Shown in pieces: positions 1-64,000 of a stretch of DNA of 64,000 nucleotides. The DNA comes from an uncultured Coriobacteriaceae bacterium (GTDB lineage: Bacteria > Actinomycetota > Coriobacteriia > Coriobacteriales > Atopobiaceae): assembly GCA_902798915.1 (NCBI GenBank), contig CADBYM010000001.1, positions 62,001 to 126,000 of the forward strand, in the 5' to 3' direction. A program made the position numbers and the translations under genes. Numbering within the stretch: the stretch's first letter is position 1; the number at the start of each line of letters is the position of its first letter. A model generated the notes under the pieces. The model did not search any database and was not told the origin of the DNA. It was given only the letters and a program-made list of their open reading frames with translations.

Positions 1-984
1 GATGCCTTTGCGGCCGTCGGTGTGGAGATGCCCACTCCGCTGCGTCGCATCTCCTTTGTCGATGCGATGAACACTTATGGCATTGACAAGCCCGACACGC
101 GCATTGGCATGGAGCTCCATGACGTGACGGACGTCTTTGCCGACTCGAAGTTCAAGGTGTTCTCGGCGGCAGCGAACACCGAGGGCCAGGTGATCAAGTG
201 CATCAACGCGAAGGGTGCCGGCTCGTGGGCGCGCTCGCGGATCGACAAGCTCGCGAAGGTTGCGGCGACGTTTGGCGCGAAGGGCCTGGCGTGGATTGCC
301 TTCCGCGAGGATGGCTCCATCACCAGCCCCATCGCGAAGTTCTTCTCGGACGAGGAGATGGCGGGCGTGCGCGCTGCCTGTGGCGTCGAGCCCGGTGACC
401 TTGTGCTCTTCGCGGCCGGACCTTGGCAGTCCACGTGCGAGATCCTGGGTGGCATGCGCAACCACATGGCGGATGCGCTGGAGTTGCCACGCGAAGGTCA
501 CGACTTTTTGTGGGTGGTGGACTTCCCGCTCGTACACTGGGACGAGGACCGCAAGGCCTACGCGGCCGAGCACCAACCATTCACGCAGCCTGACGAGGCG
601 GATATCAATCGTCTCGAATCCGACCCGCTTAGTGTGGGATCGCATACGTACGACTTCGTGATGGATGGTTACGAGGCTGGCGGCGGTGGCATGCGCGTCC
701 ACAACGCGGAGCTGCAGATGCGCATTCTCAAGTTGCTGGGCTTCACGGAGGAGGCCGCCCGTGCGCAGTTCGGCTTCCTGCTCGAGGCACTGGAGTATGG
801 CGCACCTCCCATGGGCGGCTTCGCGCTCGGCCTCGACCGCGTATGCATGCTGCTTGCCGGTGCGGACTCCATCCGTGAGGTCATGGCGTTCCCCAAGACC
901 ACGAACGGCAACGACATGATGAGTGACGCGCCCTCTGCCGTGGACGAGCGCCAGTTGCGCGACGTGGCGCTACGCCTGCTCTAA
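1..984 (+). CDS. aspS: aspartyl-tRNA synthetase, C-terminal part (5' end outside window)
   Basis: Class II aminoacyl-tRNA synthetase that charges tRNA-Asp (or Asp/Asn) with aspartate in the cytoplasm. The reading frame is open from base 1, so the N-terminal anticodon-binding domain and catalytic motif 1 lie upstream. The visible 327 codons hold the bacterial GAD insertion domain (roughly the first 130 residues), then the rest of the catalytic core. The end carries the class II motif 3 region [14 protein letters not shown] and the [16 protein letters not shown] block typical of bacterial AspRS. The stop is TAA at 982-984. The gene is followed 86 bases later by an unrelated flippase gene on the same strand. 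Identification is firm; only the missing start limits the call. Confidence 0.96.
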
Positions 985-1070
985 GCCAAACGGCCGTCCG
1001 GGAGTGACCGTCCGCGTATCGCTCCCGGGTGGGACGCACCGGGCAGACGCGACGCGAGGAGGCGTACGAC

Positions 1071-2507
1071 ATGCAGCGCGAACGGCGTAGAAGAAGGAGA
1101 GGCGACGACCGCGACGCGTATCGCGAGCGGGATGAGTGGCTCTTGCAATCTCATCGCAGCAGAAAGCAGCAGGAGCAGGTCTCTAAGCCGCCGGCGTTCG
1201 TGCGGGCGGCGAATCGTTGGTGGGATCGTTTGCTCGACGTTGCCGACAGGCGGTCGTTCGAAGGCAGTGCTTCGGAGTACGCACCCAACCAGACGACGCG
1301 TGACTATGTGCTCAACACCATAGGGCTTGGCGCATGGGGCGCCCTCTTTCCGATTCTCTCTATCGTCGCAACACAGCTTGCGGGTGCCGAGCAAGCAGGC
1401 ATGTTCTCCATGGCGTTCACCACGGCAACGCTCATGCTCTACGTGGGCAACTACGGCGTGCGTACGTATCAGGTCTCTGATCTCGACGAGGCGGAGTCGT
1501 TTGCTTCCTACCAGCTCCAGCGCGCAATGACATGCGCGCTGATGTTGCTCATCGGCTTCCTGTGGTGCATGCTGCGTGGATACGACCACACGATGACGGT
1601 CATCACTTGGGGCGCGTTCGGATTTCGCGCGGTGGATGCCCTCGCCGATACGTACGAGGCGCGTCTGCAGCAAATGGACAAGCTCTATCTCTCGGGCATC
1701 TCGCAAGCGGCGCGCGCCATTTTGGGCATTGTGGTGTTTACGGTGCTTCTCTTCGTGACGCATAACCTTGCGTTTGCGTGCTTGGGTATGGCAGTGGCGG
1801 CCATTGCGAGCTTCCTGCTCCTTACGTTGCCGCTCGCCCTGCTCGAGACGCCCAAGTCGCGCGGCGCCGACCCGATTGAGATACGCGAGCTCTTTGTGGA
1901 GTGCTTCCCTGCCTTTGCCGCACAGTTCCTCTTTGCCCTCATCGAGACGATGCCGAAGTTCGCCATGGAGGGCGTGCTTCCATATGAGGACCAGGTGTAC
2001 TTCAATGCCATCTATTTCCCTGCGCAGTCTATACTCATGATTGTGGGGTTCGTGTACAAACCGCAGCTTGTGCGCATTGCAGGCGTGTGGTCCGATCGTT
2101 CCAAGCGGGCGCGCTTCGACCTCATCGTGGTTGCCATGCTGGTGGTGAGCGTCGTGGTGACGCTTGTGATGCTCTTCGTCTTTGGCGCGGTAGGCGTGTG
2201 GCTCAACGGACTGATGTATGGTGTGGATTTCGAGCCTTTCCGCGTTGCCCAGTACCTCATGATCGTGGCGGGCGGCCTCTCCGCTGCCATTGACTTCCTG
2301 TACCAGATAATCACGGTGCTGCGCAGGCAGGCGGCCGCGACGATCGTGTACCTCATCGCGTTCTTTGTTGTGGCGATTGCTTCTGCCATCTTGGTACGCA
2401 CGGTGGGGTTCGATGGTGCAGTTTGGTCGTATTTGGCCGTTATGGTGGTGCTCTTCGTGATGCTCGCGTCGCAGTTCTGCCTTGTGCGCTTCGGTAGCGG
2501 TCGGTAG
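1071..2507 (+). CDS. MOP-superfamily polysaccharide flippase-like membrane protein
   Basis: Predicted multi-pass membrane protein of 478 residues. It resembles the polysaccharide transporter (Wzx/MATE-like) branch of the MOP superfamily, which flips lipid-linked sugars across the inner membrane. The first ~85 residues are cytoplasmic and very basic (RERRRRRRGDDRD). About a dozen hydrophobic helices follow, from LGAWGALFPILSIVATQLAG to VMVVLFVMLASQFCLV. I chose ATG 1071 because it has a GAGGAGG ribosome site at 1056-1062, eight bases upstream. A GTG at 1029 in the same frame has no comparable site. No glycosyltransferase genes sit beside it, so the substrate is unknown. A teichoic-acid or capsule precursor is only a guess. 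Confidence 0.75.
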   Translation: MQRERRRRRRGDDRDAYRERDEWLLQSHRSRKQQEQVSKPPAFVRAANRWWDRLLDVADRRSFEGSASEYAPNQTTRDYVLNTIGLGAWGALFPILSIVATQLAGAEQAGMFSMAFTTATLMLYVGNYGVRTYQVSDLDEAESFASYQLQRAMTCALMLLIGFLWCMLRGYDHTMTVITWGAFGFRAVDALADTYEARLQQMDKLYLSGISQAARAILGIVVFTVLLFVTHNLAFACLGMAVAAIASFLLLTLPLALLETPKSRGADPIEIRELFVECFPAFAAQFLFALIETMPKFAMEGVLPYEDQVYFNAIYFPAQSILMIVGFVYKPQLVRIAGVWSDRSKRARFDLIVVAMLVVSVVVTLVMLFVFGAVGVWLNGLMYGVDFEPFRVAQYLMIVAGGLSAAIDFLYQIITVLRRQAAATIVYLIAFFVVAIASAILVRTVGFDGAVWSYLAVMVVLFVMLASQFCLVRFGSGR

Positions 2508-2792
2508 TCCTGGCCCAAGGAGCGGGCTGGCTCAAAGAAGCCGGTTTCCTCACTTGCAGACATTCTGCCGTGTGCAAGCCGCTTTGCTGAAAAAACGCAG
2601 GTGGCAGGGTTATGCGACCTGTTCGACGAGATGCTGCAATTTGATGACCTTCGTCCGATGTCATAGCGAGGATATTTCAGATTTTCTTGTGTTTCTCAAG
2701 CACTTCGATTACAGTATTAATGGATAGATTTTTATGGCCAGTTTCAGCATGCCAAGCGCTGCTGTGTAAATGATTCGGTTGGGAGGATCATT
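2508..2792 (+). other. AT-richer leader region ahead of the giant surface-protein gene
   Basis: This 285-base stretch carries no convincing gene. It is clearly richer in A and T than its surroundings, mainly from 2670 to 2740. TATTAA at 2715-2720 could be a -10 element, with only a weak match to a -35 hexamer (TTCTCA, 2693-2698). The ribosome site GGGAGG at about 2781-2786 serves the ATG at 2793. An 11-codon reading frame (ATG 2734 to TAA) lies in the leader without a good ribosome site; I do not call it a gene. Confidence 0.4.
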
Positions 2793-5700
2793 ATGAAGGG
2801 GAGAACGAGGTGGCGTGGACAACGGTTGGCATTGTCGTTGCTCCTAAGTGTCACGATGGCGTTGAGTGGCGTGCCCACTACTGCGCTGTCCGAAGCGCTT
2901 GGCGAGGTGTATGAGCCCACGGAACAAGATGCCGGTTCTGGGGATGCCTCCACGAACCAGATGCCAGAGGTGGGGCCGGAGCCAACAGCCCGGCAAGAAT
3001 CAAACCCTGTACCAGAATCCCAAACTGAAGAGAAAGCGGCGACCGAGACGAAACCGGCTTCTACCAGAGAGGGCGAGGCTGCACAGGAATCTGAGGCCGC
3101 ACGAGGCGACCAGGACGCACGTGGCAACCTGCAAGTTTCCCTGACGCTCAACAACGCTCCCGGGGGAAGCGAAGTCCTACCTTACATCGTTACGATTCAG
3201 AATGCTGACGGCACGTTCGTCGGCGCTGATGGCTCGACGCTCGATGGCGCAAATGAGACCGACAACCGTGCGAGAATGCAGGTCTCGCAAGCCACGCCCT
3301 TGGAACTCAGTGGCCTTCCCGCGGGAGCATACAAGGTCAACGTCGTTGATGCGCCCGCCATCGAGGGATATGCCCTGAATGAAGGGGAGAGCACTATACA
3401 GTTGGAGACCTCGGTAGAGGAGGAGGGCACTGCTGGCGCGACCCTCATCATGTCCTACGATCAGGTTGCGAAGGAGCCGGAGCCACAGCCCGAGCCACAG
3501 CCCGAGCCGACCGAGGACGCCAAGCCGACCGAGGACGCCGAGCCGACCGAGGACGCCAAGCCGGAAGAGCAGAAGGCCGGTGATGCGGCAGAGACCAGCG
3601 CCCCCGAGCCCGAGGCAGAGAAGGACGCCACGGAGGCCGACCACAAGGAGCCTGAGGCAAACACCCAGAAGACCTTCGTGCATGAGGACGATGCCCTGAA
3701 GGTAACGGCAGAGCTTGCTGACCCCTCTGTCCTGCCTGCGGGAGTGAGGTTCGTGGTGACCCCGGTCACGAGCGAGGTCAAAGCGTACAACTACGATGCC
3801 TACATGGAGGCTCTCAACAACGTCACGAACGAGCAGGACAAGTACACCGACAAGAACACCCTTCTCTACGACGTGGCATTCCTCACGACGGGCGAGGACG
3901 GCAAGGATGTAGAGGTTCAGCCTGACGAGGGTTCTGTGAAGGTGAGCTTCGAATTCAAGAAGGACCAGCTGGCAAAGAAGCTCGACGCACCGCAAGCGGC
4001 AGACGTCACCGTGACGCACCTGCCTCTGGCCGACGGCGTGGCCGCCTCCGAAGTCGCGTCCGACGACATCAAGGCCGAGCCGATCGCCGACGCCAAGGTC
4101 ATTGGCGAGGGTACGGACACCCTGACCTTCGAGGCCGACAGCTTCTCCGTCTATGCCTTCTCCTATACCGTGGACTTCCACTATGAGGGCGTGGATCATT
4201 CCATCCCCGGCGAAAGCCAGATCCTGTTGTCCGACCTGATTGAGGAGCTGCAGATCAAGAACGGTGACGAGCTGCTTAAGGTGGCGGACGTCGAGAGGGT
4301 ACAGTTCACCGACGAGCACCTTGTCGAGGTCGCTGAGGTCTCCGGCGTCATCACCATCATGAGTCGGAGCAGCGAGAAGGCGGATGTGGACGCCGGAGAT
4401 AAGAACTTCCTCCTGAGCAGCAAGGAGCCCTTCACTAGTGATGAGACGCTGACGATCACGCTCGCCAACGGCAAGATCATTGAGGTTGGCGTGACGGATG
4501 ACCAAGAAATAACTATCGGAGACCTGAAGTATAAGCTAGATGACTACGCTCTCGAGGCGACTGTAGTTGGCGTTGCAGACAGTTTCAATGGCAGCGATAT
4601 TACTGTTCCCGCTACAGTACAGCCCCTCGACGACGATACAACTCTGTACAATGTAATCAAAATCGATGAGTATGCCTTTGAGGGTTCTGTGGTTAAGAAC
4701 GTTGTAGTTAAGGGTAGCATTACGCTTGATAGCTATTATGGCGCATTCGAAAAAAGTTCCGTTGAGACGGTACGCTTTGAGGGAGACACCACCAATATCG
4801 GAAGCTATCAGTTCTGGGAAGTCTCTAGTCTCAAGTCCGTGTGGGCAGCGGCAGAGAATAGTACGCTCACCCTTGGCAACATGGCGTTTCAGAGCTGTTC
4901 CAACCTTACCTCTCTGACGGCATGGAGCGAGGCCACAACGACTATTGAGGATGGTGCCTTTGCTGATGCCGGTATGACGGCAGAGCAGATTACATACGCG
5001 TACACGCCTGAAACCACCGCATATGAAGACGATGTCTATACCTACGCATTGGATAAGACAGAAAACACGGCAACCATCACTGGCCTGAGCGAAAGCTACA
5101 GCGGCGACTACAACCTCTCCATTCCCAACGATGTCGCGGCGGATGGAACAACGTATACCATCAATTCTATCGGCAAAAGCGCGTTTTCGAATAACGAAAA
5201 GGTTCAGAGCGTCAGCTTGGACAGTTCCACCGGCATTGCCATTGGTGAGAGCGCCTTTGGCGGATGCTCCAATATGACTGGCACGCTGGACGGTGTCACC
5301 TCTATAGGTAACTATGCCTTCCGGGACACTAAAATCAGTAGCGTGACGATGCTGGGCGTGCGAAACATAGGTACGCAGGCGTTAGATGCAACTCAATCCC
5401 CCATTGACTTCACTATCAAGGGTGGGGACCTGCATATCACCCATGGCATTGTAAGTCAGTCGAAGAACTTCAAGTCCATCACCATCGACGCTAGTGGTGA
5501 CCTGAGTTTTGACGACTGGTCCGTACAAGGTGATTACTGGGGCGGTTCCAAGGTGGAGACCATTACCGTCAATTGCCCCAACGATATCAACTTGCCCTTC
5601 CAGGTGTTTGGTGACAACTACAACGACGAGTTCAAGTCCATTACCATCAACGCGCACGTGACCAATGTGGGTGGTAGCGCGTTTAAGCGGTTGGGCAGTA

Positions 5701-8700
5701 GCAGTCAGCCCGTGACTGTCAACTTCACAAAGGGTGTTGATAAGATTTCGGAGAACGCTTTCGGTGACGATGGCAGCAGTGAGGACGCTTTTCATGCGGC
5801 TTCTGGGTCTCGAATCATCATCAACAACAACGAGGAGGATACGGAATACATAGATTCTTCCTTCCCCGCTTCGAATGTGACTATCATTTTCAACGACAAG
5901 ACTATCAATCGTGAACCTCCCCACGATGACGCGCTGACCTATAGGCTGAGGGGAGACGGAAAGTTGGCCGTCACTGGCCTCTATGAGGACGAGGATGGTC
6001 ACACTCAGTCCACCTTTACCGTTCCCAGCAAATTGGAATGGGAAGGTGCGTCTTATGACGTCGTCGCAATCGAGGAGGGTGCGTTCAAGGGACTGTCTAA
6101 TCTGAATGTCACCGTACAAGGTGATATTGAGGTGCGAGGCACGTACGTGAACGACCAAAGTGGTTCCACCGGCGGGTTCGCCTATGTCACCGATTCCACT
6201 GTGACCTTCCAAGGCAAGGCGGATCTGAAGGCCTCTGCCTTCCAAGGTGCACAAAATCTGACCGTTAACGCCAATGGCTCCTCCATTGACCTAGGTCAGA
6301 AGGCCTTCGCCTTTGTCACAGGCCTGAACCTTGCTACCAGTGCCTCAACAAAGGTTACCGGTGGCGCCTACAATGTGTTCCAGAATGCACAGGGTGCGTT
6401 GGATTTCGAGGGCGGCGTGGATAGCATCGGTGGCTATTCCTTCCTCAACTGCGATGACTTGGATATCACCACGACGACCGCGGATACCTACGGTTGGGGC
6501 GACTATGGCCTGAATCAATCCAGCACTTCCGTGAATGTGACGATTGAGGCCGAAGCGAATGCTAGCGAAATCAAATGGGATGCCTGGGGTGGTGTTAAGT
6601 CCTTCACCGTGAACTTTGCCGACAAGTTGGATTGGGTGTGGCCCGATTGCTATGATCTCGGAAACAATGGCGCTGTGCCCGTGACAATAAACTTCAATGG
6701 TGGCGTGGGCAATATAATCAACGGGGCCTTCTCTGGCCTTAAGGGCGCGGAGGGCACCGTTATCAATATCAAGGGTGATTCTGCCACAGTCTACGAAGGC
6801 TCATTCCCGGATGACGAGAACCTGACAGTCAACTTTGACATGTACTATGAGGACGTTACTGGTGCGCAGTATAACGACACGTTGACCAAGACCACCGTGA
6901 CTTACAAGGCCCGCGATTACCGCGAGGAGGGCAAGGAGCAAAAGCTGCTGTCCGACCTGATTGCGGACATGGGCCTGACTATGGCGGATGGCTCTAGTAT
7001 CGATTTGTCGGAAGTGGCTTCTGTCCAGTTCCAAAAGCATGACGTGACTTCCACGTCGGTTGCTGGCAACATCCTCTACAACGTTGCTGGTGATACTCCG
7101 GTGAACGTGGGACCAGCGGATTACCTGCTGACCAGTGGCACGGCTTTCACTAACGAGGAGGCCGTATGCATCACCTTGAACGACGGCACAAAGATCAAGT
7201 CAAATTGGACTGATCAGGCCGACAGGTACAATATCGACGGTAGGGATTCCATACAGCTTACCGATATCCTTAGGGCCACGGGCGATTCGAACGTCTTTAA
7301 TGCGCTCGGCTATTCTCCGCAGTATGCGCAATACGGCGACTACTTCTATTTCTATTGGCGCGTTGATGACAAGGATGGAAACAAGCTTCAAGATGGTTTC
7401 GACCTGCTGGCAGACGGCTATGATTTCTGCAAAGTCACTGGCGTTGACAATATTGAGTATCCCGGTTATGGCAAACTGTATATATACCAATATGGCGCGG
7501 AGTCCAATGGTTGGCTAACTTTTAGTAGTGGTGCCTCTTACATCTTCCTGATTCAGAACAAGAAACCGGTAGTGCCCGAATCGGATGGCGTGTTTATCTA
7601 CAAGGTAGAGGACAGCCAAGCTGTAATCACCGGCGTGGATCCAAACTACGAGGGTGACGGCGTCGTAACCGTGCCTGCCACCGTCGAATTGGAGGATTAT
7701 GACAGCGAAGAAGTCGGAGTGAAGAAGAGCTATCCCGTTACCACGATCAAGGGACTCGCCCTCATGCAGGATGAGAAGCTCAAGGAAATTACCCTCGCCG
7801 ATAGCAATACTCCGCTGTTGATTGAGGATGCTGCCATATTCCAGTCCAAGAATCTGGAATCTGTCAGTGGCAATCGGCCAGTAAAGTTCCAGTCCGGCGG
7901 TACCGGTGCGGCAATCTCCGAGAATGCGGCGCTGACTTCCCTCACGCTGCGCATCGATGATACCCGTGTGGCTATTGGCCAGAACGATGCGTTAAAGGAC
8001 GTCGACCTAACGATTGATACCCTGTCGATTGATATGAGCACACTCAAAGGTATGGACAGCGTAGAAAACCTAAGCATTACTGGTAATAGCATTACCGTGG
8101 GTAGCAATGCGTTCAACTACAACGATGCGCTCAAGACCCTCGTTGTGAGCAGCGAGAATCCCATGGCCATCGGCGCCTTTGCGCTCAAGGATAAGGCCGA
8201 GCTGAATAGTGTTACCTTTGTCGGTAAGGTGACGAGCATTGGGAATTCTGCGTTCGCGGGTGATTCCGCATTGACTACGGTCACACTTGGGAATGCGGCT
8301 GGCGACACCCTGACCATCGAGAAGGAGGCTTTTGCGGGCTGCACCGCTCTGAAAGCAAACAACGTGGTCTGCAAACAAATCGTCAAGAGCGAAGCAGGTA
8401 CCGTGACCATTCCCAGTGTCGGCACAGGTGTGCCCTTGGGTGCCTATCTGGTCAAGACCGACATTGATGAGGTCGAGGCCATAATGACCTTTGCGGACAG
8501 CTGGTACAAACAGAATGGCAACTATTGTCCCATCAAAGACATCGTTTACGTTGACTTTAGTCTCGTGCGCCCCAATGGGAAGAACGTCACTGGGGTGGCG
8601 GTGGACGTGCTGGCCAGCAACGCCAGCGACAATCGCATCTCCATCGGCAAGGATGCAACGCTTTACGACAAGCAGACCTTTGAGGTGTTCCATCTGAAAG

Positions 8701-11700
8701 ACGCTGCGGCGGGCACTGTCGAGCACGTATCTTCCCAGAACGACGGCTTTGATGGGACGAAGATCTTGAACTTGTCCTTCCACGTGGATGGCCTTAGCCC
8801 CTTCGCCCTAACGGTTCTAAGCAACAAGTACCATGACGACCAGTTCTGGTATGAGCTGAACACAGACGACCCGAAGAACATCACTGCCACCATAACTGGC
8901 ATCTATGACGGTGATTCCCAGGATAATCCCGTCACCAGGCTTGATTTTACTGGTGTGACCCACGATGCAAACGCCTTTAAGGTGGTGGGCTTCTCGGATA
9001 GTGCGCTCGATACGGAGAGCAACTCCTCCGCCATTCCAGGCAACAAGAGCGTCACGAGTGTGCTGTTTACCGCAGATGGCATAATGAACACCATCCCGAA
9101 GAGCTCAACGAACTATCAGTACGTGGTACCCGAAGGCCTGTTTGCGGGTTGCACAAATTTGGAGAACGTTCAGTTCGGCGAACAGGAGAATACCTCACTA
9201 AGCAGACAGCTGAGTCTTGGCAAGAATGTCTTCAAGGATTGCGCCAATATGAAGACGTTCGTTAGCCACATTGCCAGAACGTTTGTCAACGCGAGTGCTT
9301 TCGAAGGATGTACTGGCTTGGAGACAGTGGTATTCACTGGCATGAGTAATTCGTCCGGACATTCGAGCATCAGTGAAGGTGCCTTCGCGGCTGCCACTGG
9401 CCTCAAGTATCTGCGGTTGGACGATGCGTATGCCGTAAACGACAGAGCCTTTAATGCCACTGCGGGCACGGCTTTCGTTACTAAAGGTGCGACCATAAAC
9501 TATATGGCTGATAGAATTGGCAAATTCAATAGCTATATCTACATGGGCAACAATACGGAAAGTATCTCATCGCGTTCAATGGTGAGAAATGCACCCGCCG
9601 TGGCCTACATCGCCTATCCGGTAGCCGACCAGTATTCCAACTATGTGGAACTGATAGAGCACTCTCATTCCAACTTGAAGGATCTTTACTTCGACTGCGA
9701 GCGCAGCCTCTTCGGTGAGCATGCAGCCGCCCTGGATGATGCGGCCGCGACGAAGGGCATTACGCTCCACTACAATAGCAACGTCTTTGAGCGTGCCTTG
9801 CATCTTGATGGCGTAAAGGGCAATGACTCCAGTGCTACCGGCTCTTACGAAAAGCCTTTCAAGACGTATGCCGCGCTGAAGGAGGCATGGCTTGTCGCTG
9901 GCTCACCCGATTCAGCAGTCGAGGAGACTGACGAGGTCATTGCGCCCATCGTCAATCCTGCGCTGGAGGCAGTGGGCATCAATGAGAAATGCGGTAAGTT
10001 CGAGGACACGTACCACACAGTGCAGAAAGCCTACATCACGAACGCGGTGACCATCTCCTCTCCGGAAACATGGGACGGTGGAATCGCCCTGTACCGCTTC
10101 CCCGGCGACAACAAGCACGATTCCTTTACCGGCACCATGGTCGAGAATAACAGCACCCTAACCTTGCGCGATGTGGTGTTGGACGGTAGCGGCGAGCCTG
10201 CTGCGGGCTATAGCGAAGGTGTGGATGAGAGTCCGAACGCTTCTTTGAACAGTGCTTCCTATGTTTCGGCGACCGGCCCGATTGTTTACTCTCAAGGCAC
10301 TTTGAACATCGAACAAGGCGCGGTTGTGCGCAACAACAAGCGAACCAGCGCTGTCTATCCGAACGGGGCAGGCGGCATCTACGCTGGCGGCACGGTCAAT
10401 ATGACTGGTGGCGAGATTGCCGGCAATACAGGTCTATATGGTGGTGGCATTGAGGTTTTGGGCTCGAATGCGAGATTCACGATGTCGGGTGGCGTGATTA
10501 AGAACAACGTGGCCAACGGCAAGAGCGAGGGCTTCGGCGGTGGCGTTTTGGTCGCTTCTGGTGCAACGATGGATCTCTCCGGAGGAACCATCTCCGGGAA
10601 CCGTGTCATCAATCCCCAGAGTGGCTCACTAGGCTCAGGAGGTGGTGGCATCGCGGTCGGCGGTGGCGTCAGCGGCATGTGCCAGGGGGCTATGCTGAAT
10701 ATGACTGGTGGTACGGTAGCTAACAACTTCGCCCAAAACAATGGCGGCGGCATCTCCATCCAAGACAACTGCACTGCCAACATCAGCGGTGGCTCCATCA
10801 CGGGCAACCATGCTCAGTCCGGCATGTTCGGTGGTGGCGGTATCTACGTCAATGGTAACCGTGCCGAGACCGATGGAGAGCTGAACCTAACTAATGTACT
10901 GATTACGCAAAACACATCTGAACAAGAGGGTGGCGGCCTAGCCGGCTGCGCCACCTCAGATACATCCGTTTACGCTATTGATGGCGGCGCAATCTACAAC
11001 AACACTTCCGAAGATAACTCAGATGTATATATTTCTCTCGCGCTGACTGCTCCCAGCTATGTCGATACCATGAAGGGTCATGTGACTCCCTACATGTTCA
11101 ACGGTGCGGCCTGCAATTGGACCGACGTGTATAACAATCACAAGCCAGTGACGCTAGCCCAGTTGGCGAACATCCGCACCCTATCACATGATTCAGAAAT
11201 CGGACTTAAGGCAAATCCCACAGGTGATCAGCCCGCGACTGCTGCAGTGACCATAACCAACAACACCTCCGGTACCAAGGGTGGTGGTATCGGCTCCAAC
11301 GGTACGGTGAATATCGGTCATATACCGGACGACAAAGAGCTTTCCTGGACGCCTGAAGTCAACAAGGTCCTCTATAGCCGCGACATGAAGGAAGACGAGA
11401 CGTTTACCTTCAAAGTCTATGAGGAGAAGGTTGGTCAGGGCTTCAACTTTTGGTGGACGAAGTATGAGGATGTGCCGGTCGGCATTGGAAGTGTAACTGG
11501 CATTGTGGACAGCGTGTCCAAGAAGATCGGTTTCGATTCAATCAACTTGGGTACCATTTCCGGCTCTGCGGTAGGCAGCACACGTACCTTCCTGTTCGTG
11601 GAGGACAAGCCCGCAGCTGACTCTGATTTGATGGTACCCAACAAGTACTTAGCCATCACGGTGATCATTGCCACAAAGTGGGATGAAGCTGCAAAAGAGG

Positions 11701-14700
11701 AAGTGTTGACGGCGGAAGTCAGCAAGATCGAAGAGGGCAAGATCCTCGCCAACGGCGATTTTGAGTTCGACGATGGCACAGATCTATTCGGACATTCAGT
11801 CGAGGGTGTTACAAATAAGGACAACTTTGGTCGCATTCGCAATAAGGTGGATAAGGCCGAGTTCGAGAACTTCTCTACGGTGACCGAACTCTCCGCCCAT
11901 AAGGAATGGGTGAACGAGTACAGTACGCCCACCATTCCCGAGGGTGCGCAGGTGACCTACTTGCTGCTGGCAGATGGTGTGGACACCGAGAAGACCATAA
12001 CGCTTGACGGCACCAAGGACACCCGTGGTGAGGATGAGCCTTGGGTCGCGACGTGGAGGAATCTGGATGTCTACCGCAAGGATGCCTTTGGAAACCTCAT
12101 TCCAGTCGAGGGCAGCGACGACTACGAGCGCATTGCCTATACCGTGCGCGAGACTAAGTGCACGCCCAGCTCCTATAAAGTAGTTGGCAAGCGGGACCGC
12201 GAGGTCACTAGCGTCAGCCGTGCTGAGTTCGTGAACGAATACAAGGCGAACGGCACCTATGAGCTCAAGGGCACCAAGACCATCGAGAACCGTAGCTTCC
12301 AGGACGGTGATACGTGGACCTTCACGGTCAAGGGGGAGGAAATCCAGAACGATGCCGCGCCTGAGGAGGGTGGTTCCGGCGAAAGTGGCTCCGGTGAGGA
12401 AGGCTCGGAAGGCGATGATTCTGGCGAGTCCGACCCAGCTGCAGCTGCATCGACCGTACCCATGCCGCCTCAGACGGAAGTAACTATCAACCCCAAGACG
12501 GGTACGGTTGCTGACGTCAGCTTCGGTACGATTGAGTATACCGAGAAGGATATCAACAAGACCTATAAGTATACGATCACCGAGAGCGGAACGGTGGCGG
12601 GCGTAGAGAACGACCCCGCTCCCACTCGCGAGATCGTGGTCGAGGTAAAGGACAACAAAGACGGCACGCTCAGCGTCACCAAGACAGTCAATAGCGATAC
12701 CTTTGCCTACACTAACACCTACAAGTCCTCCGGCACGGCGGAATTCAAGGGCCAGAAGACCCTCAAGAACCGTGTGTTCAACGACGATGACAAACTGATC
12801 GTTGCCGTGGAGGGCAAGGATGGCGCTAAGGTGCCGAATCCCGATCGCATCAATGTTGACCTGACGCCCGGCCAGAATACAGCGACCTATGCGTTTGCGC
12901 CGATTACCTATACCCATGAGGATCTGGGCGGCAAGGATTCCGCGGAATTCGAGTACATCGTTACAGAGACTCCTACCATGGCGGGAACCACGCGGGAGGG
13001 CGGCGTGCATACCGTCAAGGTGGCCGTGTCCGAGCACAGTCCGAAGAAGGACGGTAAGCTGGACGTTGACATTGTCTATTCTGACGGCGACGAGGTCAGC
13101 TTCATAAACACGTACTCAGCTACCGGCGACGTGACTATTGAGGGCAAAAAGACCATCCAAAACCGCCCGTTCCAGACTGGCGACACACTGACGGTGACTG
13201 TGAGTGCAGATGAAGGCGTTAGGTTGCCCAGTCCCGCAACGAGGACCGTCACTCTGACCAATGGCCAGAATACGGCAGCCTTCGACTTCGGCACCATCGC
13301 ATACACCTTGGACGACATGAAGGATGCGAGCGGGAAGCTTCTGGAAGAGAAGACCTTCGTGTATACCGTTACCGAGACGGCCTACATGAAGGGCACGACG
13401 GCCGATGCTGCGGAGCACACGGTGACGGTGAAACTGACCGACGACAAGAAGGGCCACTTGGTTCCCGAGGTGACTTACAGCGATGGCGAGCAGGTCGAGT
13501 TCACCAACACCTACGATGCCAGCGGCAGCATTGCGCTGAGCGGCACGAAGTTCATCAGCAACCGCGCGTTCAAGGAAGGCGATACCGCGACCATCAAGAT
13601 CGAGGCTGTGACCAACGGCGCGCCCATGCCCTCCGAGCATGAGGTCACCGTCTCGCCGGATGTGGACACGAGCAGCCAGAGCTACCGCTTCGGACCAATT
13701 ACGTACACCTTGGCCCATGCTGGCGGCGCGAACAGCGAAGCGACCTACCAGTACAAGGTTACCGAGTCCGCTTGCAGCATGGATGGCGTGACCAAGGACA
13801 GCAAGGAGTACATCGTCACGGTTACCGTCAAGGACACCAGTACTGGCGCCCTGACCGTAACCGCCAACAATCAGGATGCCTTGGACTTCACCAACATCTA
13901 CAATGCCACGGGTAGTACCGTGCTCAAGGCCACCAAGAAGATTCAGAACCGCAAGTTCCTGGCAAGCGATGCCGACAAGTGGACCTTTACGGTTAGCGCG
14001 GCGGATGACGCGCCGCTGCCCAATCCGTCCAGCGTGACCATAACGCCTACCGCGGGCGAGAGCAGCTACGACTTCGAGTTTGCGGCCATCAACTACGACG
14101 AATCCGACATTGGCAAGACCTACACCTATACCATTACTGAGTCTGGCGAGGTCGCGGGCGTCACGAACGCTGCAGCTCAGGCCGTGACCGTGAAGGTGGA
14201 GGACAACAAGGACGGGACCCTGAAGGTTACCAACAGCACCGATTCAGACAAGCCGGTGTTCGTGAACACCTACGAGGCCGAGGGCGAGACCACCCTGCGT
14301 GGCGCAAAGATCATCGAAAACCGCGACTTCCAGAAGAATGACAAGTGGACCTTTACGCTGACCGGCCCTGAAGGCGCGCCCATGCCCTCCGAGAAGAGCG
14401 TGACCATCGAGCCCGAGGAAGGCCGCAGTGCTGAGTTCAGTTTTGGCCCAATCCAGTACGCCACCGCCGACATCGGCAAGGAGTACACCTACACCATTAC
14501 CGAGAGTGGCAAGGTCAACGGCGTCACCAATGATGCCGTTACGGCGAAGACCGTGACCGTAAAGGTTACCGACAATGGTGACAGAACGCTGAGCATCGAA
14601 AACAGTACCAGTGCCAACCCAGTCACGTTCACCAACTCCTACGCCGCAACCGGCAAGGTGCAGTTCAGTGGCGTAAAGACCATCGAAAACCGCAAGTTCC

Positions 14701-17700
14701 GGAACGGCGATACCCTCAAAGTGACGCTCTCCGGCGATAACCTCACCGAGAATCAGGAGAAGACCGTCAGCCTGACCGCGGGCAAGACCTCTGCAGCGTT
14801 CAGCTTCGACGAGATCACCTACAGCCTGTCTGACATGGGCGGATCGGACGAGAAGACCTTCACCTACACCATCGCCGAGGAAGCTGTCATGGCAGGCACC
14901 ACGGCCGACGGCAAGTCTCATACGGTAACGGTGAAGCTGACTGACGACAAGCAGGGCCACTTGGTTCCCGAGGTGACCTACAGCGACGGCGACAAGATTG
15001 CCTTCACCAATACATACGATGCCGAGGGCGAGATCGTGTTCGGCGGCACCAAGACCATTCAGAACCGCAAGTTCAAGGACGGCGACAGCGCGACCATCAA
15101 GATTGAGGCACAAACTGAGGGCGCGCCGATGCCGGATGATGACGAGGTGACCATCGTCCCGACCGCAGGCACCGAGAGCCAGGCGTACGCATTCGAAGCA
15201 ATCAAGTTCGACCTCAACGACCTTCCCAGGGGCGCAAACAGCTCCAAGATCTTCCAGTACAAGATCACCGAGTCTGAGTCCGACATGGCTGGCGTAACCA
15301 AGGACACCAAGAACTACATCGCCAAGGTGACCGTGACCGATGACGGCAGCGGAACGCTGAGCGTGTCCAGCAACATAGACAATGCCGCGCTGGACTTTAC
15401 CAACACCTATACCGCAACTGGCGAGATCGAGCTGGGCGGGACGAAGTCCATCGAGAACCGCGAGTTCCACGATGGAGACTCCGCAGTCTTCAAGATTGCG
15501 CGAGTAACCGAAGGCGCACCGATGCCCGACAACGATACCGCGCGGGTCACGCCTACCTACGGCGACAGCGTGGAATATGCGTTTGGCAAGATCACCTACG
15601 ACCTAGCCGATGCCGGCGGTGCGAATAGCAGCCAAAGCTACAAGTACAAGATTACCGAGTTCAACCAGGCCATGAGCGGCGTGACCAAGGACGACACGTC
15701 CTATGAGATTACCGTGACCGTGGCCGATACGGGCACCGGTGAGCTGACGGTGACCAGCACCAACAAGAGCGAACTGAACTTCACCAACATCTACGACGCC
15801 CGCGGCAACATTCAGTTCAAGGGCTCGAAGACCATCGAGGGCCGCAAGTTCAAGGACGGTGACAGCGCGACCTTTAAGATCGAGGCAATCACCGAAGGCG
15901 CACCGCTGCCAGAGAACAAGACGACAACGGTGAGCCCAACCAGTGGCGATAAGGTAGGCTACGCGCTCGATGCCATCGAGTACGAGCTGAAGGACCTGCC
16001 GGGCGGTGCCAACAGCAGCGCTGAATTCAAGTACCGCGTGTCCGAGTCCGCTTCCAGCATGGAGGGCGTGACCAAGGACGACAATGCTTACGAGATTACT
16101 GTTACTGTAACCGACAACGGAAGCGGCAAGCTTGCCGTCGAAAGCGATGTGAACAAGGCGGCGCTTGACTTCACCAACACCTACAATGCCACGGGCAGCA
16201 TCAAGTTCGGCGGCAAAAAGACCATCAAGAACCGCGACTTCCAGCCTGGCGACACCGCGACCATCGCGCTTGAGGCCGTGACGACCGGCGCCCCGATGCC
16301 GGATGTTGACGAGGTTACCGTCAGCGCTGACAGCGGCAACGCCATTCACTACGCGTTCGAGAAGATCGAGTATGCGCTCTCCGACATCCCGAACGGCGCA
16401 GGTCACAGCAAGCAATTCAAGTACAAGGTCTTCGAGACCGACTGCGACATGGACGGCGTGACCAAGGACTCCAAGGTCTATAACATCACCGTAACGGTGG
16501 CGGACAACAATACTGGTACGTTGACGGTGACCAGCAACATCGCCAAGGATGCGCTGAACTTCACCAATACCTACAACGCGAAGGGCAGCGCGGAGATCGT
16601 GGGCACGAAGGAGATGGTCGGTCGTGCGTTCCGGGCGGGCGACGAGTGGACATTCACGATTGCCTCCGAGGATGAGGACGCACCTCTTCCCGCCGAGACT
16701 TCGGTGGCCCTCAAGGCCAACGAGATGGCGTCGTTCAAGTTCCAGAAGATTGCCTACGACGTGACCGATCTCGCGGACGTGGAAGCCGATGCGGACGGTG
16801 CGCGTACCAAGACCTTCACATACACCGTGACCGAGTCCGGTGACATCGCGGGCGTGACCAACGACGTTGCAAAGACTGTAAGAGTCACCGTCACTGACCG
16901 GGGCAAGGGTACCCTCGAGGTAAAGACTGACGTTCCCGAGGGTAAGCTCACGTTCCAGAACACCTATCGCGCGTCCGGTCACACTGAGCTCGCGGGCACG
17001 AAGATGATCGCGGGCCGCCAGTTCAAGGACGGCGACGAGTGGACCTTCACCGTCAGCGCTGCCGAGGGCGTGCCCATGCCCGAGCACGACAGCATCACCA
17101 TCAACCCGAAGAGCGGCGCCTCCGCCGAGGTCGACTTCGGCAGCATCTCCTATACCCAGGCTGACGTGGGCAAGACCTACACCTACACCATCACCGAGTC
17201 CGGTGAGGTCGTGGGCGTCACGAACGACTCAGCCAAGACCGTGACCGTAGAGGTCTCCGACAAGGGCGACGGCACGCTTAAGGTGGCCAACTCCGCAACC
17301 AAGACCCCGGTCGTCTTCGAGAACACGTACGAGGCCACCGGCTCGACCACCCTTGCAGCCACCAAGACCATCTCCGGGCGCGACTTCCAGGACGGCGACG
17401 AGTGGACCTTCACCGTCGCGGCCGATGACGAATCCGCGCCGATGCCCGCGCAGAATCCAGTCACCATCAAGCCCAAGAGCGGCGCCTCCGCCGAAGTCGA
17501 CTTCGGCAGCATTGCCTTCACCGAGGTCGACGCGGGTAAGACCTACAGCTACACCATCACTGAGACTGGCGAGGTCACCAACGTAACCAATGACGCCGTG
17601 CGCACGGCAATCATTTCGATTGATGACAACGGTGACGGTACGCTCGAGGTGCGTAACTCTCAGACGCGCAGCCCGGCAACCTTTACCAACACCTACAGCG

Positions 17701-20700
17701 CCGATGGAGAGGCTGGTCTCAAGGCTACCAAGCAAATCTATGGTCGCCAGTTCCAGGACGGCGACAGCTGGACGTTCACCGTCAGCGCTGCCGAGGGCGT
17801 GCCCATGCCCGAGCACGACAGCATCACCATCAACCCGAAGAGCGGCGCCTCCGCCGAGCTCGACTTCGGCAAGATTGCCTTCACCCAAGCGGACGCGGGC
17901 AAGACCTACACCTACACCATCACCGAGTCCGGTGCGGTCGCGGGCGTCACGAATGACTCAGAGGCCAAGGAGGTCACCATCGCCGTGACCGACAACGGCG
18001 ACGGCACGCTCCAAGTGACCAACTCTGCAAACAAGACCCCGGTCATCTTCGAGAACACGTACGATGCCACCGGCTCGACCACCCTTGCAGCCACCAAGAC
18101 CATCTCTGGGCGCGACTTCCAGAACGGCGACGAGTGGACCTTCACCGTCGCGGCCGATGACGAATCCGCGCCGATGCCCGCGCAGAATCCAGTCACCATC
18201 GACCCGATGAGCGGCGCCTCCGCCGAGGTCGACTTCGGCAGCATCTCCTATACCCTGGCTGACGTGGGCAAGACCTACACCTACACCATCACCGAGTCCG
18301 GTGAGGTCGCGGGCGTCACGAACGACTCAGCCAAGACCGTGACCGTCGAGGTCTCCGACAAGGGCGACGGCACGCTCCAAGTGACCAACTCTGCAAACAA
18401 GACCCCGGTCGTCTTCACCAACGAGTACGCCGCGAGCGGCAAGCTCGTGCTCTCCGGACGCAAGTCCATCAAAGACAAGCCCGATACCATGGACCTCTCC
18501 GGCTTCAAGTTCACAGTCACTGAGGACGGCGAGAAGGTCGCGACGGGCGCCTCCGACGCCGATGGCACCATCACCTTCGACGAGATTTCCTACGAGAGCC
18601 TCGACTCCGTGGGTATCCACACCTACGTCGTCTCCGAGGACGCCGACACCAAGGACGGCGTGACCAACACCAAGGAGGCTAAGACCGTGGTCGTCGAGGT
18701 CTCCGACAACGGCGACGGCACGCTCAAGGCTGAGGCGTCCCAAGGCGGCGTCGCGCTCGATGCTGTGAGCTTCGAGAACGAGTACAAGGCCGAGGGCAGC
18801 GTGGTTCTCTCTGTGAGCAAGACCTTCAACGACTGGTCCAAGGCCGATGGCTTCGGGTTCACCCTCACGGCCGTCACAAAGGGCGCGCCGATGCCTGCGG
18901 ACGACGGCAACAAGGCCACCGTCACGGAGAGCAAGACCACGGCCGACTTCGGCACGATCACCTACACCAAGGCGGGTACGTACGAGTATGCCATCACTGA
19001 GGACGTTCCCACCGGAGTCACGGTCAAAGCCTCGACCAATGACGGCATCACCTATGACGTAGCCGCCCGCACCGTGACGGTCACGGTCACCGACAACGGC
19101 GACGGCACGCTAAGCGCTGAGGCGGACTACGGCACGTCAGGCAACGTCTTCGTCAACACCTACTCAGCGAGCGGCGAGGTGGTGCTGGGTGCCACGAAGA
19201 GCTTCAACGACTGGACCAAGGCCGACGGCTTCGGGTTCACCCTCGCCGCCGTCACCGAGGGCGCACCGATGCCTGCGGGCAACGGAAACAAGGCAACTGC
19301 CACCGAGTCGGAGGCAGCGCTGTTCGGCAAGATAACCTACGACGAGCCCGGCATCTACGAGTACGTCATCACCGAGGATGTCCCCGCTGGTGTTACGAGG
19401 CAGAACCCGATCAGGGGCGGCATCACCTACGACACGAGCGAGAAGCACGTGACCGTCACCGTGACCGATGACGGGAAGGGCCACCTAACGGCGACGCCGA
19501 GCGTGCTTCCGAGTGGGTTGACCTTCGCCAACACCTACGAGACGACCGAAGTCACCGGCAGGAAGGTGTGGGTTGACGACGCGACCCATGCGGATGACAC
19601 GCGTCCGGAGTCCATCACCGTGCAGCTGCAGAGCAGGAAGGGAACAGGCGACTGGACCGACGTGGCGGGCAAGACCGCGACGCTCACCGGCGACGAAACG
19701 AGCTTCTCCTTCACGAATCTGCCAAAGTATGATGACCGTACGGAGCTCGACTACCGCGTCATCGAGACCAACGTGCCCGAGGGCTACGTGGCGACCGGTG
19801 GCACGGTGGACGACGAGTACGTGATCACCAACACCATCACCGAAAAGCGCGAGGCAGAGAAGCCCACAAGCCTCACCGTACGTAAGGTCAGCGCTGACGA
19901 AGAGCCGCTCGCAGGCGCAACCTTTACGCTCACCTCCTCCGACGGCTCGACCAAGGACTACGTCACCGGCACGGATGGCAGGGCCTCCATCGAATTCACG
20001 ACGACGGGCACGTGGACCTTGCAGGAGACGAAGGCGCCGTCAGGCTACGTTGTGAACGACCAGATATACAACATCGAAGTCACGCGCAACGGCATTCAGA
20101 GCATCACCTACGAAACGGGCAATGCGGTGTGGACATGGCTCTACAACCTCGTGATGCGCCCGATGTTAGCGGACGGGACCCTCACCGTCGAGGACGAGCA
20201 GACCTCGGTGAAGGTCGCCAAGGTGGACGTAGCGGGCAAGGAGCTCGCAGGCGTTACGTTGCAGGTCCTGGACGAGGCAGGAAAGATCGTAAAGGAGTGG
20301 ACGACCAAGGGCAGCAAGGGCGAGGCAGAAGAGCTCCGCGGCCTTGTGACGGACGTGCGCTACGTCATCCATGAGGCCCAGGCGCCCGCAGGCTATGTGA
20401 AGGCCCAGGATGCGGCATTCACCATCAGCGCGAAGGGCGAGGTCAAGTACCTAGGCGCCAAGCGCGGTGACGGCGCGCTCCTGGTCGTCAACTCGCCGAC
20501 GAGCGGCACGGCCACCCTCGTGGTGAGCAAGGTCGTTGCGGGCGAGGAAGGATGGGACGAGTCCGAAGAGTACGAGTTCGAACTCCGGAAGGTCGACGCG
20601 ACGACGAGCGACGTCATCTCTACCGACACCACGAAGGTCAAGGCAGGCAAGACGGGCGAGTTCGGCGCGATCACGTACGTCCAGCCGGGCACCTATGACT

Positions 20701-23135
20701 ACGTCATCACCGAGGTGCCGGGCACCGGCGAGAACATGTCTTACGATCTTGCTCCGCGCTATGCGCGTGTGGTCGTCACCCAGAACGCGAGCGACTCCAC
20801 CGTACTCGACGCGGCCATAACCTACAGCACCGATGGCAGGACCTACACCGAAGACGTGCCAACCTTCACAAACATTCATGGTTCCCAGATCGAGAAGTTC
20901 GTCAACAAGGCGCGCCATGCCGATTCGACCAGCTTCGACCAAGACCTGACCTATGACATCGTCGCCTTCGTCACGTCCGACGCATGCTGGATGCGCGTGA
21001 CGGACGATTTACCGAATGCGCTCGAGTTCGCGACCGAGGCCGACGGCAGCGTGAAGGTTGACGTGCGCGACCTCGGCACATACAACGACCATCGCGATCA
21101 CGGCACCGTGGAACAGGTGGCCGGCACCGAAATCGGCGGTGAGTTCGTCTCGGTCGACGCCAACACCACAGCCAACAAGCTCGTCGTCGACGTGTACAGA
21201 CTCGACGAGATCGGCCTGCGCGAGCACTGGGTCAAGATCAGCTTCAAGGCACACCTCAACAAGAGCGCCGTCACTGATGTCGCGAGCATCGCCAACACTG
21301 CCCACTACAACATCTGGGACATCGAGTTCAACCCCGACGTCGAGCCGCCCGAGCCCACGCATGGCAACTTCACGCCCAACGCTGACGTGACGCCTCCCGT
21401 GACGGAGGTATCGGTGAGCAAGGAGTGGAAGGACAGCGAAGGCGCGGAAATCGACTGGCCGGAGGGCGCAGAAGTCACGGTAGAGCTGCTCAGGGATGGC
21501 GAGGCTACCGGTGAGAGGCGCGTTCTTACCAGCGATGAGCCGAGCGTGACGTTCACCGAGCTTGCGACCGACGACGAGCAGAGCGTCCAGTACTCCGTGG
21601 CAGAGTCGAGCGTTTCGGGCGTGCCAGAGGGCTACACGACTGCGGTCACCGGTGACGTCGCGAACGGCTATGTCATAACCAACACCTTGCCGCCTGCGAC
21701 GAGGTCCGTCAGCGTTACCAAGACGTGGCAGGACAGCAACGAGGAGGCCATCGACTGGCCCGCCGACGTCACCGTCACGGTGGAGCTCCTGAAGGATGGC
21801 GAGGCCACGGGCAAGACCGTAGAGCTCACCGCCGACGAGCCGACGGCCACGTTCGACGACCTCGAGGCGGGGGACGACATCGTGTACTCCGTCAGTGAGG
21901 CGAACGTCACGGGCGTGCCGGCCGCCTACACCACGGAGGTCGAGGAGACCGATGACGGCGCATTCACCATCACGAACACGCTCAGCTACACCGAGGTCAG
22001 CGTCGAGAAGCTTTGGAAGAACGACGACGGCGATGACATCGACTGGCCGGAGGGCGCAAAGGTGACCGTCGAGGTACTGCAGGACGGCATGTCGATGAGC
22101 CCCGCCATAACGAAGGACCTTACCGAAGACGAGACCGAGTGGACCTTCGAGGAGCTGCCGGTTGGCCACGAGTACACGGTGCGCGAGACGGCGGTCGCGG
22201 GAACAATGGTGAACGTCACGTCCGAGACGACGGGCAGCGTTGACGAGGGCTTCACGATTACGAACACCGTCACGGAAGTGCCTGCGCCGAAGGTGAAGAC
22301 CATCGAGGTCGCCAAGGCGTGGCAGGATACCGAGGGCAACGAGGCCGAGTGGCCCGAAGGCGTGGCGGTTACGGTTGAGCTTCTCGCCGACGGCGAGCCC
22401 CTCGACCCGGCGCGCACGATTGAGCTGACGGCGGACGAGCCCTCCGGGAGCTTCAAGGTCCAGGTCGACGAAGACGCGGATGAGTCCGTCGAGTACACCG
22501 TGCGCGAGCGTGCGGTCACGGGTGGTGCCGCAGGGTTCAGCGTCTCCGTTGCCGGAAACGCGGATGAAGGCTTCACGATTACAAATAAGCAAACCCCGAC
22601 TCTACGCGAGGTGAGCGTCACGAAGACGTGGGTCGGCAGCGACGGCAAGGAGATGGAGTGGCCGAAGGATGCGGAGGTCACGGTCGAGCTTCTCGCCGAC
22701 GGTAAGGCGCTGGAACCGGCGGCCACGCTCGTGCTCAACGCAAAGAGCACCTCAGGTACGTTTACGGGTCTGGCTAACGATGAAACCAAGTACACCGTTC
22801 GTGAGGTCAAGGTCAGCGGTGCCGATGCGGGCTTCTCGGTGAAGGAGTCCGGCAGTGGCGACGCGCGCAAGCTGACCAACACCTACGGCACGACGCCACC
22901 GACTCCCACGACGCCACCGACTACCACGACGCCACCGACCCCCACGACCCCAGCCAACAAGACGAGCACACCGTCCACCGCTGCCCATACCACCACGAGC
23001 AGTCCGAGCATGAGCACCACGAAGACCTCCACGCCCAAGACGGGCGATCGCACGCAGTTGGGCGCGCTTATCACGTGCGCGACTCTGGGTGCTGCCGTCG
23101 TCCTCGTCGGTGTGAGGCGTAGGCGTAGGTCGTAG
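2793..23135 (+). CDS. giant multidomain cell-wall-anchored surface protein (BspA-like LRR / beta-helix / pilin-type isopeptide repeats / Cna-B)
   Basis: Predicted adhesin of 6780 residues, one open frame of 20.3 kb. Approximate order by residue: signal peptide 1-34; Cna-B-like fold 110-223; Pro/Glu repeats 228-290; ADP-rich domain 296-460; a ~110-residue SDLI-type domain 463-570; BspA-like leucine-rich repeats 576-1370; a second SDLI-type domain 1371-1590; more leucine-rich repeats 1600-2330; Gly-rich right-handed beta-helix 2331-2843 (NMTGGEIAGNTG-type turns); pilin-like and Cna-B domains to 3149; 19 tandem FctA/Spy0128-type isopeptide domains 3150-5583; Cna-B, two SpaA-like domains, another pilin-like domain and a D1-like domain to 6203; five Cna-B repeats 6204-6696; Thr/Pro linker; TPKTG 6747-6751, hydrophobic helix and Arg tail. 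TPKTG is a variant of the sortase LPXTG motif. The isopeptide folds keep the early-strand Lys, the ITE Glu and the TNTY Asn expected for self-formed crosslinks. Binding partner unknown. Confidence 0.9.
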   Translation: MKGRTRWRGQRLALSLLLSVTMALSGVPTTALSEALGEVYEPTEQDAGSGDASTNQMPEVGPEPTARQESNPVPESQTEEKAATETKPASTREGEAAQESEAARGDQDARGNLQVSLTLNNAPGGSEVLPYIVTIQNADGTFVGADGSTLDGANETDNRARMQVSQATPLELSGLPAGAYKVNVVDAPAIEGYALNEGESTIQLETSVEEEGTAGATLIMSYDQVAKEPEPQPEPQPEPTEDAKPTEDAEPTEDAKPEEQKAGDAAETSAPEPEAEKDATEADHKEPEANTQKTFVHEDDALKVTAELADPSVLPAGVRFVVTPVTSEVKAYNYDAYMEALNNVTNEQDKYTDKNTLLYDVAFLTTGEDGKDVEVQPDEGSVKVSFEFKKDQLAKKLDAPQAADVTVTHLPLADGVAASEVASDDIKAEPIADAKVIGEGTDTLTFEADSFSVYAFSYTVDFHYEGVDHSIPGESQILLSDLIEELQIKNGDELLKVADVERVQFTDEHLVEVAEVSGVITIMSRSSEKADVDAGDKNFLLSSKEPFTSDETLTITLANGKIIEVGVTDDQEITIGDLKYKLDDYALEATVVGVADSFNGSDITVPATVQPLDDDTTLYNVIKIDEYAFEGSVVKNVVVKGSITLDSYYGAFEKSSVETVRFEGDTTNIGSYQFWEVSSLKSVWAAAENSTLTLGNMAFQSCSNLTSLTAWSEATTTIEDGAFADAGMTAEQITYAYTPETTAYEDDVYTYALDKTENTATITGLSESYSGDYNLSIPNDVAADGTTYTINSIGKSAFSNNEKVQSVSLDSSTGIAIGESAFGGCSNMTGTLDGVTSIGNYAFRDTKISSVTMLGVRNIGTQALDATQSPIDFTIKGGDLHITHGIVSQSKNFKSITIDASGDLSFDDWSVQGDYWGGSKVETITVNCPNDINLPFQVFGDNYNDEFKSITINAHVTNVGGSAFKRLGSSSQPVTVNFTKGVDKISENAFGDDGSSEDAFHAASGSRIIINNNEEDTEYIDSSFPASNVTIIFNDKTINREPPHDDALTYRLRGDGKLAVTGLYEDEDGHTQSTFTVPSKLEWEGASYDVVAIEEGAFKGLSNLNVTVQGDIEVRGTYVNDQSGSTGGFAYVTDSTVTFQGKADLKASAFQGAQNLTVNANGSSIDLGQKAFAFVTGLNLATSASTKVTGGAYNVFQNAQGALDFEGGVDSIGGYSFLNCDDLDITTTTADTYGWGDYGLNQSSTSVNVTIEAEANASEIKWDAWGGVKSFTVNFADKLDWVWPDCYDLGNNGAVPVTINFNGGVGNIINGAFSGLKGAEGTVINIKGDSATVYEGSFPDDENLTVNFDMYYEDVTGAQYNDTLTKTTVTYKARDYREEGKEQKLLSDLIADMGLTMADGSSIDLSEVASVQFQKHDVTSTSVAGNILYNVAGDTPVNVGPADYLLTSGTAFTNEEAVCITLNDGTKIKSNWTDQADRYNIDGRDSIQLTDILRATGDSNVFNALGYSPQYAQYGDYFYFYWRVDDKDGNKLQDGFDLLADGYDFCKVTGVDNIEYPGYGKLYIYQYGAESNGWLTFSSGASYIFLIQNKKPVVPESDGVFIYKVEDSQAVITGVDPNYEGDGVVTVPATVELEDYDSEEVGVKKSYPVTTIKGLALMQDEKLKEITLADSNTPLLIEDAAIFQSKNLESVSGNRPVKFQSGGTGAAISENAALTSLTLRIDDTRVAIGQNDALKDVDLTIDTLSIDMSTLKGMDSVENLSITGNSITVGSNAFNYNDALKTLVVSSENPMAIGAFALKDKAELNSVTFVGKVTSIGNSAFAGDSALTTVTLGNAAGDTLTIEKEAFAGCTALKANNVVCKQIVKSEAGTVTIPSVGTGVPLGAYLVKTDIDEVEAIMTFADSWYKQNGNYCPIKDIVYVDFSLVRPNGKNVTGVAVDVLASNASDNRISIGKDATLYDKQTFEVFHLKDAAAGTVEHVSSQNDGFDGTKILNLSFHVDGLSPFALTVLSNKYHDDQFWYELNTDDPKNITATITGIYDGDSQDNPVTRLDFTGVTHDANAFKVVGFSDSALDTESNSSAIPGNKSVTSVLFTADGIMNTIPKSSTNYQYVVPEGLFAGCTNLENVQFGEQENTSLSRQLSLGKNVFKDCANMKTFVSHIARTFVNASAFEGCTGLETVVFTGMSNSSGHSSISEGAFAAATGLKYLRLDDAYAVNDRAFNATAGTAFVTKGATINYMADRIGKFNSYIYMGNNTESISSRSMVRNAPAVAYIAYPVADQYSNYVELIEHSHSNLKDLYFDCERSLFGEHAAALDDAAATKGITLHYNSNVFERALHLDGVKGNDSSATGSYEKPFKTYAALKEAWLVAGSPDSAVEETDEVIAPIVNPALEAVGINEKCGKFEDTYHTVQKAYITNAVTISSPETWDGGIALYRFPGDNKHDSFTGTMVENNSTLTLRDVVLDGSGEPAAGYSEGVDESPNASLNSASYVSATGPIVYSQGTLNIEQGAVVRNNKRTSAVYPNGAGGIYAGGTVNMTGGEIAGNTGLYGGGIEVLGSNARFTMSGGVIKNNVANGKSEGFGGGVLVASGATMDLSGGTISGNRVINPQSGSLGSGGGGIAVGGGVSGMCQGAMLNMTGGTVANNFAQNNGGGISIQDNCTANISGGSITGNHAQSGMFGGGGIYVNGNRAETDGELNLTNVLITQNTSEQEGGGLAGCATSDTSVYAIDGGAIYNNTSEDNSDVYISLALTAPSYVDTMKGHVTPYMFNGAACNWTDVYNNHKPVTLAQLANIRTLSHDSEIGLKANPTGDQPATAAVTITNNTSGTKGGGIGSNGTVNIGHIPDDKELSWTPEVNKVLYSRDMKEDETFTFKVYEEKVGQGFNFWWTKYEDVPVGIGSVTGIVDSVSKKIGFDSINLGTISGSAVGSTRTFLFVEDKPAADSDLMVPNKYLAITVIIATKWDEAAKEEVLTAEVSKIEEGKILANGDFEFDDGTDLFGHSVEGVTNKDNFGRIRNKVDKAEFENFSTVTELSAHKEWVNEYSTPTIPEGAQVTYLLLADGVDTEKTITLDGTKDTRGEDEPWVATWRNLDVYRKDAFGNLIPVEGSDDYERIAYTVRETKCTPSSYKVVGKRDREVTSVSRAEFVNEYKANGTYELKGTKTIENRSFQDGDTWTFTVKGEEIQNDAAPEEGGSGESGSGEEGSEGDDSGESDPAAAASTVPMPPQTEVTINPKTGTVADVSFGTIEYTEKDINKTYKYTITESGTVAGVENDPAPTREIVVEVKDNKDGTLSVTKTVNSDTFAYTNTYKSSGTAEFKGQKTLKNRVFNDDDKLIVAVEGKDGAKVPNPDRINVDLTPGQNTATYAFAPITYTHEDLGGKDSAEFEYIVTETPTMAGTTREGGVHTVKVAVSEHSPKKDGKLDVDIVYSDGDEVSFINTYSATGDVTIEGKKTIQNRPFQTGDTLTVTVSADEGVRLPSPATRTVTLTNGQNTAAFDFGTIAYTLDDMKDASGKLLEEKTFVYTVTETAYMKGTTADAAEHTVTVKLTDDKKGHLVPEVTYSDGEQVEFTNTYDASGSIALSGTKFISNRAFKEGDTATIKIEAVTNGAPMPSEHEVTVSPDVDTSSQSYRFGPITYTLAHAGGANSEATYQYKVTESACSMDGVTKDSKEYIVTVTVKDTSTGALTVTANNQDALDFTNIYNATGSTVLKATKKIQNRKFLASDADKWTFTVSAADDAPLPNPSSVTITPTAGESSYDFEFAAINYDESDIGKTYTYTITESGEVAGVTNAAAQAVTVKVEDNKDGTLKVTNSTDSDKPVFVNTYEAEGETTLRGAKIIENRDFQKNDKWTFTLTGPEGAPMPSEKSVTIEPEEGRSAEFSFGPIQYATADIGKEYTYTITESGKVNGVTNDAVTAKTVTVKVTDNGDRTLSIENSTSANPVTFTNSYAATGKVQFSGVKTIENRKFRNGDTLKVTLSGDNLTENQEKTVSLTAGKTSAAFSFDEITYSLSDMGGSDEKTFTYTIAEEAVMAGTTADGKSHTVTVKLTDDKQGHLVPEVTYSDGDKIAFTNTYDAEGEIVFGGTKTIQNRKFKDGDSATIKIEAQTEGAPMPDDDEVTIVPTAGTESQAYAFEAIKFDLNDLPRGANSSKIFQYKITESESDMAGVTKDTKNYIAKVTVTDDGSGTLSVSSNIDNAALDFTNTYTATGEIELGGTKSIENREFHDGDSAVFKIARVTEGAPMPDNDTARVTPTYGDSVEYAFGKITYDLADAGGANSSQSYKYKITEFNQAMSGVTKDDTSYEITVTVADTGTGELTVTSTNKSELNFTNIYDARGNIQFKGSKTIEGRKFKDGDSATFKIEAITEGAPLPENKTTTVSPTSGDKVGYALDAIEYELKDLPGGANSSAEFKYRVSESASSMEGVTKDDNAYEITVTVTDNGSGKLAVESDVNKAALDFTNTYNATGSIKFGGKKTIKNRDFQPGDTATIALEAVTTGAPMPDVDEVTVSADSGNAIHYAFEKIEYALSDIPNGAGHSKQFKYKVFETDCDMDGVTKDSKVYNITVTVADNNTGTLTVTSNIAKDALNFTNTYNAKGSAEIVGTKEMVGRAFRAGDEWTFTIASEDEDAPLPAETSVALKANEMASFKFQKIAYDVTDLADVEADADGARTKTFTYTVTESGDIAGVTNDVAKTVRVTVTDRGKGTLEVKTDVPEGKLTFQNTYRASGHTELAGTKMIAGRQFKDGDEWTFTVSAAEGVPMPEHDSITINPKSGASAEVDFGSISYTQADVGKTYTYTITESGEVVGVTNDSAKTVTVEVSDKGDGTLKVANSATKTPVVFENTYEATGSTTLAATKTISGRDFQDGDEWTFTVAADDESAPMPAQNPVTIKPKSGASAEVDFGSIAFTEVDAGKTYSYTITETGEVTNVTNDAVRTAIISIDDNGDGTLEVRNSQTRSPATFTNTYSADGEAGLKATKQIYGRQFQDGDSWTFTVSAAEGVPMPEHDSITINPKSGASAELDFGKIAFTQADAGKTYTYTITESGAVAGVTNDSEAKEVTIAVTDNGDGTLQVTNSANKTPVIFENTYDATGSTTLAATKTISGRDFQNGDEWTFTVAADDESAPMPAQNPVTIDPMSGASAEVDFGSISYTLADVGKTYTYTITESGEVAGVTNDSAKTVTVEVSDKGDGTLQVTNSANKTPVVFTNEYAASGKLVLSGRKSIKDKPDTMDLSGFKFTVTEDGEKVATGASDADGTITFDEISYESLDSVGIHTYVVSEDADTKDGVTNTKEAKTVVVEVSDNGDGTLKAEASQGGVALDAVSFENEYKAEGSVVLSVSKTFNDWSKADGFGFTLTAVTKGAPMPADDGNKATVTESKTTADFGTITYTKAGTYEYAITEDVPTGVTVKASTNDGITYDVAARTVTVTVTDNGDGTLSAEADYGTSGNVFVNTYSASGEVVLGATKSFNDWTKADGFGFTLAAVTEGAPMPAGNGNKATATESEAALFGKITYDEPGIYEYVITEDVPAGVTRQNPIRGGITYDTSEKHVTVTVTDDGKGHLTATPSVLPSGLTFANTYETTEVTGRKVWVDDATHADDTRPESITVQLQSRKGTGDWTDVAGKTATLTGDETSFSFTNLPKYDDRTELDYRVIETNVPEGYVATGGTVDDEYVITNTITEKREAEKPTSLTVRKVSADEEPLAGATFTLTSSDGSTKDYVTGTDGRASIEFTTTGTWTLQETKAPSGYVVNDQIYNIEVTRNGIQSITYETGNAVWTWLYNLVMRPMLADGTLTVEDEQTSVKVAKVDVAGKELAGVTLQVLDEAGKIVKEWTTKGSKGEAEELRGLVTDVRYVIHEAQAPAGYVKAQDAAFTISAKGEVKYLGAKRGDGALLVVNSPTSGTATLVVSKVVAGEEGWDESEEYEFELRKVDATTSDVISTDTTKVKAGKTGEFGAITYVQPGTYDYVITEVPGTGENMSYDLAPRYARVVVTQNASDSTVLDAAITYSTDGRTYTEDVPTFTNIHGSQIEKFVNKARHADSTSFDQDLTYDIVAFVTSDACWMRVTDDLPNALEFATEADGSVKVDVRDLGTYNDHRDHGTVEQVAGTEIGGEFVSVDANTTANKLVVDVYRLDEIGLREHWVKISFKAHLNKSAVTDVASIANTAHYNIWDIEFNPDVEPPEPTHGNFTPNADVTPPVTEVSVSKEWKDSEGAEIDWPEGAEVTVELLRDGEATGERRVLTSDEPSVTFTELATDDEQSVQYSVAESSVSGVPEGYTTAVTGDVANGYVITNTLPPATRSVSVTKTWQDSNEEAIDWPADVTVTVELLKDGEATGKTVELTADEPTATFDDLEAGDDIVYSVSEANVTGVPAAYTTEVEETDDGAFTITNTLSYTEVSVEKLWKNDDGDDIDWPEGAKVTVEVLQDGMSMSPAITKDLTEDETEWTFEELPVGHEYTVRETAVAGTMVNVTSETTGSVDEGFTITNTVTEVPAPKVKTIEVAKAWQDTEGNEAEWPEGVAVTVELLADGEPLDPARTIELTADEPSGSFKVQVDEDADESVEYTVRERAVTGGAAGFSVSVAGNADEGFTITNKQTPTLREVSVTKTWVGSDGKEMEWPKDAEVTVELLADGKALEPAATLVLNAKSTSGTFTGLANDETKYTVREVKVSGADAGFSVKESGSGDARKLTNTYGTTPPTPTTPPTTTTPPTPTTPANKTSTPSTAAHTTTSSPSMSTTKTSTPKTGDRTQLGALITCATLGAAVVLVGVRRRRRS
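3475..3660 (+). repeat. Pro/Glu/Asp-rich short tandem repeats in the giant adhesin
   Basis: Within the N-terminal part of the giant protein, PEPQ units are followed by three copies of PTEDA(K/E) encoded by near-identical 15-18-base units. The segment is acidic and presumably extended. It separates the first Cna-B-like fold from the next domain. Such codon-level repeats are prone to slippage, so length may vary between strains. Confidence 0.7.
4520..9780 (+). repeat. BspA-like leucine-rich repeat blocks inside the giant adhesin
   Basis: Encodes three blocks of LRR_5/BspA-type repeats of ~20-25 residues, e.g. TSIGNYAFRDTKISSVTM and VTSIGNSAFAGDSALTTVTL. The repeated I..(A/S)F.....L..(V/I) spacing is clear. 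Blocks run about 4520-5930, 5940-6900 and 7590-9780. Between the last two lies a second copy of a non-repeat domain first seen at 4180-4500 (shared LLSDLI and DETLTITLANGK-like motifs). BspA-type repeats in oral and gut bacteria are associated with binding host proteins or other bacteria. Confidence 0.8.
9785..11320 (+). repeat. glycine-rich right-handed beta-helix segment of the giant adhesin
   Basis: Encodes repeated turns of the form GG-x-I-x-x-N and NMTGG(T/E), preceded by the LDGVKGNDSS...KPFKTYAALKEA entry motif seen in many pectate-lyase-like surface proteins. The repeats suggest a solenoid. No polysaccharide-lyase active-site signature was identified, so a structural or binding role is more likely than catalysis. 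Confidence 0.7.
12241..19540 (+). repeat. array of 19 tandem pilin-type (FctA/Spy0128-like) isopeptide domains
   Basis: Each unit of ~115-160 residues begins with a G-x-x-x-(L/F)-x-G-x-K-x-I-x-N/G-R-x-F strand and ends with (F)TN(T/I)Y. In between are GDxxTF, APMP, YTITE and VTV-(T/S)D-N/K-G-D/S-G-TL motifs. I count 16 regular units followed by three divergent ones whose opening strand is altered (SIKDKPDTM and FNDW types). The Lys of the first strand, the Glu of ITE and the Asn of TN(T/I)Y are the residues expected to form an intramolecular Lys-Asn isopeptide bond. The array would form a stiff stalk of ~2400 residues. Units 13-14 and 15-16 are almost identical at DNA level. Confidence 0.85.
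21403..22880 (+). repeat. five C-terminal Cna-B repeats of the giant adhesin
   Basis: Five ~90-residue units open with V-(S/E)-V-x-K-x-W-x-(D/S) and contain (D/E)WP-x-x-x-VTVE(L/V)L-x-DG, an E-W/A-x-F strand, YxVxE and a closing (I/L)TN(T/K). This is the collagen-adhesin B-type fold, usually a stalk module with its own isopeptide bond. The units end at the Thr/Pro-rich wall-spanning linker. Confidence 0.85.
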
Positions 23136-23148
23136 TAAGTGCCTAAGT

Positions 23149-23181
23149 GCCACCCTTGGGGCGGGGCGTTCTGGGGGTGGC
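23149..23181 (+). terminator. possible weak terminator after the giant gene
   Basis: GCCACCC (23149-23155) can pair with GGGTGGC (23175-23181) across a long GC-rich loop just after the stop codon. There is no T-run, so this is a weak candidate. Confidence 0.3.
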
Positions 23182-23292
23182 CCTTGGGAGACTGTACAAT
23201 GCCCCCCGGTGCGGATTCTTCGATTTCGCTCCGGGGGGCTTCGCTTTGCGAGTATCATAGGAACCCCAAACGCAGGCGAACCGGGAGATATC

Positions 23293-25137
23293 ATGCCTAC
23301 AGACGAACAACGTCCGGTCCAGCGGAGACAGGCGTCAGGTGACGGCCATCCACGTCAGCAACGTCCCCAGCAGCGTCGAAGGAAGCCGAGCCAAGGTGGC
23401 GGTGGGCAAGGCAGCACACGACCGGCGGCGCGTCCACAGCGTGCCGTGCGCCCACAGTCCGGCCAACCATCGCAGCAGTCGCGTCCCCCGCAAGCGCGCA
23501 AGGACCCGTCCCACGGACGTCCACCTCAACATCATCCTCGTCAGCGTCGCTCGTCGCCGCTTCCCATCATCTTTGCGGTCGTCGGCGTCGTGTTCGTGGG
23601 GTTCTTGGCCTTCTTTGTGCTTCGCACCTGCCGCGGCGGGAACGCGGAGTCGGCTCCGGTCCAGACGACCGAGGCACAGAGCGTGGAGCAGGCGGTCGTC
23701 GAGGAGCCCGACTACATCGACATCAACCTCTTGATGGTGGGTGACATTCTCTTCCATTATCAGGTGCGGCAGAGCGGTCTTCAGGCAGACGGCACGCGCA
23801 GCTACGACCACATCTACGAGCACTTCAAGTCCGAGCTTGCCGACAAGGACATCAAGGTTCTGAACCAAGAGACGCCTCTGGGCGGAGCCGCGATTGGTGG
23901 CGACGCGCCAGATGGATTTGGCAGCTACCCGATGTTCAACGGTCCGCAAGAGATGGCAGATGCCGAGGCAAAGGCCGGATTCAACGTGATCCTTCGAGCG
24001 ACGAACCATGCGCTCGACGCCGGATACGAGGGCGCGCGGAGTGAGCTCTCGTACTGGAAGGAGAAATTCCCCGAGGTCACGGTGATCGGTGAGGTGAATC
24101 CGGACGACGCTTCCGCCTCCATCGACGATGTGTACGTTTACGAGAAGGACGGCTTCAAGGTTGCGGTGCTCAACTACACGTTCGACCTCAATGGCATCGA
24201 GGACCCCAATGGCATTGTCTCGATGCTTGAGGAGGAACACGTCCACACTACGATGGCGAAGGCGCGGGAACTCGCCGATATGATCGTCGTATTCCCGCAC
24301 TGGGGCGAGGAATACGAGACGCAGCCCAACGAGGAGCAACGCATGTGGGCGGAGCTGCTGGTGGAAGATGGTGCTGACGTCATCATCGGCAACCATCCCC
24401 ACGTCATGCAGCCGGTTGAGGTTCTTGCGGATGCAGATGGCAACCCAGTGCCTTGCTTCTGGTCTACCGGCAACTTCGTGAGCACATCGCCCGAGGATAT
24501 GAGCCTGCTTGGCGGCGTGCCGGAGGTGACTCTGCGCAAGGACAAGGACGGCAACTGTAGCGTTGAGTCCGCGCAGATGAAGGTGGTCGTCACGCACCTG
24601 GGGAATTCCGACGACATGACGGTGTACCTGTTGCCTGACTGGACGGATGAGCTCGCGGCGAGCAACTGGCTTAACACCGAGATGAATCCCAACACGGACA
24701 ACACGACCCTCACGAAGGAATGGGCCAATGACTTCTGCCTCCAGGTGTTGGGGAGTGACTTCAACACCCAGACGGGGTCGCTGACGGTTGACCTCACTGA
24801 CGTTCCTGTAACGACGAGCACGGTGGGCGACGAGGACGCCGAGACGGACACCGAGGGCACGGGAGAAGGCACCAGCTCGCAGGGTTCGAGCACCACCGGC
24901 TCGGGTGGCACCAGCTCGACGAGCACCACCGGCTCGGGTGGCACCGGCTCGACGAGCACCACCGGCTCGGGTGGCACCGGCTCGACAAGCACCGGGAGCT
25001 CGAAGACGAGTTCGGGCAGGACAACGGCTGGCTCCAACGCCGTCACGCTCGAGGAGGCGGAGGAAGAGGCCGAGGAGATTGGCAGCGGTTATTATGATGG
25101 CGGGTCGTACGATGAAGAGGAGGAGTACGACTACTGA
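23293..25137 (+). CDS. CapA-family membrane-anchored protein with Ser/Thr/Gly repeat tail
   Basis: A 614-residue member of the CapA family (poly-gamma-glutamate synthesis type, metallophosphatase-like fold). ATG 23293 is preceded by GGGAGA and gives the start MPTDEQRP; earlier in-frame starts lack a ribosome site. Residues 1-95 are basic and rich in Gln/Pro/Arg (cytoplasmic). A transmembrane helix follows (PIIFAVVGVVFVGFLAFFVL, about 97-116), then the extracellular CapA domain. That domain has NLLMVGDILFH, NQETPLGG, ATNHALD, FPHWGEEYE and IIGNHPHVMQP, the conserved metal-ligand-like motifs. The C-terminus has 11-residue Ser/Thr/Gly repeats and an acidic Tyr-rich end. Other Cap/Pgs synthesis genes are absent here, so a role in poly-glutamate export is not supported. 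A wall-associated phosphatase-like function is equally possible. Confidence 0.82.
   Translation: MPTDEQRPVQRRQASGDGHPRQQRPQQRRRKPSQGGGGQGSTRPAARPQRAVRPQSGQPSQQSRPPQARKDPSHGRPPQHHPRQRRSSPLPIIFAVVGVVFVGFLAFFVLRTCRGGNAESAPVQTTEAQSVEQAVVEEPDYIDINLLMVGDILFHYQVRQSGLQADGTRSYDHIYEHFKSELADKDIKVLNQETPLGGAAIGGDAPDGFGSYPMFNGPQEMADAEAKAGFNVILRATNHALDAGYEGARSELSYWKEKFPEVTVIGEVNPDDASASIDDVYVYEKDGFKVAVLNYTFDLNGIEDPNGIVSMLEEEHVHTTMAKARELADMIVVFPHWGEEYETQPNEEQRMWAELLVEDGADVIIGNHPHVMQPVEVLADADGNPVPCFWSTGNFVSTSPEDMSLLGGVPEVTLRKDKDGNCSVESAQMKVVVTHLGNSDDMTVYLLPDWTDELAASNWLNTEMNPNTDNTTLTKEWANDFCLQVLGSDFNTQTGSLTVDLTDVPVTTSTVGDEDAETDTEGTGEGTSSQGSSTTGSGGTSSTSTTGSGGTGSTSTTGSGGTGSTSTGSSKTSSGRTTAGSNAVTLEEAEEEAEEIGSGYYDGGSYDEEEEYDY
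24886..24999 (+). repeat. 33-base tandem repeat encoding STTGSGGTGST units
   Basis: Just over three copies of a 33-base unit, nearly identical at DNA level, encode an 11-residue Ser/Thr/Gly repeat near the C-terminus of the CapA-family protein. Such a tract is likely flexible, may be glycosylated, and may vary in copy number. Confidence 0.75.
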
Positions 25138-25188
25138 TGCCTCGCTTGCAAGCGCCCAAAGAGGTGCTTGCTACGGCAGGCACGGGCG

Positions 25189-26244
25189 CTACGACAAGGT
25201 TGCTGCTCGAAGGCAAACCTCATGAATAAGCACTGGCAGGCGGCTCCGCAGCTCTCGTAGCTCGAGCCGCTCTTCCTTTACCAGGTCGGACACTACGGGT
25301 ATGAGCCGTACGGCAACGTCGAAGGCAAGCACGAACCCTGAGGTCTGCATCCCCAGGCGTGTGAGGGGGGAGACGAGCCAAGCGATGGTTCCCGTAAGGT
25401 TGCCGAGGTCGATTATGGCCATGAACGCTCTGCTTGCGACGACGAGGCTGCCGAAGGAAAGACTTGCGCGTGCCGATGCGAGCGCGGCAATCGTCGGATC
25501 GGTCAGGAGTTGTAGCGCAAATGTCAGGATGCCGACCGTGGCCAATGGTACGAGCATACGCGCCAGCGAGGACATTTTGGTACCCGACACCACGAATGCG
25601 ATGATGGCAAGCGCTGCGCAAAGCGCAAGCGCTGGGATATCGTCCACATGAAGGACGATGATGGCAAAGGAAACAAGCGCGATGAAGGGTATGATTGTCC
25701 GCGCGTTGGGTCGTTGGGGTTGGAGTCTCTCCTCGGTCGGGTGCTTCTCACCAAACTCATCCTCGCGGGGTAGGGTAGTGCGCAGGGACTCGGCGAGCAG
25801 GCCGCAGATGATGCCCGTCACGCATCCCGCCACCATGAGGACGGGCAGCGTGTACCATATCGATGTGGTCTTGAGCATCAGCTGGGCGACGAAGAGCTGC
25901 CCGACCTCATGCAGCAATGCGCCGACGACCGAGACCATCCACAGGCGCAGGGTGCGCAGATGCGACAAAGGAATCATTCCGGCAAGGGAAAGCAGTGTCC
26001 CGGCCGTGGAATACAGCATGGTGAGCGGTGAGCCAAACAAGAATCCCGAGGCGAGGACCTTGATGAGCGCGATGTAGGCAGCCCCCAAGGCATCTCCGCA
26101 TGCGAGCTCGACCAAGACGGCTATGTTTGCCAGCCCAAGCTTGACGCCTGGTAGGGGGATGGGGATGAACGTCTCGGCATAGCCAAGGAGCATCGAGAAG
26201 GCCGCAAGCGTGCCGATGCGCGTCCAGCGCTGAGTATCGCTCAT
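25189..26244 (-). CDS. Gx-transporter / EetB-like membrane protein fused to an EcfT-like domain
   Basis: Predicted membrane protein of 351 residues. Residues ~1-165 match the Gx transporter family (older name heptaprenyl diphosphate synthase component I), with TFIPIPLPGVKLGLANI and GSPLTMLYSTAGTLLS. EetB of flavin-based extracellular electron transfer belongs to this family. After a hydrophilic linker (~166-190), the second half is hydrophobic. It ends in RAFMAI...SPLTRLG...FDVAVRLIPVVSDLVKEE, which resembles the core and coupling helices of EcfT/CbiQ energy-coupling subunits. I chose ATG 26242-26244 over the upstream in-frame start. It overlaps the stop of the NusG-domain-II gene by four bases (ATGA), which implies translational coupling. 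The precise role is unknown; quinone or flavin electron transfer is inferred from neighbours. Confidence 0.72.
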   Translation of the reverse strand: MSDTQRWTRIGTLAAFSMLLGYAETFIPIPLPGVKLGLANIAVLVELACGDALGAAYIALIKVLASGFLFGSPLTMLYSTAGTLLSLAGMIPLSHLRTLRLWMVSVVGALLHEVGQLFVAQLMLKTTSIWYTLPVLMVAGCVTGIICGLLAESLRTTLPREDEFGEKHPTEERLQPQRPNARTIIPFIALVSFAIIVLHVDDIPALALCAALAIIAFVVSGTKMSSLARMLVPLATVGILTFALQLLTDPTIAALASARASLSFGSLVVASRAFMAIIDLGNLTGTIAWLVSPLTRLGMQTSGFVLAFDVAVRLIPVVSDLVKEERLELRELRSRLPVLIHEVCLRAATLS

Positions 26245-26705
26245 CGCGCGACCAAGTCGACGTCTGCATCGGGCGCATCGTCCCATGTGACGGCATGCTC
26301 GTCGAGGTGCGACTGGGGGGAGGTCTCATGTGACTCATCTTGCCCAGGTCCGTCGACCACCACTTCCACCCAGAGCTTGTGGGGCAGGCAAATCAGTTGC
26401 TCTCCGGGCCGGGAGATGGGCTTCTGGTGTAGGCAGCTGCCCTTTGGGCAATCCGCTGCATCGATTCTTGCGGAGCCGTCCTCGATGACGATGACGTTGG
26501 TGCCCAAGCTCGTCCTCACCTCGTATGAGGTGTCTTTGCTAAGAGGCAGGGCGTGCGTCTGGCCGTCCCCATCATGGACGAGCACGGTCGCGCTGGACGA
26601 TGCGTCGGGACGCCAGGGGCCGAGAAAGAGAAACGCTGTGCCTATCGCCGCACAGACAATCATGCCCACAACGACCGTCGCGGCGTTCCTTCGCAGCCAG
26701 TTCAT
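26241..26705 (-). CDS. NusG-domain-II membrane protein (EetA-like)
   Basis: A 154-residue protein with one N-terminal membrane helix (ATVVVGMIVCAAIGTAFLFL, about 8-27) and an extracytoplasmic NusG domain II-like fold. It carries the family motif DCPKGSCLHQKPI followed by PGEQLICLPHKLWVEV. Members of this family are encoded beside Gx-transporter genes; in Listeria-type extracellular electron transfer loci they are named EetA. A GGGGGAGG ribosome site precedes the ATG (26703-26705). The last ~25 residues are acidic and low-complexity. The stop overlaps the start of the EetB-like gene. It is divergent from apbE across a 199-base promoter region. Function inferred: membrane electron transfer, possibly to a flavinylated acceptor. 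Confidence 0.75.
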   Translation of the reverse strand: MNWLRRNAATVVVGMIVCAAIGTAFLFLGPWRPDASSSATVLVHDGDGQTHALPLSKDTSYEVRTSLGTNVIVIEDGSARIDAADCPKGSCLHQKPISRPGEQLICLPHKLWVEVVVDGPGQDESHETSPQSHLDEHAVTWDDAPDADVDLVAR

Positions 26706-26724
26706 CCAGACACCTCCCCCAACC

Positions 26725-26755
26725 AGTATACGCCGTGTGGATAAGGCACGCACAA
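26725..26755 (-). promoter_or_regulatory. candidate promoter for the eetA-like/eetB-like pair
   Basis: On the minus strand TATACT (26725-26730) lies 20 bases upstream of the start codon. A TTGTGC hexamer (26750-26755) precedes it at a 19-base spacing. The -10 match is good and the spacing long, so this is tentative. Confidence 0.35.
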
Positions 26756-26827
26756 AAGAGGTGGTGCGCGTGGGGTGACCCATAGGTGCTGTGGGATGGC
26801 CCTTGGCGGCGTCCGCGGGGCGGCCCC

Positions 26828-26857
26828 TTGGGCACGAACGTGAGCACCGTCTATAAT
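26828..26857 (+). promoter_or_regulatory. candidate sigma-70 promoter for apbE
   Basis: TTGGGC (26828-26833), an 18-base spacer and a perfect TATAAT (26852-26857) lie about 48 bases ahead of the apbE start. This is the best -10 element seen in the window. Confidence 0.55.
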
Positions 26858-26904
26858 AGGCACTCGTCCATACGTGGTGCCCACTTGACGGGGAGGAATG
26901 CTTG

Positions 26905-27900
26905 GTGTTGTCGCGCAGAGAGCTCCTGCGAATCGTGGCGGGTGTGGCGCTCGCGCCCCTGACGGGTTGTGTACAAGCGTCAGAATCGCAGCTCAGCGCT
27001 ACCGTCTTCAACTTCGACACGGTCTGCACCATCGGGGGGACCATGCCCCAGGAGGTGCTCGACGAAGCCTGTGCGCTGTGCGAGACCTTCGAGCAGCTCT
27101 TCTCTCGGACGATTGCGACCTCGGACGTTGGCCGCATCAACGCGGCGGCAGGCGAGGCGGTGGAGGTGGATTCGCGAACGGCAGACGTCATCCGGAAGTC
27201 CTTGGCTTACAGCGAAGAGTCGGACGGGCTGTTTGACATCACCATCGGTTCGGTGAGCGAGCTCTGGGACTTCACCGAGGGGGTCGTGCCCGGCGAACAG
27301 GCCGTGGCGCAGGCGCTCGAGCATGTGGGATGGCAAAGCGTGCGGGTGGAGGGGACGACGGTTCGGCTGCTGGACCCGCAGACACGCATCGACCTTGGCG
27401 GCATCGCCAAGGGGTACATCGCGGACGCGTTGGTGGACCTGCTACGAGCGCGCGGCGTCGTGAGCGCGAGCATCAACTTGGGAGGCAACGTGGTGGTGAT
27501 CGGAGCCAAGCCAGACGGCAGCCCCTGGGGCGTTGGCGTGCGCGATCCGGATGACCCGGGCGCATCGAGCATAATCGCGAAGGTGCGTGTGACAGATGGC
27601 TCGGTGGTGACGAGCGGCCTCTACGAGCGCAGCTTCGAGCGAGACGGACGGCGCTTCTGGCACATCCTCGATCCGCGCACCGGCTATCCCGCAGAGACGG
27701 ACGTGGTCTCTGCGACCATTTACTCCGAGCGCTCCATCGACGGGGACGGATGCACGAAGCCCCTCTTCATGTGGGGCGCGGACGAGGCGCTGCATCGCCT
27801 TGAGAGAAGGCCGCAGCTCCAGGCGTTGATTGTGACAAAGGATGGAACCATCCGCACGACGCCTGCATCGGATTTCGAGACTCTGGGGGGAGCGTCATGA
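26905..27900 (+). CDS. apbE: FAD:protein FMN transferase, lipoprotein (ApbE family)
   Basis: Transfers FMN from FAD to a Thr/Ser of a target flavoprotein on the outer face of the membrane. About 331 residues. The N-terminus SRRELLRIVAGVALAPLTGC is a lipoprotein signal with lipobox LTGC and a twin-Arg flavour. The family core is clear: FNFDTVCTI, RTIATSDVGRIN, DLGGIAKGYIADAL, ASINLGGNVVVIG and HILDPRTGYPAET. GGGAGGA at 26891-26897 supports the GTG at 26905; TTG 26902 is an alternative. The frame ends ATGA, overlapping the next gene. Its likely substrates are flavinylated partners of the divergent EetA/EetB-like pair, but no FMN-binding-domain target lies in the window. ApbE identity is certain; partner choice is inference. 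Confidence 0.93.
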   Translation: MLSRRELLRIVAGVALAPLTGCVQASESQLSATVFNFDTVCTIGGTMPQEVLDEACALCETFEQLFSRTIATSDVGRINAAAGEAVEVDSRTADVIRKSLAYSEESDGLFDITIGSVSELWDFTEGVVPGEQAVAQALEHVGWQSVRVEGTTVRLLDPQTRIDLGGIAKGYIADALVDLLRARGVVSASINLGGNVVVIGAKPDGSPWGVGVRDPDDPGASSIIAKVRVTDGSVVTSGLYERSFERDGRRFWHILDPRTGYPAETDVVSATIYSERSIDGDGCTKPLFMWGADEALHRLERRPQLQALIVTKDGTIRTTPASDFETLGGAS

Positions 27901-29864
27901 GGCAGCTGGTTGTGGGATTGTTGGCGCACGTAGATGCGGGGAAGACGACGCTTGCCGAGGCGATGCTGTACAGGTCCGGGGTCATACGAACCTTGGGTCG
28001 GGTCGACCATGGCGACTCCCACATGGACGTGGACGAGATGGAGCGTCGCCGCGGCATCACGATATTCTCGACGCAGGCTCGGCTCGAACATGCGGGGACC
28101 CTGCTCATGCTGATGGACGCGCCGGGTCATGTGGACTTCTCGGCGGAGGCTGAGCGCACGATTGCCGCGATGGACCTCGCCGTGCTGGTGGTTGCCGCTA
28201 ACGAGGGCGTGCGTGGCCATACCCGTACGATGTGGCGGCTCCTGCGCAAGAGTTCCGTTCCCACGGTGGTCTTTGTCAACAAGTGCGACCTCGACGTGCC
28301 CGAACGCTCTGAGCTGCTTGCCGAGCTCCAGGAGCGGTTGGACGAGCGCTGCGAAGACGCTGCAGACGCCGAGTCACTGGCATTGGCGGATGACGACGCG
28401 TTGGAGGAGTTCTTGGAGACGGGATCGCTGAGTACCGATACCCTCCGCTCACTTGTGCTTGGTTGCAAGGCGTTTCCTTGCTTGTTTGGCTCGGCGAGAG
28501 ATCTTTCGGACGTGGATGCGCTGCTCGACCTGCTTGCCGACTTGGCACCAGAGCGTTCGTGGCCCGAGGAGTTTGCCGCGCGGGTGTACAAGGTCGGTCG
28601 CGACGAGAAGGGCGTGCGCCTTGCCTGGATCAAGGTGACGGGCGGTGAGCTTCGCGCGAAGGAGGTTGTGTCGTGTGCGCGGCGCGCTGGCTCGAGCTGG
28701 ATGGGGAAGGCCGACCAGTTGCGGCTGTACGTGGGCGACCGTTACGAAGTGGTGGGGAGCGTTCCCGCAGGACAGATATGTGCCGCGGCCGGACTCGGTG
28801 CGGTACGTCCGGGAGACGTCCTAGGGGCGGAATCTCCGGGGAGTGACCCGACGCTTGCACCCGTCCTCTCGTATCGGGTGGTGCCGGGCGAGCATGACGT
28901 GCGGGTGGTTCACCAGGCGCTGAGCGAGCTCGCTGACGAGGACCCGCTGCTTGGGGTACGATGGGACGAGCGACTCGGCGAGCTTCGCGTGCAGCTGATG
29001 GGTGCGATGCAACAGGATGTGGTGTGCGAGGAGCTTGTGCGTCGCAGTGGGCTTTCCGTAGGTTTCGAATTGGGCGGAGTCCTGTACAAGGAGACCCTTG
29101 TCGAGCCTGTGGTGGGCATCGGCCACTTCGAGCCGCTCCGCCACTATGCCGAGGTGCATCTGCTGCTGGAGCCTGCGGAGCGTGGCGCGGGCGTTTCGTT
29201 TGGCAGCGTATGTCCTTTGGATGACTTGGATCGCAACTGGCAGCGCCTGATTCTGACGAATGCGGCGGAACGAGAGCACCTGGGCGTATTGGCGGGGTTT
29301 CCGCTTGCGGATGTGCGCATGACCCTGCTTGGGGGTCGCGCACACGCCAAGCACACGGAAGGCGGTGACTTTCGCCAAGCGACATACCGGGCCATCCGGC
29401 AAGCGCTCATGCAGGCACGGGAGCGGTCGGCGTGCTTGTTGCTCGAGCCATGGTATCGATTCGAGCTTGAGGTGCCGGCCGAGAAGATCGGTCGTGCGCT
29501 TGCCGACCTGCAGCGCATGGGCGCGCAGTTCGGCGTGCCATGCATGGTGGGTAAGCGTGCGCGGCTGGAGGGGACGGTTCCGGTCTCGGAGGTGCGCGAT
29601 TATCCGTTGGAGGTGAGTGCCTACACGGGCGGGGAAGGGCTCATGCATCTTGCGCCCTGCGGATACGAGCCGTGTCACGATGCGGAGAAGGTCATCGAAG
29701 GTGCGGCCTATGAGCCCGAGGCTGACCTGCCCCATACACCTGATTCGGTGTTCTGCAGTCATGGCGCCGGCTATACCGTCAAGTGGAACGAGGTGCCCGA
29801 ACAGGCACACGTGCATCCAGACGAACGGCGCCGCACGCTCTGGAGACCGGCAGACGAAGTCTAG
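27897..29864 (+). CDS. TetM/OtrA-like ribosomal GTPase (translation factor family)
   Basis: Elongation-factor-G-like GTPase of 655 residues in the family that includes tetracycline ribosomal protection proteins. G1 is AHVDAGKTT (10-18), G2 region RRRGITI, G3 DAPGHVDF and G4 NKCD. The remaining domains follow the EF-G/TetM plan (domain II near VKVTGGELRAKEVV, domain IV near HTEGGDFRQATYRAI). The length equals typical TetM (~640-660). Whether it gives tetracycline protection cannot be judged from sequence alone. Many Clostridia and Coriobacteriia carry chromosomal homologues of unknown role, and this gene is translationally coupled to apbE (4-base overlap) with ordinary GC content, not on a mobile element. 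A housekeeping translation factor is at least as likely as a resistance gene. Confidence 0.8.
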   Translation: MRQLVVGLLAHVDAGKTTLAEAMLYRSGVIRTLGRVDHGDSHMDVDEMERRRGITIFSTQARLEHAGTLLMLMDAPGHVDFSAEAERTIAAMDLAVLVVAANEGVRGHTRTMWRLLRKSSVPTVVFVNKCDLDVPERSELLAELQERLDERCEDAADAESLALADDDALEEFLETGSLSTDTLRSLVLGCKAFPCLFGSARDLSDVDALLDLLADLAPERSWPEEFAARVYKVGRDEKGVRLAWIKVTGGELRAKEVVSCARRAGSSWMGKADQLRLYVGDRYEVVGSVPAGQICAAAGLGAVRPGDVLGAESPGSDPTLAPVLSYRVVPGEHDVRVVHQALSELADEDPLLGVRWDERLGELRVQLMGAMQQDVVCEELVRRSGLSVGFELGGVLYKETLVEPVVGIGHFEPLRHYAEVHLLLEPAERGAGVSFGSVCPLDDLDRNWQRLILTNAAEREHLGVLAGFPLADVRMTLLGGRAHAKHTEGGDFRQATYRAIRQALMQARERSACLLLEPWYRFELEVPAEKIGRALADLQRMGAQFGVPCMVGKRARLEGTVPVSEVRDYPLEVSAYTGGEGLMHLAPCGYEPCHDAEKVIEGAAYEPEADLPHTPDSVFCSHGAGYTVKWNEVPEQAHVHPDERRRTLWRPADEV

Positions 29865-29867
29865 TTG

Positions 29868-29884
29868 GGACGGGCCGCCCGTCC
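29868..29884 (+). terminator. short GC hairpin after the TetM-like gene
   Basis: GGACGGG (29868-29874) and CCCGTCC (29878-29884) form a 7-bp stem with a 3-base loop four bases after the stop. No T-run follows, so it may be an attenuator or mRNA-stabilising stem rather than a full terminator. Confidence 0.4.
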
Positions 29885-29930
29885 TCAGGGGAATCGCAGC
29901 CACGGCATTTACGTGGCGAAAGGAGCAAGC

Positions 29931-30347
29931 ATGAACAATGACAAAGCCCAACCGCTCGTCGGCATCGTGCTGACGGCGCTATCGGTGGCGCTTATCACGG
30001 GCGTCCTTACCATTGCCGGACCCTGCGCCACGCATGGCGATGGCAGCATGGGCAGTTGCCAGTGGGCGGCACGGGCGGTGCTTGCCGTCGGCGTCGTGCT
30101 TGTGATCATCTCCCTCGTGCGCGTCTTCGAACGTGACGAGGGCGAGCGCCGTGGCCTCTCGTTTGCGGCTGCATGCCTTGGCGTGCTGGTTGCCTGCATG
30201 CCCGGCATCGTGATCGACCTGTGCACAGAGGGGTCGATGCGCTGCCACACCGTCATGCGTCCCTTTGTGGTGGCTGCTGGTGCGCTCATCGCCCTTGTGG
30301 GCGGGACGGACCTCGTTGTGCGCCTGAGGGCAATCCTCAAGCGCTAG
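29931..30347 (+). CDS. DUF4418-family small membrane protein
   Basis: A 138-residue hydrophobic protein with four predicted membrane helices (about 9-29, 46-64, 79-96 and 113-132). Cysteine-containing loops sit between them (GPCATHGDGSMGSCQW and DLCTEGSMRCHTVMRP). This pattern fits DUF4418, whose function is unknown. Members often sit near ABC exporters, but none is here. AAAGGAG lies seven bases ahead of ATG 29931. The four loop cysteines could form disulfides on the outer face. Confidence 0.65.
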   Translation: MNNDKAQPLVGIVLTALSVALITGVLTIAGPCATHGDGSMGSCQWAARAVLAVGVVLVIISLVRVFERDEGERRGLSFAAACLGVLVACMPGIVIDLCTEGSMRCHTVMRPFVVAAGALIALVGGTDLVVRLRAILKR

Positions 30348-30385
30348 AATGGGCATCGACCATATGTGTGATGAAGGAGGACTCG

Positions 30386-31504
30386 ATGCAGGTGGAGACC
30401 AGACCATATCTTCCTTGGGACTTGGCGAACGACTTTCTCGTTGATGCGTTCGTCGGCTATGGAGTGCCGCGCGAGGATGCGGCCATTTGCGCAGACGTTC
30501 TGCTCGAGAGTGACCGACGTGGCATCGAGAGTCATGGCTGCAACCGCTTCAAACCCATCTATCTCGACCGATTCGAGAACGGTACGCTTCTGCCCGTCAC
30601 TGACCTTGAGGTCGTGCGCGAGACGCCGACCACCGTCGTAGCGGACGCCCACGACGGCATGGGCATGGTGGCTGCCCATAAGGTCATGACGCGGCTCATC
30701 GAGAAGGCGCGCACGTACGGGATGGCCGGCGGTGCGATTCGCAATTCCACGCACTTCGGCATTGCGGGCTATTGGGCGACGATGGCAAGCAGTGCGGGGA
30801 TGATTGGCCTCGTGGGAACCAACGCGCGGCCGTCCATCGCGCCGACCTATGGCGTGGAGAACATGCTGGGCACCAACCCGCTCACCTTCGCGATACCCAC
30901 CGACGAGGAGTTCCCCTTCTGCATCGACTGCGCCACGTCCATCGTGCAGCGCGGTAAGATCGAGTACTACGCACGCGAGGGGAAGCCGACGCCGGCGGGC
31001 ATGGTGGTGGCGCGGGATGGCAGGGACCTCACGGATTCCGAGGCGATTCTCCAGATGCTCGTGGACGGCACGGCCGCGCTTGCTCCGCTCGGTGGCGGCC
31101 CCGGAGACGAGATGTGCGGCTACAAGGGCTATGGCTATGCGACGGTGGTGGAGATTCTGAGCGCGGCACTTGCGGGCGGCAAGTTCATGAAGTCTCTCAC
31201 GGGCGTGGCGGAGGATGGCTCTCCGCAAATGTATGGGCTTGGGCACTTCTTCTTTGTGGTGGACCCTGAGGCGTTCGTGGGACGCGAGGAGTTCTGCCGC
31301 ATTGCGGGCGACATCTGCCGTGCGCTGCGCGCGTCGACGCCCGCCCCTGGCTATGATCGCATCTTCACGGCGGGTGAGCGCGAATGGCTCGTGTGGCAGG
31401 AGCGCAAGGAGAAGGGCGTGCCCATCGGCGAGGCCGTGCAGCGCGAGTTCTGCGAGGTGCGCGACAAGCTCAGCCTGCCGTACCGCTTCCCCTTCGAGGG
31501 GTGA
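30386..31504 (+). CDS. Ldh-family NAD(P)-dependent dehydrogenase (malate / L-lactate / ureidoglycolate type)
   Basis: A 372-residue cytoplasmic oxidoreductase of the Ldh_2 family, which oxidises 2-hydroxy acids with NAD(P). Family signatures include ESDRRGIESHGCNRF, DAHDGMGMVAAHKVM, IRNSTHFGIAGYWA (with the conserved His), NARPSIAPTYGVENMLGTNP and GYKGYGYATVVEIL. AAGGAGG with a 5-base spacing supports ATG 30386. A strong hairpin follows at 31562. The protein has an unusual C-terminal end rich in charged residues (EWLVWQERKEKGV). The sequence does not separate malate, lactate, ureidoglycolate and related substrates; no purine-degradation genes are near. Confidence 0.85.
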   Translation: MQVETRPYLPWDLANDFLVDAFVGYGVPREDAAICADVLLESDRRGIESHGCNRFKPIYLDRFENGTLLPVTDLEVVRETPTTVVADAHDGMGMVAAHKVMTRLIEKARTYGMAGGAIRNSTHFGIAGYWATMASSAGMIGLVGTNARPSIAPTYGVENMLGTNPLTFAIPTDEEFPFCIDCATSIVQRGKIEYYAREGKPTPAGMVVARDGRDLTDSEAILQMLVDGTAALAPLGGGPGDEMCGYKGYGYATVVEILSAALAGGKFMKSLTGVAEDGSPQMYGLGHFFFVVDPEAFVGREEFCRIAGDICRALRASTPAPGYDRIFTAGEREWLVWQERKEKGVPIGEAVQREFCEVRDKLSLPYRFPFEG

Positions 31505-31561
31505 CCTGCGGGGCCGCGAATCGTTGTGGAGCGGTCTTTGCCTTGGCTCCTTGCCAAAGAA

Positions 31562-31591
31562 AGCCCCGGTCGCACTGCTGCGACCGGGGCT
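31562..31591. terminator. strong bidirectional hairpin between ldh-family gene and gpmA
   Basis: A perfect 13-bp stem (31562-31574 with 31579-31591, core GCCCCGGTCGC) with a CTGC loop lies between two convergent genes. It can terminate both. Confidence 0.75.
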
Positions 31592-31613
31592 GCGCAATCA
31601 CGCGGGAGCCAGA

Positions 31614-32378
31614 CTACTTCTTGGCCTTGCCCTGGTTGGCGACGGCGTCGATCTTGGCGGCGATCACGTCGGGGTCGCCAATGTACTTCTTCTCGACGAC
31701 GTTCCAATCCTGGTCGAAGGTGTAGGCCAGAGGCACGGCGGTCGGGATGTTGACCTCGAGGATCTCCTCCGGGGTGAGCTTGTCGAACATCATGACGAGG
31801 GAGCGCAGGCTGTTGCCGTGGGCGGCGATGAGGACGCGCTTGCCGTCCTTGAGCTGCGGGGCAATCTCGTCCTGGAAGTACGGCCATGCGCGAGCGATGC
31901 AGTCCTTGAGGCACTCGGTGTAGGGGAGCTGGTCCTTCATCGCGACGTAGCGATACTCCTCGGCGATCTGGGCGCAACGCTCGTCACCGGGCTCGAGAGG
32001 CTTCGCGGGGATGTCGAAGGAACGACGCCAGATCTTGACCTGCTCGTCACCGTACTTGGCGGCGGTCTCGGCCTTGTTCATGCCCTGGAGGGCGCCATAG
32101 TGACGCTCGTTGAGCTTCCAGCTCTTGATGACGGGCAGCCACTCGCGGTCCATCGCGAAAAGGACGTTGTTGAGCGTGTGGATGGCGCGCTTGAGATAGG
32201 AGGTGTAGCACACGTCGAAGTCGTAGCCAGCTTCCTTGAGGGCCTTGCCGCCGTCGAGGGCTTCCTGCACGCCAGCCTCAGAGAGGTCCACGTCGGTCCA
32301 ACCGGTGAAGAGGTTGGCCTTGTTCCACTCGGACTCGCCGTGGCGGATAAGAACGAGATGCATCAGGTTGTCGGCCAT
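31614..32378 (-). CDS. gpmA: 2,3-bisphosphoglycerate-dependent phosphoglycerate mutase
   Basis: Interconverts 3- and 2-phosphoglycerate in glycolysis. The 254-residue length fits the dPGM family. [10 protein letters not shown] carries the phospho-accepting His (residue 13), and [36 protein letters not shown] and [10 protein letters not shown] complete the active site. ATG at 32376-32378 has AAAGGA upstream on the minus strand; an in-frame start 33 bases earlier has no such site. It stands alone, convergent with the Ldh-family gene and divergent from the glutamine synthetase homologue across 255 bases. Confidence 0.95.
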
Positions 32379-32633
32379 AGGAATGGTCCTTTCTCTTGAG
32401 GACGGCAGCAATCTGCCCTAATGCCGTAAGTATGCACCATGGCAACATCAAACGCACGAGCTTTTCCGTGGGCGGTCTGCCCGTGCGGATTCGGGGGCCG
32501 AAGGACCATACCTTGACGGGACGTTTCCGGACGGGCCCCGGCGGGAAAGGCGTTCAGTAACGGGGCCGAAACAAGTATGTGGCATGGTAATGCACGCTTT
32601 CGAATAAACCGGTGACCGTCAATGGGAGACGAC

Positions 32634-33959
32634 ATGGGCAATGACCTCAACGTAGACTTTGTGCTGCGCACCATAGAGCGGCGCGACATCCGATTCGTGC
32701 GACTGTGGTTCACCGATGCGCTCGGCAACCTCAAGTCCTTCTCGATATCGCCTGCGGAGCTCGAGGAATCGTTCGAGGAGGGCATCGGGTTCGATGGCTC
32801 GGCCGTCTCGGGGTTTGTCTCGCTCGAGGAGTCGGACATGCTCGCCTTTCCCGACGCCGAGACGTTCCAGATTCTGCCTTGGCGCCCCAGCAGCAGTGGT
32901 GTGGCGCGCATCTTCTGTCGCATCTGCATGCCCGATGGGACACCGTTTGCCGGTGACTCGCGTTCGTGCCTCGAGCGTGTGGTGCAGGAGGCGGATGCAA
33001 AGGGGTTCGTGCCCAACGTCGGGCCGAAGATGGAGTACTTCTACTTTGGTGACGACAAAGATCCCATCCCCGTCGACGAGGCCGGCTACTTCGATCTCAC
33101 GCCTTACGACTCGGCACGCGACATCCGTCGATCCACGACGCTCACGCTCGAGAAGATGTCCATTCCCGTGCAGTACTCCTACCATTCCAACGCCCCCTCA
33201 CAGAACGGCATCGACCTGCGGTACTGTGAGGCACTCAGTTGTGCGGACAACATCATGACGGCACGTCTCGTCATCAAGCAGGAGGCCGCCGAGCAGGGTC
33301 TCTTTGCCTCGTTTATGCCCAAGCCGCTGGCGAACTGCTCCGGTTCCGGCATGTTCCTCTGCGAGTCAATCTTCAACCACGACGGGGAGAACCTCTTCTG
33401 GGGGACGGAGGACTACCACCTTTCCAAGCTCGCGCATCACTACATCGCGGGCATCCTGCGCTATGCGCCGGAGTTCTGCCTTGTCACCAACCCCACCGTC
33501 AACTCGTACAAGCGCCTCGTTCCCAATGGCGAGGTGCCCGTCTACACGACGTGGGGTCGCAAGAATCGCTCGGCCTTGGTGCGCATTCCCGCCCACAAGC
33601 CCGGCAAGCACCTCTCGGCACGCATCGAACTGCGCAATCCCGACCCTACCGCGAATCCCTACCTGACGTTAGCCGCGACGATTGCCGCCGGCCTGAAGGG
33701 CATCGAGGACGAGCTGCCGCTACCAGTGGAGTACACGGGCAAGGATGTGACGGATGCGCACATGGTGAGCATGGGTCGCACGCATCTGCCGCGCACCCTC
33801 GGCGAGGCCATCGAGGCGTTCGAGGAGAGCGAGCTTATGCGACAGACCCTCGGCGATCACATCTGTGACTTCCTCCTGGCCGAGAAGCGCCTCGAGTGGA
33901 ACGACTACTGCACGAGTGTCACGGACTGGGAGAAGAGCCACTACTACGCTGGGTTCTAA
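32634..33959 (+). CDS. type I glutamine synthetase homologue with altered metal-binding site
   Basis: A 441-residue protein with the full glutamine synthetase I-alpha framework: FDGSAVSGF, PDGTPFAGDSR, FMPKPL, NPTVNSYKRLVP, NRSALVRIP and DPTANPYL. It keeps the flap Glu (NGEVP), the substrate Arg residues and the RIELR block. However, four of the six residues that hold the two catalytic metals in ordinary enzymes are replaced. The usual HHEVAPGQHEI block reads YHSNAPSQNGI (both Glu lost). GSGMH reads GSGMF (His lost), and PExE reads PKME (first Glu lost). A simple glutamate-ammonia ligase role is therefore doubtful; a pseudoenzyme, regulator or enzyme with another substrate is possible. GGGAG precedes ATG 32634. 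A hairpin at 33985 follows. Confidence 0.85.
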   Translation: MGNDLNVDFVLRTIERRDIRFVRLWFTDALGNLKSFSISPAELEESFEEGIGFDGSAVSGFVSLEESDMLAFPDAETFQILPWRPSSSGVARIFCRICMPDGTPFAGDSRSCLERVVQEADAKGFVPNVGPKMEYFYFGDDKDPIPVDEAGYFDLTPYDSARDIRRSTTLTLEKMSIPVQYSYHSNAPSQNGIDLRYCEALSCADNIMTARLVIKQEAAEQGLFASFMPKPLANCSGSGMFLCESIFNHDGENLFWGTEDYHLSKLAHHYIAGILRYAPEFCLVTNPTVNSYKRLVPNGEVPVYTTWGRKNRSALVRIPAHKPGKHLSARIELRNPDPTANPYLTLAATIAAGLKGIEDELPLPVEYTGKDVTDAHMVSMGRTHLPRTLGEAIEAFEESELMRQTLGDHICDFLLAEKRLEWNDYCTSVTDWEKSHYYAGF

Positions 33960-34715
33960 TCAGACGTCACAGCTTGTATGAGAGACCCGCCGGGAGCACT
34001 CCCGGCGGGTTAGGAAGCCGTCAAGTGCGACGAGTCCCGCCTCTAGCCGTTCGGAGATGTGCTGCATGTGGTTGCCCGGCCCCAGCCGATACTCCACTTG
34101 GCATCCTCGCGCCCGCAGCACGTCTGCGCACTGCTCCATGCGGTCCTGAACCGTCTTTAGAATGGGGCGCGCCGCCCGACGCTCCTTGGTGCCAAGGGAG
34201 AGGAAGGCGTACCGTCCCGTAAGGTCGACATCCATCGCGCGCAGATGCTCGACCCACCCCTCATACCACACCGACCCCGAAAGGCACGCGCACGCCTCAA
34301 AGAAGTCACCGTGCGTCAACGCATACAGTGCAAAGAGCCCGCCCAGCGAATACCCACACACGGCACGCGAGGCGGGACGCAGCCCCTCGGCCGCTTCGAT
34401 GGCGGGGGCTACCTCGTTTACGAGCCTTTCGAGCGTGGTCGCTCCTTGTCCGCCGAAATCGCGCTCACCGCGATAGAGCCCGGCTGCCGGCCAGGGCGTG
34501 AGGGCATCGCCCCAGTGGGCGATTGGCACGATTGCGATGTCTACGGCGAGTCGTTGCGCGAGGGAGACGAGGCCTTCCGAGCAAAAGGGGTGCTCGAGCG
34601 AGTCGATGACGTAGACGAGGGGCGATGAGGTCGCGTTCGTCGCGTCCGGACGTGAGTCTTCGGGTTTCGTCCGAACGACCTTGCAGGCCCATGCATCGAT
34701 GCGGTCTGCGCTCAT
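33960..34715 (-). CDS. alpha/beta-hydrolase fold esterase (Fes/IroE/EstD-like)
   Basis: A 251-residue cytoplasmic serine hydrolase without a signal peptide. The nucleophile elbow is GYSLGG. A typical oxyanion region (LVYVIDS) and a late His (PGNHMQHI) complete the putative triad. The closest known group is the putative-esterase family (enterochelin esterase, esterase D). Its ATG (34713-34715) sits two bases after the stop of the upstream phosphatase gene, so the two are co-transcribed. Its 3' end, including the last ~15 codons, overlaps the terminator hairpin of the convergent glutamine synthetase homologue. No siderophore genes are near, so the substrate is unknown. Confidence 0.75.
   Translation of the reverse strand: MSADRIDAWACKVVRTKPEDSRPDATNATSSPLVYVIDSLEHPFCSEGLVSLAQRLAVDIAIVPIAHWGDALTPWPAAGLYRGERDFGGQGATTLERLVNEVAPAIEAAEGLRPASRAVCGYSLGGLFALYALTHGDFFEACACLSGSVWYEGWVEHLRAMDVDLTGRYAFLSLGTKERRAARPILKTVQDRMEQCADVLRARGCQVEYRLGPGNHMQHISERLEAGLVALDGFLTRRECSRRVSHTSCDV
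33985..34010. terminator. terminator hairpin inside the 3' coding end of the esterase gene
   Basis: An 11-bp perfect stem (33985-33995 with 34000-34010, ACCCGCCGGGA) with a 4-base loop lies 25 bases after the stop of the glutamine synthetase homologue. The same bases encode the C-terminus of the opposing esterase. Confidence 0.7.
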
Positions 34716-34717
34716 CG

Positions 34718-37561
34718 CTACCAGGTCTTTCTGAACGCGACTACGTTGCGGTCGCCATCGCGGACATACGCGAAGTCATCCATGTCCTTGAGGGCGAGCG
34801 CGATGCCGATGCCGGCAAGGTCATCCTCGTCGCTTGTGTGTTCGTATTTGAGGGGGTTGAACTCCGGACCCCAGTCAGTGATGGTCGCGACGATTGAGTC
34901 TGGCCTGGTGTTGTAGATGAAGTCGATGCGGATGCGCGCGTCCTTTACCTTGCCCGCGTAGCCATGTTGCACGGAGTTTGTGAAGAGCTCCTCTACGGTT
35001 AGGTCGATTTGCCGCTGTGCCCGTTCGGGACACCCCACCTGCGACAACTCGTAGTGCATGACGCGCATGAGCTCCATGAGCCCTTCCTTTGTGGCGGGAA
35101 CGGTATGGTTGCCCGTAACTTCGGGAGGCACGCCATACTCGAGGCACAGCATGGTGATGTCGTCGGATTGCTCGGCGCCCGCAGACCAGGCGTGCAATTC
35201 CTCGCGCAAAGAGCCGACGAGAATGTGCGGATGTGTGTTCGTGCGTGCCTTGAGGAATGCCTCGAGCCGCTCGTTTCCGTACTCTTCATCGTTTGCCGAG
35301 AATGCCTCGTTCACGCCATCCGTATAGAGCAGGAGCTCGTCTCCGGGTTCGAGCGTGATGGCCGACGTATGGTACTTGGCGCTCTCGAACGTGCCGAGGA
35401 AGAGTCCGCCCTTCTGCTTGAGCCATTGCCACTCGCCTTGGTGACGTAGCAGGGGAGGGTTGTGTCCCGCGTTGACGAAGGTGAGTTCCCCGGTCTTGAA
35501 GTCGAGCTTTGCCGCCCACACCGTCACGAACATGCCGGCATCGTTTCCCTTGCAGAGGTTGCGGTTTGCGCTGTGCACTGCCTCGGCGAGGTCCATGCCC
35601 GATGATATGTAGTTGGAGAGCTCCGACTTCGCCGCCATCATGAAGAGTGACGCGGGAATGCCCTTGCCGCTCACGTCTGCGATCAGGAAGCCGAGCGTGT
35701 GGTCGTCGACGAGGAAGAAGTCATAGAAGTCGCCGCCAACCTCTCGGGCCGCGTTCATCGAGGCATAGAGGTCAAAGGCATCGATGTCGGGAAAGGGCGG
35801 GAAGGTGCGGGGAAGCGCAGACTCCTGTATGGCCTTTGCCGTAGCGAGGTCGCGCTCGATGCGGGCGCTCTCGGCGGCGATGGCGCGGCGCAGGGCACCG
35901 ACGGTCGTATTGATGTCGTCAGAGAGCGAGGAGAACTCCTTGCTCTTGCGCACGTCGACCTTCGCCTCGAGGTCGCCCGAGGTGATCCTGCCCAGCGTCT
36001 CGTTGACCTGCCAGATGCTGATTACCACGTCGTTTCGGATGAGGATGTAGACGGCAGCGAAGAGGGCGGCAAAGACGAGCACCTCCATGAAGGAGACTAT
36101 GAGTATGGAGAGGTCGCGATTCTGTGTGGCCTCCTCTACGGGGAGCAGTGCGATTGCACGGAAGCCCTCCACAGCCTGATAGGCGGCGAAGTAACCCACG
36201 CTGCTGATGGTGGTGCGAAATAGCGCTTCCTCGGCGTTTCTTTCCACGTCATCGTGCAGGTGTGTGACCGCTGGCGCGGGTATGCGGATGCCGTTGCGCG
36301 TACCCACCAACGCGCCATCCTCGCTCAGTACGGCGATGAAGCCCGCATGGCCCACGTGTCGGTTTGCAACAGAGAATCGAACCTGTTCGGCGATGTCGTC
36401 GAGGAAGTGATCCCCGTCGTAACCAACCTGTATAAAACCATCCTTGATGCGTACGCCTGCATATTTGCGAGACTTGTTCTTGTCGATGGAGCTGGGCTGG
36501 TAGCTCTGCGTGTAATAGCTGGACCTGCCGTGGGGGAGCAGGTCGAGGAAGGCGCGCGACTGTTCGCCCGAGTGCATGTCGAAGCCGAGGTACTCCTCAT
36601 CGTTGCTTGCGACGATGATGCCGTGCTCGTCCACGACGTGAACCTCACTCACGTTGAGGTTGTCGGCCAACTGGGAGAGCAGCTCATCAGTGGCATCGGC
36701 GACGCTGGGAACCGTTCGGGCAGCCTTGCGCGCGAGGTTGAGTATGTTTGCCTCGGCAGTGTCTTGGATGTCCTCCTTCACGTCCCTGAGCTCGATGGAG
36801 AGAGTGTTAGATGTGTCCGTATGGCTGACGCTCTCTTGAAGCGCGAACGTGAACCCGACCGTCGAGATGAATCCCACGATCACGACACCGAGCAGACCGC
36901 TCTGAATCAGTTGCGAGATGTCCCTCACACCGTCCTTGCGCTTGATGCCCTGTCCACTCGCGAGTGCGATGGCGGCACCTGCCAGGGCAACGCCAATCGC
37001 GTTGCACGAAATCATGGGCATGGAGCAGGCCTGCGCGACGAGAAATGCGTGGGTGGCGTTGTCCAGGTTGGTGAGAAAAATGAGGAGCAGATGTAGCACC
37101 TCTGCCACGGCGCCCACGGCGAGTGCCAGCGACCAACTGGGCTTGCGGTCTTGGAACAGCGTGCGATTGAGCGCCGCTGCGTAGAGGCCCGCAAAGATGG
37201 TCGCGACGCTGCAGGCCACGCGGGTGAACATGCCTCTGCCCCAGAGTGCGGCGAACCATCGCTCGACGCCACCGATGACTCCGGCAATGATGCCGGCGGG
37301 GCTACCGAAGTAGAGGCCGGCCACCAGTGGTGCGGCATCGCGTACGTTCATGGTGGCGTCGTGCGTTTTTATGCCGAACTCGGTGCCAAGGATGGCTATG
37401 ACACCGAAGATGAATCCGTAGAGGAATTGCTTTTGCAGGTACGTCATGTGGGAGAGTGGCCTGCGGTTCGATATGCGGGTAAGCACGACGCCCGCCAAGG
37501 CGGGAAGAACCGTCGCGAAAGCAAAGTGCGCGAGGATGCCGAGGTTATACGTGAAGGACAC
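34718..37561 (-). CDS. membrane SpoIIE/PP2C phosphatase with HAMP and RsbW-like kinase domain
   Basis: A 947-residue signalling protein. Residues 1-205 form a multi-helix sensor resembling the LytS 5TM type (VAGLYFGSPAGIIAGVIGGVERW). A further helix (~220-238) leads to an extracytoplasmic Cache-like sensor (240-475), then a helix (~478-502) and HAMP linker (~503-560). The PP2C/SpoIIE domain (~590-800) has REVGGDFYDFF, IADVSGKGIPA and GDELLLYTDGVNEA, with the metal-binding Asp residues. The HATPase domain (~815-945) has DLTVEELFTNSVQHGY and DLAGIGIAL. This architecture usually controls a partner-switching anti-sigma pathway: the phosphatase acts on an anti-anti-sigma protein, the kinase domain on the same target. 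No STAS-domain or sigma gene is in the window. The GTG start at 37559-37561 has AGGAGG upstream. Confidence 0.88.
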   Translation of the reverse strand: MSFTYNLGILAHFAFATVLPALAGVVLTRISNRRPLSHMTYLQKQFLYGFIFGVIAILGTEFGIKTHDATMNVRDAAPLVAGLYFGSPAGIIAGVIGGVERWFAALWGRGMFTRVACSVATIFAGLYAAALNRTLFQDRKPSWSLALAVGAVAEVLHLLLIFLTNLDNATHAFLVAQACSMPMISCNAIGVALAGAAIALASGQGIKRKDGVRDISQLIQSGLLGVVIVGFISTVGFTFALQESVSHTDTSNTLSIELRDVKEDIQDTAEANILNLARKAARTVPSVADATDELLSQLADNLNVSEVHVVDEHGIIVASNDEEYLGFDMHSGEQSRAFLDLLPHGRSSYYTQSYQPSSIDKNKSRKYAGVRIKDGFIQVGYDGDHFLDDIAEQVRFSVANRHVGHAGFIAVLSEDGALVGTRNGIRIPAPAVTHLHDDVERNAEEALFRTTISSVGYFAAYQAVEGFRAIALLPVEEATQNRDLSILIVSFMEVLVFAALFAAVYILIRNDVVISIWQVNETLGRITSGDLEAKVDVRKSKEFSSLSDDINTTVGALRRAIAAESARIERDLATAKAIQESALPRTFPPFPDIDAFDLYASMNAAREVGGDFYDFFLVDDHTLGFLIADVSGKGIPASLFMMAAKSELSNYISSGMDLAEAVHSANRNLCKGNDAGMFVTVWAAKLDFKTGELTFVNAGHNPPLLRHQGEWQWLKQKGGLFLGTFESAKYHTSAITLEPGDELLLYTDGVNEAFSANDEEYGNERLEAFLKARTNTHPHILVGSLREELHAWSAGAEQSDDITMLCLEYGVPPEVTGNHTVPATKEGLMELMRVMHYELSQVGCPERAQRQIDLTVEELFTNSVQHGYAGKVKDARIRIDFIYNTRPDSIVATITDWGPEFNPLKYEHTSDEDDLAGIGIALALKDMDDFAYVRDGDRNVVAFRKTW

Positions 37562-37604
37562 GCGCGCCTCCTATCAGCGTTCATGTCTGCGGATGATGGC
37601 CTAT

Positions 37605-37627
37605 GTATACGCATCATTAGTATACGC
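37605..37627. repeat. direct repeat of GTATACGC between divergent genes
   Basis: Two copies of GTATACGC (37605-37612, 37620-37627) 15 bases apart, each containing the palindrome GTATAC, lie between the phosphatase gene and the transporter operon. They could be an operator or provide -10 elements for the phosphatase promoter. Confidence 0.35.
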
Positions 37628-37680
37628 CTGTTTATGCGCGCCTTGCCGTCCGCATGGGCTGCCCATTGCAGGCGCATAGC

Positions 37681-37706
37681 GAGCCATGCCACAGAGCCAT
37701 GCCACA
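37681..37706. repeat. two tandem copies of GAGCCATGCCACA
   Basis: A perfect 13-base tandem duplication in the 271-base divergent intergenic region. No other gene was seen in that region. Confidence 0.5.
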
Positions 37707-37832
37707 GGCGACCGTGACGCTATGTAAATATCTGGATACGAGAACGTCCATCGCCGCGCAATCTCGCCCATACTAATGCAACCTTGCTCGATGTCTGAGT
37801 AGATTCCGAAGAGGAGATTCCGGAGGGGAACC

Positions 37833-38741
37833 ATGAAGAGATTGAAGAGTACGTGGCTGTTTGCTGGCCTTGCCTGCCTGTGCGCGCTGAGTCTGGTGCT
37901 TGTGGGTTGCGGCGGCTCGGGAAGCTCGGCGCAAGACGCGACTACCGCCGAGGTTGCCGACGAGGCTGCTGCCGAGGAGGGCGCCACAGCCGAAGAGACC
38001 GTTTCCACCGGCGAGGCCGCCACGGGCTACACCACCGTCACGGAGGGCAAGCTCATCGTTGCCTCCGACCTCGACTTCCCGCCGCTCGACTCCTTCGAAG
38101 GTGGCAAGGCGCAGGGCTTCGACGTGGAGCTCTCTGAGGCCATCGCCGAGAAGCTCGGCCTCGAGTGCGAGTACCTGCCTCCCATGGACTTCGACGCCAT
38201 CATCCCGCTCATCCAGCAGGGCGGCAAGGCCGACATCGGCAACTCCGCCTTCTCCATCACGGACGAGCGCAAGGAGCAGATCGACTTTACCGACGCGTAC
38301 CTCGATTCCAACCTCGGTGTTGCCGTAAAGAAGGACGCAGGCATCCCGACGGGTGACGAGGCGGCCCTCATCGAGGCACTCGACACTGCGGACAAGACCG
38401 TGGCCGTTCAGGCAGGAACCACCGGCGAGCAGTGGGCCAAGGAGAACCTCTCCAACGCGACCATCGTGCCGCTGGCATCGGTTACCGTCTGCATGACTGG
38501 CGTTTCCACCGGCAAGTACGACGCGTTCTGCGCCGACCTCCCCGTCATCGGACACCAGTGCACCGTGTCGTTCACGGACTGCGAAATCGCGCTCGAGATT
38601 CCGACCGGCGAGCAATACGGCATCGTGGTTTCCAAGGAGAATCCCGGTCTCACTGCGGCCATCAACGAGGCGCTTGCGGAGCTGGAGTCCGACGGTACCA
38701 TGGCGAAGTTGCAAGAGAAGTGGTTTGGCACGACGGATTAG
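37833..38741 (+). CDS. polar amino-acid ABC transporter substrate-binding lipoprotein (copy 1)
   Basis: A 302-residue family 3 solute-binding protein. The Sec lipoprotein signal (MKRLKSTWLFAGLACLCALS, lipobox LVGC) gives a lipid-anchored Cys at residue 26. An Ala/Glu/Thr-rich linker (~30-68) leads to the binding domain: KLIVASDLDFPPLD, GFDVELSEAIAEKLG, GGKADIGNSAFSITDERKEQIDFT and a C-terminal LEKW-like LQEKWFG. The motifs fit ligands such as glutamine, cystine, arginine or other polar amino acids. It contains cysteines inside the binding fold that copy 2 lacks. It is the first gene of a four-gene set (two binding proteins, permease, ATPase). GGAGGGG precedes ATG 37833. Confidence 0.9.
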   Translation: MKRLKSTWLFAGLACLCALSLVLVGCGGSGSSAQDATTAEVADEAAAEEGATAEETVSTGEAATGYTTVTEGKLIVASDLDFPPLDSFEGGKAQGFDVELSEAIAEKLGLECEYLPPMDFDAIIPLIQQGGKADIGNSAFSITDERKEQIDFTDAYLDSNLGVAVKKDAGIPTGDEAALIEALDTADKTVAVQAGTTGEQWAKENLSNATIVPLASVTVCMTGVSTGKYDAFCADLPVIGHQCTVSFTDCEIALEIPTGEQYGIVVSKENPGLTAAINEALAELESDGTMAKLQEKWFGTTD

Positions 38742-38774
38742 TCGCCGCGTGCTAGCATAGTGCAGACTTCAGGG

Positions 38775-38791
38775 CGGGCTTTGCTCGCCCG
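38775..38791 (+). terminator. small hairpin between the two binding-protein genes
   Basis: CGGGC (38775-38779) pairs with GCCCG (38787-38791). Such stems between binding-protein and later genes often stabilise the upstream mRNA or reduce downstream expression. The evidence is only the stem. Confidence 0.35.
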
Positions 38792-38840
38792 ATTGCATGT
38801 TGAGAGGGGGCATGGGCCCCATCATCGAAAGGAGCATATC

Positions 38841-39701
38841 ATGAGCCAGATCTCTCGTCGTCAGTTCCTTCAGGGCGGCACGCTCTTCGCTGGGACGCTC
38901 GCACTCACCGCGTGTGGCGGCGGTGCGTCTGAGGACACGTCGGCCCAAGGTGCCGACGAGACGGTTGCCGATCAGAGTGCCACGACCGATGGGGCCGCCG
39001 GCTACACCACGGTCGAGGCGGGCAAGCTCACCTGCATCTCGAACCTGTTCTTCCCGCCGTTTGAGTCGATGAACGAGCAGACGGGCGACCCGGAGGGCTT
39101 CGACATCGACGTCTCCAAGTCGCTCGCAGAGCACATGGGCCTCGAGGTCAACTGGCTTCCCAGCCAGGACTTCGACACGCTCGTTCCCACCATCAAGAAC
39201 GGCGGCAAGGCTGACGTCGCCATCGCGGGCATGACCATCACCGACAAGCGCAAGGAAGAGGTCGACATGTCCGACCCCTACGTCGACTCCAACCAGTCGA
39301 TCGTCATCAAGTCGGGTACGGACGAGACCGCCGAGACCCTCGATGACGCCGAGAAGGTCATTGCCGTCCAGAGTGGTACCACCGGTCAGGAGTGGGCGCA
39401 GGAGAACCTTCCCCAGGCGACCATCAAGCCGCTCTCTACGGTTATTGAGGCCATGAGCGGTGTGCAGACAGGTCTGTACAACGCTGTCGTCTGCGACCTG
39501 CCCGTCTCCAAGTACCAGATCAAGACGTCCTACACCGACCTCGAGGTCATTGAGGAGATTCCGACCGGCGAGCAGTACGGCATCGCCGTCTCCAAGGACA
39601 ACCCCGGCCTGCTCGAGGCCATCAACTCCGCACTTGCCGCCATGGAGTCGGATGGCAGCATGGCGGCCATTGAGGCTGAGTGGTTCGGCTCGGCGCTCTA
39701 A
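38841..39701 (+). CDS. polar amino-acid ABC transporter substrate-binding lipoprotein (copy 2, Tat-type signal)
   Basis: A 286-residue paralogue of the upstream binding protein, aligned along its whole length (YTTVEAGKL, GFDIDVSKSLAEHMGLEV, GGKADVAIAGMTITDKRKEEVDMSD, EIPTGEQYGIAVSKDNPGL). The signal differs: MSQISRRQFLQGGTLFAG has the twin-arginine pattern S-R-R-x-F-L, followed by lipobox LTAC. It may be exported folded by Tat, unlike copy 1. AAAGGAG lies ahead of ATG 38841. Both proteins presumably feed the one permease downstream; their different binding residues suggest different ligands. Confidence 0.9.
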   Translation: MSQISRRQFLQGGTLFAGTLALTACGGGASEDTSAQGADETVADQSATTDGAAGYTTVEAGKLTCISNLFFPPFESMNEQTGDPEGFDIDVSKSLAEHMGLEVNWLPSQDFDTLVPTIKNGGKADVAIAGMTITDKRKEEVDMSDPYVDSNQSIVIKSGTDETAETLDDAEKVIAVQSGTTGQEWAQENLPQATIKPLSTVIEAMSGVQTGLYNAVVCDLPVSKYQIKTSYTDLEVIEEIPTGEQYGIAVSKDNPGLLEAINSALAAMESDGSMAAIEAEWFGSAL

Positions 39702-39796
39702 GGTCTCGTACCGCCCGCAAGGGCATTCGGTAACGGCTGCGAGACGATCGGCTTTGGCAGGCGTCTCGCGGCCGTGCGTTATAGGAAGGAAGGGAT

Positions 39797-41200
39797 ATGG
39801 GTCAAACCAGCAGGCATGGAAGGGGGCGATTCGCGGTCGCGCTCTGTGCGCTCGCGTGTGCGCTGACGCTTCTCGCGCCGACTGCCGCCTTTGGCCTCAC
39901 CACCAACAAGGCGACCGCGCGTCCCAACGAGGACGGTGGCTCCAGCGTCATCGGCGGCCTGCCGACGCGCCTCACGTGGGAGGGAACGGTAGACGAGGGC
40001 GAAGAGGTCTCGTCCGTTACGCTCGTGCTGCCCGAGGGCAGTTCGTTTGACGGCACGACCACTAAGGTGACGGTGCTCGAGGGCCTCTCGCGCGCCCAGC
40101 TCGAGGGTGAGGTAAAGCCTGCGACACAAAGCCTCGTAGTGGTCTTCTCGAAGCCTGCGACCGCGGGACTGCTCCTGCGACTCGAGGTCGAGGGCGTGCT
40201 CTTTCCGTCCGAAGGTGGCGACGTAGTCGTACGTGGCACCTACGTCAACCAGAACGGAGAGCAGGACTTGGCAGAATCGAAGCCCATCGCCACCATCGCG
40301 AACACGCCACTTCAGGCGTTGCTCGCATCGCTTGACGCCAACCCCGTCGTCGAGGCGTGGAACTCGAGCCCGTTCCTCGGCATGTTCTTCAAGCCCCAGC
40401 TTCTGGTGACGGCGTTTGCGACGCTCATTCCCGGATGGCTGCTCTGCCTGCTCATCGTGTGCATCGCGTACCCGTTCGCCATCATCTTGGGCCTTATCTT
40501 TGCCCTCATGAAGATCTCGCGCAACCGGCTCATCCGTGCCATCGCGATCATCTACGTCAACGTGCTACGTGGCACGCCGCTCTTCCTGCAGATTTACATC
40601 ATGTTCTTCGGCTTGCCGATGATGAACATCAACATCGACAACAACGTGCTCGGCGTCATCGTCATCGCGATCAACGCCTCTGCCTACCTCGCCGAGATCT
40701 TCCGCGCAGGCATCGAGTCGATTCCGCCTGGGCAGTACGAGGCGGCCTCGAGTCTGGGCATGGGCCACATGATGACGATGGTCAACATCATCCTTCCGCA
40801 GACCATTCGCCGCGTCATCCCCACGGTGACGAGCGACTTCATCACCTCGTACAAAGACACGTCTCTGCTCTCGAGCGTGGGTGTTATGGAGCTCATGATG
40901 TTCGCGAAGAACCTCACGTCGGTCTCGGGCAACATGACCCCCTACGTCGCCGCAGCCATCTTCTACCTCATCGTGACGTTGCCGCTCATCAAGGGCGTGA
41001 CCATCATCGAGAAGCGCATGGCCCGCTCCGAGCGGGGAGGCGGTCCGCGCCCCAAGGTCAAGGCAAAGACGGCAGAAGGCGTCACGGGCGACCCGGCCGA
41101 GAAGGGGGCGGAGCCCTCGCTCGTCGAGGCCCTGAGCGCCCCGTTCCGTCCGGCAACCACCGACATTGCGGGTATGGGAGGTGTCGCGGATGTTCAATAA
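39797..41200 (+). CDS. amino-acid ABC transporter permease with N-terminal extracytoplasmic domain
   Basis: A 467-residue protein. Residues ~195-425 form a His/Glu/Arg-type permease with the EAA-loop region [20 protein letters not shown] and the GTPLFLQIY motif. It is unusual in its N-terminus: a cleavable-looking signal sequence ([18 protein letters not shown]...) and ~135 residues of beta-rich, Thr/Val/Gly-rich sequence ([20 protein letters not shown]) precede the first transport helix. Standard permeases of this family are ~220-240 residues and lack this. The domain could contact the binding proteins. A charged cytoplasmic tail (~50 residues) follows. AGGAAGGG precedes ATG 39797. The stop overlaps the ATPase start by 11 bases. 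Confidence 0.9.
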
Positions 41201-42071
41201 GGCAAATGGTTCGCGGGGATTCGGCACCGAGGCGCGCCATGTGCCCCCGGCGCTCGACGCCACCGAGGCAGCCCTGCAGGCCCACGAGCGCGACAAGACG
41301 CTCACGAAGCATCACTTCGAGCCCGAAGAGCACCCGTGCGTGCGCATCGAGCACCTGATGAAGACCTTCGACGGCGAGACGCGGGTCCTTACCGACGTCA
41401 ATCTCACGGTGTGGCCCGGCGAGGTCGTGTGCGTGCTGGGACCGTCAGGCTCCGGTAAGTCCACGATGCTGCGCTGCATCAACCTGCTCGAGACCCCGAC
41501 GGCAGGCCACATCCTCATTGAGGACCACGAGATTACCGGTCCCCTTCCGATTAAGGAAGTCAACAAGTTGCGCCAAAACTTGGGCATGGTGTTCCAGAGC
41601 TTCAACCTCTTCCCGCACCTCACGGCGAAGGGCAACGTGATGATTGGCCAGACGAAGGTGCTGAAGAAGAGCAAGGAGGAGGCCGAGGTCGAGGCCCTCA
41701 AGCAGCTTGAGGCCGTCGGTCTGCTCGATCGCGCCGACTTCAAGCCAGCACAGCTCTCGGGCGGACAGCAGCAGCGCGTGGCCATCGCACGTGCCGTCGC
41801 CATGCATCCCGACATCCTGCTCTTTGACGAGCCGACGTCCGCGCTCGACCCTGAGCTCGTGCGTGGCGTTCTCGACGTCATGCGCGATCTTGCCGAGAAT
41901 GGCGGCATGACCATGATCGTGGTCACGCACGAGATGGGCTTCGCGCGCGAGGTTGCCGATCGTGTCGTCTTTATGGAGGGTGGCGTCGTGGTTGAGCAGG
42001 GCAAGCCCGATGACGTCTTCGACCATCCGCAGAACGAGCGCACGGCTCAGTTCCTCGGCAGCATCGGCTAG
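41190..42071 (+). CDS. amino-acid ABC transporter ATP-binding protein (GlnQ/ArtP-like)
   Basis: A 293-residue ATPase that energises the upstream permease. Walker A is GPSGSGKST, the Q-loop lies in [13 protein letters not shown], the signature is LSGGQQQR, Walker [13 protein letters not shown], and the switch His lies in VVTHEMGF. About 50 extra residues precede the usual start ([15 protein letters not shown]). ATG 41190 has GGGAGG 8-13 bases upstream and overlaps the permease stop, which implies translational coupling. The gene is the last of the transporter set; a convergent terminator follows at 42099. Confidence 0.93.
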
Positions 42072-42098
42072 GTCTTTGGGGCGTCTTACACCTTGTTT

Positions 42099-42123
42099 GC
42101 GAGGCTCCTTTCGGGAGCCTCGC
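42099..42123. terminator. hairpin between the ABC ATPase gene and the convergent RiPP precursor gene
   Basis: A perfect 10-bp stem (GCGAGGCTCC, 42099-42108; GGAGCCTCGC, 42114-42123) with loop TTTCG. It lies between two convergent genes and can serve both, although T-runs are poor. Confidence 0.65.
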
Positions 42124-42203
42124 CCCCCGTCGTTGTCGACTTCGTACGCCTGTGGGGCCGGGGGCCGCGGGCTACTGTTGGCGCGCCTCCGAAATGGGCG
42201 AAT

Positions 42204-42626
42204 CTATTGCATGTGCGCTTGATCGCAATAGTAGAGGCCTCCGGAGCATGCGAAGCTTCTAATGCACTTATAATAACGCGACATCTGTTTATAAAGACCT
42301 CTGCAATATTCATCCATATTGTACGGAATCAGTCTAGAAAGAACTGGACAGTATTCATCCGTATTGAAGCCGCCGGCCACGCCCGCGAGCTCGTCGAGGC
42401 CCAGCTCGCCGTCGTCGACCTCCTCGCGCTCCGCGACGAGGCGCCCCGCGTCCTCCGCCGTCACGTCGTAGCCGAGCTCGCGGGCCGCGAGCGCCGTCGC
42501 CTCCACGTCGCCGGACGCCGCGCCCGACTCGAGCAGGCGGTCCATGGCCTCCCGCATCCTGACCTCCAGCCCCGGGTCCCGCCCGAGGTCGCGCACCATG
42601 CGCTCCAGCTCGCCGATTCCGCTCAT
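42204..42626 (-). CDS. Nif11-type RiPP precursor peptide with double-glycine leader
   Basis: A 140-residue precursor. Residues 1-86 form a helical, acidic leader of the Nif11 kind (GIGELERMVRDLGRDPGLE, ELGYDVTAEDA, then LGLDELAGVAGG). The double Gly at 85-86 is the expected cleavage site for a peptidase-containing ABC exporter. The core (87-140) has 54 residues with five Cys (core positions 7, 22, 35, 41, 48), many Tyr, and a duplicated N-x-DEYC motif. ATG 42624-42626 has AAGGTGG upstream. The leader DNA is very GC-rich, the core DNA much richer in A and T. No lanthionine synthetase, radical SAM enzyme or peptidase-ABC exporter lies in the window, so maturation must be by enzymes elsewhere, or the gene is an orphan. 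The modification class cannot be told from the precursor. Confidence 0.82.
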   Translation of the reverse strand: MSGIGELERMVRDLGRDPGLEVRMREAMDRLLESGAASGDVEATALAARELGYDVTAEDAGRLVAEREEVDDGELGLDELAGVAGGFNTDEYCPVLSRLIPYNMDEYCRGLYKQMSRYYKCIRSFACSGGLYYCDQAHMQ

Positions 42627-43082
42627 CGCCAGCCACCTTCTCCGTGCGGCGCCTGCCGGCGCCGCGCCAATGCGTCTGAAGCATGGTCTCACGACGGCGC
42701 CCCCCATGTCAAACCGGGCGTGCCGCCCCGGACGAGGGCCTGTGGGACGCCTCCCATCGCATGGCGGCTGCGCGCGGTCGCGCCCCAGAGGCACAGGCGA
42801 CCGGCCGCCAACGCCTCGGGAGGGCAATTCCAAGCACTCCTGGGACGGCCCCTCCCCCGGGGCGCCAGGTTGCGGGCGGCGACGCCGCCGCCCGTCGCCA
42901 GAGAACCCTTGGCCTCAGGCCGGGGGGTGCTGGAATGGGGTCTGTTGGGGGGCAGTTCCCCGACGATGCCCCTATCTCAAGTTAACACGTGAAATATCCC
43001 ATATGGGGACTGATATCCTAATTCTGTGGTACTATGCAGCGTTGTGTTTCCACGCTGTTTCGATAGACTTGAGAGCTGTCCC
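42627..43082. other. GC-rich, hairpin-rich region between the RiPP precursor and the regulator gene
   Basis: These 456 bases hold no supported gene. Frames are open on both strands because of high GC, but have no ribosome sites or family motifs. Besides the hairpin at 42646, a 9-bp stem (CGGGCGGCG, 42873-42881, with 42886-42894) is present. From about 42975 the sequence turns abruptly AT-rich (AACACGTGAAATATCCCATA), which is where divergent promoters would be expected. Confidence 0.5.
42646..42665 (-). promoter_or_regulatory. GC hairpin in the 5' untranslated region of the RiPP precursor
   Basis: An 8-bp perfect stem (GCGGCGCC, 42646-42653, with GGCGCCGC, 42658-42665) lies about 20 bases ahead of the precursor start. 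It may limit ribosome access or act as an attenuator. Confidence 0.4.
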
Positions 43083-43757
43083 ATGCACCATAAGAACATA
43101 TTGCTTATTGCGCGATCTACCCGCCACCACGACCGCATGCGCGAGCTGTCGCACGTTCTGGACGTTTCCATCGCGCTTGCCTTCCCCGACACCTTCTCGC
43201 AGGCCATCTCCTCAGGCCACGAGTTCGACCTTGTCATCCTTGATGCCCTCGGGCTTGACGAGTCGACGCTTAACGCGGTTGATGCCTATGTGGCCGAGAA
43301 TGGCTTCATCCCCACGCTCGTCGTGCAGGATGCCGACAAGCTCGCGAGCCTTCGGATGCCCGTGCAGGGTCGTAACGACTTTATCCTCTCGTCTGCCGGG
43401 GCCGCCGAGTTCGAGATGCGCTGCAAGCTCCTGCTGTGGCCGGGCGAGGAGAGCGCTCCTGCCGACATCGTTACCGTGGACAACATGACCATCAACTTGG
43501 CTACGTATCAGGTCTACATCGACGAGGAGCCGGTGGACCTCACGCTCATGGAGTACTCGTTGCTCTCCTTCCTGGCCACGCATCCATCGCGTGCCTACTC
43601 GCGCGAGACGCTTCTTCATCGCGTGTGGGGATTCGAGTATTGTGGCGGCACTCGTACGGTGGACGTGCACATTCGTCGCGTGCGCTCGAAGGTTGGCCCA
43701 CAGGTGGCTGCCCATATCGTGACGGTGCGCGGCGTCGGATACCTCTTCAAGCTGTAG
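43083..43757 (+). CDS. GlnR-like response-regulator-type winged-helix transcription factor
   Basis: A 224-residue DNA-binding protein. The N-terminal ~115 residues have a receiver-like fold but lack the acidic pair normally found after strand 1 (NILLIARS instead of a DD motif). NDFILSSAGAAEFEMRCKLLL resembles the PAE-type end of actinobacterial GlnR receivers. The C-terminal OmpR/PhoB winged helix is typical (DLTLMEYSLLSFLATHPSRA, SRETLLHRVWG, RTVDVHIRRVRSKV, VRGVGYLFKL). There is no adjacent histidine kinase. Atypical GlnR regulators work without phosphorylation and control nitrogen genes; the amino-acid transporter nearby would suit that, but this is inference. ATG 43083 is chosen because it starts the receiver strand; its ribosome site is weak (GAGAG). 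Confidence 0.8.
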   Translation: MHHKNILLIARSTRHHDRMRELSHVLDVSIALAFPDTFSQAISSGHEFDLVILDALGLDESTLNAVDAYVAENGFIPTLVVQDADKLASLRMPVQGRNDFILSSAGAAEFEMRCKLLLWPGEESAPADIVTVDNMTINLATYQVYIDEEPVDLTLMEYSLLSFLATHPSRAYSRETLLHRVWGFEYCGGTRTVDVHIRRVRSKVGPQVAAHIVTVRGVGYLFKL

Positions 43758-43922
43758 GGCTAGCAGGGTTCCCGTTTCGGCGGGCGTGAGTTTTAAGTCA
43801 ACCAAAAGACTTGTTTCTCCGATGTGAACGTTCGTGATGAGCGTGTGAGCATGTGCTCTTGGGGGTACATTCTCTCCGTTGGACTATCTCTGCATGTGCA
43901 GGGTATCGAGAGGTGAGGCTTC

Positions 43923-45443
43923 ATGGCACAGGACTATAACGACGGCATGCCGCCCATACCGGGTTCGAACTACGATCAGAGCGAGGAGTCGCGCACGGCG
44001 CGCCGTCCGATTCGTCGCAGGAGGGTAGCACAGCAGACGGGCTACGCCGCTGGCGAAGCGGGTAATCCGGTGGCGCAACGGTCGAGTGCTCAGCCGACGC
44101 CCTCCGTAGAGCCCCCGATGCAGAAGGGCACGGGCGCTTGGAAGGGCGTCGTGGGAGGGGCCATCGCTGGTGCGGCAGTCTCGGCGGCGCTCGTCGGCGC
44201 GCTGTTGGGTACTGGCGTGATAGGTGGAGGTGCTACCACGACCACGGCGGCAACCGCAACGACGGAGGCTGCCTCCACAGAGGCCACCTCGGGGAAGACC
44301 ATCAACATTGCGGCCTCCTCCGAGGACGCTACCGTCTCCCAGGCAGTCGCGGCAAAGTGTCTGCCCTCGGTCGTCTCGGTATACGTGACGACCTCCGATG
44401 GGGGTTCGGGCATAGGGTCCGGCGTGATTCTGGACGCCGAGGGTAACATCATCACCAACTGGCATGTTGCCGGCGATGCCTCGGCGATATCGGTCACCAT
44501 CGGTGGACAAAGCTACGACGCGACGCTCGTGGGCGGCGACGCCTCGAGTGACGTTGCCGTCATCAAGGCAGACCTCAATGGCGCCACCGTCACGCCCATG
44601 GAGATTGGCGACTCCTCAAAGCTTGTGGTGGGCGACTGGGTCATGACGCTGGGCAGTCCGCTTGGCCTCGACCAGTCGGCGTCGTCGGGCATCGTCAGCG
44701 CCTTGTACCGCAACACGCTGATGACGGGTACCACGGGTAACACGCTCTACACCAACCTCATTCAGGTTGACGCGGCCATCAACGGCGGCAACTCGGGTGG
44801 CGCCCTCGTCAACGACAAGGGACAGCTGGTGGGTATCAACACGCTCTACGCCAACGGTGCCGGCACCGAGACCTTCTCGGGCATCGGCTTTGCCATACCG
44901 GGCAACTATGCGGTGGATATCGCTCGCAAGGTGATTGCGGGCGAGCAGGTGACGCATGCCTACATCGGACTCTCGTGCAGTACCGTCAACGCCCAGAACG
45001 CGCAGGCCAACCATCTCTCCGTAAGCCAGGGCGCCTACGTTGCCGAGGTCGCCGAGGGCGGTCCTGCCGAGGCGGCCGGCATCCAAGTGGGTGACGTCAT
45101 CACAAAGATTGGCGAGAACTCCGTCGATTCCGCCGACGGCTTCATCCTCGCGGTCCGCTCATGTGCGGTGGGCGACGAGGTTGACGTCAAGTTCGTGCGT
45201 AACGGAGAAGAGCAGACAGTCAAGGTGAAGCTCGGGTCCGACGAGGAACTGCAGGCTCAGCAGGAGCAGCAGCTGAAGGAACAGCAGCAACAGTATCAGG
45301 AACAGATGCAGCAATACGAGGACTACTTCAACCAGCGTCAGGACTACTCACAACGGCAGCAATGGCCGTGGAATACCTTCGAGCTTCCTTGGGAGCTTTG
45401 GGACGACATGGACAACGGCAACTTGGGACGCTACGGCAACTAA
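43923..45443 (+). CDS. HtrA/DegP-type membrane serine protease with PDZ domain
   Basis: A 506-residue S1C protease for quality control outside the membrane. The first ~75 residues are basic and polar (cytoplasmic). A Gly/Ala-rich membrane helix follows (VVGGAIAGAAVSAALVGALL, about 78-97). The trypsin-like domain has His 181 (NWHVAGD), Asp 210 (SSDVAVI) and Ser 291 (GGNSGGALV). A PDZ domain (~340-435) has AYVAEVAEGGPAEAAGIQVGDVI. The C-terminal ~70 residues are rich in Gln/Tyr/Asp and probably disordered. Single-gene unit; ATG 43923 follows GAGAGGTGAG. Confidence 0.93.
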   Translation: MAQDYNDGMPPIPGSNYDQSEESRTARRPIRRRRVAQQTGYAAGEAGNPVAQRSSAQPTPSVEPPMQKGTGAWKGVVGGAIAGAAVSAALVGALLGTGVIGGGATTTTAATATTEAASTEATSGKTINIAASSEDATVSQAVAAKCLPSVVSVYVTTSDGGSGIGSGVILDAEGNIITNWHVAGDASAISVTIGGQSYDATLVGGDASSDVAVIKADLNGATVTPMEIGDSSKLVVGDWVMTLGSPLGLDQSASSGIVSALYRNTLMTGTTGNTLYTNLIQVDAAINGGNSGGALVNDKGQLVGINTLYANGAGTETFSGIGFAIPGNYAVDIARKVIAGEQVTHAYIGLSCSTVNAQNAQANHLSVSQGAYVAEVAEGGPAEAAGIQVGDVITKIGENSVDSADGFILAVRSCAVGDEVDVKFVRNGEEQTVKVKLGSDEELQAQQEQQLKEQQQQYQEQMQQYEDYFNQRQDYSQRQQWPWNTFELPWELWDDMDNGNLGRYGN

Positions 45444-45456
45444 GTCCCAAGAATCA

Positions 45457-45513
45457 GAACACCACTTCACGGAAGAGTGTTCCGCTGGAACACACTTCCG
45501 GGAAGTGGTGTTC
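45457..45513. repeat. 57-base palindrome after htrA, related to palindromes at 49165-49268
   Basis: Outer arms GAACACCACTTC (45457-45468) and GAAGTGGTGTTC (45502-45513) are perfect complements. The interior is nearly palindromic (CGGAAGAGTGTTCC against GGAACACACTTCCG). The motifs ACTTCCGGGAAGTG and GGAACAC recur at the other side of the next gene. The hairpin may also terminate htrA. Confidence 0.75.
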
Positions 45514-45975
45514 CACTATGTGAGTGGGGGCGGGCCGTCCGTGGCGCGGATGCGCGGCGGACGGCCCGCTCCATTGTCATCTGGGGCGAAACCCTTCAAA
45601 CGTTATGTGAAGAGGTTTCTATTAAATATCCCGATGTGCGTCGGCAAGGGGTCGCGCGCAGCATAATGGCGCGGGTGCGCCGGAAGGAGGGATGTGATGG
45701 GACAGACGTTCGTGAGGGGTCCGGTCGGCCGCATGCTGAGCCTGCTCGTGGCCTTGGCCATGGCGCTGGGCATGTGCCCGACTGCGGGCATCGCCGAGGA
45801 GGCGCTGGCGGTCGAGCCGGCGGCCGATGACGCCCTGGTCGTCGTAGAGCAGGGTGCCGACGAAGACGCCCTCAACGAGGACGGCGCCGGTGACGAAGAC
45901 GCCCTCGTCGAGGACGGCGCCGAGGGGGAAGAGCCCCTCGCCGAGCAGGCCGTAGAGGACGAGGCCCTCGTCGAA

Positions 45976-45978
45976 TAA
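45976..45978 (+). other. in-frame TAA stop interrupting the surface protein gene
   Basis: The codons read GTC GAA TAA TCC GAG GAG GAA. The frame before and after has the same acidic repeat character, so a single substitution (for example GAA or CAA to TAA) explains the stop. Confidence 0.85.
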
Positions 45979-48689
45979 TCCGAGGAGGAAGACTCCTTCG
46001 ACGAGCTGGCCGGCCCCGAGCCCGGACCTGCGGCGCCGGTCCTTGTGGTGCAGGCTGGCGAGACGCAGGTGGCAAACGCGGAGCAGTTCAATGCCGCCGT
46101 GGCCGTCGGGGGGTCAATCAAGCTCACAGCCGATTTTGACCTCCCTCTCGATCGCGAATTGAAGCTCCAGAAGGACTTGGTCATAGACCTGAACGGGCAC
46201 ACGATTAACGTCATCAAAAACAAGTCGATCTGCTACTTTCGAATCAGCGCATCGACGACCATCAAAGATAGCGTGGGCGGGGGTAAAATCATAAACCCCA
46301 ACCCGAACTATGGGTTCCTTACGAACAAGGATTCGGGAAGCACTGCCACCATCTCGCTGAGGCTGGAGGGTGGGACACTGGTGTCCACCGGCTCCATAGC
46401 GGTAGACGTCTACATGGGCTCGTTCACGATGACCGGTGGCGCGATCGAGAGCACCAGCTACGCTATCAGGCGCGATGCGGGCGCCATCACCATCAGCGGC
46501 GGTACGATCAACGGGCCGTTCACTGATGACCAAGGCTCCTTGTCCATCACCGGGGGCAGGTTCAGTTTCGATCCCACGGAATTCCTAGACAAGGGATACG
46601 TCGCGACGCAGGACGGCGACTATTGGGTGGTGGACGTCCGGAGAGGCCCCTATGACGACTACCTGGTCAAGGCCAACGACACCGCAGACACGCTGGCGGA
46701 CAAGGCGGTCCGCTTCAACGACCTCGAGTGGTACGTCATAGCGGACGACGCCACGACGGCGGACGCCGGGACCGTGACCCTGCTCGCGGCGGATGTCATC
46801 GCCAGTTCGGCGTTCGACGCATCAAGCAACGCCTACGGCACGTCAGCGGTGAAGTCCCTGCTGGATGACATGACGAGCGAGGGTGGTCGCTTCTCGGATG
46901 TGGCGGACGCCATCGTCGAAACCGACCTGGGGGACGTGGACGTCACGGGAGCGAAGCTCTGGCTGCTGAGCACGCAGGAGGCGGGCGCGCTGCCGCAAGA
47001 ATCGGTTCGTGCGGGTGTCGGCTCCTGGTGGCTGCGCTCGTCCGCAGGCGGTGAGTATGCTTCATACGTGAGTGTCCAGGGTGACATTACCAGCTATGGA
47101 GTTGGTAACGAGCGTGGCGTGCGCCCCGCACTGAGGCTCGACCTCGGGGCCGTGGACTTCGATGCCGACTCGCGGGTCTTCTCTCCCAAGACGCCCCACG
47201 TCCACGCAATCGGCGAGAATGACGTTGCCTTCAGGCTGTGGACCGACGCCCTGGCGGCGAGCCAGCACGGCGGGGACGCAAAGTATACCGCGTCCAACTG
47301 CCTGCCCGCCGTGCCGGGCAGCTACTACCTCGCGGCCGACGTCGCGCTGTCCGAGACCTGGACCGTCCCGACCGGTGGCGCGGTCAACCTCTGCCTCAAC
47401 GGCAAGAGGGTCACGCGGGCGGAGGGCGTCGACCCCAACCTCAGGTTCAGTCTGGTCACCGTTCCCGCTGGGGCGACGCTGAGCCTCTATGAGGACGACG
47501 GGGAGGAGAGCCCCGGTGCGGTCACGGGTGGAATGGCCGAGAGGGGCGGCGGCGTGTACGTGCGCCGAGGCGGCGCCCTCGCCCTCCTCGGCGGCGCGGT
47601 CAGGGAGAACAGCGCGAACTTCGGTGGCGGCGTGTGTGTCGAGGGCGGCGTCTCTGCCGATGTCGACCCGGTCGGCCCCGGGACGCTAGGCGTGTCCGGC
47701 GCCGCCGTTGTCAGCGGCAACACCGCGGGGACCGGCTCCCAGGAAGCCTCCAACGTGCTGCTGGAGGCGGACTCGGACACGACGCGCGACGCCGACTACA
47801 ACGCGAGGATTGCCATCGAGGGCGCGCTGGGGGAGGGCTCCTCCATCGGCGTCTCGATGGAGGAGCCCGGCGTGTTCACCGAGAGCGCCGGCACGTCGAA
47901 GGCCAAGGACCACAAGGGCCGCTTCTCCAGCGACGACGCGTCCTACATCGTCGAGGTGGAGGGTGACGAGCTCAAGCTGATGCTGGTGCCGGTCGAGGCG
48001 TCCGCCGCGGATGTCTCGGTAGTCTACGATGGCAAGGCGCACGGCATCTCCGTCGAGGTGAGCGACCCCGCGAGCGGCGCGACCGTCACGTACGGCGAGA
48101 GCGCCGACGCCTGCACGCTCGAGGAGAGCCCGACGGTCACGAACGTGGCCGACGGCCCGAAGACCGTCTACTACAGGGTGAGCGCCGAGGGCCGCTCCGA
48201 TGTGACCGGCTCCGCCACCATTACCGTCGCCCCGCTCGAGGCGAGGCTCACGTGGACGTACACGGCCTTCACCTACGACGGCGAGAGCCACCAGCCCAAG
48301 GCCACGGTGGATAACCTGGCCTCCGGCGACGAGTGCGCGGTCACCGTCAAGGGGGCCAAGGCGGACGCCGGCACGTACGAGGCGACGGCCACGAAGCTCT
48401 CCAACGCCAACTACAGCATGCCCGCGAGCGCGACGCAGAAGTTCACTATCGCCAAGGCGAAGCTCACGTCCATCGCCAAGGTCGCCGACAAGACGTACAC
48501 CGGCAAGGCGATCAAGCCCACGCCCGCCGTCAAGGCCGGCAAGAAGACCCTGAAGGCCGGCACCGACTTCACCTACTCCTACAAGAACAACACCAAGGCA
48601 GGCACCGCCACGGTGATGGCGACGGGCAAGGGTAACTATACCGGTAGCGTGAAGACCACCTTCAAGATCGTCGTCCCCGCCGCCAAGGC

Positions 48690-49110
48690 GTCCTACCGTG
48701 CGTACGTCCAGGGCATCGGCTGGATGGACCCCGCCAGTGGCGGCGCCATGCTCGGCACCACCGGTAGGGCTCTGCGCCTCGAGGCGCTTCGGCTCAAGCT
48801 CGGTGACAAGCTGGGCGCGGTCGGTTCCATCCAGTACCGCGCCCACGTGCAGACCTACGGTTGGCAGGGGTGGAAGGCCGACAGCGCCACGTGCGGCACC
48901 ACCGGTCAGTCCAAGCGCCTCGAGGCCGTTCAGGTGAGGTTGACGGGCAAGGCGGCGGAGACCTACGACGTGTACTACCGTGTTCACTGCCAGACCTACG
49001 GCTGGATGGCCTGGGCCAAGAACGGCGCCAAGGCCGGAACCGCAGGCCAGGCCAAGCGCCTGGAAGCCGTCCAGGTGGTCCTGGTGCCCAAGGGCGCGAA
49101 GGCCTCCGGC
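48690..49110 (+). repeat. three ChW-type repeats at the C-terminus of the interrupted surface protein
   Basis: Three ~45-residue units share Y-R-(A/V)-(Y/H)-(V/C)-Q-x-x-G-W and a G-T-x-G-x-(A/S)-x-RLEA-(L/V) ending. This is the clostridial hydrophobic repeat with conserved Trp, a secreted-protein module thought to bind the cell surface or other molecules. Confidence 0.8.
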
Positions 49111-49164
49111 ACGACCTACAAGGGCGTCAAGCAGACCTTCGGTAAGGCATTCGTGTAGAAGGGG

Positions 49165-49199
49165 CACCACTTCCCGGAACACTCTTCCGGGAAGTGGTG
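49165..49199. repeat. palindrome after the interrupted surface gene (unit A)
   Basis: A perfect 14-bp stem CACCACTTCCCGGA (49165-49178) with 49186-49199 and a 7-base loop, six bases after the stop. It shares CACCACTTC and GAAGTGGTG with the palindrome at 45457. Confidence 0.8.
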
Positions 49200-49211
49200 T
49201 TCCACGGGCGA

Positions 49212-49268
49212 GAACGCACTTCCGGGAACAGTGTCCACAAGTGGAACACTGTTCCCGGAAGTGCGTTC
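49212..49268. repeat. 57-base palindrome with 23-bp perfect arms (unit B)
   Basis: Arms at 49212-49234 and 49246-49268 are perfect complements over 23 bases, and the centre (CCAC/GTGG) extends the stem with one bulge. Core motif ACTTCCGGGAAC. It is the longest perfect inverted repeat I found in the window. Confidence 0.85.
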
Positions 49269-49313
49269 CCCTAACGGGGAGTTGCGGCCATCGTGACAAA
49301 TGACGTGGCCCCC

Positions 49314-49344
49314 TTGCCAACTTGTCCCGCGCACAAGGTATACT
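49314..49344 (+). promoter_or_regulatory. candidate promoter for sbcDC
   Basis: TTGCCA (49314-49319), a 19-base spacer and TATACT (49339-49344) lie 35 bases ahead of the sbcD start. Confidence 0.45.
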
Positions 49345-49378
49345 CTCACTAACTACAAACGCAACAGATTGGAAGCAC

Positions 49379-50560
49379 ATGCGCTTTGTTCACACTGCGG
49401 ATTTGCACTTGGGGCGCAAGCTCGCACAAATGTCGTTGGAGCGCGACTGCGAGCACGTGTTGTCGCAGCTCAAGGACCTCGTCGTGCGGTCGGGTGCGCA
49501 GGCGCTCGTCGTGGCGGGCGACATCTACGACAGCCCGAACCCGGCGGAGGTCGCCGTGCGTCTCTGGGACCGCTTCATCACGGGGATGGCCGATGCGGGC
49601 ATCCCCATCCTGGCGGTGAGCGGCAACCACGACTCTGGTGCGCGCCTGGCCGTCGGGTCCGATCTCATTGCCCGTGCGGGCATCCACATCGCCGGCGAGC
49701 TGCGGGGCGAGATCGAGCCCGTCGTGGTGGACGGCGTCAACTTCTGGCTGCTGCCGTTCATGCGTCCTGCTGACGTACGTGCTTGGGCAACCGTGCAGCA
49801 GTTCGACGCCGGCTCCGTCATCAACTACGATACCGCGCTGCGGCTCGTCTGCGACCACATCCGCTCGCTTCCCGCCTTTGGGGAGCGTCCCAACGTGTGC
49901 GTGGCGCACCAGTTCGTGACCAACTCCGGTGCCAAGCCAGAGCGCAGCGATTCCGAGCAGTTCTCACTCGGTACGCTCGACAACGTCGACTGTTGCGAGT
50001 TCGAGGGATTCGACTACGTTGCGCTCGGGCACGTTCACGGGCCGCAGCATGTGGGGGCAGACGTGATCCGCTACGCCGGAAGCCCGCTCAGGCTCTCTGC
50101 GTCGGAGATTCGCCAACAGAAGTCCTTCACGGTGGTGGGCATCAAGCGCGTGGGGGAAGAGACACGCGTCAAGTATCGCCTCGTCCCCGTCGAACCGTTG
50201 CGGGAGTTCAGAGAAGAGCGGGGAACCGTGGACGAGCTCATCGCGCGAGCGAGCCAGGAAGGAGAGGAGCGGCACGAGGACTTCGTGCACGCCATCGTCA
50301 CTGAGGACGATCCCGTGGACGTCGTCGCGCGTCTTCGTCGCGTGTGGCCCAATTTGGAGCAGGTCGTCTTCGACAACGCCGTCACGCGGGCGGCGGGGGC
50401 GGAGCAGCTCTCTGACGAGATTGACCTCCAGAAGGACATGCGGGACCTATTCCACGAGTTCTTCCTCGCCCAGACCGACAAACCGCTTGAGGAGGACGAG
50501 GCTAAGCTCGTGGACGACGCGTTGGACAAGGTGCTCCTGGGAAGAGGTGATGAGGCATGA
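49379..50560 (+). CDS. sbcD: DNA exonuclease subunit SbcD (Mre11-type)
   Basis: Nuclease subunit of the SbcCD complex, which opens hairpins and trims DNA ends. The 393-residue protein has the calcineurin-like phosphoesterase motifs: FVHTADLHLGRK, VVAGDIYDS, SGNHDSGAR, VAHQFV and LGHVHGPQHV, which bind the two Mn ions. The start MRFVHTAD at ATG 49379 matches the family start; a longer in-frame version would add 19 odd residues. It overlaps sbcC by four bases (ATGA). The long palindromes just upstream are the type of structure this complex attacks. Confidence 0.95.
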   Translation: MRFVHTADLHLGRKLAQMSLERDCEHVLSQLKDLVVRSGAQALVVAGDIYDSPNPAEVAVRLWDRFITGMADAGIPILAVSGNHDSGARLAVGSDLIARAGIHIAGELRGEIEPVVVDGVNFWLLPFMRPADVRAWATVQQFDAGSVINYDTALRLVCDHIRSLPAFGERPNVCVAHQFVTNSGAKPERSDSEQFSLGTLDNVDCCEFEGFDYVALGHVHGPQHVGADVIRYAGSPLRLSASEIRQQKSFTVVGIKRVGEETRVKYRLVPVEPLREFREERGTVDELIARASQEGEERHEDFVHAIVTEDDPVDVVARLRRVWPNLEQVVFDNAVTRAAGAEQLSDEIDLQKDMRDLFHEFFLAQTDKPLEEDEAKLVDDALDKVLLGRGDEA

Positions 50561-53382
50561 GGCCGCTCAGGCTCTTGATGCAGGCGTTCGGACCCTATGC
50601 GGGGACGGTGGACATCGACTTCTCAAAATTCGGTAGCCATGGGCTGTACCTCATCTATGGGGATACCGGCTCGGGCAAGACGATGCTCTTTGACGCCATC
50701 GCCTTCGCGCTCTTTGGCGAGTCCTCCGGCGGTCGAGACGTGCGCACCTTGCGCTCCGACTTTGCCGATGCGCAGACGCCCACCGAGGTCATGCTCTCCT
50801 TCGAGCATGCGGGACGTACCTACACCATCGTCCGTAGGCCCCAGCAAGACCTCGCGCGACGGCGTGGCGGTGACGAAGAGGCGCCGTCGCTGGTGACGAG
50901 ACCGGCAACCGCAGAACTCAAACGGGGTGACGCAACGCTTGCGAGCAGCACGCGTCAGGTCAACCAGCACATCATCGACTTGCTCGGGCTGAGCTATGGC
51001 CAGTTCCGGCAGGTGACCATGATTGCCCAGGGCGCCTTCAGGGACTTGCTTTGTGCCGATCCCGGTGAGCGCGAGGTGGTGCTGCGCAAGATCTTTGGCA
51101 CCGAGGAACTGGATCGCTTCGCGGCAGAACTTACCCAGAACGCACGGGATGCCAACGAGGCGCTCGACCTTGCGCAGGGTGGCTTTGCGGACTGCATCGC
51201 CCGACTGGATCGCGGCATCATGGAAGTGCACGATCCCGTGCAGCGTGTGCTGAGCAAGCCAAGCCCCGCGCTGGCGGCCGGGGAGTGCATAGACGCGGCC
51301 GAGCGCCTCGTTCACCGACAGCGTGAGGAGGTGCGTGAGGCCGAGGGCGCGCGTGAGCGGGCGCGCACAGAGACCGATGAGGCGCGCAGCCGTTTGCGGC
51401 ATGCCCAGGAAGCGGTAGCGGCGTTGGAGGCGACTGAGGATGCGAAGCGCAAGTTGGCGCGCGCCAATGCCCATGTTGCCGTCTATCACAAGGCATTGGA
51501 GGATGCGAGCACGGATTACGAGGCGCGCCATCGGGCGCTGCTCTCGCGTGAGGACGAGCTGAGCAGGGCGTTGCCGCGCTACGACGAGCTTGAGTCGAGA
51601 CGCGCAGCGCTCGAGGAGGCGAGCCAAAAGAGCGCGCAGCTCGTGGAGCAGCGCACGGAGCGCGAAGGGGAACGGGCCCGCCTGGAGACTGCGGTCGCGC
51701 AGGCGCGCGTGGAACTGTCGGTCGTGCAGGGTGTGGCAGGGCAGCTGGAGCGCGCCAAGGCGGAGTGCGAAGAGACCTCACGCAAGGTATTGCAGGCACA
51801 GGAGACGGCCGACGCGCTGGCGGCCCTTTCGCGCGACCGTGCGGCTTTGACATGCCAGGCAGGTGAGGTGGAGCGAGCCCAACGCGACGTGCGAGAGGCG
51901 CGTCACGAGGCAGACGTGCTGTTCGACGCGCTCGTCGCAGACGATGCCGCCTTTGTGGCCTCCTCGCTGGTGGAGGGAGAGCCGTGTCCGGTATGCGGTT
52001 CCCTCGAGCATCCTGCGCCGGCGCTGCCATCTGATGTCGCGCCCGATCGCAGCTCCTTTGTGGAGGCGCGCGAACGGCGTGACGCCGCGATGGAGCGGCT
52101 TAACGCAACCCAAGACGCATATCTCACGGCCAAGGCGGCAATCGAGGAGCGCTCACGCTCGGTGCTTGCTGCGGTGCGCGCGTTGGCGGTATCGCTGCCA
52201 TCGGCTGACGAGTCTGACGACGAGGCAACCGAGCGGCTTGCCATGGGCGAGGTGGCCAAGCTCAGGCAGTGCCTGCGAGACCTAGCGGCCGAGCAGGGCG
52301 AACGCGCTCGTGCGCTTGAGGCAAAGCTCGCGGAACTCGAGGCGCTGCAGGCCCAGCTGAACAAGGACGAGTACGAGCTTGCCGCAGTGCGCTCCGAGCT
52401 CGCCGAACTCGCCGCCGCCTGCGAGGTTGCCAAGGCTGACGTCGCCTCTGCCCAAGCCCGTGCGGACGAGGTTGCCGCGAGCCTGCCCCTCTCATCGCGT
52501 TCAGAGGCTCGGCGTGCGCTCGAGCAGGTCGTCAAACAGCGCAAGGAGGCCGAGACCGAGCTCGCCTCCGCGCGCTCCGCGCTCGAGGGTGCCCAACGCG
52601 ACCAGGCGTCGGCGACTTCGGTGCTTGCGGAGCGGCGCGCGCGTCTAGAGGAGCTCGGCGTCGCGGAGGGCGATGAGGTCAAGGGCGTCAGCAAGCAGAA
52701 GAAGGACCTCTTGGTGGCCCAGACCGCCGAGCAGGCAGCCGACAAGGCGGTGCGCTCCACGGAGGCGCGCGTCTCCCTCAATGAGCGTACGCTGGAGGAG
52801 ATGCGCTCGATTGCGGCCAGGCTTCCCGGCTTGGAGCGCGCCGTGCAGGCGGCGGACCGCGTTTCTCGCGTCGCCCGCGGCAAGGTCGGCAATCGCATCT
52901 CCTTCGAGCGCTATGTGCTGGGGTTCTACTTCGACCAGATCGTCATCTGTGCAAATCGACGTCTCTCGGTGATGTCGAGCGGTCATTATCAGCTGGTGCG
53001 CAACAGCGAGGGGGAGAGCCGCGGCAAGGGCGGTCTCTCGCTCGACGTGGTGGACTATGCCACGGGGAAGCGCAGACCGGTCTCGTCGCTTTCGGGTGGG
53101 GAGACCTTCGAGGCGTCGCTCTCGCTCGCCTTGGGGCTCTCGGACTACGCGCAGCAGCGCGCTGGTGGCATTCATCTGGACACGGTGTTCATCGACGAGG
53201 GATTCGGCTCGCTCGACCCGGACTCATTGGAGCAGGTCATGCGCGTGCTCTCCGAACTCGCGTCGGGCGATTGCCTGGTGGCCATCATCAGCCACGTGGA
53301 GGAGTTGGAGAAGCGCATCGAGCAGCGTATCGAGGTTCAGGCGAGCAACGAGGGCAGCAGCGTCCGCGTGGTTGCAGGATAG
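50557..53382 (+). CDS. sbcC: DNA exonuclease subunit SbcC (Rad50-type ATPase)
   Basis: SMC-like ATPase partner of SbcD, 941 residues. Walker A is GDTGSGKT (35-42). Two long coiled-coil arms rich in Glu, Ala and Arg flank a zinc-hook CPVC (477-480). The C-terminal head has FERYVLGFYFDQI, the signature LSGGETFEASLSLALGLSD and Walker B TVFIDEGFGSLD. Length and order match actinobacterial SbcC. It is co-transcribed with sbcD (4-base overlap). A convergent terminator follows at 53395. Confidence 0.95.
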   Translation: MRPLRLLMQAFGPYAGTVDIDFSKFGSHGLYLIYGDTGSGKTMLFDAIAFALFGESSGGRDVRTLRSDFADAQTPTEVMLSFEHAGRTYTIVRRPQQDLARRRGGDEEAPSLVTRPATAELKRGDATLASSTRQVNQHIIDLLGLSYGQFRQVTMIAQGAFRDLLCADPGEREVVLRKIFGTEELDRFAAELTQNARDANEALDLAQGGFADCIARLDRGIMEVHDPVQRVLSKPSPALAAGECIDAAERLVHRQREEVREAEGARERARTETDEARSRLRHAQEAVAALEATEDAKRKLARANAHVAVYHKALEDASTDYEARHRALLSREDELSRALPRYDELESRRAALEEASQKSAQLVEQRTEREGERARLETAVAQARVELSVVQGVAGQLERAKAECEETSRKVLQAQETADALAALSRDRAALTCQAGEVERAQRDVREARHEADVLFDALVADDAAFVASSLVEGEPCPVCGSLEHPAPALPSDVAPDRSSFVEARERRDAAMERLNATQDAYLTAKAAIEERSRSVLAAVRALAVSLPSADESDDEATERLAMGEVAKLRQCLRDLAAEQGERARALEAKLAELEALQAQLNKDEYELAAVRSELAELAAACEVAKADVASAQARADEVAASLPLSSRSEARRALEQVVKQRKEAETELASARSALEGAQRDQASATSVLAERRARLEELGVAEGDEVKGVSKQKKDLLVAQTAEQAADKAVRSTEARVSLNERTLEEMRSIAARLPGLERAVQAADRVSRVARGKVGNRISFERYVLGFYFDQIVICANRRLSVMSSGHYQLVRNSEGESRGKGGLSLDVVDYATGKRRPVSSLSGGETFEASLSLALGLSDYAQQRAGGIHLDTVFIDEGFGSLDPDSLEQVMRVLSELASGDCLVAIISHVEELEKRIEQRIEVQASNEGSSVRVVAG

Positions 53383-53394
53383 GGAGACATCGGA

Positions 53395-53430
53395 CGATGG
53401 CCCAGGAGGGGCAACCCCCTTGAGCCATCG
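53395..53430. terminator. convergent hairpin between sbcC and the macro-domain gene
   Basis: CGATGGC (53395-53401) pairs with GCCATCG (53424-53430), with an inner GGGG/CCCC stem around CAA. It sits between convergent genes. Confidence 0.6.
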
Positions 53431-53435
53431 CTGCC

Positions 53436-54485
53436 TTATCCGAGCAGCGGCTGGTCGTATGCGTACAGCGCGAGGTTAATCTCGTAGATGTCGTAGATTC
53501 CGCGCTCGATGAAGTACTCGACGATGACGTCACGCGCGTCTGCCGTCGTGAGGGCGAACCCCGCGCGCTCGAGCAGCAGGCGCGTGTCGACGAGCGAGAG
53601 GCGCAGCGCGACCGCGAGGGCGAGCACGGTGTGCTTCTTTGGCCGGTACTTCGGATTGTTGCGAATCTTCGAGAAGTGCTGCCGACTCATATTGGCGCGC
53701 TTGTACACGTCGCTGTCCTTGAGGCCGCGCTGGTCGATCATGGTGAGCAGGGTCTGAGAGAAGCCTGCGTCTACCCTTTGGAGGAGCTTGTCGAGCGAGA
53801 AGTGCATGCGTCCGCGTGGTGCGCCTGCCGATTGCGCCTGCGGCGCCTGCGCGGAGTCGGCGAGCGGCGCGTTGGCGTAAGGCGCGCTGGTGCGACCGAC
53901 GCTCGGCAACGACCCCTCCCACCGACTCCGCCGCCGGAACGGGCTGTGCTGAGCATACCAGTCGTTGATGAGCGCGGTGATGGGGCCGAATCGACCGCCC
54001 GCCGCGCGCATCGCGTCGACGTCAAAGAGCGTGAGGAAGACGTCCATCTCGTGGGCGTCATCGGCGAGAAAGGCGCGAATCTCGTCGATGGCCACGTCGA
54101 TGGCGGCTTCCTTCGGGTAGCCGTAGGTCCCGGACGATATGAGCGGGAGCGCGATGGACGCATCGCCGAGCTCATGCGCCAGCGAGAGGGCTGCGCGGTA
54201 GCAACGGCGCAGCGCAACTTCCTCGCCGTGGTCGCCGCCTTGCCAGATGGGACCCACCGCGTGGATCACGTGGCGGGCGGGCAGTGCGAAGGCCGGGGTC
54301 GCGACGGCTGAGCCCGTCTCGCAGTGGCCAATGCGCGCGCAGGCTGCCTCGAGGTCGGCGATGCCTGCTGCGGCAAAGATCGCCCCGCAGACGCCCCCGC
54401 CGCGTCGAAGCTGCTCGTTCGCGGCGTTGACGATGGCGTCCACATGCATGTGGGTGATGTCGTTGCGTACGATGGTAAACGGCAT
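53436..54485 (-). CDS. macro-domain protein with C-terminal helix-turn-helix-like region
   Basis: A 349-residue protein. Residues ~1-175 are a macro domain of the O-acetyl-ADP-ribose/ADP-ribosyl hydrolase type: DAIVNAANEQLRRGGGVCGAI, GSAVATPAFALPARHVIHAVGP and ALPLISSGTYGYP. A Pro/Ala/Ser-rich linker (~190-235) leads to a helical C-terminal module (SDVYKRANMSRQHFSKIRNN, KHTVLALAVALRLSLVDTRLLLERAGFAL), which resembles an XRE-like fold followed by a family-specific tail. ATG 54483-54485 has GAGGAG upstream. The combination may couple ADP-ribose removal to nucleic-acid or protein binding; it could be part of a toxin-antitoxin or stress response, but no ADP-ribosyltransferase gene is adjacent. 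Confidence 0.82.
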   Translation of the reverse strand: MPFTIVRNDITHMHVDAIVNAANEQLRRGGGVCGAIFAAAGIADLEAACARIGHCETGSAVATPAFALPARHVIHAVGPIWQGGDHGEEVALRRCYRAALSLAHELGDASIALPLISSGTYGYPKEAAIDVAIDEIRAFLADDAHEMDVFLTLFDVDAMRAAGGRFGPITALINDWYAQHSPFRRRSRWEGSLPSVGRTSAPYANAPLADSAQAPQAQSAGAPRGRMHFSLDKLLQRVDAGFSQTLLTMIDQRGLKDSDVYKRANMSRQHFSKIRNNPKYRPKKHTVLALAVALRLSLVDTRLLLERAGFALTTADARDVIVEYFIERGIYDIYEINLALYAYDQPLLG

Positions 54486-54722
54486 GGCGACTCCTCGAAC
54501 TGCTGCGTCCTTCGTGGGAATCGTAGCACTTCCGCTGGTTACATGGCTGTGGTGTCGCAGGTGGCGCGGGCCCTCCACCGTGGGTGGACACGAATGACGA
54601 CGGGATGTCCGGATTGGCCGACGACGAACTACACGCGCAAGCTTCTGTCGCTTCGTTACCGGTGGGTTTCCTTGCTGAGCGACACATGTCATTCGTGCTA
54701 TATTCTCATGAGCGATACAAAC
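54486..54722. other. divergent intergenic region upstream of the trp leader
   Basis: No gene was found between the macro-domain gene and the trp leader. TATATT at 54699-54704 is a possible -10 element for the trp operon, without a clear -35 partner. Confidence 0.4.
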
Positions 54723-54999
54723 CGATGAGGCGGAAGGTAGACGTCGCACGCGCGAGGAGCGAGCCCGGGACGGTGCGAGCCGGGACGAGATGCGGGGCGT
54801 TGATTGGGCCGCCGAGGGCGCACCGAACGGCAGAAGGGTCTTGCCCAGTAGGCTGCGACGCATGGCACACGTCACGTGCCGGGGGTGTGTTGGCACCCTG
54901 CAAAGTGCGTGGGCGCACGCCCGCGAACCAAGGTGGCACCGCGAGCCTCAGGCCCGTCCTTGGATGCATTGGCGTCTGGGACGGGCCTTCTCTGTGCCT
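54723..54999 (+). promoter_or_regulatory. tryptophan T-box leader (tRNA-sensing riboswitch)
   Basis: The leader holds the highly conserved T-box sequence AACCAAGGTGGCACCGCG (54926-54942), followed by a terminator stem. Upstream, GCGAGCCCGGGACGGTGCG (54760-54780 region) resembles the upper Stem I with its GGTG motif, and AGTAGG (about 54849) resembles the segment after Stem I. A TGG triplet at 54805-54807 is a candidate specifier codon for tRNA-Trp, but I cannot prove the fold. Uncharged tRNA-Trp would stabilise the antiterminator and switch on trpEGDCFBA. Confidence 0.87.
54950..54990 (+). terminator. T-box-controlled intrinsic terminator
   Basis: AGGCCCGTCC (54950-54959) pairs perfectly with GGACGGGCCT (54979-54988), followed by TTCTCT. 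The 5' side follows the T-box sequence directly, the expected arrangement for transcription attenuation. Confidence 0.85.
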
Positions 55000-55022
55000 G
55001 TCCACCGAGAAGGGAGTTGCGG

Positions 55023-56519
55023 ATGGTTCCCAGCTTGGAAGAGGTGCGTGCGCTTCTCGACGAGGGGTATCGCCGCGTGCCCGTTGCGCGCGAGCTGTAT
55101 GCCGACGGCTTCACGACCATCGAAGTGCTGCGCGCCTTGCGGCAGGCGAGCAACCACGTGTTCCTGCTCGAGAGTGCGGAGGCGGACCAGCGATGGGGGC
55201 GGTATTCGTTCCTCGGCTACGACCCCAGTATGGAGATCACGTGCCTGGACGGCGAGCTTACGGTGCGCACGGGCGTGGGCACGGGAGACCGCCACGTCGA
55301 GACGCGCCACGTGGAGCATCCTGGCCCTTACCTGCGCGAAGTCATAGCGGCTCATCGCTCGCCGCAGCTGGAGGGGTTGCCGCCCTTTGCGGGGGGACTC
55401 GTGGGCTACTTCGCCTACGACTACCTCAAGTATGCGGAGCCATGCCTGCGCCGCGAGGGTCTGGGTCACGAGGACTTCCTGGATATGGATCTGATGCTCT
55501 TCGACAAGGTCGTGGCGTTTGACTCATATCGCCAGCGCGTCATTCTCATCTGTGGTGTGGCTCCGCAGTGTGCGGATGACGTGGAGGAGGCGTATGCCGA
55601 GGCGTTGAACACGCTCGACGAGATGGAGCGGCTGCTCCGCATGGGAGAGCGACGCCAGTTCGAGCCGCTTCGCCTTCTGCGCGACCTCGAGCCGCGCTTC
55701 TCGCGTGACGAGTTCTGTGGCATGGTGCGCAAGGCGCAGCACCACATCCGCGAGGGAGACATCTTTCAGGTGGTGCTCTCCGACCCGCTCACGGCACCCG
55801 CGCGGGGAAGCCTCTTTGACGCCTACCGCGTGCTGCGGTGCACGAACCCATCGCCCTACATGTTCTACTTCACGAGCGATGACGTCGAGATTGCCGGCGC
55901 AAGCCCCGAGACGCTCGTCAAGCTTACGGACGGTCGCCTGTACACCTATCCGCTGGCCGGCACCCGTCCGCGAGGGGAGACGCAGGCGGTTGACGAGGCC
56001 CTTGAGACCGAGCTCTTGGCCGACGAGAAGGAGCTGGCAGAGCACAACATGCTCGTGGACCTCGGGCGCAACGACCTTGGCAGAATCGCGCAGCTTGGAA
56101 CGGTTGAGGTGGAGCGCTACCAGGAGGTGCTGAGGTTCTCTCATGTGATGCACATCGGCTCCACGGTGGCCGCGACCATTGACGAGCGCTACGACGCAGT
56201 GGATGCCGTGGACTCCATCCTGCCTGCCGGAACGCTCTCGGGCGCTCCAAAGCTGCGGGCATGCCAGATCATCCAGAGTCTGGAGGGGTCGAAACGCGGA
56301 ATCTACGGTGGGGCAATTGGTTACCTGGACTTCGCGGGCAACCTCGACACCTGCATCGGCATCCGGCTTGCCTACCAAAAGAACGGCGTGGTGTGCGTGC
56401 AGTCTGGCGCAGGCATCGTCATGGACTCAGTTCCCGAGAAGGAGTTCGACGAGTGCCAGAACAAGGCACGTGCCGTGGTCTCGGCACTGCGTGAGGCGGA
56501 AGGAGGTCTGGACGCATGA
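55023..56519 (+). CDS. trpE: anthranilate synthase component I
   Basis: Catalyses chorismate plus ammonia to anthranilate, the first step of tryptophan synthesis. 498 residues. The N-terminal part has FLLESAEADQRWGRYSFLG, whose LLES motif contributes to tryptophan feedback binding. The catalytic part has IREGDIFQVVLS, NPSPYMFYF, GASPETLVKL, PLAGTRPRGE, LADEKELAEHNMLVDLGRND and GTLSGAPKL. GGGAG precedes ATG 55023, 33 bases after the T-box terminator. It overlaps trpG by four bases. Confidence 0.97.
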   Translation: MVPSLEEVRALLDEGYRRVPVARELYADGFTTIEVLRALRQASNHVFLLESAEADQRWGRYSFLGYDPSMEITCLDGELTVRTGVGTGDRHVETRHVEHPGPYLREVIAAHRSPQLEGLPPFAGGLVGYFAYDYLKYAEPCLRREGLGHEDFLDMDLMLFDKVVAFDSYRQRVILICGVAPQCADDVEEAYAEALNTLDEMERLLRMGERRQFEPLRLLRDLEPRFSRDEFCGMVRKAQHHIREGDIFQVVLSDPLTAPARGSLFDAYRVLRCTNPSPYMFYFTSDDVEIAGASPETLVKLTDGRLYTYPLAGTRPRGETQAVDEALETELLADEKELAEHNMLVDLGRNDLGRIAQLGTVEVERYQEVLRFSHVMHIGSTVAATIDERYDAVDAVDSILPAGTLSGAPKLRACQIIQSLEGSKRGIYGGAIGYLDFAGNLDTCIGIRLAYQKNGVVCVQSGAGIVMDSVPEKEFDECQNKARAVVSALREAEGGLDA

Positions 56520-57100
56520 TCGTGCTCGTGGACAACTACGACAGCTTCTCGTACAACCTGTATCAACTCTTGGGCTCAGTGGGGGCTGAGGTCGAGGTCG
56601 TGCGCAACGATGCGTTGAGCGTCGCCGAGCTGGCTGCGATGGAGCTAGAGGGCATCGTGCTCTCTCCGGGGCCGGGCCGTCCTGCCGAGGCGGGCATCTG
56701 CGAGGACGTGGTGCGCGAGCTTTCGGGGAGGATTCCCATTCTCGGCGTGTGCTTGGGCCACCAAGCCATCTGCGAGGCGTTCGGCGGGCGCGTTACGTAT
56801 GCGCCGCAGATCATGCACGGCAAGTCCTCATTCGCCATCGTAGACCGGACCTGTCCGCTCTTCGCCACGTTGGAACCCATCGTGCAGGTGGGACGCTACC
56901 ATTCGCTGGCTGCGGATGTGGCGACGCTGCCAGTCTGCCTCAAGGTGACGGCACGCACCGCAGCGGGCGAGGTGATGGCGGTAAGCCATGTGGCGCACCC
57001 CACCTTTGGGGTGCAGTTCCATCCCGAGTCCATTCTCACGCCTGACGGCCGCGCTATGGTTGCCGGGTTCATGGGGGTCATCGCCGGTTGGCGCCGGTGA
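56516..57100 (+). CDS. trpG: anthranilate synthase component II (glutamine amidotransferase)
   Basis: Class I glutaminase that supplies ammonia to TrpE. 194 residues. [20 protein letters not shown], the catalytic Cys 79 in GVCLGHQ, and FHPES with the His/Glu pair are all present. Translationally coupled to trpE through ATGA. It is free-standing, not fused to trpD. Because PabA and TrpG are interchangeable in some bacteria, it may also serve folate synthesis; no pab gene is near. Confidence 0.96.
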
Positions 57101-57209
57101 ACACGGTCCCCAGGGCATCACGAGGGGGTGGTTCCCTAGGCTCCGTGGGTGCCCACGGGTAGTTCTCGGACAATCCCTATCGTCTATCCATCTCAGAAGG
57201 GAGAATGCA
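57101..57209 (+). other. 109-base gap in the trp operon with a small stem
   Basis: CCGTGG/CCACGG (57143-57148 and 57153-57158) can form a short stem around 57150. This is the only sizeable gap between trp genes. No promoter hexamers stand out. Confidence 0.35.
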
Positions 57210-58232
57210 ATGATCAAGGAAGCCATCGAGAAGATCGTCATGAAGGAAGACCTCACGTACGACGAGGCCTATACCGTGATGCACGAGATCATGGAGGGCA
57301 AGACGTCGGCCACGCAGAACGCGGCCTTCTTGGCGGCGCTTTCGACGAAGAGCGCCAAGGCCGAGACCATCGACGAGATAAGCGGCTGCGCCGAGGCCAT
57401 GCGCGAACTCGCTACGCCGGTCGAGCATCCCGGCATGGACGTGCTGGAGATCGTGGGCACGGGCGGTGACCGCTCGAACACCTTCAACATCTCCACCACG
57501 GCCGCCCTCATCTGTGCGGCGGCGGGCGTCAAGGTCGCCAAGCACGGCAACCGTGCCGCGAGCTCGCAGTGTGGCACCGCCGACTGCCAGGAGGCGCTGG
57601 GCGTGCAGATCGCGCAAGACCCAGACGTGTGTCGTCGCTTGCTCGAGGAGGTGGGCATCTGCTTCCTCTTTGCCCAGAAGTACCATCCAGCGATGCGCTA
57701 CGTGGGGTCCATCCGACGCGAGCTTGGCATCCGGACGGTCTTCAACATCTTGGGGCCGCTCACCAATCCGGCCCGGCCGGCGTTCTACCTGCTTGGCGTC
57801 TACGACGAGTACCTCGTGGAGCCCATCGCCAAGGTCATGTGCGCGCTTGGCGTGAGGCGGGCGTTCGTGGTGTATGGTCAGGACCGCATGGACGAGGTGT
57901 CCCTCTCGGCCCCGACCACCGTCTGCGAGCTGCGCGACGGGTATTATCGTACGAGCGTCGTCACGCCGGAGGAGTTCGGCTTCGAACGCTGTCAGAAGTC
58001 CGACCTCCTCGGAGGGTCGCCCGAGGAGAACGCCGCGACGATTCGTGCCATCTTTGACGGGCGCGAGGCGGGTCCGAAGCGTGACGCCTCCGTGCTCAAC
58101 GCCGCCTTTGCGCTGGTCGCGGCCGGTGCGGCGCCGGACATTCAAACGGGCATCGAGCTTGCGCGCGAGCAAATAGAAAGCGGGCGGGCCACCGCGACGC
58201 TTGACGCCTTCGTTGAGGCGAGCAACCGGTAG
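57210..58232 (+). CDS. trpD: anthranilate phosphoribosyltransferase
   Basis: Transfers phosphoribose from PRPP to anthranilate. 340 residues. [17 protein letters not shown] is the PRPP-binding loop, and [28 protein letters not shown] and YGQDRMDE are family blocks. AAGGGAG lies ahead of ATG 57210; a longer in-frame opening through the trpG end lacks a site. Confidence 0.97.
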
Positions 58233-58274
58233 GTCAGAAGGGCGACGAATCGGCCTTGTTCGAGGAGGGGTCAC

Positions 58275-59072
58275 GTGGGAACCATCCTGGATCGAATCGC
58301 GGCGCGCACGCGCGAAAGCTGTGCGCAGGCGCGTCGCCTTCGCTCGACGGCAGAGGTCGTGGAGCGTGCGCGTGCCTTGGCGGAGGAGGAGGGAACGTTC
58401 GCCTTCCCGTTCGAGCGGGCACTGCGCGCGTCGGGCATGAGCTTCATCTGCGAGTGCAAGAAGGCGTCGCCGTCGAAGGGTGTCATCGTCGAGGACTTCG
58501 ATGCCGTTGCCATCGCGCGTGCCTACGAGGAGGCCGGCGCTGCGGCGGTGAGCGTGCTTACGGAGCCGTTCTTCTTTGAGGGGAGCAAGCAGTACCTCGC
58601 TGATGTATCCTCTGCTGTGGGCATCCCCACGTTGCGCAAGGACTTCGTGGTGGACGAGCTGATGATCTATGAGGCGAAGGCCCTTGGCGCGAGCGCGGTG
58701 CTCCTCATCTGTGCGATTCTCGACGACGAGGAGCTGCGATGCTACGTGGCGCTCTGCCACGAGCTGGGTCTCTCGGCACTGGTGGAGGCGTACGAGCCTG
58801 ATGAGGTGCCCAGGGCTCTCGCGGCTGGCGCGCGCGTGGTGGGCGTCAACAACCGTGACCTGCGGACCTTCGAGGTGGACTTTGGACGCAGCATCGATTT
58901 GCGTCCGCTCGTTGGCCCAGACCGGGTCTTCGTGAGCGAGAGCGGCGTGGAGACAGCCGAGGACGTGGCGCGCCTTGCGGAGGCAGGAGTCGATGCGGTG
59001 CTCATCGGCGAGACGCTCATGCGCGCGCAGGACAAGCGCGCCGCGCTCGACGAGTTGAGGAGCAGGCTGTGA
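58275..59072 (+). CDS. trpC: indole-3-glycerol-phosphate synthase
   Basis: Closes the indole ring of the pathway intermediate (TIM barrel). 265 residues with ICECKKASPSKG, EGSKQYLADV, TLRKDFVVDE, VGVNNRDLRTF and SESGVETAEDV. The start is GTG 58275 after GAGGAGG. Its stop overlaps the trpF start (GTGA). Confidence 0.97.
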   Translation: MGTILDRIAARTRESCAQARRLRSTAEVVERARALAEEEGTFAFPFERALRASGMSFICECKKASPSKGVIVEDFDAVAIARAYEEAGAAAVSVLTEPFFFEGSKQYLADVSSAVGIPTLRKDFVVDELMIYEAKALGASAVLLICAILDDEELRCYVALCHELGLSALVEAYEPDEVPRALAAGARVVGVNNRDLRTFEVDFGRSIDLRPLVGPDRVFVSESGVETAEDVARLAEAGVDAVLIGETLMRAQDKRAALDELRSRL

Positions 59073-59734
59073 GCGGGCATGGGCCGATGGCCGAGGGCGC
59101 GGCGGCCGCTCTGGGGGCGGCAGGCCCCACGCGCGTCAAGCTCTGCGGCATGTCGCGCCCCGAGGACATCGAGGCGATCAATGAGGCGCAGCCCGACTTC
59201 GTGGGATTCGTGGTGGACTTCCCGCGTTCGCATAGGTCAGTCGCGTCCGAGGAGCTGCCCGCTCTATCGGCGCTGGTAGCCCCCGGTATCCAGCGCGTCG
59301 GCGTGTTCGTCGACGAGCCGGTGGAGGTCGTGGCACGGCTTTACGCACAAGGCGCCATCGACGTGGCGCAGCTGCATGGGCACGAGGACGAGGAATACAT
59401 CGCGCGGCTGCGCTCGGCGTGCGACGTGCCCATAATCCAGGCGTTCTCCGTGCGCGCCGCCAGCGACGTCGTGCGTGCGGAGGCGAGCTCTGCCGACCTC
59501 GTGCTCCTCGACAACGGGCGGGGGACGGGGGAGACCTTCGACTGGTCGCTCGTGCGTGGCGTGCGGCGGCCATTCCTGTTGGCGGGTGGCCTTACGCCCG
59601 CGAGCGTGGCACAGGCGATGACTTCGGTCCACCCCTGGGGTGTGGACATGAGCAGTGGCATAGAGACGGACGGGGTGAAGGATCGCCAAAAGATTTTTGC
59701 CGCCGTCCGTGCTGTCCAAGCAGAAGGGAGATAG
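59069..59734 (+). CDS. trpF: phosphoribosylanthranilate isomerase
   Basis: Amadori rearrangement step between TrpD and TrpC. 221 residues with [15 protein letters not shown] (catalytic Cys), [54 protein letters not shown] and [14 protein letters not shown]. The GTG at 59069 overlaps the trpC stop; about 20 residues precede the usual family start, so a slightly later start is conceivable. Confidence 0.96.
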
Positions 59735-59741
59735 GAGCAAG

Positions 59742-60941
59742 ATGGGCAATTCGAGCGCGTCGCGCGGACGATTCGGTATCCACGGAGGCCAGTACATCCC
59801 CGAGACGCTCATGAACGCCGTCCTCGAGCTCGAGGAGGCATACGACCATTACAAGAACGATCCTGAGTTCAACGCCGAGCTCGCCGACCTCTTCAACAAC
59901 TATGCCGGCCGGCCAAGTCGCCTGTACTTCGCGGCCAACATGACGGCCGACCTCGGCGGGGCTAAGGTATACCTCAAGCGCGAGGACCTCAACCACACGG
60001 GCGCACACAAGATCAACAACGTCCTCGGCCAGGCGCTGCTCGCGCAGAAGATGGGCAAGACGCGCCTCATCGCCGAGACGGGCGCCGGCCAGCACGGTGT
60101 GGCGACGGCGACGGCCGCGGCGCTCATGGGCATGGCGTGCGTGGTGTACATGGGCCGCGAGGACATGGAGCGCCAGGCCCTCAACGTGTATCGCATGCGC
60201 CTGCTCGGTGCGGAGGTGCGCGGCGTGGACACGGGGACGGCGACGCTCAAGGATGCCGTGAGCGAGACGTTCCGCGAGTGGACGCAGCGCATCGACGACA
60301 CCCACTACTGCCTCGGCTCGGTGATGGGCCCGCATCCGTTCCCCACCATCGTGCGCGACTTCCAGGCGGTCATCAGCCGCGAGAGCCGAGCGCAGATGCT
60401 CGAGGCTGAGGGCAAGCTGCCCGACGCGGTGCTCGCTTGCGTGGGTGGCGGCTCCAACGCCATCGGGAGCTTTTATCACTACATAGGTGACGAGGGCGTG
60501 CGGCTCATCGGATGCGAGGCGGCCGGGCGTGGCATCGACACCTGGGAGACGGCGGCGACGATTAGCACGGGTCGACTGGGCATCTTCCATGGCATGAAGA
60601 GCTACTTCTGCCAGGACGAGTACGGTCAGATCGCACCGGTGTACTCCATCAGTGCGGGTCTGGACTACCCGGGCGTGGGGCCCGAGCACGCGGCGCTGCA
60701 CGACTCTGGCCGCGCGGAGTACGTGGCCATCACTGACGACGAGGCCGTGGACGCCTTCGAGTACCTGAGCCGCACCGAGGGCGTCATCCCTGCCATCGAG
60801 AGCGCGCATGCCGTGGCGTACGCCATGAAGCTCGCGCCCACCATGCGACCGGACCAGACGATGATCGTGACGCTGAGCGGCCGTGGCGACAAGGACGTGG
60901 CTGCCATCGCCCGCTACCGAGGGGAGGACCTCCATGAGTAG
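59742..60941 (+). CDS. trpB: tryptophan synthase beta chain
   Basis: PLP enzyme that joins indole and serine. 399 residues of the TrpB1 type. PLP Lys 90 lies in [34 protein letters not shown] and [13 protein letters not shown] are diagnostic. TAGGAG sits ahead of ATG 59742. It overlaps trpA by eight bases. Confidence 0.97.
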
Positions 60942-61725
60942 AATCGCCGATGCCTTTGCCGCAAGTCCCAACGGCAAGGCCTTCATACCGTTCGTCACGG
61001 CGGGCGACTCCACGCTCGACGTGACGGAGAGGCTCGTGCTCGCCATGGCCGACGCCGGGGCCGACCTCATCGAACTCGGCATTCCCTTCAGCGATCCGAC
61101 GGCAGAGGGACCGGTCATTCAGGACGCGAACCTGCGGGCGCTGCGCAACCACGTCACGACGGATGACGTGTTTGCCATGGTGGAGCGCGTGCGTGCGTGC
61201 TCCGACGTGCCTCTGGTGATAATGACCTACGCCAACGTGGTGTTCTCGTACGGCATCGAGCGGTTTGCCGCGCGTCAGGCCGAGCTGGGCATGGGGGGCG
61301 TCATCCTGCCCGACGTGCCGCACGAGGAGAAGGAGGAGTTTGACGTACCCTTCTCGGCGGCGGGTCTCGACGTGGTGAGCCTCATCGCGCCCACGTCACA
61401 CGAGCGCGTCCGTGCCATCGCGGCCGACGCCAAGGGGTTCGTCTACTGCGTAAGCTCGCTGGGCGTCACGGGCGTGCGCTCCCAGATAACCACCGACATC
61501 GGGGCAATGGTCTCGCTCGTCAAGGACGTGCGGCCCGACCTGCCGTGTGCCGTCGGCTTCGGCATCTCCACGCCTGAGCAGGCGGCGCGTATGGCGGCGG
61601 CCAGTGACGGGGCCATCGTGGGTTCGGCCATCGTCAAGCTCATCGGTGAGCTGGGGGAGGACTGCATCGAGCCGGTCGCGGCATACGTGCGCGACCTCGC
61701 TGCCGCCGTGCATGGCGTGCGATAG
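60934..61725 (+). CDS. trpA: tryptophan synthase alpha chain
   Basis: Cleaves indole-3-glycerol phosphate to indole, passed by tunnel to TrpB. 263 residues with [29 protein letters not shown] (catalytic Glu and Asp), [23 protein letters not shown] and [20 protein letters not shown] precedes ATG 60934 within the trpB end. Last gene of the operon. Confidence 0.97.
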
Positions 61726-61739
61726 TCGGCGTGGCACAA

Positions 61740-61774
61740 AGCGACGCGGAGGGAGCGGTTCTCTTCGCGTCGCT
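61740..61774. terminator. convergent hairpin after trpA
   Basis: AGCGACGCG (61740-61748) pairs perfectly with CGCGTCGCT (61766-61774). It ends the trp operon and reaches two bases into the stop of the opposing gene. Confidence 0.65.
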
Positions 61775-62810
61775 ACGCCCGCGCTTGGATTCCGGCCATG
61801 AGGTAGGCCTTGGCGTCGAGTGGCTCGCCGTCGCGCCAACGCAGCTTGATGAACGTGGGGAAGCAGTAGAGTCGAAGGTCCTCGTCATCTCGCGAGAGCC
61901 GCTTGGCAAAGGTCGTCTCTTCGAGCGTTCGCCAGCGTTCGTCAGCAAGCCCCCAGGCTTCCACCTGACGCATCAGGTCGCCGGCGGCGCCATCGACGCG
62001 GTAGCTCTTCTCAGTGTCGTCGCCCGGGAAGGTGAAGCGCAGGCTCGCGCCGAACGTGCTGCCCAAGCGTCCCGCCGTGCCGACCTCAAGCTGAAACTCC
62101 AGTGCGAAGGGCGTGCGTGCCAGGTATTGGCAACGCTCGAGGAGCGTCTCGTTCATGTCCTCGATGCCGACTAGGCGCAGATGCTCCTCAAGCAGCGTGA
62201 TGTCATCCGCATAGGCGCGCTGCGTCTTGGTGCTCGGTATGCACTCGACGTGCATGGGTGGGACGGTGTCGTCTGTCGCTCGTGCCTCTCTGGGCGAATC
62301 GGCCCACCTCCTCGTCGGGAAGACCCCCGTGTAGCATGGGTACCAATCCCGAGGCAGGCGCTCCCGCAGCGTCCGATACGCCTCAATGGCCTCTGGTGCT
62401 CCGGCAGCCTCAAGGAAGCCGTACGTCGTCATTGGATCGTCGCTGTTCACAAGGAGCTGTATGGCTGGAGCGTTGGCGCCTCTAGAGCCGATGTCCCAGC
62501 TCAGCGCCAACTGGCGCACGTTGTCCTGCCGCGCGAACCACGCGAAGGTCTCGGGATACCCGCCCGTCGTGCTTGGGTCGAAGCACGCGTTTGGGTCGAG
62601 TGCGTCGCGAGAGGTGAGTGCGTGCAGATCGAACCACGGATCTCCCAGAAGCGGGAGCTCGAACCATAGCTCGGGGAATGCGCTGCTCGCGTTGCTGTGC
62701 CGAAATGCCTCAAACGCCTGCGGTGCGCAGTCGCCAAAGAGCACGCGGTCACGACCGTTCTTGGCGGCCAGTGCGTAGATGAGCTGATACAGCATTTCGT
62801 TGCTCAGCAT
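61773..62810 (-). CDS. uncharacterised conserved-looking protein
   Basis: I do not recognise the function. The 345-residue protein is soluble, without signal peptide or membrane helices. Notable blocks are WFELPLLGDPWFDLHAL, PETFAWFARQDNVRQLALSWD, YPCYTGVFPTRRW and YCFPTFIKLRWRDGEP. Regular length, a good ribosome site (AAGGAG) ahead of the ATG at 62808-62810, and many Trp/Phe/Pro argue for a real, folded protein. It lies 21 bases downstream of the acyltransferase gene on the same strand, so the two are probably co-transcribed. I recall that this ELPLLG-type sequence occurs as hypothetical proteins in other gut Firmicutes and Actinobacteria, but cannot confirm that here. Confidence 0.75.
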   Translation of the reverse strand: MLSNEMLYQLIYALAAKNGRDRVLFGDCAPQAFEAFRHSNASSAFPELWFELPLLGDPWFDLHALTSRDALDPNACFDPSTTGGYPETFAWFARQDNVRQLALSWDIGSRGANAPAIQLLVNSDDPMTTYGFLEAAGAPEAIEAYRTLRERLPRDWYPCYTGVFPTRRWADSPREARATDDTVPPMHVECIPSTKTQRAYADDITLLEEHLRLVGIEDMNETLLERCQYLARTPFALEFQLEVGTAGRLGSTFGASLRFTFPGDDTEKSYRVDGAAGDLMRQVEAWGLADERWRTLEETTFAKRLSRDDEDLRLYCFPTFIKLRWRDGEPLDAKAYLMAGIQARA

Positions 62811-62831
62811 GTGCCTCTCCTTACGGCGCAC

Positions 62832-64000
62832 CTACTCCATCGTACCGCCGGCGTCGAGCAGATCCTGAGCGATTGCGTTGACCACCATGTTTACGTAGGC
62901 GATGCCGCCTTCGGGGCGCAGGTGCGTGGCGTCGGCCCAAAGGTACTCGTCCTGATGGCCCTCCTCAACTGCCGGCCAGTCGATGTAGTGCATGTTTTCG
63001 TGACGCTCGCAGGCATCTTGCAGGTTCGCGTTCGCGGCCTCCATGAAGCCATCGGGGTTGACGGTGCCTATGACATAGATCTGGCGCTCGTCTCCAAGCA
63101 GCTCCGCGAACTCATCTAACTGGTCGGGCGTCGGCGTCACGTTGGAGAAGCAGGCGAGAATGACCACCTTGCCCACCGCGTCTTGCGCGAGATAACCGCG
63201 GGTGACCTCGAGTGCCTGGTCGGGTCGTCGGCCTATGTAGGAGTCGATAAGAGCGTCGGGTAACCGCGACCAGTCGGCGTCACCCGGCACCGAGTCGCCA
63301 ATGAGCACGGGGTCATAGATGCCGTTGCGCGTCTCCGAGGCGGGAGCGCGAATGATGGCGTCAGCATCGATGTCGAGCTTGTCTGCGGACTCTTCTTCGG
63401 CCTCTTCCTCATCGGAGCGCTCGTCGGCTGTCGAATCGAGGTCCTCGTCATTCTCAGCTGACTTCCGTTTGGAGGAAGAGGAGGACGAGGACTCCTTCGA
63501 CTTGTCGCTCGTTGCCGAGCCAGTGCCCGTGTCCTTGTCGTTGGCCGAAGCGGCGGACTCGCCCGCCTCGACGGTTGCGGACTGCGTGGCGGGGAGCCTG
63601 AGCAGTGCCTGCGCCCCAAAGACGCCGACGGCGACGATGAGCAGCGCCGTGGTGACCATGCGATACGGAGCGGTGTTGCGCGGGGCACCGCCCACGATCG
63701 CGGGGCTGGCGAAGGGTAGCTCAACGAGGCGGTACGATATCTCTGACGTAGCCACCGTGGCGACGGCTACGATTGCCAGCACGTACCAGGCCGTGGAGCC
63801 AAATACCTGCGTGATGAGCTGGTGAAGGGGCCAGAACCATAGGTAGAGCCCCAGTGCCCTCGAACCGAGGTAGCGCAGCGGAGGGGCAGACAAGGCGCGG
63901 CCAAGCAGGTTGCCCGGCGCGACGAGCGTCGCCACGAGGAGTACCGTCAGCAGCGAGACCAGAATGGCCATGAGCCCGTAGGTGAGCGTTCCTCCTGTGG
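62832..64000 (-). CDS. OafA/OatA-type acyltransferase with SGNH-like domain (5' end outside window)
   Basis: The frame is open through base 64000, so the start lies beyond the window. The visible part begins with the last membrane helices of an acyltransferase-3 domain (LTVLLVATLVAPGNLLG, LGLYLWFWPLHQLI, ELPFASP, YRMVTTALLIVAVGVFGA). A Ser/Lys/Glu-rich linker of ~80 residues follows, then an extracytoplasmic SGNH hydrolase-like domain (PVLIGDSV with the Ser, and LWADATHLRPEGGIAYVN with the Asp/His pair). This plan is that of OatA, which O-acetylates peptidoglycan or surface polysaccharide; which polymer is not visible. Confidence 0.88.
   Translation of the reverse strand, partial: TGGTLTYGLMAILVSLLTVLLVATLVAPGNLLGRALSAPPLRYLGSRALGLYLWFWPLHQLITQVFGSTAWYVLAIVAVATVATSEISYRLVELPFASPAIVGGAPRNTAPYRMVTTALLIVAVGVFGAQALLRLPATQSATVEAGESAASANDKDTGTGSATSDKSKESSSSSSSKRKSAENDEDLDSTADERSDEEEAEEESADKLDIDADAIIRAPASETRNGIYDPVLIGDSVPGDADWSRLPDALIDSYIGRRPDQALEVTRGYLAQDAVGKVVILACFSNVTPTPDQLDEFAELLGDERQIYVIGTVNPDGFMEAANANLQDACERHENMHYIDWPAVEEGHQDEYLWADATHLRPEGGIAYVNMVVNAIAQDLLDAGGTME

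Follow-up and report, generated by a model that had tools for sequence, protein, structure and literature searches.

Nif11-type precursor systems and the window gene

Precursors with Nif11 and nitrile-hydratase leaders, located far from their enzymes and carrying hypervariable cores, have been described together with NHLM exporters as a case of natural combinatorial biosynthesis (Haft et al., 2010; PMC2887384). In the prochlorosin system, one LanM serves a set of Nif11 precursors scattered in the same way (PMC10783134). The gene analysed here, P0001, lies in a window (the whole stretch of DNA that was analysed, 64,000 nucleotides) that is part of contig C1 of an uncultured Coriobacteriaceae bacterium, whose genome is a 3.99 Mb draft of 119 contigs. 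P0001 resembles the N11P/Nif11-like leader RiPPs (TIGR03798) in its long helical leader, its Gly-Gly leader end followed by a hypervariable core, and its position away from modification and export genes in a genome with NHLM exporters (PMC2887384); a probable maturation enzyme and a GG-peptidase exporter are encoded within the same genome. Unlike the N11P model members, it scores under the curated cut-off, belongs to a leader subfamily of its own, and has a putative radical SAM (rSAM) partner from an unnamed clade. Prochlorosins and synechococsins (ProcA/ProcM, SyncA/SyncM) are similar in having tens of scattered precursors with conserved leaders, unrelated cores and an enzyme acting in trans (PMC10783134). 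Here, about 13 subfamily precursors stand against one complete clade-A rSAM enzyme, which would have to be promiscuous. Unlike in the prochlorosin systems, the modifier is most likely an rSAM/SPASM enzyme and not a LanM, the host is not a cyanobacterium, and several leader families and enzyme types occur in parallel within one genome. We conclude that the window gene is of the known scattered-Nif11-precursor kind. The rSAM clade, the core motif and their pairing are new as far as the libraries and literature searched show, and the literature search returned no paper naming Nif11, radical SAM and Coriobacteria together.

Precursor gene, leader and core

The gene and its leader comprise the following features, each given with its evidence.

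42204..42626, minus strand: Nif11-type RiPP precursor gene P0001, a 140-aa ORF (translation; 17 own-genome matches)
42369..42626, minus strand: P0001 leader, residues 1-86, ending LDELAGVAGG (alignment A1, helical model, TIGR03798 family match)
42369..42374, minus strand: Gly85-Gly86, predicted C39 peptidase-exporter cleavage site (sequence; GG invariant in alignment A1)
42633..42643, minus strand: probable ribosome binding site GGAGAAGGTGG (sequence)

The original prediction described a Nif11-like helical leader with the double-Gly end LDELAGVAGG and a 54-residue core that contains five Cys and has its N-x-DEYC motif duplicated, and both descriptions are borne out. The 86-aa leader is helical in the predicted model, and TIGR03798 is matched by all 11 members of the leader subfamily (best 3.2e-8); ORF translation gives the core, in which the two copies read NTDEYC and NMDEYC. 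The start codon is ATG, with the purine-rich ribosome binding site directly 5' of it. Because P0001 by itself is under the curated cut-offs of both PF07862 (E=0.12, 13.2 versus 23.8 bits) and TIGR03798 (E=0.018, 15.3 versus 32.3 bits), it was filed as Nif11-like and not as a model member. The paralogues C108 and C68 exceed the Pfam Nif11 cut-off when counted with their frame. P0001 is not a chance ORF, since 17 places in its own genome match it, the best paralogue at 5e-20; identity to the paralogues across leader and core is just 36-45%. An AlphaFold model predicts helices with pLDDT >90 across residues 11-60 and a disordered core, and its fold had no match in the PDB. A promoter search upstream of P0001 and an Rfam search around it gave no match, and scanning P0001 and alignment A1 against the named genome collection returned no relatives. 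Most likely, this small gene encodes the raw material for a secreted, enzyme-crosslinked peptide.

The core and its motifs are located as follows.

42207..42368, minus strand: P0001 core, residues 87-140, five Cys, AT-rich (translation, fourfold-site GC)
42348..42365, minus strand: NTDEYC, first copy of the duplicated motif (translation, shuffle test)
42303..42320, minus strand: NMDEYC, second copy, running on into CRGLY, that is C-x3-Y (translation, shuffle test)
42246..42266, minus strand: CIRSFAC, the subfamily core motif C-x3-[FWY]-x-C (motif count in 18 cores)

A 6-mer repeat as good as NTDEYC/NMDEYC arose in 2 of 1000 shuffles of the P0001 core. The motif C-x3-[FWY]-x-C occurs in 28 copies across 18 subfamily cores (shuffled mean 0.58, maximum 4 in 5000 trials), a contrast that overstates the evidence because related cores are not independent. 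It was also carried by the two genomes found later, G165 and G354 (p=0.0001 against shuffles). P0001 itself holds one copy, CIRSFAC, which is weak alone (p=0.065). Its core is atypical for the subfamily, with a single canonical motif and no GHxxWC segment; a C108-type core reads VGFLCDTLWYCMKSLM. Neither this motif nor the insertion and the leader/core evolutionary split described below featured in the original prediction.

Within the motif, aromatic and Cys stand i, i+2 apart, as do the linked residues of triceptides (three-residue cyclophanes, 3-CyFEs; PMC11002830), spacing being the one property compared. The triceptide crosslink is a C-C bond from an aromatic ring to C-beta at i+2, whereas the motif would offer Cys as the partner and has a further conserved Cys, four residues ahead of the aromatic; by this analogy Cys may be a new crosslink partner, with a thioether equally possible. 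In ranthipeptides, such as those with PapB Cys-Asp thioethers (PMC11002830, PMC9413430), an rSAM/SPASM enzyme likewise acts on regularly spaced Cys, but here the position four residues past the Cys has no conserved acidic acceptor and is aromatic, so the motif does not follow PapB's Cys-Asp spacing. Ranthipeptides and sactipeptides are defined by a Cys thioether to a non-alpha and an alpha carbon, respectively.

Candidate maturation enzymes and exporters elsewhere in the genome

P0001 had been called an orphan with no RiPP enzyme or exporter near it. For the families searched this holds: the window has no NHLM exporter above cut-off, no LanM and no P0003-type rSAM. The term suits the location, where the gene stands alone, but not the genome, where sister precursors, enzymes and exporters lie on other contigs. 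A genome-wide check for leaders, RiPP enzymes and peptidase-ABC genes, which had been proposed, identified about 37 Nif11-type places on 22 contigs (after dropping two matches inside long frames), about 13 of them, spread over 8 contigs, with the P0001 leader subfamily. It also recovered an rSAM/SPASM maturase, five LanM enzymes and seven NHLM-type peptidase-exporters above the TIGR03796 cut-off. A different Nif11 precursor type (L043:1521-2054 on contig C9, L072 and L082) has a core ending in zinc-ribbon-like CSRCGATKDRSV and is not hypervariable, because it is conserved across congeners.

A further gene of the window belongs to a family that recurs at such loci.

61773..62831, minus strand: uncharacterised ~340-aa family gene, relative of P0006 (family recurs beside LanM and rSAM loci)

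Its relatives are P0006 (L097:3082-4098), L051:5755-6759 and 10280-11359, and L111:11371-13757. P0006 and one relative had no Pfam match, and P0006 had no NCBIfam match. The member inside the window is near trp genes, and its link to the precursor is tentative.

In the congeners G009 and G011, precursors with the subfamily leader adjoin a 474-475-aa radical SAM/SPASM protein. At the G011 locus, the HlyD-like, peptidase-ABC and second ABC genes of an NHLM exporter adjoin the enzyme (TIGR03796, 908.8 bits, over cut-off; TIGR03797, 701.9, just under; TIGR03794, weak). The own-genome orthologue (G000:C2:188156-189556) lies near a contig end and is 70% identical to the G009 enzyme. Just upstream of it, a short frame reading ACWKDYACLKWYHTA and containing CWKDYAC is a remnant resembling a core. 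Contig C34 ends within a second rSAM (86% identical), whose 29 C-terminal residues are followed immediately by a subfamily precursor. When 397 genomes of the order Coriobacteriales were scanned for clade A of the rSAM, it turned up in just two further genomes, G165 and G354. A subfamily precursor adjoining the rSAM had been predicted beforehand and was then seen in both (2/2), 150-160 nt upstream and with the core motifs CLTAWHC or CFVAWHC/CWSNYKC. Orthologues of the C2 enzyme, 60-69% identical, are beside subfamily precursors in four other genomes (G009, G011, G165 and G354), which supports the earlier proposal that P0001 may be modified by enzymes encoded elsewhere. Leader and enzyme do not always occur together: leader-like matches are present in G355, G328, G346 and G363, and clade-A rSAM was not found there. 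The figure used is this narrower clade-A count; an early count (12 rSAM genomes, all with precursors) was dropped because it mixed several rSAM clades and leader types.

In a tree of enzymes other than those of G165 and G354, which are 63 and 60% identical to the own-genome enzyme, the own-genome, G009 and G011 rSAMs form one clade (support 100/100). The enzyme has CxxxCxxC plus seven further invariant Cys, which fit SPASM. Its predicted structure (mean pLDDT 90.5) resembles SuiB, SkfB, PqqE and ChlB, all of them rSAM enzymes acting on peptides. The nearest solved structures include SuiB, SkfB and CteB, with SkfB the nearest by sequence, and in the model three N-terminal strands plus helices look like a leader-binding RRE domain. 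Fold, CxxxCxxC, SPASM cysteines and RRE-like N-terminal part are all likenesses to SuiB, SkfB, CteB and PapB. Unlike these, the candidate reaches no NCBIfam equivalog (best 99 bits against a cut-off of 400), and the core motif differs. The crosslink may be new, because no named family in the libraries searched corresponds to the enzyme clade or to the motif. A scan for viral contigs with the rSAM found none.

Several related loci were observed alongside these. A Cys-less sister type of precursor (L040:8581-8853, L065, L067, L068 and L069) has the core NFFADLEEVLRRIFADD, or just NKDEYY in the own genome; it also occurs in genomes without clade-A rSAM and may have a different role. What is probably a decayed RiPP locus lies on contig C45, where a truncated remnant of an rSAM from the same broad family (L111:9836-10168) neighbours short peptides that end in SGG. 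Other clades of the rSAM family occur with Nif11 precursors (L076, L085, L090, L071, L084 and L086, in G028, G001, G034 and G010) whose cores instead have motifs of the C-x-[LIV]-[IVG]-G type; the core motif seems to change with the enzyme clade.

We consider it probable that P0001 is a RiPP precursor matured in trans, with the C2 rSAM/SPASM enzyme crosslinking the core and an NHLM-type C39 exporter cutting after Gly86. The helical Nif11-type leader would be recognised by the maturase through its RRE-like N-terminal part, and crosslinks would form at the Cys/aromatic motifs, at CIRSFAC and perhaps EYC-RGLY. A peptidase ABC exporter encoded elsewhere would then cleave the leader and export the product; the exporters at C19 and C5 are closest to that of the G011 rSAM locus (68 and 63%). 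No enzyme adjoins P0001 as it does the relatives in G009, G011, G165 and G354, so the pairing with the C2 enzyme rests on leader homology. A role as a narrow-spectrum bacteriocin or signal is a guess.

The original prediction named lanthionine synthetases and radical SAM proteins alike as candidate modifiers, a choice now narrowed to rSAM as most likely. If P0001 were instead a lanthipeptide, one of the five LanM enzymes would dehydrate Ser/Thr and form lanthionines with the five Cys, as ProcM does on scattered prochlorosins. The core does offer four Ser and one Thr beside its five Cys, and several LanM loci (C40, C42 and C61) have Nif11-type precursors and NHLM exporters. However, the LanM-linked precursors here bear other leaders (e.g., LKELYEKVIADD at C42), the P0001 leader subfamily adjoins rSAM and not LanM in four genomes, and what the cores conserve is a Cys/aromatic element in which no Ser/Thr is fixed. 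We regard a lanthipeptide as quite unlikely. Export by an NHLM transporter with neither rSAM nor LanM modification, the Cys forming disulfides outside, appears very improbable: it would agree with the Gly-Gly leader and with the exporters, some of the seven (C19, C25 and C5), that have no adjoining modifying enzyme, but the same leader subfamily is tied to rSAM in other genomes. Near the C19 exporter set, L163:1-3114 has repeated short segments (reading QTLPLGELK / FNSPRG) that are CRISPR-array-like.

Insertion site and the evolution of leaders and cores

The precursor is carried by an insertion between two conserved genes.

42072..42970, no strand: species-specific insertion, 899 nt, carrying the precursor (comparison with congeners)
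41166..42071, plus strand: polar amino acid ABC transporter ATPase, left flank, not part of a RiPP system (conserved in congeners)
43086..43757, plus strand: winged-helix response regulator, right flank, not part of a RiPP system (conserved in congeners)

Wherever the site was readable in a congener, the two flanking genes adjoin each other and P0001 is absent; the closest, G014 (flanks 90 and 88% identical), has 81 nt in place of the 899 nt. Examination of the insertion found no transposase, target-site duplication or terminal inverted repeat, and phage families did not match P0001, giving, like the viral contig scan, no sign of phage origin.

Leaders and cores differ in codon usage. The GC content of fourfold-degenerate sites is 508/601 in leaders and 130/225 in cores; for P0001, it is 47/47 over the leader's final 210 nt and 8/17 in the core, with ordinary window genes at 0.75-0.88. 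A core with codon usage resembling non-coding DNA, placed in a species-specific insertion, is what would be expected of a recent non-functional or silent leader duplicate fused to new DNA, a dead copy of the combinatorial set. The promoter search without a match and the existence of frameshifted relatives (C34:35088-35382) point the same way. The frame is nevertheless open, with a good ribosome binding site and an intact leader with GC-rich codons, and the core retains five Cys, the repeat and the subfamily motif. We judge a dead copy unlikely and retain P0001 as a probable precursor matured in trans.

Five near-identical leader pairs were compared, on contigs C5, C11/C34, C61/C95, C65 and C68/C108 (L050, L055, L059, L062, L038, L041, L061 and L053). 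The DNA of these leaders is ~95-99% identical, and where both sequences extend far enough this includes tens of nt 5' of the start codon. By gapped alignment, similarity is lost at the Gly-Gly codons in 3/5 pairs (C5a/C5b, C11/C34a and, within 2 nt, C61/C95); C65a/C65b remain identical for about the first 50 nt of the core, and C108/C68 have homologous but diverged cores, as is their downstream terminator. An end of leader identity exactly at Gly-Gly in 5/5 pairs was ruled out by the same alignment. Near-identical leader DNA with cores unrelated from Gly-Gly onward in three of the five pairs indicates separate evolution of leaders and cores. Plain point mutation would not account for this pattern, but leader conversion or core replacement would. 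The P0001 leader has no near-identical partner, and its best DNA match (81%) is cut by a contig end. Many of the near-identical leaders lie where contigs end, and further copies are therefore probably missing from the assembly.

A more extended reading is possible but doubtful. It holds that the RiPP system is combinatorial and that its unnamed rSAM/SPASM clade would install a new Cys-aromatic crosslink in C-x3-aromatic-x-C. New products would arise by fusion of a leader cassette (a short 5' untranslated part plus the leader), at the Gly-Gly codons, to DNA that is unrelated, AT-rich and perhaps non-coding in origin, and the window gene would be such a fusion inserted as a single unit.

A lone gene with its candidate enzyme, exporters and sister precursors on other contigs suggests a new family of peptides in this group of bacteria. 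Nif11 precursors far from their enzymes usually go without an assigned function for want of a partner that can be named. In this case relatives allow one to be proposed, and the core motif supplies testable residues. The genome is very rich in such systems, with ~37 precursor-like places, five LanM and seven NHLM exporters, and its near-identical leaders with unrelated cores make it testable how combinatorial RiPP systems gain new cores.
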